DNA from: Gammaproteobacteria bacterium
GTDB lineage: Bacteria > Pseudomonadota > Gammaproteobacteria > UWMA-0217
Reading direction: 5' to 3'
NCBI GenBank assembly: GCA_026981985.1
Contig: JALSHZ010000118.1
Coordinates: 1-35,373, forward strand
DNA length: 35,373 nucleotides
In this document: piece by piece, positions 1 through 35,373 of the stretch
How positions within the stretch are numbered: position 1 is the first letter of the stretch
Layout: each line of letters starts with the position of its first letter
Notes under the pieces: model-generated
Seen by the model: only the letters and a program-made list of their open reading frames with translations
The model's database searches: none
What the model was told of the DNA's origin: nothing
Translations under genes and position numbers: made by a program

Positions 1-231
1 AACGGGCACTTCGGCATAGGTGTAGTGGCCGCCCACCATCAGAATGATGCTGTGGATGAGAATCAGCCAGTAAGCCAGCGACGTCAGACGGAAACGTTTC
101 CATGTGAACGCAAGCACCACAAAGCCAATCAATGCCGGCGCCACTTCGAGCAGCCAGGTGAGCTGATCCTTCGGGTTGATGCCCGACCAGACGAGGACGG
201 CGAGGAAAATGCCAAGCCACAACGCTACCAT
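1..231 (-). CDS. YjdF-like (DUF2238) inner membrane protein, 3' part outside window
   Basis: This is the N-terminal part of a membrane protein whose remainder lies beyond the left edge. Reading the minus strand from an ATG at 231 gives a hydrophobic N-terminus, then NPKDQLTWLLEVAPALIG and later GGHYTYAEVP. These match what I remember of E. coli YjdF (WFLEVAPV and YTYARVP segments), a family with no established function. At least three hydrophobic segments are visible in 77 residues. GTG codons at 240 and 255 are in-frame alternative starts; ATG 231 is preferred because ACAGG lies a suitable distance upstream. The gene follows the dodecin gene closely and may be co-transcribed with it. Confidence 0.75.
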   Translation of the reverse strand, partial: MVALWLGIFLAVLVWSGINPKDQLTWLLEVAPALIGFVVLAFTWKRFRLTSLAYWLILIHSIILMVGGHYTYAEVPV

Positions 232-264
232 TGGGAACACCTGTCGATCGGGCACGGGCGACAA

Positions 265-471
265 TCAGTCTGCGAGCACGAAAGTGACTTTCAGCCGGAC
301 ACGATACTCTGTGATCTTGCCATTCTTGCCGCATTTGACGGTGTGATCGCTGACCCAGGCACCCTTGACGTTTTTCAGCGTTTTGTTGGCGCGCTTCATG
401 CCTGACTTGACGGCATCATCGAAGCTCTTCTCGGATGAGGCGATGATTTCAGTGACTCTTGCTACGGACAT
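265..471 (-). CDS. Dodecin family flavin-binding protein
   Basis: A 68-residue protein of typical dodecin length. Dodecins assemble into hollow dodecamers that store or buffer flavins (FMN or riboflavin) in the cytoplasm. The family pattern is visible: VTEIIASSEKSFDDAVKSG for the first strand and helix, then the central strand with the flavin-stacking tryptophan (GAWVSDHTVKCGKNG), and a final strand (YRVRLKVTFVLAD). The start is well supported: AAGGAG lies seven bases before the ATG. It stands downstream of a cluster of hairpins and is followed after about 33 bases by the YjdF-like gene on the same strand. No local clue to a specific partner is seen. Confidence 0.93.
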   Translation of the reverse strand: MSVARVTEIIASSEKSFDDAVKSGMKRANKTLKNVKGAWVSDHTVKCGKNGKITEYRVRLKVTFVLAD

Positions 472-497
472 GGTGGTACTCCTTCGGTTGCTATTGG

Positions 498-667
498 CCT
501 GATGTTCTCAGGTTAAAAAGAGGGTGTCGTAGAACGACACCCTCGCGCGGCACAAGGAAGTGCCGCCAGATTCAACGGCGACAAAGTTCTTGAATCTGTG
601 AGGAAAGGAAAAATCTCACTTTTTCCTTTCCGTGTGTCGCAAAGCCCTGGATGGGCTTTTGCGACAC
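498..667. repeat. Cluster of six consecutive inverted repeats (hairpins)
   Basis: The gap between the M48 peptidase gene and dodecin is almost entirely made of stem-loops. They are: 498-512 (5-bp stem), 520-544 (11-bp perfect stem, 3-nt loop), 547-566 (7 bp), 567-598 (9 bp, 14-nt loop), 602-631 (12-bp perfect stem, 6-nt loop) and 634-667 (14 bp with one bulged T). No gene is supported here. The stems differ in sequence, so this is not a tandem duplication of one unit. Confidence 0.85.
513..544 (-). terminator. Rho-independent terminator candidate
   Basis: On the minus strand a perfect 11-bp GC-containing stem (520-544) is followed immediately by TTTTTAA. This is the classic terminator arrangement and would end the transcript of the M48 peptidase gene before dodecin. 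The function is inferred from structure only. Confidence 0.6.
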
Positions 668-669
668 TC

Positions 670-1623
670 TCAAAAATATCCGGGGCCGCTGACCTCTTCC
701 TGCGCTGGTAGGTCGGGGACGGGTGCATCGGGCCTGTTGGTATTGGCGGTGGATGGAGCCTCATTGCCTGACGCACCACAGTATTGCTCGCGCACCTTCA
801 GCGCTTCCGGCATCCACTGCTCAAAATTGCGAATACGGGTTTCGGGGCTGGGATGGGTCGAAGAGAACTCGGCGACATTACCGCTGCCCGCCTCCTGCAT
901 GCGCTGCCACAGCTTGGGCGCTTCGCGCGGATCGAAGCAGGCGCGCGCCATGTAGATCAGGCCGATATAGTCGGCCTCGGACTCGTGCTTGCGTGAAAAT
1001 GGCAGCAAAATACCATATTGTCCACCCGCGCCCATGGCACCCATGACGGCGCGGCGGGTGCCGAAGTCCATATCTCCCAAGGCCACGCTGGCCGCCATCG
1101 AACCGAACTGCACCAGCTTCTGGTAAGCCATCCGCTCCGCACCATGACGGGCGATGGCATGGGCGATTTCGTGGCCCATGATGGCGGCAACGCCATCGGC
1201 ATTCTGCGCGATCGGCAGAATCCCCGTATAGAAGGCGACCTTGCCGCCCGGCAACGCAAAGGCATTGATCTGGTCAGCATCGATGAGGTTGAACTCCCAA
1301 TCGAAACCAGGATCTTCTTCGGCCGCCGCTTCGGCGATACGCCGGCCGACATCACGAAGCACATCCAGATTGTGCCCTGACCTCACAAGCCGCGACTGAC
1401 GCTCGATCTCGGCCCAGGATTGCAACCCCAGGGCCATTTCCTGCTGGCGGTCGATATCCACCAACTGCGAGCGCCCGGTAATCGGCACCGTCTCCTGGTG
1501 ACCGAAATAGTAGAATGCAAAATATCCGGCAAACAGCAGAACCGGAATCCAGCGCAGGCTGAATCCACTACGGCGGCGGCGCCCCCAGTTGCGACGGGGG
1601 AACTGATGACTGGAATAACGCAT
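670..1623 (-). CDS. M48 family zinc metalloprotease, membrane-anchored
   Basis: A 317-residue Ste24/Oma1-like peptidase. The N-terminus is arginine-rich (residues 10-19), followed by one membrane helix at about 25-40. The zinc site HEIAH lies at 151-155, with the third ligand in HESEADYIG (E214, with D218). A DPREAPKLWQRM segment and a THPSPETRIRN segment near the C-terminus are usual in M48C proteins such as BepA and LoiP, which handle misfolded outer-membrane or membrane proteins. The positive N-terminus suggests the catalytic domain is periplasmic. The chosen ATG (1623) is preferred over an in-frame TTG nine bases upstream; neither has a strong ribosome binding site. The gene stands divergent from gmk. 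The substrate is unknown. Confidence 0.9.
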   Translation of the reverse strand: MRYSSHQFPRRNWGRRRRSGFSLRWIPVLLFAGYFAFYYFGHQETVPITGRSQLVDIDRQQEMALGLQSWAEIERQSRLVRSGHNLDVLRDVGRRIAEAAAEEDPGFDWEFNLIDADQINAFALPGGKVAFYTGILPIAQNADGVAAIMGHEIAHAIARHGAERMAYQKLVQFGSMAASVALGDMDFGTRRAVMGAMGAGGQYGILLPFSRKHESEADYIGLIYMARACFDPREAPKLWQRMQEAGSGNVAEFSSTHPSPETRIRNFEQWMPEALKVREQYCGASGNEAPSTANTNRPDAPVPDLPAQEEVSGPGYF

Positions 1624-1894
1624 GGGTGACAACTCGATCGCAAACAGGTGATATGTGACGGATTCTACAAGTATAACTACGCTGCCGATGGTTTTTCTCC
1701 CGTGTACCTTGTGTGGAGCACCGCGCTAGAATGCCAACCACGATGAGGAGAGACCATCAGCGCCATAAGGCGGCGACTCCCCCCGCCATCCCATCAACAC
1801 AAGCCATTGAAACGACAGCACTTAACCCGGACGCTAGCGCACAGACTCGGCTGGCGACCGATCCACCAAGATCTCCATACGAGGATGAAAACAG

Positions 1895-2509
1895 ATGTTT
1901 TCGGGAACGTTATTTATTATTTCAGCGCCATCCGGCGCCGGAAAAACCAGCCTGCTGCAAGCCTTGATGACGCGTGTGAGCAACCTGGAAATGTCGATAT
2001 CACACACCACGCGCGCACCCCGGCCCGGCGAAAAGGATGGCGTCGACTACCACTATGTCACGCCGCAACAGTTCGACGAACTGGTTGCCAAAGGCGCATT
2101 CATCGAGCATGCGACCGTGTTCGACAATCAGTATGGCAGCCTGCGCTCACTGGTGGAGCAACGCCTCCAGGCCGGCAACGATGTGGTCATGGACATGGAC
2201 TGGCAAGGTGCAAGGCAGGTGCGCGAGGCGATGCCGGATGTGGTGACGATCTTCATTCTGCCCCCTTCCCTGTCAGCACTTCAGGAGCGTCTCACCTCAC
2301 GCGGGCAGGACAGCGAAGAAGTGATTGCGCGGCGCATGCGCGAAGCGCAGGCAGAAATCTCGCACTACGATGAATACGACTACATCGTCGTCAACGACCA
2401 GTTCGATGCCGCAGCCGATGAGCTGGAATGGGTCGTGCGCGCCAGCCGCCTGCGCCTGGGACCACAAAGCGTGCGATATGCCGCGGTAATCGACGCACTA
2501 TTGGATTAA
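1895..2509 (+). CDS. gmk: Guanylate kinase
   Basis: A 204-residue guanylate kinase, converting GMP and ATP to GDP and ADP in the cytoplasm. The P-loop APSGAGKT is at 11-18. The GMP-binding region follows (SISHTTRAPRPGEKDGVDYHYV, then EHATVFDNQYGS), and the lid carries the arginine pair in EEVIARRM. Length and motifs are normal. It is followed 63 bases later by rpoZ and then spoT, the standard gammaproteobacterial order that links GTP and ppGpp metabolism. The 262 bases upstream (1633-1894), between the divergent M48 gene and gmk, hold no gene I can support and only a TAGAAT box (1727-1732) as a weak -10 candidate. Confidence 0.97.
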   Translation: MFSGTLFIISAPSGAGKTSLLQALMTRVSNLEMSISHTTRAPRPGEKDGVDYHYVTPQQFDELVAKGAFIEHATVFDNQYGSLRSLVEQRLQAGNDVVMDMDWQGARQVREAMPDVVTIFILPPSLSALQERLTSRGQDSEEVIARRMREAQAEISHYDEYDYIVVNDQFDAAADELEWVVRASRLRLGPQSVRYAAVIDALLD

Positions 2510-2572
2510 AGCGGCCAATGCCCATACAATCGGAGGATTATCCGTTTTATCGCTTAGTTTTGTGGAGCAATC

Positions 2573-2812
2573 ATGGCCCGAGTTACCGTAGAAGACTGCA
2601 TGGAGCAGATCACCAACCGTTTTGACCTGGTGCTGGCCGCAGCGCGTCGCGCACGTCAGATCTATGCCGGCGCACAACCCACCGTCGAAGAAGAAAATGA
2701 CAAGCCCACGGTAGTGGCACTGCGCGAAATCGCCGAAGGCAATGTCGGCCTGGAAGTGCTCGATCAGCCAGACGAGCTGTCACGCTCAGACGCCGACATG
2801 ATCTCGTTCTAG
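2573..2812 (+). CDS. rpoZ: DNA-directed RNA polymerase omega subunit
   Basis: A 79-residue omega subunit, which helps assemble the beta-prime subunit and takes part in ppGpp binding to RNA polymerase. The family core is clear: [20 protein letters not shown] at the N-terminus, AARRARQI, and the [13 protein letters not shown] segment. It is slightly shorter than the E. coli protein at the C-terminus. GGAG lies just before the ATG. It sits between gmk and spoT in the usual order. Confidence 0.97.
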
Positions 2813-2848
2813 GCGAACGCCGCGAAGCACCCAGCAGCGCCGCCGCTC

Positions 2849-5023
2849 ATGTCCTCTGAACACTCCGACCCGGCCCCGGAAGAGCCCGTCCCATCACTGC
2901 GGCACGCACCGGAACCGGAACGTTTCCTGGTCAGCGATCTGTGTTCAATTCTGGAGACCTATCTCGAACCCGAGGAGGTCAAGACGATCTACCGCGCCTA
3001 TCTTCTCGGCGCGGATGCCCACGACGGCCAGCTACGCGCCAGCGGTGAGGCCTATATCTATCATCCCCTCGCGGTGGCGCGCATTCTTGCCGAAATGCAC
3101 ATGGATGCAGACAGCATCGCCGCCGCGATCCTGCACGATGTCATCGAAGACACCCCCGTAGAGCGCGACGCCATCAGCGAGCAGTTTGGCGAAGACGTTG
3201 CCATGCTGGTCGATGGCGTCAGCAAGCTTACCCATCTCAAATTCGACTCCCGCGAGGAAGCCCAGGCCGCCAGCTTCCGCAAGATGATGCTGGCGATGGC
3301 CAGCGATCTGCGCGTCATTCTGGTGAAGCTCGCCGACCGCCTGCACAACATGCGTACCGTGATGGCGCTGCGCCCGGAAAAGCGGCGACGCATCGCGCGC
3401 GAAACACTCGAAGTCTACGCCCCGATTGCCCAGCGTCTGGGCATGAGCGCCATCCGCCGCGAGCTGGAGCAACTGGGATTCGAGGCGCTCTACCCGATGC
3501 GCTACCGCGTCCTCGAAGCCTCGGTGCAAAAAATCAAAGGAATGCGCAAAGAACTGATGCGCAAGGTGGAAGGCTCTATCGTTCGCCGGCTGGAGGAATA
3601 CGACATCCAGGCCCGCGTCTACGGGCGCGAGAAAAACCTGTGGAGCATCTACCGCAAGATGCGCGACAAACACCTGTCGTTCAGCGAGGTGTTCGATGTA
3701 TTCGCCATTCGCATCGTCGTCGAAAACAAGGACACCTGCTACCGCGTGCTGGGCGCGATGCACACCCTCTACAAACCGAAACCGGGACGCTTCAAGGACT
3801 ATATCGCCATTCCAAAGGCCAACGGCTATCAGTCACTGCATACGGTACTGTTCGGCCCCCACGGCATCCCCATCGAAGTCCAGATCCGCACTATCGCGAT
3901 GGATCAGGTCGCTGAAACCGGTATCGCCGCACACTGGCATTACAAGAGTGGCGACGAACATAGCACCGCCGCGCAGCGCCGCGCTCACGAATGGCTGCGC
4001 ACCGTCATGGACCTACAACACAACACCGGCAATGCGCTGGAGTTCATGGAGAACGTCAAGGTCGACCTGTTTCCTGACGAGGTCTATGTGTTCACGCCAC
4101 GCGGTGAAATCATGGAGTTGCCACGTGGCGCTACCGGACTCGACTTTGCCTATGCGGTACACACCGACATCGGTAATTCCTGCGTCGCCATCAAGATCGA
4201 TCGCCACCTCGCCCCACTGAGTACGCCACTGCAGAGCGGGCAGACCGTGGAAGTCATCACCGCGCCCAATGCCCGCCCGCGCTCAGCCTGGCTCAACTAC
4301 GTGATCACCGCCAAGGCGCGGCACAACATTCGCAGCTTTCTGAAAAGTGTGCGCCGTCAGGAGGCTGTGGAACAAGGGCGTCTGCTGCTGGAAAACGCGC
4401 TGGCACAAAGAGGCTACCACCAGCACGAGCTGCCAAAGAGCCTGCCAGCACTGCTCGAAACACTGAATTGCAAAGACGAGGATGACCTCTTTTTCGACAT
4501 CGGCACGGGTGAACGGCTGCCAGCAGTGATCGCCGCCAAGCTCGTCGCAGGCACCCAGCAGGGCGAGCAAGGTGAAAGCGAACCACCACTGATCATCCAG
4601 GGTGCCGAAGGCATGGTGCTCAGTTTCGCCAACTGCTGCACGCCCATTCCCGGCGACCCCATCGTCGGCACGATGACGGCTGGCAAGGGCATCGTGATCC
4701 ACCGCGGGGAATGCGCCAATGTACGTCGCGTCAGTGATAGCGGGCGGGTTGTTTCCGTTGAGTGGGCAGCGGAGCTGGATGATGAATTCCCGGCGGGTAT
4801 TCGCCTCGTTACCCGTAATGAACGCGGCGTCCTCGCCCGCATCGCATCGACCATTTCATCACAGGGCGCCAATATCTCCGGGGTCACGATCAGCGACGAG
4901 GACAGCATGGCCTCGACGATCCACATGGTGGTCGACGTCCGCAACCGCAAGCACCTCGCCGATATCCTGCGCCGCCTGCGCCATATCCCGGAAGTCGTAA
5001 AATTGATGCGGGTACTGGCTTAA
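2849..5023 (+). CDS. spoT: Bifunctional (p)ppGpp synthetase/hydrolase SpoT
   Basis: A 724-residue RelA/SpoT homologue that makes and degrades the alarmone (p)ppGpp. The hydrolase domain looks intact, with H72 in YHPLAVA and the HD pair at H96-D97 (ILHDVIEDTP). The synthetase domain has RFKD at 314-317, the RXKD version known from bifunctional enzymes, followed by IPKANGYQSLHT and EVQIRT (343-348). A TGS domain lies at about 406-466 and an ACT domain at about 655-720. The N-terminus runs about 30 residues beyond the E. coli SpoT start, and no good ribosome binding site precedes the ATG at 2849, so the true start could be slightly downstream. The gene is 36 bases after rpoZ. Confidence 0.96.
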   Translation: MSSEHSDPAPEEPVPSLRHAPEPERFLVSDLCSILETYLEPEEVKTIYRAYLLGADAHDGQLRASGEAYIYHPLAVARILAEMHMDADSIAAAILHDVIEDTPVERDAISEQFGEDVAMLVDGVSKLTHLKFDSREEAQAASFRKMMLAMASDLRVILVKLADRLHNMRTVMALRPEKRRRIARETLEVYAPIAQRLGMSAIRRELEQLGFEALYPMRYRVLEASVQKIKGMRKELMRKVEGSIVRRLEEYDIQARVYGREKNLWSIYRKMRDKHLSFSEVFDVFAIRIVVENKDTCYRVLGAMHTLYKPKPGRFKDYIAIPKANGYQSLHTVLFGPHGIPIEVQIRTIAMDQVAETGIAAHWHYKSGDEHSTAAQRRAHEWLRTVMDLQHNTGNALEFMENVKVDLFPDEVYVFTPRGEIMELPRGATGLDFAYAVHTDIGNSCVAIKIDRHLAPLSTPLQSGQTVEVITAPNARPRSAWLNYVITAKARHNIRSFLKSVRRQEAVEQGRLLLENALAQRGYHQHELPKSLPALLETLNCKDEDDLFFDIGTGERLPAVIAAKLVAGTQQGEQGESEPPLIIQGAEGMVLSFANCCTPIPGDPIVGTMTAGKGIVIHRGECANVRRVSDSGRVVSVEWAAELDDEFPAGIRLVTRNERGVLARIASTISSQGANISGVTISDEDSMASTIHMVVDVRNRKHLADILRRLRHIPEVVKLMRVLA

Positions 5024-5067
5024 TAATCCGTGACTGCTGAATAGTTACAACAATCCAGAGGAAGACA

Positions 5068-5454
5068 ATGACACGCGAGATCATCAAGACTGACAACGCA
5101 CCACAAGCCATCGGTACCTACTCCCAAGCGGTCAAGGTAGGCAACACCGTCTACCTTTCCGGACAGATCCCGCTGGTTCCGGAGACGATGGAAATGGTCG
5201 AAGGCAGTATCGAAGCCCAGATTCGCCGCGTATTCGACAACCTGAGCGCAGTCGCCGCAGCAGCGGGCGGATCACTGGCCGATGTCGTCAAGCTGAACGT
5301 CTTTCTCACCGACCTGGCACACTTCCCCGTCGTCAATGAAGTGATGTCTGGCTACTTTTCCGAACCCTACCCCGCACGCGCTGCCATCGGCGTTGCTCAA
5401 CTGCCAAAGGATGCGGCGGTCGAAATGGATGCGGTGATGGAGCTAGGGCAATAA
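5068..5454 (+). CDS. ridA: RidA family reactive intermediate (enamine/imine) deaminase
   Basis: A 128-residue YjgF/YER057c/UK114 protein. RidA hydrolyses the reactive enamine/imine intermediates released by PLP enzymes such as threonine dehydratase. The catalytic arginine is in [13 protein letters not shown] (R104), with E119 near the C-terminus, both as in active RidA. GAGGAAGACA just before the ATG is a good ribosome binding site. It follows spoT by 44 bases, the usual gammaproteobacterial order. Its last 12 bases overlap the end of the convergent membrane protein gene. Confidence 0.96.
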
Positions 5455-6045
5455 CAGCAACGACGGCAACATGCCGTTGGCGTGCAATGCGCCAGCAAGC
5501 AAAACCAGCGCGACAGCGAGGATAAAACCCAACACATCACCCACTTCGCGGCGGAAGGTGCGCGGATTCACCTGCCAGGTTTCCGGCTCATGCAGCAGCT
5601 TGAGATTGGGCCAGAACCTTGGCGTGGTGCGTAGATAGTCGTCGAACACGCCGCCAAACTCGCGCTGCAGGAAAGACTCTTCGTGACGGATGACATACGG
5701 ATAGAAGAGCAGAAACAGCACCGCGGTACCCAGGCCGATCGTCAGGCTCTGGGTCGCCATGCCGATACCCGTGAAACCCAGAAAAGAGAAGAAATATAGC
5801 GGATTGCGCGTCATCGAATAGGGGCCGGAGCGAATCAGCTGCTGGTTTTTGTAGCCTGCGATATACAGGCTGCACCACAAGCGTCCGGCAACAGCAACGC
5901 CCACCAGCAGCAAACCAATAAACGCCAGCAATGCGCCCGGCAAGGTACCGGCAAGGCGGCTGCTGGTGAACAGCACCAGCGCGATAAACGCTGCGCCGAC
6001 AAAGCGTGAAATCCATATCCGGTAAGTGGCAATCAAAGCGTCCAT
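5443..6045 (-). CDS. Isoprenylcysteine carboxyl methyltransferase (ICMT/PEMT)-like membrane protein
   Basis: A 200-residue integral membrane protein with about five hydrophobic segments. The family signature is [20 protein letters not shown], followed by [27 protein letters not shown]. In ICMT/PEMT-type enzymes this part binds S-adenosylmethionine and the lipid-like substrate. Bacterial members are usually annotated only as methyltransferase family proteins, and the substrate here is unknown. The start at 6045 is chosen because AGGGAA precedes it at a good distance; 28 further codons are open upstream without support. It converges on ridA with a 12-base overlap. Confidence 0.82.
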
Positions 6046-6221
6046 CGAAGGTTCCCTGCTGTGGCGCGAACAAAAACGTCGAAGGGCGCGATTATCGCGG
6101 AAATACGGGGGATAGCCAACAGAATGCACCAGGAAAACGGCGATACCTTACTGCGGCCTGGCTTCATAGGGGCTGCCCCCCATCTCCCCCAGCAAACAGG
6201 AGATACCTGGCGAGGGGAAAA

Positions 6222-7136
6222 TCAAGCGTGATGATCCCGATTCAAGTGCCGGATATGCCACTGGTACCAGTGCAGCGCCATCCAGGTGCGATGGGGGAAT
6301 TGACGCAGAATCGACGGCTGATGCCAAATCCGTTGCAGCCACCAGGCCAGCACCGCGAACCAGTCACGCGGATGCCCCAGATAGTAGGGCTGTACGGCGC
6401 GATGACTGAACGGCAAGCCACCTCTTTTTGCGGCTGCTACACGGGGGCATCCCAGCGGTTCATTGCCGAAGTCGGTTTGCCCGGGACTGACGACCAGTAA
6501 CGGCTGGTACAGACTGGCCAGCTTCCGACCATTGTCGAGCAGGCGCTGGGAAAACCTCGCCTCGCCTTCACTGATCGCCTCGACAGTCGCCGTGGCATGG
6601 ATACCAGGAAAGTCATCCATCATCGGGCGCACATCAGCAACGCGGGTCACCGTTCCAAACCCTTGCAGATGGGGCCCCAACTCGGCGTCTGGCGATTCCG
6701 GTAGCCAGATGGTACTGGCGACGCCCCCGATACTGACATCCTGCTGCATGCGGCTCAGCCGCCGCCTGTACCAGCCATCCTCCAGCGGCCCGGTGGCGCT
6801 GCGGTTGTTGAAGAACACGACATCAGTGTCTTCAGCCTCGGGCAGCAGGTTGCGCAAATTGAGATACAGCCCTCGCCAGTCACGCCCGGGCTTGTCGAAG
6901 AATTCGATTTTGCGCACCTTGTATTTGGGGTTACGCTCAAGCACCTTCACCAGCGACTGAAACGCGATCTCGTCAGATTCGCTCTTCGGCCTGGCCTCAT
7001 TGACCGCGATATAGACTTCGACCAAATCAACCCCCGGATCATGTCGCGCATAGTGGCGGAAATTGACCAGATCCCGCGTGTAACGTGAATTCTCGTTTGC
7101 CGTCGCATAAGAAAAGAAATATCGAACCGATGCCAT
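6222..7136 (-). CDS. Unrecognised 304-aa protein, possibly GT-A-like glycosyltransferase fold
   Basis: I do not recognise a named family. The start is well supported by AGGAGGAGACAGGG before the ATG. No signal peptide or clear membrane helix is visible. The N-terminal part (SVRYFFSYATANENSRYTRDL, then a strand LVEVYIAVNEARP) and the segment DTDVVFFNNRSATGPLEDGWY recall the alternating strands and acidic donor-binding region of glycosyltransferases acting on surface polysaccharides. This is a resemblance only. The C-terminus is strongly enriched in Trp, His and Arg (FAVLAWWLQRIWHQP and HWYQWHIRHLNRDHHA). The gene stands alone on its strand between an ICMT-like gene and a divergent lipoprotein gene. 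The 176 bases after its end show no gene. Confidence 0.6.
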   Translation of the reverse strand: MASVRYFFSYATANENSRYTRDLVNFRHYARHDPGVDLVEVYIAVNEARPKSESDEIAFQSLVKVLERNPKYKVRKIEFFDKPGRDWRGLYLNLRNLLPEAEDTDVVFFNNRSATGPLEDGWYRRRLSRMQQDVSIGGVASTIWLPESPDAELGPHLQGFGTVTRVADVRPMMDDFPGIHATATVEAISEGEARFSQRLLDNGRKLASLYQPLLVVSPGQTDFGNEPLGCPRVAAAKRGGLPFSHRAVQPYYLGHPRDWFAVLAWWLQRIWHQPSILRQFPHRTWMALHWYQWHIRHLNRDHHA

Positions 7137-7345
7137 CCCTGTCTCCTCCTAACCGTCCAAATCCCAGCAATAAACTAGAACCGTTTCCGCCAGCCGAAAA
7201 GAGGGCAGGACGCCGACCTGCGAACTCGATCACAGCCTGGTTTGAGAATGTCGCCGAAATGTGAATCCTGAACAGATGGCGGAAAACGAGCAGACAAGCG
7301 GTGGCGCGACAATTGTGACTCAACCAGCATATCGCGCAGAGGGGC

Positions 7346-7374
7346 TTGACGCGGCGGGCAGCCAGGACTATTTT
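7346..7374 (+). promoter_or_regulatory. Sigma-70 type promoter of the beta-propeller lipoprotein gene
   Basis: A near-consensus -35 box TTGACG (7346-7351) is separated by exactly 17 bases from TATTTT (7369-7374). It lies about 40 bases before the lipoprotein start at 7414 and points the same way. The rest of the 7137-7413 gap shows no further gene. Confidence 0.6.
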
Positions 7375-7390
7375 GGGAATATATTCCCAA
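7373..7390. promoter_or_regulatory. Perfect 18-bp palindrome, operator candidate
   Basis: TTGGGAATATATTCCCAA is a perfect palindrome that overlaps the end of the proposed -10 box and covers the expected transcription start. That is the classic position for a repressor site. Its core half-site GGAATAT also occurs in the hipBA/hypF control region (16866-16903). Confidence 0.55.
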
Positions 7391-7413
7391 TTATGATTTT
7401 CAAGGCAACCAAC

Positions 7414-9561
7414 ATGAACCGCGCTTTCCTGCTCGCAGTCTTCACTTTCACGACACTCAGCCTGGCCGGTTGCCAACTGGACGACAGCAATGACAGTTCG
7501 ACTGGCACGCCACCAGAAACACGCATCGCCGGCAAGCTGGTGAAAACGGATCAGGAAGGCCTGACTGCCTGGTTCCGCGAGGCACTGGCAGCGAACACTG
7601 ACGGCAGCGCGAATACGGATCTTATGCTGGCTGGGGAAGCTGTCGCGGCTGCCGACAGCAGCGGTGCCGAACGCCAGGTCTCCACCACCAACCTGCAGGA
7701 AGCGGGGGTCGATGAGGCCGACCTGCTGAAAACAGCCAGCGATGGCAGCGTGCTCTACGCACTCTACTCACGTAGCAGCCCCTATCTGCCGGGGCCAATC
7801 CCCGTCGATAGTGGCAAGGGTCTGCCCGACAGCGGTCGCACTGACGCGGGCATCCGGGTCATGGCCGTGAACAACGATGGCAGTCTGGACGAGCTGACGA
7901 CAATCCCCAGTGCGGAAAACGGCCTGCAGCAAAAGGGGCTGTATCTGGTCGAATCGCGCCAGCGCCTGCTGGCGATCGACGAGTCGGGCGGGTATGTCTA
8001 TACCAACTGGTTCCGCCCCTGGTATTTCACTCGGCAGCAGACTGGGCTGCGTTTTATCGACATTGCTGATCCAGCCAGTACCAATGTCGTTCGCAATATG
8101 ACCTTCGACGGCGCACTCGTCGCCAGCCGGCGCGTGGGCGATGTGATCTATCTGGTGCTGCGTCACTATCCCGACTTTCCGGTGGTTGCAGACAGCACCG
8201 ACGAGCGCAGCCAGCTCAGCACAATCTCTGCCGCGACACTGCTGCCGCACTACCGTATCGATGGCGTCGACCAAGGACTATTGGTGGCACCGGATGCCTG
8301 CTATCTCAACAGCGACGCCGCCACCAAAACGGCTGATATCGTCTCGATCGTCGCCGTTGATCTTTCTTCAGACCAGGGCAACATCCAGAGCCGCTGCTAC
8401 GTCGGCGCCAGCGAGGCGGTCTATGCTTCGACCAAAGCGCTGTATCTGGCATCAACCCGCTACGCCTACCAGTTTGCCGGTGACAGCGTCGTCTATGATC
8501 CCGCCGTGACCACCGACATTCACAAGTTCACCTTCAATGGCATGGATATCGCCTACCGCGGCTCCGCCGAGGTCAAGGGGCACCTTGGCTGGAAGCAGGA
8601 TCAGAAGTCCTTCCGCTTCAGCGAGTCAGCGGACGGCTATCTGCGGGTACTCACCTACAACGAACCCCGGCAGCGCTTCATCCGACCGGTTGATGATGGC
8701 ATCGTGATAGACGAAACCACCGCAGGCAACGACCAGCAGACATCCACAACTGCGCCCGACAGTTCTCCCGTACAGCTCACCATTCTTAAGGAATCCGCTA
8801 CCCGCGACGCACTGGATGTGGTTTCGACCCTGCCAAATGCCCAACGCCCTGAGCACCTCGGGCGACCAGGCGAGCAGCTCTACGGCACCCGCTATATTGG
8901 CGACCGGGCCTATCTGATCACCTTCCGCGTCACCGACCCGCTTTACGTGGTTGACCTGTCCAACCCTTCGGACCCTTATATTGCTGGCGAGCTGAAGATC
9001 AGTGGTTATTCCGACTACCTCCACCCAATTACCGAGAACCTGCTGCTGGGTATCGGCAAGGAAGCCGTTCCGGCAGCGGCGACCTTCCCCGGCGATATTG
9101 CTGGCGCCTGGTATCAGGGCATCAAACTATCGTTGATCGATGTTTCCGACCCAACCACCCCCCGGGAAGTGGAAACAGTAGAAATCGGCAAGCGCGGCAG
9201 TCAAAGTATCGCGCTGCAGGAACACCACGCCATCACCACCCTGAAAGTGGGTGACACATTGCGCGTCACACTCCCGATTGAGCGTCATGACACGCCATCA
9301 CAATACGGCGATCCGACGGCGCCAAACTATTATTGGGACTACAGCCACACTGCCCTCTATCGCTTCGACATCGACATCCCCAGCCAGCAGATCGATACCA
9401 CGCTGCCCCCGCTGGTGGTTGCCGATCGCAGCACGACCGATATCGCCCGCAGCACCTGGCACGATCGCAGCGCGCTGATTGGCGAGCATGTCCACTATCT
9501 GCACGATGGGCGGTTCTGGTCACAACAGTGGCATAGAGGCGGCATCACCGGCCCGCAATAG
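7414..9561 (+). CDS. Secreted lipoprotein with C-terminal beta-propeller domain
   Basis: A 715-residue protein. A lipoprotein signal is clear: MNRAFLLAVFTFTTLSLAGC with lipobox LAGC, so the mature N-terminus would be a lipidated cysteine in the periplasm or outer membrane. Next comes a Thr/Ser/Asp-rich linker and the STTNLQEAGVDEADLLKT motif. This motif marks the 'beta propeller domain' proteins (Pfam Beta_propel type). Repeats of the form YVVDLSNPSDPYIAGELKISGYSDYLHP follow. The function of the family is not established. The start at 7414 is chosen because the lipobox is correctly placed from it and AAGG lies upstream; the open frame extends 51 codons further, but the promoter falls within that part. 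It is separated from pyk by 73 bases. Confidence 0.85.
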   Translation: MNRAFLLAVFTFTTLSLAGCQLDDSNDSSTGTPPETRIAGKLVKTDQEGLTAWFREALAANTDGSANTDLMLAGEAVAAADSSGAERQVSTTNLQEAGVDEADLLKTASDGSVLYALYSRSSPYLPGPIPVDSGKGLPDSGRTDAGIRVMAVNNDGSLDELTTIPSAENGLQQKGLYLVESRQRLLAIDESGGYVYTNWFRPWYFTRQQTGLRFIDIADPASTNVVRNMTFDGALVASRRVGDVIYLVLRHYPDFPVVADSTDERSQLSTISAATLLPHYRIDGVDQGLLVAPDACYLNSDAATKTADIVSIVAVDLSSDQGNIQSRCYVGASEAVYASTKALYLASTRYAYQFAGDSVVYDPAVTTDIHKFTFNGMDIAYRGSAEVKGHLGWKQDQKSFRFSESADGYLRVLTYNEPRQRFIRPVDDGIVIDETTAGNDQQTSTTAPDSSPVQLTILKESATRDALDVVSTLPNAQRPEHLGRPGEQLYGTRYIGDRAYLITFRVTDPLYVVDLSNPSDPYIAGELKISGYSDYLHPITENLLLGIGKEAVPAAATFPGDIAGAWYQGIKLSLIDVSDPTTPREVETVEIGKRGSQSIALQEHHAITTLKVGDTLRVTLPIERHDTPSQYGDPTAPNYYWDYSHTALYRFDIDIPSQQIDTTLPPLVVADRSTTDIARSTWHDRSALIGEHVHYLHDGRFWSQQWHRGGITGPQ

Positions 9562-9605
9562 ATCGCAGCGGGCAGCCAGTTGCAATCTCCCTGACCGGCA
9601 TGGAT

Positions 9606-9631
9606 GATACCCGCTTTCCAATTGGGGTATC
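9606..9631 (+). promoter_or_regulatory. Hairpin covering the pyk ribosome binding site
   Basis: GATACCC (9606-9612) and GGGTATC (9625-9631) form a 7-bp stem with a 12-base loop, ending three bases before the pyk ATG. The only Shine-Dalgarno-like sequence (TTGGGG) lies in the loop-stem junction and the 3' arm, so the hairpin could restrict ribosome access. It could also act as a weak terminator for the lipoprotein gene, but no T-run follows. Confidence 0.4.
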
Positions 9632-9634
9632 GCC

Positions 9635-11086
9635 ATGCCAACGACCTTCTGCCCACTCCCACTGCGAAAAACCAAGATCGTCGCCACCATCGGCCCGGCC
9701 TGCGATTCCCCCGAAAAGCTGGCGGAAATGCTTCGCGCCGGGATGAATGTCGCGCGTCTCAACCTCTCCCACGGGACTTTCGAGGGACACCACCTGATGA
9801 TCAGCCGGATTCGCGATGTGGCGGCGAATCTGGGATATCACGTTGCGATCATGATCGACACCCGCGGCGTCGAAATCCGTACCGGGCTGCTCAAAAACGG
9901 CAAGGTCGAACTCGAACGCGGGGCCGAATTTACGTTGTACAGCGACGACAGGCCGGGGGATGAGCATGGGGTCTCGATGACCTACGCCAATCTGCCACAG
10001 GAGGTGAAGATCGGGGCGCCCATCCTGCTCGACGACGGCGCCATCGAACTTCAGGTGACCGAGGCTTCAAGTAACGAAATTCGCTGCGAAGTCGTCCACG
10101 GCGGCCTGTTGGGGGAACGTAAAAGCATCAACCTGCCAGACACGCGGCTGAAACTGGCGACCGCCAACCCCGAAAGCCGCGACGACGTAAAGAAAGAACT
10201 GGATTTCGCCTCGGAAAACGATATCGACTATATCGCCGCCTCGTTCGTGCAGTCGGCCGATGACGTCCGCACGATGCGCGAGATTTTGCGCGAAAACGCA
10301 CAAGATATTCCCATTATCGCCAAAATCGAAAACAAGGCGGGCATCGACAATCTGGCCGAAATCGTTAAGGTGGCCGATGGCGTCATGGTGGCGCGTGGCG
10401 ATCTCGGTGTCGAGCTGCCGTTTGGCGAAGTCCCCGAAGCACAAAAGCGGATGATCCGCACCACCGTCACGAACGGCAAGCCGGTGATCACCGCCACGCA
10501 AATGTTGGCGTCGATGGAGAACAATCCCAAACCCACCCGCGCCGAGGCCAGCGACGTGGCCAACGCCATTCTCGATGGCTCATCAGCCATCATGCTGTCG
10601 GGCGAAACCGCTACCGGGAAATACCCGGTCGAAGCAGTGCGCACAATGAGCGACCTGGCACTACGCACCGAGTCCTACCTCGGCGAATTCGGCTATCTAC
10701 AAAAAATCCTGCCGAACCCGTCGAACGTCGTCACCGAAGCCGTCAGCCAGGCTGTGGTCACCATGGTCAAACAGCTCGACGCCGCCGCCGTCTTCAGCCT
10801 GACCAACACCGGCTTCACCTCACGCCTGATTTCCCGGCATCGCCCTGAATGCCCAATCTTCGCCATCACCGGCAGCGTCACCGTCGCCCGGCGGTTGTCG
10901 ATGAACTGGGGCATTACCGCCCTGCTTTGCGAACCCGGTATATCCGACCAGGAACGCATCGCCTATGGCGTCGAACAAGCAAGAAAACTCGGCTTCGTCG
11001 AATCCGGCGACGTCATCGTCGCCACCTGGGGCTACAAACACAGCACCGGCGGCACCGACATGATTCGCGTATTGAAGGTGGATTGA
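9635..11086 (+). CDS. pyk: Pyruvate kinase
   Basis: A 483-residue pyruvate kinase, transferring phosphate from phosphoenolpyruvate to ADP in the last step of glycolysis. Key residues are present: R41, N43, S45 and H46 (ARLNLSH), the catalytic K230 with metal ligand E232 (IIAKIENKAG), RGDLGVE at 254-260, and TQMLASMENNPKPTRAEASDVANAILDG. The normally conserved DTKGPEIRTG reads DTRGVEIRTG (residues 75-84), a conservative but unusual variant. Length and C-terminal allosteric domain are complete. It converges on hypE, leaving 43 bases between them that hold nothing recognisable; this marks the boundary between core genes and the hydrogenase locus. Confidence 0.96.
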   Translation: MPTTFCPLPLRKTKIVATIGPACDSPEKLAEMLRAGMNVARLNLSHGTFEGHHLMISRIRDVAANLGYHVAIMIDTRGVEIRTGLLKNGKVELERGAEFTLYSDDRPGDEHGVSMTYANLPQEVKIGAPILLDDGAIELQVTEASSNEIRCEVVHGGLLGERKSINLPDTRLKLATANPESRDDVKKELDFASENDIDYIAASFVQSADDVRTMREILRENAQDIPIIAKIENKAGIDNLAEIVKVADGVMVARGDLGVELPFGEVPEAQKRMIRTTVTNGKPVITATQMLASMENNPKPTRAEASDVANAILDGSSAIMLSGETATGKYPVEAVRTMSDLALRTESYLGEFGYLQKILPNPSNVVTEAVSQAVVTMVKQLDAAAVFSLTNTGFTSRLISRHRPECPIFAITGSVTVARRLSMNWGITALLCEPGISDQERIAYGVEQARKLGFVESGDVIVATWGYKHSTGGTDMIRVLKVD

Positions 11087-11129
11087 CTTGCCTGGAGATC
11101 ATGGATGAGTGAGGGCACCACCTGGGTAC

Positions 11130-12164
11130 TCAACAAATCCTCGGCAACTGCTCCCCTACCAGCATATCCAGCACCCTGTCACCACCAAACCCGGTCGCCA
11201 GAATCACCCGCCCCGCAGGCTGCGCCTGCACCTCGCCGATAATGGCTGCTTCCTGCCCAGCGGGGTGCGCCTGCATGGTTTGCAGCACGGCATCGGCGGC
11301 ATCGGCCGGTACCACCGCAAGCAATTTACCCTCGTTGGCGAGATAGAGCGGATCGAGGCCGAGAATTTCGCAGATACCGCGCACTTCGTCCCGCACGGGT
11401 ATTTTGCCTTGCTCGATGCGAATGGCGACATCACTGCTGCTGGCGAATTCATTGAGCACAGTTGCCACGCCACCGCGCGTCGCATCGCGCATGCAATGAA
11501 TATCCTGACAGGTATCCAGCATCGCGGCGATCAGCCCATTGAGCGGTTGGCAATCGGTTTCGATAGTGGATTCCAACGCCAATTCGCCACGTGCATCGAC
11601 GATGGCAGCACCATGGTCACCCACATAGCCATTGATAATGACAGCATCACCCGGCATGGCGCGATTGGCAACAATATTCACGGTTTGGGGAATCACGCCA
11701 ACACCAGCAGTATTGATAAACAATTTATCCGCAGCGCCCCGATGCACGACCTTGGTATCACCGGTGACAATACGGACACCAGCTGCGTCAGCAGTAGCTT
11801 TCATCGAGGCGACGATGCGCATCAGCTCGTCGATCGAAAATCCCTCTTCCAGGATCATGCCGCAACTGAGATACAGCGGCTTCGCCCCGCCCACCGCCAG
11901 GTCATTGACCGTACCGGTCACTGCCAGCTTGCCAATATCCCCGCCGGGGAAAAACAGCGGATCGACAACATAGGAATCGGTGGTCATCGCGAGGCGATCG
12001 CCGTGCTCACATAACGCAGTCAAATCGAAACGCGCCTGATCCTCCAGCAATGCCAGTTCGGGACTGTCGAAACCACCAACAAAGATTTCGTCGATTAGAT
12101 CGCGCATGGCCTTGCCACCCGAACCGTGAGCCAATGTGATGGTTTTTCCTTTGAACTTGCTCAT
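11130..12164 (-). CDS. hypE: Hydrogenase maturation protein HypE (carbamoyl dehydratase)
   Basis: A 344-residue HypE. It accepts the carbamoyl group from HypF on its C-terminal cysteine and dehydrates it with ATP to a thiocyanate, the source of the two cyanide ligands of the active-site iron. The hallmark C-terminus PRIC is intact. The ATP-binding part starts with ITLAHGSGGKAMRDLI and includes KPLYLSCGMILEEG and VTGDTKVV. The start is ATG 12164, overlapping the hypD stop by ATGA, so the two are translationally coupled. Upstream in-frame codons belong to the hypD region. This is the last gene of the hypF-C-gmhA-D-E operon. Confidence 0.98.
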   Translation of the reverse strand: MSKFKGKTITLAHGSGGKAMRDLIDEIFVGGFDSPELALLEDQARFDLTALCEHGDRLAMTTDSYVVDPLFFPGGDIGKLAVTGTVNDLAVGGAKPLYLSCGMILEEGFSIDELMRIVASMKATADAAGVRIVTGDTKVVHRGAADKLFINTAGVGVIPQTVNIVANRAMPGDAVIINGYVGDHGAAIVDARGELALESTIETDCQPLNGLIAAMLDTCQDIHCMRDATRGGVATVLNEFASSSDVAIRIEQGKIPVRDEVRGICEILGLDPLYLANEGKLLAVVPADAADAVLQTMQAHPAGQEAAIIGEVQAQPAGRVILATGFGGDRVLDMLVGEQLPRIC

Positions 12165-13282
12165 GCGGTTTTCTTGATATAGCCGTTGTTGAAATAGGCA
12201 GCACAAGCGCCTTCGGAAGAAACCATCAATGCGCCCATTGGGTTTTCCGGATTGCATTTACTGCCGAATATCTTGCAGTCCCAGGGCTTGATGACACCTT
12301 TGACGACTTCGCCACACTGGCAGGATTTCGGGTCTGCTATTTTCAGATTTTCGACCGGGAATTTTCGCTCGGCATCATAGTCGGCAAATGCTTTTTTCAT
12401 TCGGACGCCGGAGTGGTCGATCGAACCCAGCCCGCGCCATTCGAAAAATTCACGAATCTCGAATACCTGGCTTATTGCTTCCAATGCAGCGGTATTCCCG
12501 GCCTTCGGCACAATTCTCGTGTACTGGTTCTCCACTTCGCAGCGTGCTTCATCGAACTGTTTCAGCAACATCCAGATCGATTGCAGAATGTCCAGTGGTT
12601 CAAAACCGGTGATGACGAGCGGACGGTGATAGTCTTTGGTAATAAACTGAAAAGGCCCTTCGCCAATCACCATCGACACATGCCCCGGCGCGAGAAATCC
12701 ATCGATCATCATATCGGGTGAGTCGAGCACCGCCTTGATGGTTGGCACCGTGGTGATGTGGTTGCAGAAAAGCGAGAAATTCCGAATGCCTTCGCGTTTG
12801 GCCTGAAGCACCGTGAGCGCCGTACTCGGCATCGTCGTCTCGAAGCCCAGCCCGAAAAAAATCACCTCACGATCAGAATGCTGTCGCGCCAGATTCAGTG
12901 CATCCATCGGTGAATAGACCATGCGAACGTCAGCGCCATCTGCCTTGGCCTGCAACAGGCTTTTGCGCGAACCGGGTACACGCATGGCATCACCAAAAGT
13001 AGTAAAGATCACCTCTGGGCGTTCGGCCAGCGCGACGCAATCATCCACCCGCCCCATCGGCAGCACACAGACCGGGCAGCCGGGGCCATGCACCATCTCG
13101 ATACTATCCGGCAACATCTGCTCGATACCGTAGCGGAAAATGGTGTGGGTGTGGCCACCGCAGAACTCCATCAATTGCAGCGGCCGCGTTCTCCCTTTTT
13201 CCAGATGCGCGGCGATATCGTGTATTTCGCGGGTCAGCGATTGTGCTTTTTCCGTATCCCGGAATTCATCAACAAATTTCAT
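12161..13282 (-). CDS. hypD: Hydrogenase maturation protein HypD (Fe(CN)2CO scaffold)
   Basis: A 373-residue HypD, the iron-sulfur protein that together with HypC carries the Fe(CN)2CO unit during its assembly. The conserved motifs are CGGHTH, GPGCPVCV and GFETTMP, plus a C-terminal cysteine group (SCQCGEVVKG, WDCKIFG, KCNP) that binds a [4Fe-4S] cluster. Two ATGs occur in a row (13285 and 13282). The second has the better distance from the AGGAG box, though the first is possible. Unlike the other genes of the operon, it is separated from its upstream neighbour by 212-215 bases that contain hairpins and a dispersed repeat. Confidence 0.98.
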   Translation of the reverse strand: MKFVDEFRDTEKAQSLTREIHDIAAHLEKGRTRPLQLMEFCGGHTHTIFRYGIEQMLPDSIEMVHGPGCPVCVLPMGRVDDCVALAERPEVIFTTFGDAMRVPGSRKSLLQAKADGADVRMVYSPMDALNLARQHSDREVIFFGLGFETTMPSTALTVLQAKREGIRNFSLFCNHITTVPTIKAVLDSPDMMIDGFLAPGHVSMVIGEGPFQFITKDYHRPLVITGFEPLDILQSIWMLLKQFDEARCEVENQYTRIVPKAGNTAALEAISQVFEIREFFEWRGLGSIDHSGVRMKKAFADYDAERKFPVENLKIADPKSCQCGEVVKGVIKPWDCKIFGSKCNPENPMGALMVSSEGACAAYFNNGYIKKTA

Positions 13283-13338
13283 CATATTCTCCTATACAAG
13301 CCTTGCCCCCCGTCTTTCCGCATGGACGCCAAAATCCA

Positions 13339-13370
13339 ATGCCAGCGAGGGCTTCCAGCAGCGCTGGCAT
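13339..13370. repeat. Inverted repeat between the SIS gene and hypD
   Basis: ATGCCAGCG (13339-13347) and CGCTGGCAT (13362-13370) form a 9-bp perfect stem with a 14-base loop inside the intergenic part of the hyp operon. No T-run follows on the minus strand. It may act in mRNA processing or stability, or simply be part of a dispersed repeat. Confidence 0.5.
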
Positions 13371-13383
13371 ACATCCCTGTAAC

Positions 13384-13414
13384 CTGGACCCCCGCTTCCC
13401 TGCGAGGATGACGG
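13384..13414 (-). repeat. Dispersed palindromic repeat copy (REP-like)
   Basis: Read on the minus strand this has the pattern CGTCATCCTCGC, then a short centre, then GCGGGGGTCCAG. That is the common bacterial 'CGTCATNCCCGC...GCGGGNNTCCAG' type of intergenic repeat. A related copy lies at 34908-34938. The family assignment is by eye. Confidence 0.45.
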
Positions 13415-13497
13415 GACTACAGCGATATCCCTGCCAGTAAGCACGAATCGAACGCCGCCGAGAGCTTCTTCACTACTGACTAACCCGTTGCGTCATT

Positions 13498-14178
13498 CTA
13501 TTTCCCTCTGCTATCGGCCAGTAGCGTATGCACCAGATCCCATAAAATGTGGTAACAGGCCACGTGCACTTCCTGCACGCGGTGAATGGAATCACTTTCC
13601 ACCACCAGACAATGATCGACCAGACCACTGGATTTCATCTCTCCACCATTACCACCTGCAAGGCCCAGCGTCGTGATGCCCAACTCTTTTGCCTTGGCAA
13701 AGGCAGCGAGGATATTGTCGGAATTACCGCTGGTGGAAAAACCGATCAACCCATCGCCTTTTTTTCCATGTGCCGTCAACTGACGCACGAAAACATGCCC
13801 ATAGCCAATATCGTTGGCGACAGCGGAAACAAATGCGCTGTCGGCCAGCAGATTCATTGCGGGCAATGCCGGGCGCCCTGTGGTCACAGGGTGTTGAAAT
13901 TCCACCGCGAAATGCGCCGCATCACAGGATGAACCACCATTGCCGATGGAAAACATTTTTCCACCTTGCTGGTAAACACTGGCAATGGCTCGGGCCGCTT
14001 GCAATAGTGCCGAGGCATTGGCAGCAAAGAAGCGTTTTTTTGCCGCGATGCTCTCGGCAGATTTACGTTCGATGGACGTCAGCAATGCAGCCGTCTCTTG
14101 CTCCGCGTCCTTCGCCGTACCGGAGAGAAATGGATACAGGGCATCGAGCCGGGCATTGTTGTCGTCATCGGCACTCAT
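13498..14178 (-). CDS. SIS-domain sugar isomerase, GmhA-like, inside the hyp operon
   Basis: A 226-residue protein of the phosphoheptose isomerase (GmhA) family. The SIS core motifs GNGGSSCDAAHFAVEF and GFSTSGNSDNILAAF are clear. By eye against E. coli GmhA from memory, the metal/catalytic positions H61, E65, Q172 and H180 are kept here as H89, E93, Q202 and H210. D169 is replaced by H199, and the H of GGSHCDA by serine. It has about 30 extra N-terminal residues. Its ATG overlaps the hypC stop (ATGA), so it is made together with the Hyp proteins. GmhA normally acts in LPS heptose synthesis, but no other heptose gene is near. A role in hydrogenase maturation is possible but unproven. Confidence 0.85.
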   Translation of the reverse strand: MSADDDNNARLDALYPFLSGTAKDAEQETAALLTSIERKSAESIAAKKRFFAANASALLQAARAIASVYQQGGKMFSIGNGGSSCDAAHFAVEFQHPVTTGRPALPAMNLLADSAFVSAVANDIGYGHVFVRQLTAHGKKGDGLIGFSTSGNSDNILAAFAKAKELGITTLGLAGGNGGEMKSSGLVDHCLVVESDSIHRVQEVHVACYHILWDLVHTLLADSRGK

Positions 14179-14456
14179 GCACCGGCACCCTCGCGCATCG
14201 CCGACAACTCTTCCTGCACCTCACCAAGCTCTTCGAGGATGCGCAATGTTCTGGCGGCTTCCTCTTCATCGATTCGACTCATCGCAAAGCCGACATGCAC
14301 CAGTACCCAGTCACCCACACAGGCCTCCGGTGGATGCTCGTCGCTGACGATGCAGGCAATATTGATTTCCCGCAGTACGCCGGAAACATTGACCTTCGCC
14401 ATCAGCATGTCGGGATTGGTAATTTCGGTAATCTGTCCTGGAATTCCCAAACACAT
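14175..14456 (-). CDS. hypC: Hydrogenase maturation chaperone HypC
   Basis: A 93-residue HypC/HybG/HupF-family chaperone. It begins MCLGIPGQ; Cys2 is the residue that binds HypD and the large-subunit precursor and carries the Fe(CN)2CO unit. VGDWVLVHVGFAMSRIDEEEA is the conserved strand-helix part. AGGAG precedes the ATG. The gene follows hypF by 20 bases and overlaps the SIS gene by four. A second family member (HupF, at 29303) is present in this locus, so this copy probably serves the general Hyp pathway. Confidence 0.98.
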   Translation of the reverse strand: MCLGIPGQITEITNPDMLMAKVNVSGVLREINIACIVSDEHPPEACVGDWVLVHVGFAMSRIDEEEAARTLRILEELGEVQEELSAMREGAGA

Positions 14457-14476
14457 GATTGACTCCTGATTTTCGT

Positions 14477-16825
14477 TTACGGTAACGCAGCCGTTTGTAG
14501 TCTCGCTGCGCTGACTGCCGCCTGACCCAACGCCAGCCCGCCATCGTTTGGTGGCACACGCCGGTGCGTCAACACTTCTACTTGCTTATCAAAGCCCACT
14601 ACGACGGCCTCGAACAAGGTTCGGTTCTGAAACACGCCGCCACTCAATACCACTTTGTCTATGCTGTGCTGACTCAGTAATCGCGATCCCACTGCCACCA
14701 GTGCCGCAGCAAACCCATGATGGAAGCGATGGGAAATAATTGCCAGCGAAATACCACCTCGAAGGTCATCGAGCAGTTGCTGCCACATCGGCGCCGGGTC
14801 GATCACTGGCATGCTGCCGCTCTCCTCGATAGCAAACGTATAGGGTGAATCATCATTCACCTCCACCTGCAACGCTTCCAGCTCGATCGCCGCCTGACCT
14901 TCATACTGAATCTCATCCGCACATATCCCCAGCGCCGCCGCCACGGCATCGAACAACCGGCCAGAGGAGGAGGCCATTGGACTGTTGATTTCGCGTTCCA
15001 GCATCGCGTCGAGCGTCGCCAGCGGCTTGGCGGCGAGATTGGCCGCCAGCGGTAGGTCAGATGTCAGCGCGGTATCGAGCAGGCCGTTGATTTTCAGCTG
15101 TGCCCACAGGTTTCTCCACGGCTCACGCATGGCCTTGTCACCACCGGGCAGTGGGGCTGCCCGCAAACTCGCCAAACGGCTTGCCTGGCGATAGTCGCTC
15201 AATAAAAACTCGCCGCCCCATATCGCGCCATTATCACCATACCCCAAACCATCCAGGACGATACCAAGCACCGGCGATGCATCGAGGGGCACGCCATTTT
15301 CCGCCAAACAGGCAGCAACATGTGCGTGATGGTGCTGCACCTCGATCAGCGCCAGATTTTTTTCATTAGCGCGTTCGGCGCCCAGCCGGGTCGATAGATA
15401 ATCAGGATGGCGATCGACGACGATGGCCTGGGGGCGATGCTGATATAACTCGGAAAACAAATCGAGATTTTTGCGGTAATCCTCGCCGGTTGCGAAATTA
15501 CTCAAGTCACCCATATGTTGGGACAAAATGGCCTGGCCGTTTTTGACCAGACAAAAGGTATTTTTCAGCTCACCCCCCATCGCCAGCAGCTCGATGTCCG
15601 CGGAGAATCCCGCTGGCATCGCGACCGGCTCGGGTGCATAGCCCCGGGCACGGCGCAGCATTCGTAGCGTGCCACCCATGGTTCTGATCACCGAATCGTC
15701 GATGCGATTGGCGATATCCCGATCATGCAGCAGAAACGCATCAGCAATGCCCTGGAGCCTCGTGCGGGCATCCTCATTGTCGATGCACTGGGGTTCACTG
15801 CTGAGATTGCCGGACGTCAATACGATCGGGTGCTCAAGTTCGGTGAGCAGCAGATGATGCAAGGGCGAATAGGGCAGCATAAATCCAAGGCTACCCTGCC
15901 CCGGCGCCAATGGGCATGCCTCTTGCCGACTGCTGTCACGGCGTGGCAGTAAAACAACGGGCGCCGCAGGCGACTGCAATGCCGCCGCCTCATCGGGGCT
16001 GAGCTTGCACCACCGCCGAATCTGTGCCACATCACGGGCCATCAGCGCCAAGGGTTTTGCCGGGCGTCGCTTGCGCAGCCGCAACGCCGCCACCGCATCA
16101 GCATTGGCGGCATCCACCGCCAAATGAAATCCGCCGATTCCCTTGATCGCGACAATCTCACCACGGCGAATACGCATCGCCGCCTGCTGCAACGCATCGT
16201 CACGCGCCGCGGTTCGCTCACCCTGCACTTCAAGCCAGACCATCGGACCACAATCGGGACAGGCATTGGGCTGGGCATGGAAACGCCGGTCGGCAGGATC
16301 GTCGTATTCCGCTGCACAGGCCACGCACAAGGGAAAACTGGCCATCGTGGTATTGGCGCGGTCGTAAGGAATGCCACGAACAATGCTCAAACGCGGACCA
16401 CAGTGGGTACAATTGGTAAACGGATAGGCGAAACGCCGATTACCAGGGGTTGCCATATCGGCCAGGCAGGCATCGCAAGTGGCGGCATCGGCTGGCAACT
16501 GGGTGGAGACCAGCGAATCACGACTACTGGCAATCGAAAATGTATCGGGTATCCCGTCGGCGTCGAACAATTCGCGCTCGATAGCGGCAATCGACGCCAG
16601 CGGTGGACAGGAGGCGCGCAAGGTGGAAAGAAAGTTATCAATCTGTTCATCGCCACCATGAACCTCGATCAACACCCCCTCGCCGTCATTGCAGACCTCA
16701 CCAACCAGGCCAGTAGCACGCGCCAAACGCCAGACCAGCGGCCGAAACCCCACGCCCTGCACCGTTCCACGCACTCGGATACGTTCAGAGACCAATCGGG
16801 GATTCAGCTGGGGGGACGAAAGCAT
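14477..16825 (-). CDS. hypF: Hydrogenase maturation carbamoyltransferase HypF
   Basis: A 782-residue HypF of normal length. It uses carbamoyl phosphate and ATP to form carbamoyl-adenylate and passes the carbamoyl group to HypE. The domains in order are: acylphosphatase-like (about 15-100, RVRGTVQGVGFRP), two zinc fingers (C117, C120, C139, C142 and C167, C170, C189, C192), a YrdC-like domain (about 200-385) and a Kae1-like carbamoyltransferase domain with the metal site VQHHHAHVA. The ATG at 16825 has only a weak ribosome binding site. It is the first gene of the operon and diverges from hipBA across a 227-base region. A TATAGT box (16868-16863) is a candidate -10. Confidence 0.98.
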   Translation of the reverse strand: MLSSPQLNPRLVSERIRVRGTVQGVGFRPLVWRLARATGLVGEVCNDGEGVLIEVHGGDEQIDNFLSTLRASCPPLASIAAIERELFDADGIPDTFSIASSRDSLVSTQLPADAATCDACLADMATPGNRRFAYPFTNCTHCGPRLSIVRGIPYDRANTTMASFPLCVACAAEYDDPADRRFHAQPNACPDCGPMVWLEVQGERTAARDDALQQAAMRIRRGEIVAIKGIGGFHLAVDAANADAVAALRLRKRRPAKPLALMARDVAQIRRWCKLSPDEAAALQSPAAPVVLLPRRDSSRQEACPLAPGQGSLGFMLPYSPLHHLLLTELEHPIVLTSGNLSSEPQCIDNEDARTRLQGIADAFLLHDRDIANRIDDSVIRTMGGTLRMLRRARGYAPEPVAMPAGFSADIELLAMGGELKNTFCLVKNGQAILSQHMGDLSNFATGEDYRKNLDLFSELYQHRPQAIVVDRHPDYLSTRLGAERANEKNLALIEVQHHHAHVAACLAENGVPLDASPVLGIVLDGLGYGDNGAIWGGEFLLSDYRQASRLASLRAAPLPGGDKAMREPWRNLWAQLKINGLLDTALTSDLPLAANLAAKPLATLDAMLEREINSPMASSSGRLFDAVAAALGICADEIQYEGQAAIELEALQVEVNDDSPYTFAIEESGSMPVIDPAPMWQQLLDDLRGGISLAIISHRFHHGFAAALVAVGSRLLSQHSIDKVVLSGGVFQNRTLFEAVVVGFDKQVEVLTHRRVPPNDGGLALGQAAVSAARLQTAALP

Positions 16826-16865
16826 AGATCAGAGCGTATCACTCCTGGCCACACACCGGAAGACT

Positions 16866-16903
16866 ATATTCCGATTCAGGAAATTTTCGGAATATGATAT
16901 TCC
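16866..16903. promoter_or_regulatory. Operator-like half-sites and promoter in the hypF/hipBA divergent region
   Basis: Three copies of one half-site occur: ATATTCC (16866-16872), GGAATAT (16889-16895) and ATATTCC (16897-16903). The last two form the palindrome GGAATATGATATTCC. TATGAT (16893-16898) inside it, 17 bases after TTCCGA (16870-16875), is a likely hipBA -10. The first half-site overlaps TATAGT, a candidate hypF -10 on the other strand. HipB proteins bind inverted repeats over their own promoter, so this is probably the HipB operator. A second hipBA promoter candidate is TTTACG-17-TAATAG at 16981-17009. Confidence 0.55.
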
Positions 16904-17052
16904 AATATCGACCTTTACCCAGAAATTTCCAGATTTCCACCCAACAAGACTTTAGCCCAGAAAATTCGTCATTCCATGAGTTTACGTCCATAATAGTGCC
17001 CACTAATAGCAATAAAGACCACCAACATGAACGATATATCGGAACTCCCCAG

Positions 17053-17382
17053 ATGAAGCAAACGATACCGATTCCAGTCAGACGGGTCCTGCGCAAGCTC
17101 GGACAGGATATCCGTGATGCCCGACTCAGAAGACGCATTCCGACAGCGGTCATGGCTGAAAGAGCATCGATCAGCCGAACGACACTGAACAAGATCGAAA
17201 AGGGCGATCCTGGCGTTTCGCTGGGTAACTATGCCAATGTACTCTTTGTTTTAGGACTGGCAGAGCGGTTGGGCGAGCTGGCGGATGCCAAGACGGATAC
17301 TGTCGGACTTGAACTCGAAGAGGAACGGCTGCCACAACGCATCCGGACACCGCGTCGCCTTGGGCACAAGGGCAGTGCCTAA
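17053..17382 (+). CDS. hipB: HipB-like XRE-family antitoxin
   Basis: A 109-residue helix-turn-helix protein and the antitoxin partner of the downstream HipA. The HTH spans about residues 15-72 (LGQDIRDARLRRRIPTAVMAERASISRTTLNKIEKG). The C-terminal tail is basic (RLPQRIRTPRRLGHKG). Such antitoxins bind HipA and repress the operon through an inverted repeat; a fitting repeat lies at 16866-16903. The ATG at 17053 matches where the family begins; the frame is open 53 codons further upstream, but that part covers the promoter region. Its stop overlaps the hipA start by one base (TAATG), which couples the two. Confidence 0.88.
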   Translation: MKQTIPIPVRRVLRKLGQDIRDARLRRRIPTAVMAERASISRTTLNKIEKGDPGVSLGNYANVLFVLGLAERLGELADAKTDTVGLELEEERLPQRIRTPRRLGHKGSA

Positions 17383-18632
17383 TGGAAACCGAAGTTTTCG
17401 TTTACGTGGATATCGCCGGTAAATCGCGTTTGGCTGGACGACTATGGACACGTACACGTAAAGGTCGGGAAAGCGCTACCTTCGAATATGATCCGGGCTG
17501 GCTCGAATATGCAGACCGATTCTCTCTAGAGCCAGCGCTGACGCTTGGCCCCGGCCCTTTCCATACCCCGTCCGGCCGATCTCTCTTCGGCGCCATTGGT
17601 GATTCAGCTCCAGATCGTTGGGGGCGTGTGCTGATGCGCCGAGCGGAAAGGCGACGGGCGGCGCATGCGGGTGAAACACCGTGCAGCCTGATGGAGATCG
17701 ACTACCTGCTTATGGTCGATGATGAAGCCCGCCAAGGTGCATTACGTTTTGCCAAGCAAGAAGGGGGCCCGTTTCTTGCCGAACATGCAGCCACTCGCAT
17801 ACCACCCCTGATCGAGCTGCCACGTCTACTCTCAGCAGCGGAACATGTTGCTGGAGACATAGACAGCGACGAGGATTTGCGACTGCTGCTCGCCCCCGGT
17901 TCGTCGCTGGGTGGCGCTCGTCCCAAGGCATCCATTCGTGACCGGGATGGACATCTTGCCATCGCCAAGTTTCCACACAAGGACGACGAGACCAATGCAG
18001 TTTTGTGGGAAGCGGTCGCACTACGACTAGCAGAGAAGGCTGACATCCCAGTGCCAGACTGGCGAATCGAGCCAGTTGCAAACAAGGCGGTATTGGTGCT
18101 GCGCCGATTCGATCGAGTAAAAGGCCAACGTATTCCGTTTCTTTCGGCCATGAGTATGCTCGGAGCCAGCGACAACGAATCACGAAGCTACCTGGAATTT
18201 GTCGATGCGCTGCGCCGGTATGGGGCCAGCCTGAAACAGGATATGCATGCACTGTGGCGACGAATCGTTTTCAATATTCTGATTTCCAACACCGATGACC
18301 ATTTGCGCAATCACGCATTCCTCTATACCGGCCTGGAAGGGTGGCGCTTGGCCCCAGCCTACGATCTCAACCCAGTTCCCGTGGATATCAAACCCCGTGT
18401 ACTGACCACGGCTATCGATCTCGACGACAGTACGGCTTCATTGGACCTGGCAATGAGCGTGGCGGACTACTTTGCGCTAAGCGCAAACAAGGCGCGGGAA
18501 ATTGCGGCCGACGTCGGGCTGGCCGTGGCAACATGGCGTGAAGAGGCTGCACGAATAGGGCTGACAACAGCAGAAATTGAGCGCATGGCATCCGCGTTCG
18601 AACATCAGGACCTGAGAGAAGCTATATCATGA
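17382..18632 (+). CDS. hipA: HipA family serine/threonine kinase toxin
   Basis: A 416-residue HipA-type kinase. HipA toxins phosphorylate glutamyl-tRNA synthetase (E. coli) or related targets and induce persistence. The catalytic parts look intact: the phosphorylatable loop SSLGGARPKA (S175 corresponds to Ser150 of E. coli HipA), the catalytic aspartate in NTDDHLRNHAF (D305) and the metal-binding aspartate in PAYDLNP (D328). The N-terminal HipA_N domain carries GRSLFGAIGDSAPDRWGR, typical of the family. It overlaps hipB by one base and ends 24 bases before the convergent hupV. Nothing suggests decay. The target in this organism is unknown. Confidence 0.92.
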   Translation: METEVFVYVDIAGKSRLAGRLWTRTRKGRESATFEYDPGWLEYADRFSLEPALTLGPGPFHTPSGRSLFGAIGDSAPDRWGRVLMRRAERRRAAHAGETPCSLMEIDYLLMVDDEARQGALRFAKQEGGPFLAEHAATRIPPLIELPRLLSAAEHVAGDIDSDEDLRLLLAPGSSLGGARPKASIRDRDGHLAIAKFPHKDDETNAVLWEAVALRLAEKADIPVPDWRIEPVANKAVLVLRRFDRVKGQRIPFLSAMSMLGASDNESRSYLEFVDALRRYGASLKQDMHALWRRIVFNILISNTDDHLRNHAFLYTGLEGWRLAPAYDLNPVPVDIKPRVLTTAIDLDDSTASLDLAMSVADYFALSANKAREIAADVGLAVATWREEAARIGLTTAEIERMASAFEHQDLREAIS

Positions 18633-18656
18633 CGACCGCTTGCGCATGGCTGCACG

Positions 18657-20105
18657 TCAATGCACGGTACAAACCATGCAGGGATCGAACGAGCGGACGA
18701 TGTGCTGAATGGCGACATCAGTTTTACCATCATTCCCCACCACAGTGCCGACGAGGGCCTGTTCCAGCGCGCCGGGGGTGCCTTGGCCATCACGTGGGGA
18801 GAAATTCCAGGTGGTGGGTGCGATGATCTGGTAGTTCAAGATCCGCCCGTTGCGTACGCGTATCCAGTGTCCGAGGCTGCCGCGCGCGGCTTCGACCAGC
18901 CCTTCCCCCTCAGCTTCGTCAACCTCGGCTGCGGCGTGGCGGAACGGCGCTTTCGGATCGATCTGGCGAACCCAGCTTTCCATTTGTGGCACGAGCCGGG
19001 CGATCTCCAGCAAGCGACCAACGATACGGCCTTTGACGTTGCTGTCATGCGCTGAGGCCAGATCGAGCATCAACGGCTGCGCGTCGATGACTTGCCTTGC
19101 CTGGGCACCGACCTCCATGACCTGACGATCATAGCGGGGTGCCTTGCACCAGCTGTAACCGTCCTGCTGCTCCGGGTCGGGAGAAGTCGTGCCCAGCAAG
19201 GGATGCTTCGGGCCATTTTGCGACAGCATCCAGCTATGACTGATGTCTTCGGCAATCTGACTGCTATCGAACGACCCGACCCCCTGCACAGGATCAAACA
19301 AGCCGCGGGCAAACAAGTGGTCATCACCGACACCATAAGCCCCGTAGCTGAGAAAACGCGGCGGGATTCGCCCAAGGCGGTGGAGTTCCAGTGCATCGGC
19401 CAGCTGCAGAAAAGCGGCAAAATCGCTGCTGGCATGCGCCACCTGCCAGCGCGCCAGCACCTCAATCGAAGCAAGCTCTGCAACGGACTCCAGCGCATCA
19501 TCGAATAACTGCGTTTCAAGGAACTGCCGAAAGCCGCCGAGAATCGCCAGCAGCTCGACTTTTTGCGCAGCCGTCGGCGCGGTGGTAACGCCTGCAGGCT
19601 GGACGCTCATGGTGTGCGGCCATTTTCCAGCGAGGATGCCGGTGATATGCATGAATTCTGCGCGCGCCCTCAGCATCGACACCGCCGCCGAACCCTGCTG
19701 GGCTTTGAATCGTGCGGCAATCGCTCCATGCCAGGGCGCACTGGCATAGGCTTGCCGACAAAAGTCGGGCATGAAGAACAGGTAGAAATGCGTCAGATGA
19801 TCGGCAAGGTTTTCGCAGGCGAGAATCAGGTTGGTAACCAGTTCGGCATTGGGCGGCCGCTCGATACCTTGCGCAACCGCCAGAGCATTCGCTGCTGCAA
19901 TCGACTGTGATACCGAGCAAATACCGCAGATACGCGGCGTATAGACCAGCGCATCCTCGGCAGGCTTGCCCTGCAAAATCTGCTCGAAGCCGCGATACAG
20001 CGGCGAATTGACCCAGGCCGCGCTGACCTGCCCGTCCCTCAACTCGACTTCGACTTCGAGATCCCCCTCGACGCGGTTGAACGGCCCATACAACTTACGT
20101 GTCAC
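18657..20105 (-). CDS. hupV: Regulatory (H2-sensing) [NiFe]-hydrogenase large subunit HupV
   Basis: A 482-residue large subunit of a cytoplasmic sensory hydrogenase (group 2b type, HupV/HoxC). The Ni-Fe ligands are present as two CxxC motifs: RICGIC (C60, C63) and DPCMVC (C476, C479). The protein ends TVH directly after the second motif, with no C-terminal extension. Regulatory hydrogenases lack this extension and need no maturation protease, unlike HupL at 31724. Its start overlaps the hupU stop by 11 bases. It is the last gene of the hupT-U-V unit, converging on hipA. The H2 signal goes through HupT to HupR. Confidence 0.96.
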   Translation of the reverse strand: MTRKLYGPFNRVEGDLEVEVELRDGQVSAAWVNSPLYRGFEQILQGKPAEDALVYTPRICGICSVSQSIAAANALAVAQGIERPPNAELVTNLILACENLADHLTHFYLFFMPDFCRQAYASAPWHGAIAARFKAQQGSAAVSMLRARAEFMHITGILAGKWPHTMSVQPAGVTTAPTAAQKVELLAILGGFRQFLETQLFDDALESVAELASIEVLARWQVAHASSDFAAFLQLADALELHRLGRIPPRFLSYGAYGVGDDHLFARGLFDPVQGVGSFDSSQIAEDISHSWMLSQNGPKHPLLGTTSPDPEQQDGYSWCKAPRYDRQVMEVGAQARQVIDAQPLMLDLASAHDSNVKGRIVGRLLEIARLVPQMESWVRQIDPKAPFRHAAAEVDEAEGEGLVEAARGSLGHWIRVRNGRILNYQIIAPTTWNFSPRDGQGTPGALEQALVGTVVGNDGKTDVAIQHIVRSFDPCMVCTVH

Positions 20106-21099
20106 CGGCTTTTTTCCTTTGTCCTGGCGGGGTCACGATGATGCTTGCCGTCGCGTTGTCTTTCAAACGCTGCGGGGTGGCCGCTTTCGACAGCGAGGCC
20201 AGCGCAACGAACCATGCCTTGGGCATATCGGTCGGCAAGCCCACCGGGATGCCGGCAATCTTCGGCGTATCGGTAAAGCGATGACGCGGTGACTCGAACT
20301 CGGGCGCGGTGCAATTGATACAGGGGTAACCGCCATCGAGACAGGAACCAGCGCCGTTCCAGGGTCGAATATTGCAATCAGCCCGGGCCTGGGTGCCGAG
20401 ACAACCCTTGTGCTCCATCATGCAGCCCTTGTCGCCCAATTGCTCCGCACTGGCCTTGTATTCATAGAATTCGTTGCGCGCGCAGCCATGATGCACCAGA
20501 TGATCGGTATAGGTAGTGGGCCGGGAAAGCTCGTCCAGCGCATCGGCATCAACATCACCCAAGGCCAACTGTGCCAGCAAATCCGTGACCCAGTCCGGAT
20601 GCGTGGGACAGCCCGCGACATTGATCACGGGATAGCCCGCCGGCGACCGCCAACCATCACCCAGCAGGCCACCGGGGCGCTTGCCCTCATACTGCAAACC
20701 AATGGCATCGCCCGGATTATCACCCGCTGCGGTAATGCCGCCAAACGCTGCGCAGGAACCGATGGCAATGGTATGACGCGCTTTTTCGGCGAGCTTTGCC
20801 AGCCACCACATCATCGGCTTGCCCGTGCCCGCCAGCATATGAAAACGCCCCGTGCCATTGGGCCCGCGCATGACCGAGCCTTCCAGACAGAGTGCATCGA
20901 GCGCCTGCTCCCCCGCCACGATGGCCTCCAGCAGCGCTACGAATTCATCCAGCGAGGCCTCACTGAGTGATGGATGCCACAGCAACTCAATGCCGGCACT
21001 GCGCAAGCGGGTGTAGAGGTCGGGCGCTTCGGCATTCAGCAGTGACATGCTGCAACCACCACAGCCACCGGATTGCAGCCACAACACGGTAAAACTCAT
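20095..21099 (-). CDS. hupU: Regulatory [NiFe]-hydrogenase small subunit HupU
   Basis: A 334-residue iron-sulfur small subunit of the H2 sensor. The N-terminus MSFTVLWLQSGGCGGC contains the first cluster ligands (C13, C16) and has no twin-arginine signal, so the protein stays in the cytoplasm. Further cluster motifs are GSCAAFGG, VAGCPTHPDW, HHGCARNEFYEY, KGCLGTQARADC and PCINC. The proximal site has GCGGC rather than the six-Cys pattern of HupS. Regulatory hydrogenases are oxygen-insensitive by a different route, a narrow gas channel. It overlaps hupT by four bases and hupV by 11. Confidence 0.96.
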   Translation of the reverse strand: MSFTVLWLQSGGCGGCSMSLLNAEAPDLYTRLRSAGIELLWHPSLSEASLDEFVALLEAIVAGEQALDALCLEGSVMRGPNGTGRFHMLAGTGKPMMWWLAKLAEKARHTIAIGSCAAFGGITAAGDNPGDAIGLQYEGKRPGGLLGDGWRSPAGYPVINVAGCPTHPDWVTDLLAQLALGDVDADALDELSRPTTYTDHLVHHGCARNEFYEYKASAEQLGDKGCMMEHKGCLGTQARADCNIRPWNGAGSCLDGGYPCINCTAPEFESPRHRFTDTPKIAGIPVGLPTDMPKAWFVALASLSKAATPQRLKDNATASIIVTPPGQRKKAGDT

Positions 21100-22451
21100 G
21101 AGCGAACCTCCCCCACCGGGAAACTCAGCGTGAACACGGCACCACCAGCCGGATCATTCTTCACGGTGAGACTGCCATTGCACTGCTCCGTCGCCAGACC
21201 GTAGCTGATATACAGCCCCAGCCCGGTGCCCTTGCCAACGGGCTTGGTGGTAAAAAAAGGGTCGAATACCCGCAGCAGATCATCTTCGGCAATACCCGGA
21301 CCATTATCGTGAATCGTCACCACCGCCTGGCCCTGGCGTGCCGCCAGCGCCACATCGATGCGCGGTTGATCCAGCTCCTCGACAGCATCAAGCGCGTTTT
21401 GCAGCAGGTTGATCAGAATCTGCTGGATATAGCCTTCGCTGGCCTGGACGACGAGACGTTCCGGCACATCGAATAAAACCTGTGGCGGCGTGCGCGCCGA
21501 TTTCACCACCCAGTGCACCGCGCTCTTCACCAGGCTGACGAGATCGAACTCACCAACCGAATTGTTTTTCGGTGCAGAAAAACGCCGCAACTCCTGGACG
21601 ATATCGCGCACCCGCTCGGCACCTTCCAGTGACCCTTCCAGCAACGGCCCAATATCGTCGAGGATGTGGTCGATCTTCAGCTCGGCACGCAATTTTTCCC
21701 GCGCCTCGACCGAGATATTCCGATGCACCTCGTCGAGATACTGGCGAAACCGTGATTCATAACTGCGCAGCGCGTGCATGTTGCCGAAGACGAAACTGAT
21801 GGGATTATTCAGCTCATGCGCCACCCCTGCAACCAGGCGGCCGAGGGACGCCATCTTCTCGGACTGAATCAGCTGATTCTGCGCAGCCTTGAGCTGTTCA
21901 TGAGCCGCTTGCAGCTCGCGATAAGCGCGGCGAATCTCATCCAGTGGACGGCCCGTCAGCACCGACCCGAGCAAACGCCCGTCATGGGCATAATGCGCCT
22001 TACAGGTAACAGCCATCAGCACAAGCTCCCCCGAGCTATCGAGCATGCTGACCTCGCAATCGATCAGGTCGCCGGAACGAATCTTTTCCGGGAACTCATT
22101 GACCAACGGTGCTACCGACGGTGGGAACAATATCGACAACGGCTTGCCCTGAAGCGCCTCGCCGCGCTGCCCGATCAACCGCTCCAGCGTCTGATTGACG
22201 CGCTGAATCTTGCCATCGATATCTGCCACGACGAGTACATCGTGCATCGACGACAGCACGCTCTCGATAAACTGCTGCGCCTGCTCCAGCTCTTCATTTT
22301 TCTTTTCCAGCTCGACCTGATAAGTCACCAGATCGGCATAGATCGCATCCATCTGCTGGATCACATCAATCCAGGCATTATCCGTCATCTTCTCATCGAG
22401 ATTCCCGGCGACAGCGCAGGCAGAAATAGACGGGGAGGAATGCGTATTCAT
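21096..22451 (-). CDS. hupT: Sensor histidine kinase HupT (HoxJ-like) of the H2 sensing system
   Basis: A 451-residue soluble histidine kinase with no membrane segment. A coiled coil (about 35-62, rich in E, K and Q) leads into a PAS domain (about 62-170). A second coiled coil follows, and then the phospho-acceptor box with H212 (GVAHELNNPISFVFGN). The ATPase domain has N, G1 and G2 boxes (NLLQNALDAV, DNGPGIAEDD, GKGTGLGLYIS). In Rhodobacter capsulatus and Ralstonia the partner HupUV/HoxBC binds the PAS-containing region, and in R. capsulatus the kinase phosphorylates HupR and turns it off without H2. It overlaps hupU, so sensor and kinase are co-expressed. ATG at residue 22 is a possible alternative start. 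Confidence 0.95.
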   Translation of the reverse strand: MNTHSSPSISACAVAGNLDEKMTDNAWIDVIQQMDAIYADLVTYQVELEKKNEELEQAQQFIESVLSSMHDVLVVADIDGKIQRVNQTLERLIGQRGEALQGKPLSILFPPSVAPLVNEFPEKIRSGDLIDCEVSMLDSSGELVLMAVTCKAHYAHDGRLLGSVLTGRPLDEIRRAYRELQAAHEQLKAAQNQLIQSEKMASLGRLVAGVAHELNNPISFVFGNMHALRSYESRFRQYLDEVHRNISVEAREKLRAELKIDHILDDIGPLLEGSLEGAERVRDIVQELRRFSAPKNNSVGEFDLVSLVKSAVHWVVKSARTPPQVLFDVPERLVVQASEGYIQQILINLLQNALDAVEELDQPRIDVALAARQGQAVVTIHDNGPGIAEDDLLRVFDPFFTTKPVGKGTGLGLYISYGLATEQCNGSLTVKNDPAGGAVFTLSFPVGEVRS

Positions 22452-22621
22452 GGCATTTCAGTGGATTGGTGATGGCTCATGGCCGGAAGGAACATCCTAT
22501 ACGACTGACATCGTATCAAACTGCGGAATATCGTTGCCTGCTCCCCCCAATTGAGCCGTCGAAACTGGCAACGCTCCCCATAACGCCTAATAGTGCCTCG
22601 AATAGCTTGCGATGCCTGGCC

Positions 22622-22918
22622 TCATGGAAGATACCGATCTATTTCCAGCGCACCATGAAACACTCCAAGAATATCAATTACCCTGTTACTCACCGATAAA
22701 TATGCGATTCTGTAATGCCCATAGAGCAATATACGAACTTCGCCATCTGGCTCGGAACGGTACTTATACCCTATCTCCGGGTGATCCTTGAGCAATTGCG
22801 CCTTTGCATATATTCCTTCCACAACCCCGGCTGCTGCGATGGGATCGTCTTGGGAAATATATTCGTAGATGTCTTTCAGCCATGTTTCCGCCTCGGCCGT
22901 CCATCTTATTTCTGCCGT
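22622..22918 (-). CDS. RelE/ParE family toxin with apparent ACG start (or start-codon loss)
   Basis: The frame encodes a complete ParE-like toxin of 98 residues, starting (M)AEIRWTAEAETWLKDIYEY and ending ILGVFHGALEIDRYLP. The conserved C-terminal part IRILLYGHYRIAYL is present. In this family the protein normally begins MAEIRWT. Here the codon at that place is ACG (22918-22916), and no ATG, GTG or TTG occurs in frame between the upstream stop and a GTG at 22822. Starting at that GTG would remove the first third of the fold. It overlaps the antitoxin by 13 bases, as expected for a coupled pair. Either ACG is used through coupling or the toxin is silenced by a start mutation. Confidence 0.7.
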   Translation of the reverse strand, partial: TAEIRWTAEAETWLKDIYEYISQDDPIAAAGVVEGIYAKAQLLKDHPEIGYKYRSEPDGEVRILLYGHYRIAYLSVSNRVIDILGVFHGALEIDRYLP

Positions 22919-23091
22919 GAGCGGATTCGATGCGCTATTTCCTCATTCGACACCACACGCCCTTTCCGAGAATCCTCAAGACCACGTTCCACCATCCGTT
23001 CGAACGTCAGTTCACGCAAGATTTCCTCATATGTCGCATCATCTGGCTGCGACTCGATTACTTTTTTCATCTTTTCCTTGACTATTGCCAT
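22906..23091 (-). CDS. Antitoxin partner of the RelE/ParE toxin
   Basis: A 61-residue acidic and basic small protein: MAIVKEKMKKVIESQPDDATYEE, then ILRELTFERMVERGLEDSRKGRVVSNEE. This resembles the small antitoxins that I remember being paired with toxins of the MAEIRWT type; they have a helical DNA- or toxin-binding region and a disordered C-terminus. GGAGGC lies upstream of the ATG. An inverted repeat over the likely promoter (23119-23155) fits autoregulation. The pair sits between hupR and hupT, splitting two halves of one signalling system. The gene name cannot be given with certainty. Confidence 0.75.
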   Translation of the reverse strand: MAIVKEKMKKVIESQPDDATYEEILRELTFERMVERGLEDSRKGRVVSNEEIAHRIRSRQK

Positions 23092-23118
23092 AGAGCCTCG
23101 CCTCCAATATTTAATCGG

Positions 23119-23155
23119 CCTCTTATTGACGTAGTTTTAACATGTCAATAAGAGG
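23119..23155 (-). promoter_or_regulatory. 12-bp perfect inverted repeat over the toxin-antitoxin promoter
   Basis: CCTCTTATTGAC (23119-23130) and GTCAATAAGAGG (23144-23155) are perfect inverted arms 13 bases apart. On the minus strand a consensus TTGACA lies in the first arm, followed after 17 bases by TAAGAG in the second. An antitoxin bound there would block its own promoter. The same structure could form a hairpin after hupR, but no T-run follows it. Confidence 0.55.
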
Positions 23156-23177
23156 GTTCCCGCTTCCCACATTCACC

Positions 23178-24650
23178 TCAACTAGTATCCGCTGTTTCAC
23201 GCTCAAGTCCGTAGCGTTCGAGTTTACTGCGCAGGCCGACCCGAGACAGGCCGAGTTCCTGGGCGGCGCGGGTTTTGTTCCAGCGGTGGCGGACGAGGGT
23301 TTCTTTGAGAATTCTGGCTTCGAGTTGTTCGATGCGGTTTTTCAGCGTGCCACGCGCCGGACTGGTCACCAGCTTCATGTCGTTACGCAAGTCATCGGGA
23401 ATGGCGCGCAGCACATGGGGCGAGATCAGATCGGCACCGAGCCGGTCTTCCTGGGCCAGCACCAGCATTCGTTTGATTTCGTTTTGCAGCTCGCGCACGT
23501 TGCCGGGCCAGTGATAATTCTGCAAACAATCCAGCGCTTCATTGGTGAAGCCATCCACCGATTTACCGAGTTCGGCAATCGCTTCACCGAGCAGAAAAGT
23601 GGCCAGATACGGCACATCTTCGAGTCGATCGCGGAGGGGGGGCAGTTTGATGGTAAAGGTGGCGAGACGGTAGTAGAGATCCTGGCGGAAACGCCCGGCC
23701 CGGACTTCTTCTTCCAAGTCACGGTTGGTCGCGGCGATGACGCGGACATCGATTGGCCGCCGCCGGCTGCTGCCCAGCGGGCGTAGCTCGCGCTCCTGTA
23801 ATACTCGCAGCAGCTTGAGCTGAAATGCCGGGGAGATGTCACCGATTTCATCGAGGAATACGGTGCCGCCATTGGCGCTTTCGAACAGGCCGACGTGATC
23901 CTCCACCGCGCCGGTAAAGGCACCGCGCTTGTGGCCAAACAATTCACTCTCCAGTAACTCGTCCGGCAGCGCGCCGCAGTTTTCCGCCACGAACGGCTCG
24001 TTCTGGCGATGACTGTTGTAGTGCAAGGCGCGCGCGCAAAGTTCTTTGCCCGTGCCGGATTCGCCGGTGATCAGTACGCTGACATCGAAGGGCGCAACCT
24101 GTTTGACGGTTTCACAGGTCTGATTCATGCAGCTGTCCGGGCTACGGACGATACCAGCCCAACTGTAGTGCGATTTCAGTGCTTGGCGCTGCACATCAAT
24201 GGCTTCTTTCAGCGTTTTGGGCTGTAACTTCAACTCAATGGAGAGGCGCTCGTTCTTGCGGTTCAGCTCGAACAGCTCAACCGCATTTTGCAGCTTGAGG
24301 ATAACGTCATCAGGGTGCCACGGCTTGGCAATGAACTGGTAAATCCCCCCTTCATTGATCGCGTTGATCAGGTCCTCGGAATCGGTGTAACCCGAGATAA
24401 TGATGCGGATGATTTCCGGCCAGCGTTCGCGAATTTCGGCACAGAACTCGATTCCGGTGACGTCGGGCATGCGCTGGTCGCAGAGCACAACTTGGATCCA
24501 CTCGCGCTCCAGAATCCCGCGCGCTTGTTCGGCATTCGTCGCGGTATGCACATCGAAACGATCACAGAGGATTCTCTCCAGCGTCTCGATGGCGCGCACC
24601 TCATCATCAATGACGAGGACGCTGGGCAACGATGGCCCCATATCAGGCAT
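23178..24650 (-). CDS. hupR: NtrC-family response regulator HupR (HoxA-like)
   Basis: A 490-residue sigma-54 activator. The receiver domain has the phosphorylatable aspartate D58 ([13 protein letters not shown]). A central AAA+ domain carries Walker A GESGTGKE (about 196-203) and the sigma-54 contact loop GAFTGA at 243-248. The C-terminal Fis-type helix-turn-helix ([29 protein letters not shown]) binds upstream sites. HupR/HoxA activates hydrogenase structural genes; in R. capsulatus the unphosphorylated form is active. It overlaps hypB by eight bases, so it is the last gene of the long hupD-to-hupR unit. Intact GAFTGA fits the sigma-54 promoters proposed at 30457-30583. Confidence 0.96.
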
Positions 24651-25545
24651 TGGCCCCGGCTCCTGCCAGCAGTTCAGGATGTTCGAGCAGGCGCATCTGC
24701 CGGCTCATGCCAATCCACTGATACCAGCGATCCATGCCTTCTCCGCTGGTTGCCGATACCTGCAACACCTGGATACGCGGGTTGACGCGCCGCGCGTATT
24801 CGATGCATTGCTCGACATCGAAATCGAGATACGGCAGCAGATCGATCTTGTTCAGCAACATCAAGTCGGCCGCATGGAACATGTCAGGATATTTCAGCGG
24901 CTTGTCCTCGCCCTCGGTGACCGACAGAATCGCCACTTTATGCGCTTCGCCCAGATCGAAAGCGGCCGGGCAAACCAGATTGCCCACATTTTCGATGAAC
25001 AGGATGCCGCCCGGCGTCGGGTCGAGTTTCTCCAGCGCATGCCCCACCATGTGAGCATCGAGGTGACAGCCTTTCCCGGTGTTGATCTGCAATGCCGGCA
25101 CGCCGGTTTCACGAATGCGTTCAGCGTCGTTGGTGGTTTGCTGGTCTCCCTCGATCACGGCGACATCGAAGTCGTCCCGCAGGTCGGTGATTGTTCGCGT
25201 CAGCAAGGTGGTCTTGCCTGAACCGGGGCTGGAAACGAGATTGAGCACGAGCACGCCGCGCTCAGCAAAAAAACGGCGATTGGCATTGGCATATTCATCG
25301 TTCTTGCCGAGAATATTCTGTTCGATCTCGACCATGCGCGATTGGCTCAGCCCGGGCACATGCGCTCGTGCAGGGCCGGTACCGTAATGAATATCTCCGC
25401 CTTCGCCATGGCTGTGGTGGTCATGGTCGTGAGCGTGATGGTGTTCGGGCCCATGATCGTGGCTATGGCCGTGCCCGTGATCATGTTCATGGGTATGCCC
25501 TTCCACCGATACTTCGTCACTTCCGCAGCCGCAAACTGTACACAT
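24643..25545 (-). CDS. hypB: Hydrogenase nickel incorporation GTPase HypB
   Basis: A 300-residue HypB, the GTPase that together with HypA delivers nickel to the large subunit. The N-terminus MCTVCGCG has the high-affinity nickel site (CxxCGC). It is followed by a histidine-rich stretch with 17 His in about 38 residues, which stores nickel in other organisms. The GTPase core has Walker [20 protein letters not shown] and NKIDLLPY. The start is ATG 25545; a TTG two codons upstream is open but the MCTVCGC N-terminus decides. It begins two bases after the hypA stop. Confidence 0.98.
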
Positions 25546-25547
25546 TG

Positions 25548-25889
25548 TCAATCCACCTCAAGCTCTTTGATTCTCATTTCATCGCCACTGCTGATCTGCA
25601 GTTGATAACTGCCGCATTTCGGGCAGGCATCGTAGCGCGCATTTACCGTCACCGACTCAGCGCACATCAGGCACCAGGCCTGCGCCGGCAATTCATTGAT
25701 TTCCAATACTGCATTTTCCGCCAACGTGCCACGCATCACCACCTCGAAGGCAAACTCGAAGGCGGGAATTTCGACACCGGACAGCACGCCAATATCCAAT
25801 ATGACGCGCTTTACTTTACTGAAACCCTGCTTGCCTGCTTCGGTTTCCAATACTTGAAGAACGCCTTCGCAGAGTGACATTTCATGCAT
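25548..25889 (-). CDS. hypA: Hydrogenase nickel incorporation protein HypA
   Basis: A 113-residue HypA, which binds nickel and hands it on with HypB. The N-terminal MHEMSL supplies the nickel ligand His2. The structural zinc site is C73, C76 (CLMC) and C89, C92 (CPKC). Length is normal. It lies between hupK (18 bases upstream) and hypB in the same transcript. Confidence 0.98.
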
Positions 25890-25907
25890 GGCTGCGCTTT
25901 TCCAGCA

Positions 25908-27062
25908 TCATAACCTCCGTATATTCAAGGTATAGCCTACACAAGGGTCGATGACATGAATCAGCAACCGCGCCTGCTGCCGCAGACTGGCCTCATCGCC
26001 AGGCTGCAACTTGCTCAACCCCTGCGCGGCAACACCTTGCGGATGAAAATTCCACTCTGTCGGCGCCAGAATGCGCAGTTTTTCCAGCCGCCCGCCATTG
26101 AGCTCGACCTTGTGGGTGAGCCGTCCACGTGCCGCTTCCGTATGCGCCAGGCCCGGCACATCGCTGGAGATGCCGAGCGGGCCATCGTCGCCCGCAAAAA
26201 AGGCATCGAGTTGTAGTATGATCTCGGCAATGGCGACCAGCCGCGCCGCACTGCGCGTATAGATGCCACTGCCTTGCTCATTGATCAGTGCCGCCACCAG
26301 CGGTTGCGATCGAACCCGGCTGAACCAGCTGACTTCAACGCTACCCCCATTGCCCTCAGGCCGGGCGATGAAATCGTCGTCTTCCATTTTGCTGGCCAAC
26401 TCTGAATCGGCTGGCGCCGTCGCGGCGAGCGACGCATTCCCGGCTGATGACCAGGCTTGCGCCGCCAACCAGAACAAAAACCGAGCTGCAACCGTTTCAC
26501 ATCCGGCAGCCCACTGGCGCAATGCATCCGCCGATGAACCGAGCTGCGCCAGCCACGCTTCAGCGGGGCTACAGAACAAGGCGTCATCCAGAAACTGACG
26601 CAACAGCTGCCACTGCGAGCGAGCCTCGGGAGCAAGTGGGCGCGGGTTGGGTTGCAGTGATACCAGCACCGTCGGATTCATCTGTGCCATCAGCGCCAAA
26701 ACATGCTGCATCAGCGTCGCTGGCATCTGCCGCGCGCCCATTTCCTCGAACGACAATGGCCAATCGAGAAAAATGCGCAATACCTGCTCACGCAAGGTTT
26801 CCAACAGCACCAGTGCCTGTCGCTGAGCAGCAACAGTATCGCCTACCACATCGCCGCGGGCGCTTTCCATCGCCGCAACCAATGTCGCCGAATGCGCCCG
26901 GGCGCAAATACTGAACAACATCGGCAACGATGTCAGCACCTCATCGAGCGGCTTGCCGGAAAACACCTGCGCTGCCGCCAACGGCCGGCTGGAGTGAATA
27001 TCACAACGAAAACCGTCATCAGCCAGTAGCAGATCAACGACCAACCCACCTTCGGGATTCAT
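25908..27062 (-). CDS. hupK: Hydrogenase assembly protein HupK (degenerate large-subunit homologue)
   Basis: A 384-residue HupK/HoxV protein, a relative of the hydrogenase large subunit that has lost most of the metal site. In place of RICGVC it has SICARAH (C53 remains), and in place of DPCLAC it has DPCVGY (C374 remains). In Ralstonia the HoxV homologue works as a scaffold for the Fe(CN)2CO unit during assembly of the membrane-bound enzyme under air. The sequence between is low in similarity to HupL and contains an Ala/Ser-rich linker. It overlaps hupJ by four bases. It ends 18 bases before hypA. Confidence 0.9.
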   Translation of the reverse strand: MNPEGGLVVDLLLADDGFRCDIHSSRPLAAAQVFSGKPLDEVLTSLPMLFSICARAHSATLVAAMESARGDVVGDTVAAQRQALVLLETLREQVLRIFLDWPLSFEEMGARQMPATLMQHVLALMAQMNPTVLVSLQPNPRPLAPEARSQWQLLRQFLDDALFCSPAEAWLAQLGSSADALRQWAAGCETVAARFLFWLAAQAWSSAGNASLAATAPADSELASKMEDDDFIARPEGNGGSVEVSWFSRVRSQPLVAALINEQGSGIYTRSAARLVAIAEIILQLDAFFAGDDGPLGISSDVPGLAHTEAARGRLTHKVELNGGRLEKLRILAPTEWNFHPQGVAAQGLSKLQPGDEASLRQQARLLIHVIDPCVGYTLNIRRL

Positions 27063-27697
27063 TTGTCCGCCTTCCCCACGTCGTCACCTGCAAAAACACG
27101 ACCACGCAGAAAGTCACGCCGGGACTGAGGCTCCTGCATTCGTTCGCCTAATGTCTTGCGCGGCGCGGGGGTTTCCTCGTCGGCGCCCATGGTGCCGGCG
27201 GGACGTGGTTTTTCACCTTTCCAGATCTGCTCGATCTCTGTCGTCCGGGCAGATGATTCGGTATCCACGTTGGCTTCATCCATTAGTGCAGCAAGCGCCT
27301 CGGCCGCTGTCAGTTCGGCCACCTCCTGACTGTCGAATTCGAACATCGGCGAGAACAGCGAGCAGCTGAAATAATCGCCGATGCCTTCTTCATGACCAGC
27401 GACAAAATCATATTGCCCGGAAGGAAAGACAAACTGGCGCACCTCGCCAACGCGAACACTTTTCGCCTCAGTAGCGGCGACCGGCAGCAACATCACATTC
27501 ATGAACCACGGCGTTACCAACACGCCCAACCAGTAATCGTTCCAGCGCCGAAAGCCGGTCGCATGAACCGTCAGCGACGGGTTGAGCACTGGCACATCCG
27601 CCATGCGCTGCTGCTGAATTTGTGTAAAAACCGCTTCCAGGCGGCCAGCGACGGCCGCAGCTGTTTCCTCAACAAGTCTATCTTGAATCATCGGCAT
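27059..27697 (-). CDS. hupJ: [NiFe]-hydrogenase assembly chaperone HupJ (HybE family)
   Basis: A 212-residue HybE/HupJ/HoxT family chaperone. In E. coli HybE guards the Tat-dependent export of the Hyd-2 precursor, and in hup loci it helps small-subunit maturation. The core is visible (LTVHATGFRRWNDYWLGVLVTPWFMNVMLLP, FPSGQYDFVAGHEEGIGDYFSCSLFSPMFEF). The C-terminus contains SRRDFLRG (192-199), which looks like a twin-arginine motif although it is not at the N-terminus. It overlaps hupK and lies seven bases after hupI. Confidence 0.92.
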   Translation of the reverse strand: MPMIQDRLVEETAAAVAGRLEAVFTQIQQQRMADVPVLNPSLTVHATGFRRWNDYWLGVLVTPWFMNVMLLPVAATEAKSVRVGEVRQFVFPSGQYDFVAGHEEGIGDYFSCSLFSPMFEFDSQEVAELTAAEALAALMDEANVDTESSARTTEIEQIWKGEKPRPAGTMGADEETPAPRKTLGERMQEPQSRRDFLRGRVFAGDDVGKADK

Positions 27698-27703
27698 GGG
27701 CAG

Positions 27704-27940
27704 TCAGTCGTCCTTGAGCACCATAAACTGCTCTTTACTGCCATCACATTCGGGGCAACGCCAATGATCCGGTAGTGCGGAAAACGGGGTGCCCGGCGGA
27801 ATCTGCCAGTATTCATCCCCTTCGGCAGGATCGTAGACATGCCAGCAGATCTTGCATTCCAGCCGGTCGTCATCCTTCAGCCGTGCCTGATCACCACCAT
27901 ACGACCCCTCAAATGGGCCATGACTACGCTCACCCGGCAC
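27704..27940 (-). CDS. hupI: Rubredoxin HupI
   Basis: A 78-residue rubredoxin of the hydrogenase operon type (HupI/HoxR). Two cysteine pairs hold the single iron: CKIC near residue 30 and CPEC near the C-terminus. The motif YDPAEGDEYWQIPPGTPFSALPDHWRCPEC is diagnostic. HupI/HoxR is needed for the hydrogenase in air, probably handling electrons or cluster repair at the small subunit. The start is GTG at 27940, chosen because GGAGG lies six bases before it. ATG 27958 is also open. Either start overlaps the end of hupH. Confidence 0.93.
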   Translation of the reverse strand: MPGERSHGPFEGSYGGDQARLKDDDRLECKICWHVYDPAEGDEYWQIPPGTPFSALPDHWRCPECDGSKEQFMVLKDD

Positions 27941-28820
27941 TCGGTGCCTCCAAGCCATAAACCTGCAAGATTTCACGCAATCGTTCCGCGCTGTCAGCCA
28001 GATCCTCCGGCGCCGCCTTGGCGACTTCCGGCACATCGACGATTTCGATGGTGTTGAGAATCAGCGAATCCTCGGAATTGTAGAATTTGACCCACCAGAC
28101 ATTCTGTTTCGCGGTACTGCCGACACGACAATTACCATAACCCCGCGACAACACGGTGACCGGCCCGACGCCCAGGCGCGCACCAAGAAACGTCAGGTCT
28201 TCCGGCGATAACGGCAGCAGCGTGAGATTGATGACATGGGGTGGATCGCCAGGCTGCCACTCCCGCATCTTTTCATCGATTTCTACCAGCAGCGAAGGCG
28301 CATTGAGCACCCCGGGCGGCAGCGCAGACATATCGGTGTCAAGGGCGGAGGCTTCGGCAAACGCCTTTTGCGTGACGATCGATGGAATATCCGCAATCTC
28401 GATCACATCGTTGAGTATCTCACCGTCAGGCGCTGTGGTGCGCACTCGCCAAATACCGGTCAGGACCGATTCCTGAATTTGCACGCGCGTGTCACCCTCA
28501 TAGACGACACTGACCTCGCCTTCGTTGAGCACTTGATTGACCAGATCGATATTGTCGGGGTCAAGTTGCGAAATATCGACCACCACGGCTGGCTCACCAG
28601 CGCGATAACCCTCTAAAGACGCAAGCAGCTGCGTCAGCATTGCCATGCCTTCGCGCAGATCCTGCACCTCTTCCGGCTCGGGTAATACAGGCGGTCTGAA
28701 AACCGGCATTTCACCCGGCGAACCGATAAAGTCGAAATTGTCGTCGTCCTCTTCGGCTGGCTGGGAGCCTGGCCCTACAACCGGAATATCGAGGAGGTTT
28801 GCATAGATTTTGTCAGTCAT
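27930..28820 (-). CDS. hupH: Hydrogenase expression/maturation protein HupH (HyaF family)
   Basis: A 296-residue HupH/HyaF/HoxQ protein, an accessory factor for the small subunit of the membrane-bound enzyme. The duplicated part SVVYEGDTRVQIQESVLTGIWRV and VGPVTVLSRGYGNCRV, ending in VWWVKFYNSEDSLILNTIEI, is characteristic. In Ralstonia HoxO and HoxQ act on the HoxK precursor. The start ATG 28820 is preceded by AAGGCC and gives the usual MTDKI-type N-terminus; 42 upstream codons lie in the hupG-hupH gap and lack support. Its end overlaps the rubredoxin start. Confidence 0.93.
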   Translation of the reverse strand: MTDKIYANLLDIPVVGPGSQPAEEDDDNFDFIGSPGEMPVFRPPVLPEPEEVQDLREGMAMLTQLLASLEGYRAGEPAVVVDISQLDPDNIDLVNQVLNEGEVSVVYEGDTRVQIQESVLTGIWRVRTTAPDGEILNDVIEIADIPSIVTQKAFAEASALDTDMSALPPGVLNAPSLLVEIDEKMREWQPGDPPHVINLTLLPLSPEDLTFLGARLGVGPVTVLSRGYGNCRVGSTAKQNVWWVKFYNSEDSLILNTIEIVDVPEVAKAAPEDLADSAERLREILQVYGLEAPSAG

Positions 28821-28860
28821 GAATTGGCCTTTGATGATAGTGGCGGTCGCTTGACCACAA

Positions 28861-29298
28861 TTATTGCGTGACCACCGGAATACCCAGGGTGGGCGGGCGC
28901 GTCGGCTCGGCAGCGAGCAGGCGATTGATCTCTTCCAGATAGACATTCCAGTCCTGGATGCCGGTCAACGCACCGAGGTACTGCCCATCGCGAAAAAAGA
29001 CCAGCGCCGGCCACGACGTAAAGCCGTACTGTTTCTGTAATTTGCGCTCATCCCGATGCGAAACGACAGCGGCCGCCAACGTGGGAAACGCTTTCAACAA
29101 TTCCGGCAGCACGACCGCTACGTCGTTCGACTCAGGGAAACGTTTGACATCTTCAGTAAAGAACAGGACGCTCAGCTCAGCCGACGAAAAGAATTCATCG
29201 ATATTGTCCAGATCGACCAACGGGTATCCCAGCTCATCGGTCAGTCGCTCGATCAACGGTGCTGGCGTAGCGGAAGGTGTTGCTGCTGCGGTTGTCAT
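28861..29298 (-). CDS. hupG: Hydrogenase small-subunit chaperone HupG (HyaE family, thioredoxin-like)
   Basis: A 145-residue HyaE/HupG/HoxO protein. It has a thioredoxin-like fold (ELSVLFFTEDVKRFPESNDVAVVLPELL and GFTSWPALVFFRDGQYLGALTG) but no CxxC redox pair, so it cannot act as a thiol oxidoreductase. The family binds the Tat signal of the hydrogenase small subunit and prevents early export. It lies between hupF and hupH, four bases after hupF. Confidence 0.93.
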   Translation of the reverse strand: MTTAAATPSATPAPLIERLTDELGYPLVDLDNIDEFFSSAELSVLFFTEDVKRFPESNDVAVVLPELLKAFPTLAAAVVSHRDERKLQKQYGFTSWPALVFFRDGQYLGALTGIQDWNVYLEEINRLLAAEPTRPPTLGIPVVTQ

Positions 29299-29302
29299 GA
29301 AT

Positions 29303-29608
29303 TTATTTCACCAAGTGTTTGAGATGTTCAGGAAGTGGTGGTTCCCGATCGATAAGATCGGCGAACAGATGGTCGACAGACTGCTCGCCCTGCATCACGC
29401 TGCCGACCGCGGCAATGGCGGCGCGAATCTGCTCCGCCTGTTCTGCTGACAGCACTTCACGCGCGCCACCAAGAAAATTCAAAACCCAGGTTCCCGGCGC
29501 CTGCTCACCAACCAGCAGCATGTCCACCAGCTCACGCCGACCATCTGCCTCACACAGCGCGTGCATGCCCTGCATCTCGACGACCTGCATGGGAATACCA
29601 ATGCACAT
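29303..29608 (-). CDS. hupF: HypC-type chaperone HupF
   Basis: A 101-residue HypC paralogue beginning MCIGIPMQVVEM with the essential Cys2. The longer C-terminus (DREPPLPEHLKHLVK) is typical of HupF/HoxL, which in Rhizobium protects the large subunit in air and in Ralstonia carries the Fe(CN)2CO unit to HoxG. The start shares one base with the hupD stop (TGATG). With HypC at 14175 the locus has two such chaperones, this one probably specific for HupL. Confidence 0.95.
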   Translation of the reverse strand: MCIGIPMQVVEMQGMHALCEADGRRELVDMLLVGEQAPGTWVLNFLGGAREVLSAEQAEQIRAAIAAVGSVMQGEQSVDHLFADLIDREPPLPEHLKHLVK

Positions 29609-30300
29609 CAGTATTTTCCCCGATGATCCACATCGACCACCACGGCGTCATCGATCAGCTTCTTCGGATCGAACTTGACCTTATCGGAGGCGAGCACGCG
29701 CTCATCGCCAACCCGGCAGGCCACTTCGGCCGGAGGCCGCCCAGCCTCATACTGCTCCAGCGCCAACTCGGAGGGTGTCAGTCGCTCTTCCTCCGGTAGC
29801 GGCGTGTCACGCTTGGCAGCTTCGATGCCCAGCGACGCCAGCCAGGCGAGCGCTTGTTCAATGGCGGGCCGGATCTGCGCCTTGACCGCCGGGCGCAGGC
29901 TGCCGCCGAAATCTTCCAGCTCGACCGGCTGGACACCGACCAACAGCAACCTCTCCGGGTAGTCGCCCAGTAATTCGGAGGTGGCCAGCACCTCCTGAAA
30001 ACCGGTTTGATGCAGGCTCATCTTTTTCGCACCCATGAAATTGGGTACGTCGTCATCGAGAATCAGCTTCATCTCACCGCCTTCAAGGCCATAGTCGATG
30101 GCATCGAACACCACCAGGATATCCGCCGCCTGGACGTGCTGAACGAGATAGATACCCTGGGTGCCGCCATCCATCAGCGTCACGTTGTCGGCAAAGGCAT
30201 ATTCACGATTGAGCGTTTCAACACAACGCACACCAAAACCCTCGTCGGCCCAAAGAACATTCCCAATACCAAGAATTAAAACCTGTTTATCCGCACTCAT
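29608..30300 (-). CDS. hupD: Hydrogenase maturation endopeptidase HupD
   Basis: A 230-residue endopeptidase (HyaD/HybD type) that cuts the C-terminal extension off the nickel-loaded large-subunit precursor. The nickel-sensing ligands are visible: GNVLWADEGFG with Glu, VVFDAIDYG with Asp and SLHQTGFQE with His. Its substrate here would be HupL, cut after the His in CSTH. The C-terminus is about 30 residues longer than in many family members. It is the first gene of the minus-strand arm, with the sigma-54 promoter candidate about 150 bases upstream. Confidence 0.96.
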   Translation of the reverse strand: MSADKQVLILGIGNVLWADEGFGVRCVETLNREYAFADNVTLMDGGTQGIYLVQHVQAADILVVFDAIDYGLEGGEMKLILDDDVPNFMGAKKMSLHQTGFQEVLATSELLGDYPERLLLVGVQPVELEDFGGSLRPAVKAQIRPAIEQALAWLASLGIEAAKRDTPLPEEERLTPSELALEQYEAGRPPAEVACRVGDERVLASDKVKFDPKKLIDDAVVVDVDHRGKY

Positions 30301-30456
30301 CGACAGACGTCACCATTGCCTAACCATTAATGGCGGTCAATAGTATTCCGCTTTTCACGGAAAGTGAAATGTTTGTTTCCATCCAGGGAAAAACTCCCCT
30401 GTACACCCCAAAAGTCGTTTCCTGATTCCTGGCAGAACGTTCAAGCCGTCCTCCCG

Positions 30457-30470
30457 GCAAGAAACCTTCC
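30457..30470 (-). promoter_or_regulatory. Sigma-54 promoter candidate for hupD arm
   Basis: On the minus strand TGGAAGG-TTTC-TTGCC has GG and GC exactly 10 bases apart (GG at 30470-30469, GC at 30458-30457). It fits the TGGCACG-N4-TTGCA consensus at 9 of 12 positions. Transcription would start near 30445, toward hupD. Small inverted repeats lie in the leader (30324-30333 and 30353-30369). Confidence 0.55.
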
Positions 30471-30568
30471 ACCACGTCATCGATACCGGTAAGCGACCAG
30501 CCGCAATACCGACCCCGATCAGACGAGCTCGGCACGGAAACAACATGAATTCAATGACATATATCAAT

Positions 30569-30583
30569 TGGTATGGATTCTGC
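30569..30583 (+). promoter_or_regulatory. Sigma-54 promoter candidate for hupSL arm
   Basis: TGGTATG-GATT-CTGCT has GG (30570-30571) and GC (30582-30583) 10 bases apart, the fixed sigma-54 geometry, and fits the consensus at 9 of 12 positions. Transcription would start near 30595, about 60 bases before hupS. The roughly 100 bases between the two divergent -24 elements (30471-30568) are the expected place for HupR binding; I could not pick out a certain site. Confidence 0.6.
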
Positions 30584-30655
30584 TTAGTCAGATCGTGAAC
30601 CTGGTCATGGATAACTGTCCTGGCCAGACAAAACTAAGCAAAGGAGACCCCCGTT

Positions 30656-31720
30656 ATGGTGGAAACGTTCTACGAGGTGATGCGGCGCCAGGGAATTTCC
30701 CGACGCAGCTTCCTCAAGTATTGCAGCCTCACCGCTGCAGCCCTCGGGCTAGGCCCCGAGTTCGCCGGCAAAATCGCACATGCGATGGAAACCAAACCCC
30801 GCATCCCAATCTTGTGGCTACATGGACTGGAATGCACCTGCTGCTCGGAATCCTTCATCCGCTCGGCACACCCATTGGCTAAGGACGTGATCCTGTCGAT
30901 GGTGTCACTCGACTACGACGACACGATCATGGCCGCAGCAGGTACCCAGGCTGAAGCCATCATCGAGGAGACGATCGAAAAATACGACGGCAACTTCATT
31001 CTTGCGGTCGAAGGTAATCCGCCGCTGAACCAGGATGGCATGTCCTGCATTATCGCCGGCAAGCCTTTCGTCGAGCAGCTAAAGCACGTTGCCGATCACT
31101 GCAAGGCGATCATCTCCTGGGGTTCCTGCGCATCGTATGGCTGCGTCCAGGCGGCACGCCCCAACCCGACCCGGGCAACGCCGGTTCACAAGGTGATCCA
31201 CGACAAGCCGATCATCAAGGTACCCGGCTGCCCACCCATCGCCGAAGTCATGACAGCGGTGGTGACCTATATCCTCACCTTCGAGCGCTTTCCGGAACTC
31301 GATCGGCAGGGACGGCCAAAGATGTTCTACAGCCAGCGTATCCACGACAAATGCTATCGCCGTCCGCATTTCGACGCCGGTCAGTTTGTCGAGTCATTCG
31401 ACGACGAAGGCGCACGCAAGGGTTACTGCCTGTACAAGGTCGGCTGCAAAGGGCCAACCACCTACAACGCTTGCTCGACAATCCGCTGGAATGAAGGCAC
31501 CTCCTTTCCGATCCAGGCCGGTCACGGCTGTATCGGCTGCTCCGAAGACGGTTTCTGGGACAAGGGCTCCTGGTATGCACGCCTGACCGATATCCATGAA
31601 TTCGGTATCGAAGGCAATGCTGACAACGTGGGCGGTACTGCTGCCGCTGTCGTAGGTGCTGGCATCGCCGCACACGCCGCTGTTTCTGCCGTCAAACGCG
31701 CCCAAAGAAAAGGAGACTGA
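30656..31720 (+). CDS. hupS: Uptake [NiFe]-hydrogenase small subunit HupS, oxygen-tolerant type
   Basis: A 354-residue small subunit carrying the three iron-sulfur clusters that lead electrons from the active site. A Tat signal is present ([22 protein letters not shown] at 16-17), with likely cleavage after AHA at 43. The first cluster motif is LECTCCSES, with C60, C62 and C63 (17, 19 and 20 in the mature protein). C157 and C162 follow in GSCASYGC and C191 in PGCPP. The extra cysteines at mature 19 and about 120 form the [4Fe-3S] proximal cluster of oxygen-tolerant group 1d enzymes. A C-terminal helix (about 327-345) anchors the protein in the membrane facing the periplasm. AAGGAG lies upstream of the ATG. 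Confidence 0.98.
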
Positions 31721-31723
31721 TCC

Positions 31724-33538
31724 ATGGCCGTAATACAAACTCCCAACGGTTATACCCTCGACAATTCCGGCCAGCGCGTCGTCGTCGACCCAGTGACGCG
31801 CATCGAAGGTCATATGCGCTGCGAGGTGAACCTCGACGAAAACAATGTCATCCGCAACGCGGTTTCCACCGGCACCATGTGGCGCGGGCTGGAAGTCATT
31901 CTCAAAGGCCGCGACCCGCGTGACGCCTGGGCTTTCGTGGAACGCATCTGCGGCGTCTGCACGGGCTGCCACGCACTCACATCGGTGCGCGCGGTGGAAG
32001 ACGCTCTGGGTATCAAGATCCCACATAATGCCCACCTGATTCGCGAGATGATGGCGAAGACACTACAGGTTCACGACCATGTGGTTCACTTCTATCACCT
32101 TCATGCACTGGACTGGGTCAACCCCGTCAATGCGCTGAAGGCCGATCCAAAGCAAACATCAAAGCTGCAGCACATCGTTTCACCGCACCATCCGATGTCC
32201 AGCCCCGGCTATTTCCGCGACATTCAGACGCGGATCAAGAAGTTTGTCGAATCCGGCCAGCTCGGTCCGTTCAAGAACGGCTACTGGGACAATCCGGCCT
32301 ACAAAATGCCGCCCGAAGCCGATCTGATGGCGGTGGCGCACTACCTGGAAGCGCTGGATCTGCAGAAAGAGTTTGTCAAGCTGCATACCGTCTTTGGCGG
32401 CAAGAACCCGCACCCGAATTACCTGGTCGGCGGCGTACCCTGCGCAATCAATATGGACGGCGATATGTCGGCAGGCGCACCACTGAACATGGAGCGACTG
32501 AATTTCGTCCTGGCGCGCATTCAGGAAATGGTGGATTTCAACAAGAACGTCTATGTACCCGACGTTATCGCCATTGCCAGCTTTTACAAGAATCAGCTCT
32601 GGGGTGGCGGCCTTGGCGCGCTCAACATCATGGACTACGGCGCCTATCCGAAGGTTCCTTACGACAAATCCACCGATCAGCTGCCCGGCGGCGTCATTCT
32701 CAATGGCAACTGGGACGAAGTGCTGCCGGTCGATCCACGCGACCCCGAGCAAGTGCAGGAGTTCGTCACCCATTCCTGGTACAGCTACCCGGACGAAGCC
32801 AAGGGACTGCACCCATGGGATGGCATTACCGAGCCCAATTACGAGCTCGGCGCCAACGCCAAAGGCACGCCAACCAATATCGAGGAGCTGGACGAAGCGG
32901 CGAAGTATTCCTGGATCAAATCCCCGCGCTGGCGTGGCAACGCCGTGGAAGTCGGCCCCCTGTCTCGCTATGTGCTCGCCTACGCCCAAGGGGTCGAATA
33001 CGTGCAGGAGCAGGTCAACCGCAGTCTGGCCGCATTCAATGGTCTTGCAGGCACCAATCTGGACGCGAAAACCGCACTCAATTCCACCATTGGCCGCACC
33101 TTGGCGCGCGCACTCGAATCCGAGTATTGCGCCGACATGATGGTGGACGACTGGAACCAGCTGATCAGCAATATCAAGAACGGCGACACCGCGACCGCCA
33201 ACATGGAAAAGTGGGATCCATCCACCTGGCCCAAAGAGGCCAAGGGTGTCGGCACCGCCGCCGCACCACGCGGTGCGCTGGGCCACTGGATTCGCATCAA
33301 GGACGGCAAGATCGAGAACTATCAGTGCGTCGTACCAACCACCTGGAACGGCTCCCCACGCGATCCGGCTGGCAATATCGGCGCGTTCGAAGCATCGCTG
33401 ATGAACACGCCGGTAGAACGCGCCAACGAGCCGGTCGAAATTCTGCGCACACTGCACAGTTTCGACCCCTGTCTTGCCTGCTCCACACACGTGATGAGCG
33501 AAGACGGTGAAGAACTGGCCAACGTCAAAGTACGCTAA
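31724..33538 (+). CDS. hupL: Uptake [NiFe]-hydrogenase large subunit HupL
   Basis: A 604-residue catalytic subunit that oxidises H2 in the periplasm. The Ni-Fe ligands are RICGVC (C76, C79) and DPCLAC (C583, C586). After the terminal His of CSTH (589) a 15-residue extension [15 protein letters not shown] follows, the piece removed by HupD once nickel is inserted. It has no signal peptide and is exported together with HupS through the Tat pathway. AAAGGAG lies before the ATG, three bases after the hupS stop. Confidence 0.98.
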
Positions 33539-33552
33539 TCGAGGAGAGAAAC

Positions 33553-33789
33553 ATGATTGGTAAAAAATATATCCTGCCTTTAATCGCAAGCCTGGCATCC
33601 CTGGCCTCCGGCGCTGCCAGCGCCCACCCGGCCGGACACGGTGAACTCTCGATGGGCGAACTGCTGGAGCATCTCGGCGCCAGCACCTTCCATATTGGCG
33701 TGATTGTTGTCGCCATTACCATCGGCGTACTGCTGTATCGCCTGCACGTTGGCCGCACATCCGACAAATCGGAGGCCAGTCATGAGTAG
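33553..33789 (+). CDS. Small membrane protein between hupL and hupC, unrecognised
   Basis: A 78-residue protein that I do not recognise. GAGGAGAG lies before the ATG, so it is probably translated. Residues 1-24 form a signal peptide with a good cleavage site ASA; the mature N-terminus would be HPAGHGELSMGE, starting with histidine. One membrane helix follows (about 47-63, HIGVIVVAITIGVLLYRL), then a short charged tail. Five histidines (25, 29, 40, 47, 65) stand out. Its stop overlaps the hupC start by eight bases, so it is coupled to the cytochrome. Position suggests a part in assembly, heme or metal supply, or electron transfer of the HupSLC complex. This is inference. Confidence 0.8.
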   Translation: MIGKKYILPLIASLASLASGAASAHPAGHGELSMGELLEHLGASTFHIGVIVVAITIGVLLYRLHVGRTSDKSEASHE

Positions 33790-34504
33790 CAGCGAAAACG
33801 CGGCACAGCTGGCACGAAGCGAGCCGTCGGTCTTCGTCTACGAGTGGCCGGTTCGTCTGTGGCACTGGATCAATGCACTGGGTATTACTGTGCTGGCGAT
33901 TACCGGATACTTCATAGGCTCACCGCCACCAACGCTATCGGGTGAGCCAAGCGACCACTACCTGTTCGGTTACATACGGTTTGCACACTTCGCCGCCGGT
34001 TACATCATTGGTGTTGGCTTTCTTTTCCGTCTCTATTGGTCATTTGTCGGTAACAAGAATGCACGCGAGATCTTTCTCCACAACATTCTCAGACCGACTT
34101 ACTGGAAAGAGCTGTGGCACGAAGTGAAGTGGTATCTATTTCTGGTGGATGAACCCAAGCAGTACGACGGACACAACCCGCTGGCGATCTTCGTCATGCA
34201 CTGGTTCTTCGTCTGGGGCATCGTTTTCATGATCGTCACCGGCTTCGCCCTCTATGGCGAAGGCACAGGTGCAGGATCATGGGCGCATACGCTCTTTAGC
34301 TCATGGGTGATTCCGCTGTTCGGCCAGAGCATGGACGTGCATACCTGGCACCACTTCGGCATGTGGCTGATCATCGTGTTCGTGATGATCCACGTCTACG
34401 TCGCCATCCGCGAAGACATCATGTCCAAACAGTCGATCATCAGCTCGATGATCAGCGGCTGGAGAAACTTCAAGGATTACGACAGCATTCCGAAGAAAAA
34501 ATAG
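33782..34504 (+). CDS. hupC: Hydrogenase cytochrome b subunit HupC
   Basis: A 240-residue Ni/Fe-hydrogenase b-type cytochrome (HupC/HyaC/HoxZ). It anchors HupSL and passes electrons to the quinone pool. Four membrane helices carry the usual histidines: H28 (RLWHWINAL), H69 (RFAHFAAGY), H187 and H190-H191 (VHTWHHFGMW) and H204 (MIHVYVAI). The true start is ATG 33782; 26 upstream codons belong to the neighbouring gene in another frame. It overlaps the small membrane protein gene by eight bases. Confidence 0.96.
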   Translation: MSSSENAAQLARSEPSVFVYEWPVRLWHWINALGITVLAITGYFIGSPPPTLSGEPSDHYLFGYIRFAHFAAGYIIGVGFLFRLYWSFVGNKNAREIFLHNILRPTYWKELWHEVKWYLFLVDEPKQYDGHNPLAIFVMHWFFVWGIVFMIVTGFALYGEGTGAGSWAHTLFSSWVIPLFGQSMDVHTWHHFGMWLIIVFVMIHVYVAIREDIMSKQSIISSMISGWRNFKDYDSIPKKK

Positions 34505-34511
34505 CACGACC

Positions 34512-34529
34512 GGCCCTCACACGAGGGCC
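34512..34529 (+). terminator. Hairpin after hupC
   Basis: GGCCCTC and GAGGGCC form a 7-bp stem with a 4-base loop eight bases after the hupC stop. No T-run follows, so it may be an mRNA-stabilising structure or a weak terminator. A second 7-bp pair (TGCAACC and GGTTGCA) lies in the following leader. Confidence 0.4.
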
Positions 34530-34619
34530 ACGCTCAGCAACTCTCCTGCTGACTGCCTGCAACCGACATCCTCTCCCTCCTGGTTGCAGTGCAGTCTTCT
34601 TTAATTCGAGGAAAACATC

Positions 34620-34895
34620 ATGACTAGCAAAACACTGGGGATCATCGCCGTCCTCTTTCTATCAACCCTCCCCGCCCTCCACGCCGGCTCCAACAACGGC
34701 TATACAACCGCCGCCAATGTCTACAGCGGATCAGCATCCCGCAGCTGGTTTGGCGGCGGCACCGCCTACGCCATCGCACAATGGAAAGCAGAAAGGGCAG
34801 CAGCATCAGCCAGCACTACTCATTCAGCCACAGCAACCAGTGACAATGCTGCCGAAGCGAGCCAGACACCTGATTCACATGAACTCCCCCAATAA
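34620..34895 (+). CDS. Small secreted protein downstream of hupC, unrecognised
   Basis: A 91-residue protein without a recognised family. GAGGAAAAC lies before the ATG. Residues 1-22 form a signal peptide ending LHA, so it is probably exported to the periplasm. The mature part starts GSNNGYTTAANVYSGSASRSWFGGGTAYAIAQWKAE and then becomes Ala/Ser/Thr-rich, likely disordered. It has no cysteine. It is 115 bases after hupC, with a hairpin between, so it may be a separate unit. A link to hydrogenase is only by position. Confidence 0.55.
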   Translation: MTSKTLGIIAVLFLSTLPALHAGSNNGYTTAANVYSGSASRSWFGGGTAYAIAQWKAERAAASASTTHSATATSDNAAEASQTPDSHELPQ

Positions 34896-34907
34896 TCGGG
34901 GCCGGCA

Positions 34908-34938
34908 CCGCCATCCCCGCTGGATGCGGGGATCCAGT
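34908..34938. repeat. Dispersed palindromic repeat copy (REP-like)
   Basis: ATCCCCGC (34913-34920), TGGAT loop, GCGGGGAT (34926-34933) form an 8-bp hairpin followed by CCAGTC. It resembles the repeat at 13384-13414 and may also serve as a terminator. The following stretch to 35138 shows no gene, only a short direct repeat GCCACTCACCTC at 35022-35033 and 35038-35049. Confidence 0.5.
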
Positions 34939-35138
34939 CACACGGATGTGAAACCACACCACGACTCGTCCTGCCCGGAGCGATTATGTAACCCCCGCCG
35001 AGAAGCCTGAGTTAACGTAGCGCCACTCACCTCTAGTGCCACTCACCTCGCCTTGAAGTTACACCGGCACCACATATGATACCGCCAATGACATCGACAC
35101 CATCCTGAATTACTAACCCGGCAAAAACCTACCCGACA

Positions 35139-35373
35139 TCAAGTTATTACATATTGCACATGTGACTCATGAAAAAACCGCTTGATCAAATCGGTACTTT
35201 TTTGCAGCGAACGCAGTGCAGAACGCGCACGGGTAGCCAACGCTTTCTTGGTTTTTACGACGGTTCGGCCTAATCGGTGGGTTTTGACATGGTTCCAAAC
35301 CAGTTCGTCCGGGTTCAGCTCAGGTGAATAGGGTGGCAGATAGAAAATCTTCAGCTTACCCTCTGTGCTTTCT
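35139..35373 (-). mobile_element. IS630-family transposase, C-terminal part, continues beyond window
   Basis: The minus strand encodes 77 residues ending at a TGA (35139-35141). YLPPYSPELNPDELVWNHVK is the conserved last part of the DDE catalytic domain in IS630/Tc1-type transposases, with the third catalytic acid in NPDE. The rest of the gene lies beyond the right edge. I did not find the terminal inverted repeat with certainty. It marks the right flank of the hydrogenase locus. Confidence 0.85.

Follow-up and report, generated by a model that had tools for sequence, protein, structure and literature searches.

HupE/UreJ permeases (PF04955) are six-helix proteins of ~190-210 aa (~175 mature residues). 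Their signal peptide ends at an AH junction, leaving a mature N-terminal His; a His pair (HX5DH) stands at the start of the first transmembrane (TM) helix, and FHGx[AV]HGxE forms the second motif of the family. Sequence searches found no HupE homologue in the PDB, and in the open-licence literature we found no paper on a truncated or one-helix HupE/UreJ. Small components, NikN and CbiN, are also part of the ECF-type Ni/Co importers. In other proteins, the 'anglerase' domains Ang-1 and Ang-2 are fused to HupE/UreJ-2; these domains carry an N-terminal His after signal cleavage, bind metal in vitro and have been proposed to catch metal and feed the HupE/UreJ-type permease (PMC12537917). Full activity of the hydrogenase HynSL of Alteromonas macleodii in E. 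coli requires Orf2, an accessory protein of unknown function (PMC3102683). The gene for Orf2 adjoins a cytochrome gene (PMC3102683).

Here we analyse a contig of 35,373 nucleotides from a gammaproteobacterium (JALSHZ010000118.1; hereafter, the window) that encodes, between hupL and hupC, a protein of 78 aa, P0001. This protein belongs to a previously undescribed family of very small, single-helix membrane proteins encoded in hydrogenase and urease operons, for which we propose the name mini-HupE (minis for short). The minis share with HupE/UreJ the AH junction and the mature N-terminal His, which are also seen in the HupE proteins encoded in the same slot, as well as the two His where the first TM helix begins and the locations in nickel-enzyme operons, that is, the hupL-hupC and ureA-ureB slots. 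Unlike the permease, P0001 has one TM helix and ~54 mature residues, and its counterpart of HX5DH is HLGASTFH, in which both His are kept but Asp is replaced by Phe. The second motif is present in most slot HupE proteins but absent from P0001, which ends earlier, and because this motif and five helices are missing, P0001 is not a complete permease. The N-terminal His after signal cleavage is common to the minis and Ang-1/Ang-2, but the latter fold in the periplasm as domains of a permease fusion, whereas a mini consists of a short stub, with putative metal binding, carried by a helix of its own; the Ang domains on HupE/UreJ-2 are the nearest functional precedent. NikN/CbiN resemble the proposed minis in role, as small membrane proteins beside a larger importer in nickel uptake, but, compared by description, differ in genes and context. 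DUF6732 (PF20506) proteins are likewise short and have a similar AHPGH-type start; three minis (L205, L167 and L232) match this family weakly, below the cut-off, two of the three over only the signal peptide and first His, and P0001 does not match it. The reading that we favour, with modest confidence, is that P0001 is a divergent one-helix protein derived from the N-terminus and first TM helix of HupE/UreJ that captures nickel for the hydrogenase.

The gene between hupL and hupC

The relevant features of the window are as follows.

30656-31720, + strand: hupS, Tat-type hydrogenase small subunit (confirmed)
31724-33538, + strand: hupL, NiFe hydrogenase large subunit (PF00374, 721.9 bits)
33541-33546, + strand: Shine-Dalgarno-like GAGGAG of P0001 (from sequence)
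33553-33789, + strand: P0001, 78 aa, proposed mini-HupE (same-genus homologue in the same slot; family profile against decoys)
33553-33624, + strand: predicted signal peptide of P0001, 24 aa, ending AASA|H (sequence; AlphaFold2 helix 4-23; AH junction common to the aligned minis)
33625-33639, + strand: mature N-terminus HPAGH; the alpha-amino group, His1 and His5 are putative periplasmic metal ligands (His1 in the aligned minis)
33670-33693, + strand: HLGASTFH (HX6H), aligned with HX5DH of HupE TM1, Phe for Asp (first His invariant in minis)
33694-33744, + strand: hydrophobic core (residues 48-64) of the predicted single TM helix, followed by a mixed-charge tail (sequence; AlphaFold2 helix 45-76)
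33771-33789, + strand: ribosome-binding site of hupC, GGAGG (33771-33775), and hupC start ATG (33782) within the 3' end of P0001; 8-nt overlap
33782-34504, + strand: hupC, b-type cytochrome (TIGR02125, 236.5 bits)

The window DNA reads as an open frame of 78 codons on the + strand, from ATG at 33553 to TAG at 33787-33789. After AASA, the protein continues as HPAGHGELSMGELLEHLGASTFHIGVIVVAITIGVLLYRLHVGRTSDKSEASHE, and the stop codon falls within hupC. Given that the start codon and ribosome-binding site of hupC lie within the 3' end of the P0001 gene, translational coupling of the two genes is plausible. The AlphaFold2 monomer (mean pLDDT 80.7) has helices at residues 4-23 (the signal), 34-43 and 45-76; together with the sequence, it is the basis for the signal cleavage and the predicted N-out, C-in topology. 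The preliminary description of this locus had read the frame in the same way, with a signal peptide ending ASA, a mature N-terminal His and a single helix, all of which is borne out; HPAGH and the four further His that it noted make six His in the mature part, two of them in HPAGH.

No entry of Pfam, NCBIfam or the PDB matches P0001, and as a single query it found no relative among the genome contigs, so that a scan for HupC and a survey of the slot were used in place of this search. A same-genus genome encodes a homologue with 43% identity in the same hupL-hupC slot, and a mini profile built without P0001's genus gives P0001 21.2 bits, against a maximum of 15.8 in 1000 shuffles. The gene is therefore real and not a chance open reading frame.

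Several other parts of the window are of note. Downstream of hupC (34620-34895, +) lies a gene for a second unknown secreted protein, of 91 aa, with no Pfam or NCBIfam match; the genome of the same genus has it too, on the minus strand of L002 (539-811), and the conserved core is NGYTT.ANVY.GSASRSWFGGGTAYAI.QWKAERAA. Inserted between hypF and hupV, inside the hydrogenase gene cluster, is a HipB/HipA-like pair, by eye a helix-turn-helix protein and a HipA-type kinase (16894-18632, +). Next to the hyp genes, by eye, a HupUV-type regulatory hydrogenase, a histidine kinase and an NtrC-type response regulator (18657-24650, -) make up a complete set for sensing H2. The window and contig end in a transposase fragment, LPPYSPELNPDELVWNHVK (35139-35372, -; IS630-like by eye).

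The hupL-hupC slot in other genomes

We collected hup operons via HupC from whole genomes and the genome collection and read the hupL-hupC gap in each, a sample that is biased toward HupC close to that of the window. Among the 124 loci, the slot is empty in 74 (gap of -14 to 202 nt) and is filled by HupE in 31, by a mini in 18 (gap of 230-462 nt) and by another gene in one. The small open reading frames that the preliminary description proposed to seek at this position were thus found, the 18 sharing the plan of P0001. On plasmids of Acidovorax temperans and Rhizobium sp., the slot gene is annotated as 'HupE/UreJ family protein'; a sequence search of plasmids for minis found none. Two slots hold unusual HupE forms, namely, a reduced protein of 121 aa that has HX5DH and lacks the second motif (L113) and an altered one with HPVLGLGQ instead of HX5DH and an intact-looking FALLHGHIHALEA (L064).

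In all, 29 small proteins were found with the plan of P0001: an AH start, a His-rich periplasmic stub, one TM helix and, usually, a basic tail. Two of the carriers, Cocleimonas flava (L048) and Thiolinea disciformis (L080), are in culture. An alignment that begins at the mature His shows two invariant His in the minis, namely, His1, whose presence in 22 of the 22 aligned sequences reflects their having been cut at that residue, and the first His of HX6H or HX5[DE]H; the uncut alignment has an invariant Ala beside His1. Eleven relatives (L078, L081, L082, L091, L112, L164, L165, L167, L172, L184 and L211) contain an exact HX5DH or HX5EH. We propose to delimit the family by an AH start, a single TM helix, a length under ~90 aa, location in a nickel-enzyme operon and a match to a profile built without the protein's own genus, all of which are found in P0001.

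Relation to HupE/UreJ

HupE_UreJ is the best Pfam family for several minis, and four (L078, L081, L164 and L165) exceed the PF04955 gathering cut-off of 23 bits, although only over positions ~2-53 of the 179 in the profile; P0001 falls below this cut-off and is assigned to no Pfam family. After removal of the signal peptides, each protein was compared with 1000 shuffles that kept its composition and segments; against the HupE HMM, ten minis score above all of their shuffles. Direct homology of P0001 to HupE was not supported in this test (2.1 bits, no better than the shuffles), and L004, L006, L046-L048, L080 and L109 likewise show no direct similarity. These are the proteins for which one could suppose that a small His-rich membrane protein unrelated to HupE took the slot by convergence, the HX6H group of P0001 having no Asp in the motif. 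However, this group is tied to the HX5DH-type minis: a profile of other minis, from outside the group, gives P0001 14.1 bits, a score reached by 2 of 1000 shuffles, and places most of the group above all or nearly all shuffles, and L112, with an exact HX5DH, scores 38.7 bits with the profile of the P0001 group. We accordingly regard convergence as unlikely.

Profile comparison with hhalign gives probabilities of 96% for HX5DH-type minis versus HupE and 94% for P0001-type versus HX5DH-type minis (with single-comparison E-values); P0001-type minis compared directly with HupE gave nothing. Because the similarity runs through the HX5DH-type minis only, P0001 is joined to HupE in two steps, and its link to the permease is indirect, via its relatives.

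Nickel-enzyme operons

A profile of the mature minis was run against 369 genomes of the class, 398 of the phylum and 149 of one alphaproteobacterial-type family. Across the three scans, all 12 mini-sized matches lie in nickel-enzyme operons (hydrogenase/hyp or urease), seven of them independent and five already in the profile and hence not independent. Five are in the hup slot (G000, which is P0001's own genome, G001, G077, G351 and G608), three directly follow the gene for the hydrogenase large subunit (G221, G127 and G361), one follows hypE (G225), two lie between ureA and ureB (G621, with Pfam-confirmed urease genes, and G881) and one follows ureG, itself Pfam-confirmed (G525). Genome-wide, the profile also retrieves the N-termini of full HupE, most of which match an independent model of the HupE C-terminal part; among the large-frame matches for which DNA was fetched, most are full HupE/UreJ by this separate model. 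In the scanned genomes, family matches were confined to nickel-enzyme operons. The resemblance of the P0001 start to mature HupE/UreJ, remarked on at the outset, is thus supported: HupE holds the same slot in related operons, relatives match HupE TM1 and all contexts are those of nickel enzymes.

The urease operons offer a parallel. Between ureA and ureB, Paracoccus pantotrophus and Roseateles sp. XES5 encode full UreJ, whereas a mini is encoded there in Sulfitobacter, Ruegeria, Limimaricola, M382, G621 and G881; the position downstream of ureG is taken by UreJ in Acinetobacter and by a mini in G525. On the Rhodobacterales plasmids, this ureA-ureB gene is annotated as a 'hypothetical protein'; its product, 49-65 aa long, combines an AH start with a His-rich stub and one TM helix. 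The plasmid proteins (Sulfitobacter, Ruegeria, Limimaricola and M382) contain no HX5DH, and their assignment follows from plan and slot rather than from significant sequence similarity. Four such Rhodobacterales ureA-ureB proteins of 49-65 aa (L231, L232, L233 and L240) have a possible link to DUF6732 (E = 0.022 for L232).

From its operon position and the 8-nt overlap with hupC, P0001 could be taken for a further structural component of the HupSLC complex in the membrane, in contact with HupC or with the anchor of HupS, its His having a structural role. Yet 74 of the 124 hupL-hupC loci lack such a gene, relatives are found in urease operons, and the minis L164, L165, L167 and L172 are encoded after hupL or hypE by genomes lacking a HupC match (the HupC search gave none in G221, G127, G225 or G361), so that we consider a structural subunit quite unlikely. 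On the last two of these grounds, we reject the mini as an obligate partner of HupC and do not retain the specific coupling to HupC suggested in the preliminary description; the copper or heme helper also suggested there found no evidence.

Evolution of the minis

On the HupC tree, minis are interspersed with HupE clades, and the mini state requires at least 12 changes, of which at least five are forced by strongly supported branches. Three Burkholderiales minis (L100, L101 and L145) have a motif one residue shorter (HX4), and the same HX4 occurs in HupE of neighbouring branches (L019, L021, L077, L103 and L123). The interspersion and the deletion common to neighbouring HupE point to in-place truncation on several occasions; with few changes and a quick tree, this evidence is suggestive of repeated truncation of HupE to a mini.

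The family evolves fast: within the same genome pair, amino acid identity is 42% for the mini versus 82% for HupC. By the Nei-Gojobori method, dN/dS is 0.24-0.54 for the minis (0.54, with dS of 1.04, for the P0001 pair) and ~0.1-0.2 for hupC where measurable. Fast evolution, the interspersion with HupE and the existence of short or altered HupE forms such as L113 and L064 would fit decayed, functionless hupE remnants, but the dN/dS values, the intact signal peptide and TM helix, the conserved His, the spread over gamma-, beta- and alphaproteobacteria and the lack of HupE debris between the mini and hupC in the window make decay very unlikely.

Nickel transporters in genomes with minis

The preliminary description held that HupE/UreJ is missing here, which is correct for the window but not for the genome: contig C125 carries tandem HupE-type genes (L041, 7273-7902 and 7899-8543, 4-nt overlap) away from the hydrogenase genes, the first with HX5DH and the second with HPFLVPAH, in which Asp is lost. 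Adjacent pairs of HupE matches are also present in G003, G077, G148, G256, G372, G373 and G374. Including P0001's own, 10 of 25 mini-bearing genomes encode a full-length HupE in trans, so that strict absence of HupE where a mini is present is rejected, and because only 10 of the 25 do so, HupE is not an obligate partner of the minis. A canonical full-length HupE is not seen in ~15 of the mini-bearing genomes. CbiM-type transporters are above the cut-off in 11 of the 18 mini genomes tested and NicO is present in 3 of 17; the searches covered HupE, CbiM-type transporters and NicO, and several genomes are draft MAGs that may miss genes. That the minis are self-sufficient minimal carriers, single-helix homo-oligomers forming the Ni2+ path that HupE makes with six helices, could be argued from these ~15 genomes, most tested of which lack NicO, but is highly improbable given the absence of a second metal motif, the CbiM-type transporters, the draft MAGs and a search confined to these three transporter types.

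A possible role in nickel capture

Capture of nickel for the hydrogenase by a protein derived from the start of HupE/UreJ thus remains our preferred reading. Because a free His at the N-terminus, a pair of His at the membrane interface and a membrane anchor are conserved and the gene is always near a nickel enzyme, the simplest reading is that a mini may be a periplasm-facing module for Ni2+ capture or hand-over to an importer; metal binding, nickel as the metal and the importer as partner are what we infer. Once the signal peptide has been removed, the exposed His1, His5 and, at the membrane surface, the two His of HX6H would face the periplasm; these His could collect or hold Ni2+ beside an inner-membrane importer, and nickel would thereby reach the HypA/HypB insertion step for HupL. 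More tentatively, it is possible, if rather doubtful, that the minis are functional nickel-handling parts split from the permease TM1 several times independently that, in genomes without full HupE, serve nickel entry on their own or act as an interchangeable antenna of importers unrelated to one another or to HupE.

How nickel in the periplasm comes to be used in the maturation of hydrogenase and urease is understood only in part, and the minis, with their short genes, are a concrete, testable candidate for a part of this route. An unannotated family of small proteins shares the HupE/UreJ slot in both kinds of operon, which is a caution that the first helix of HupE may be present in operons scored as 'lacking hupE' and suggests repeated splitting of a membrane transporter down to a one-helix protein.
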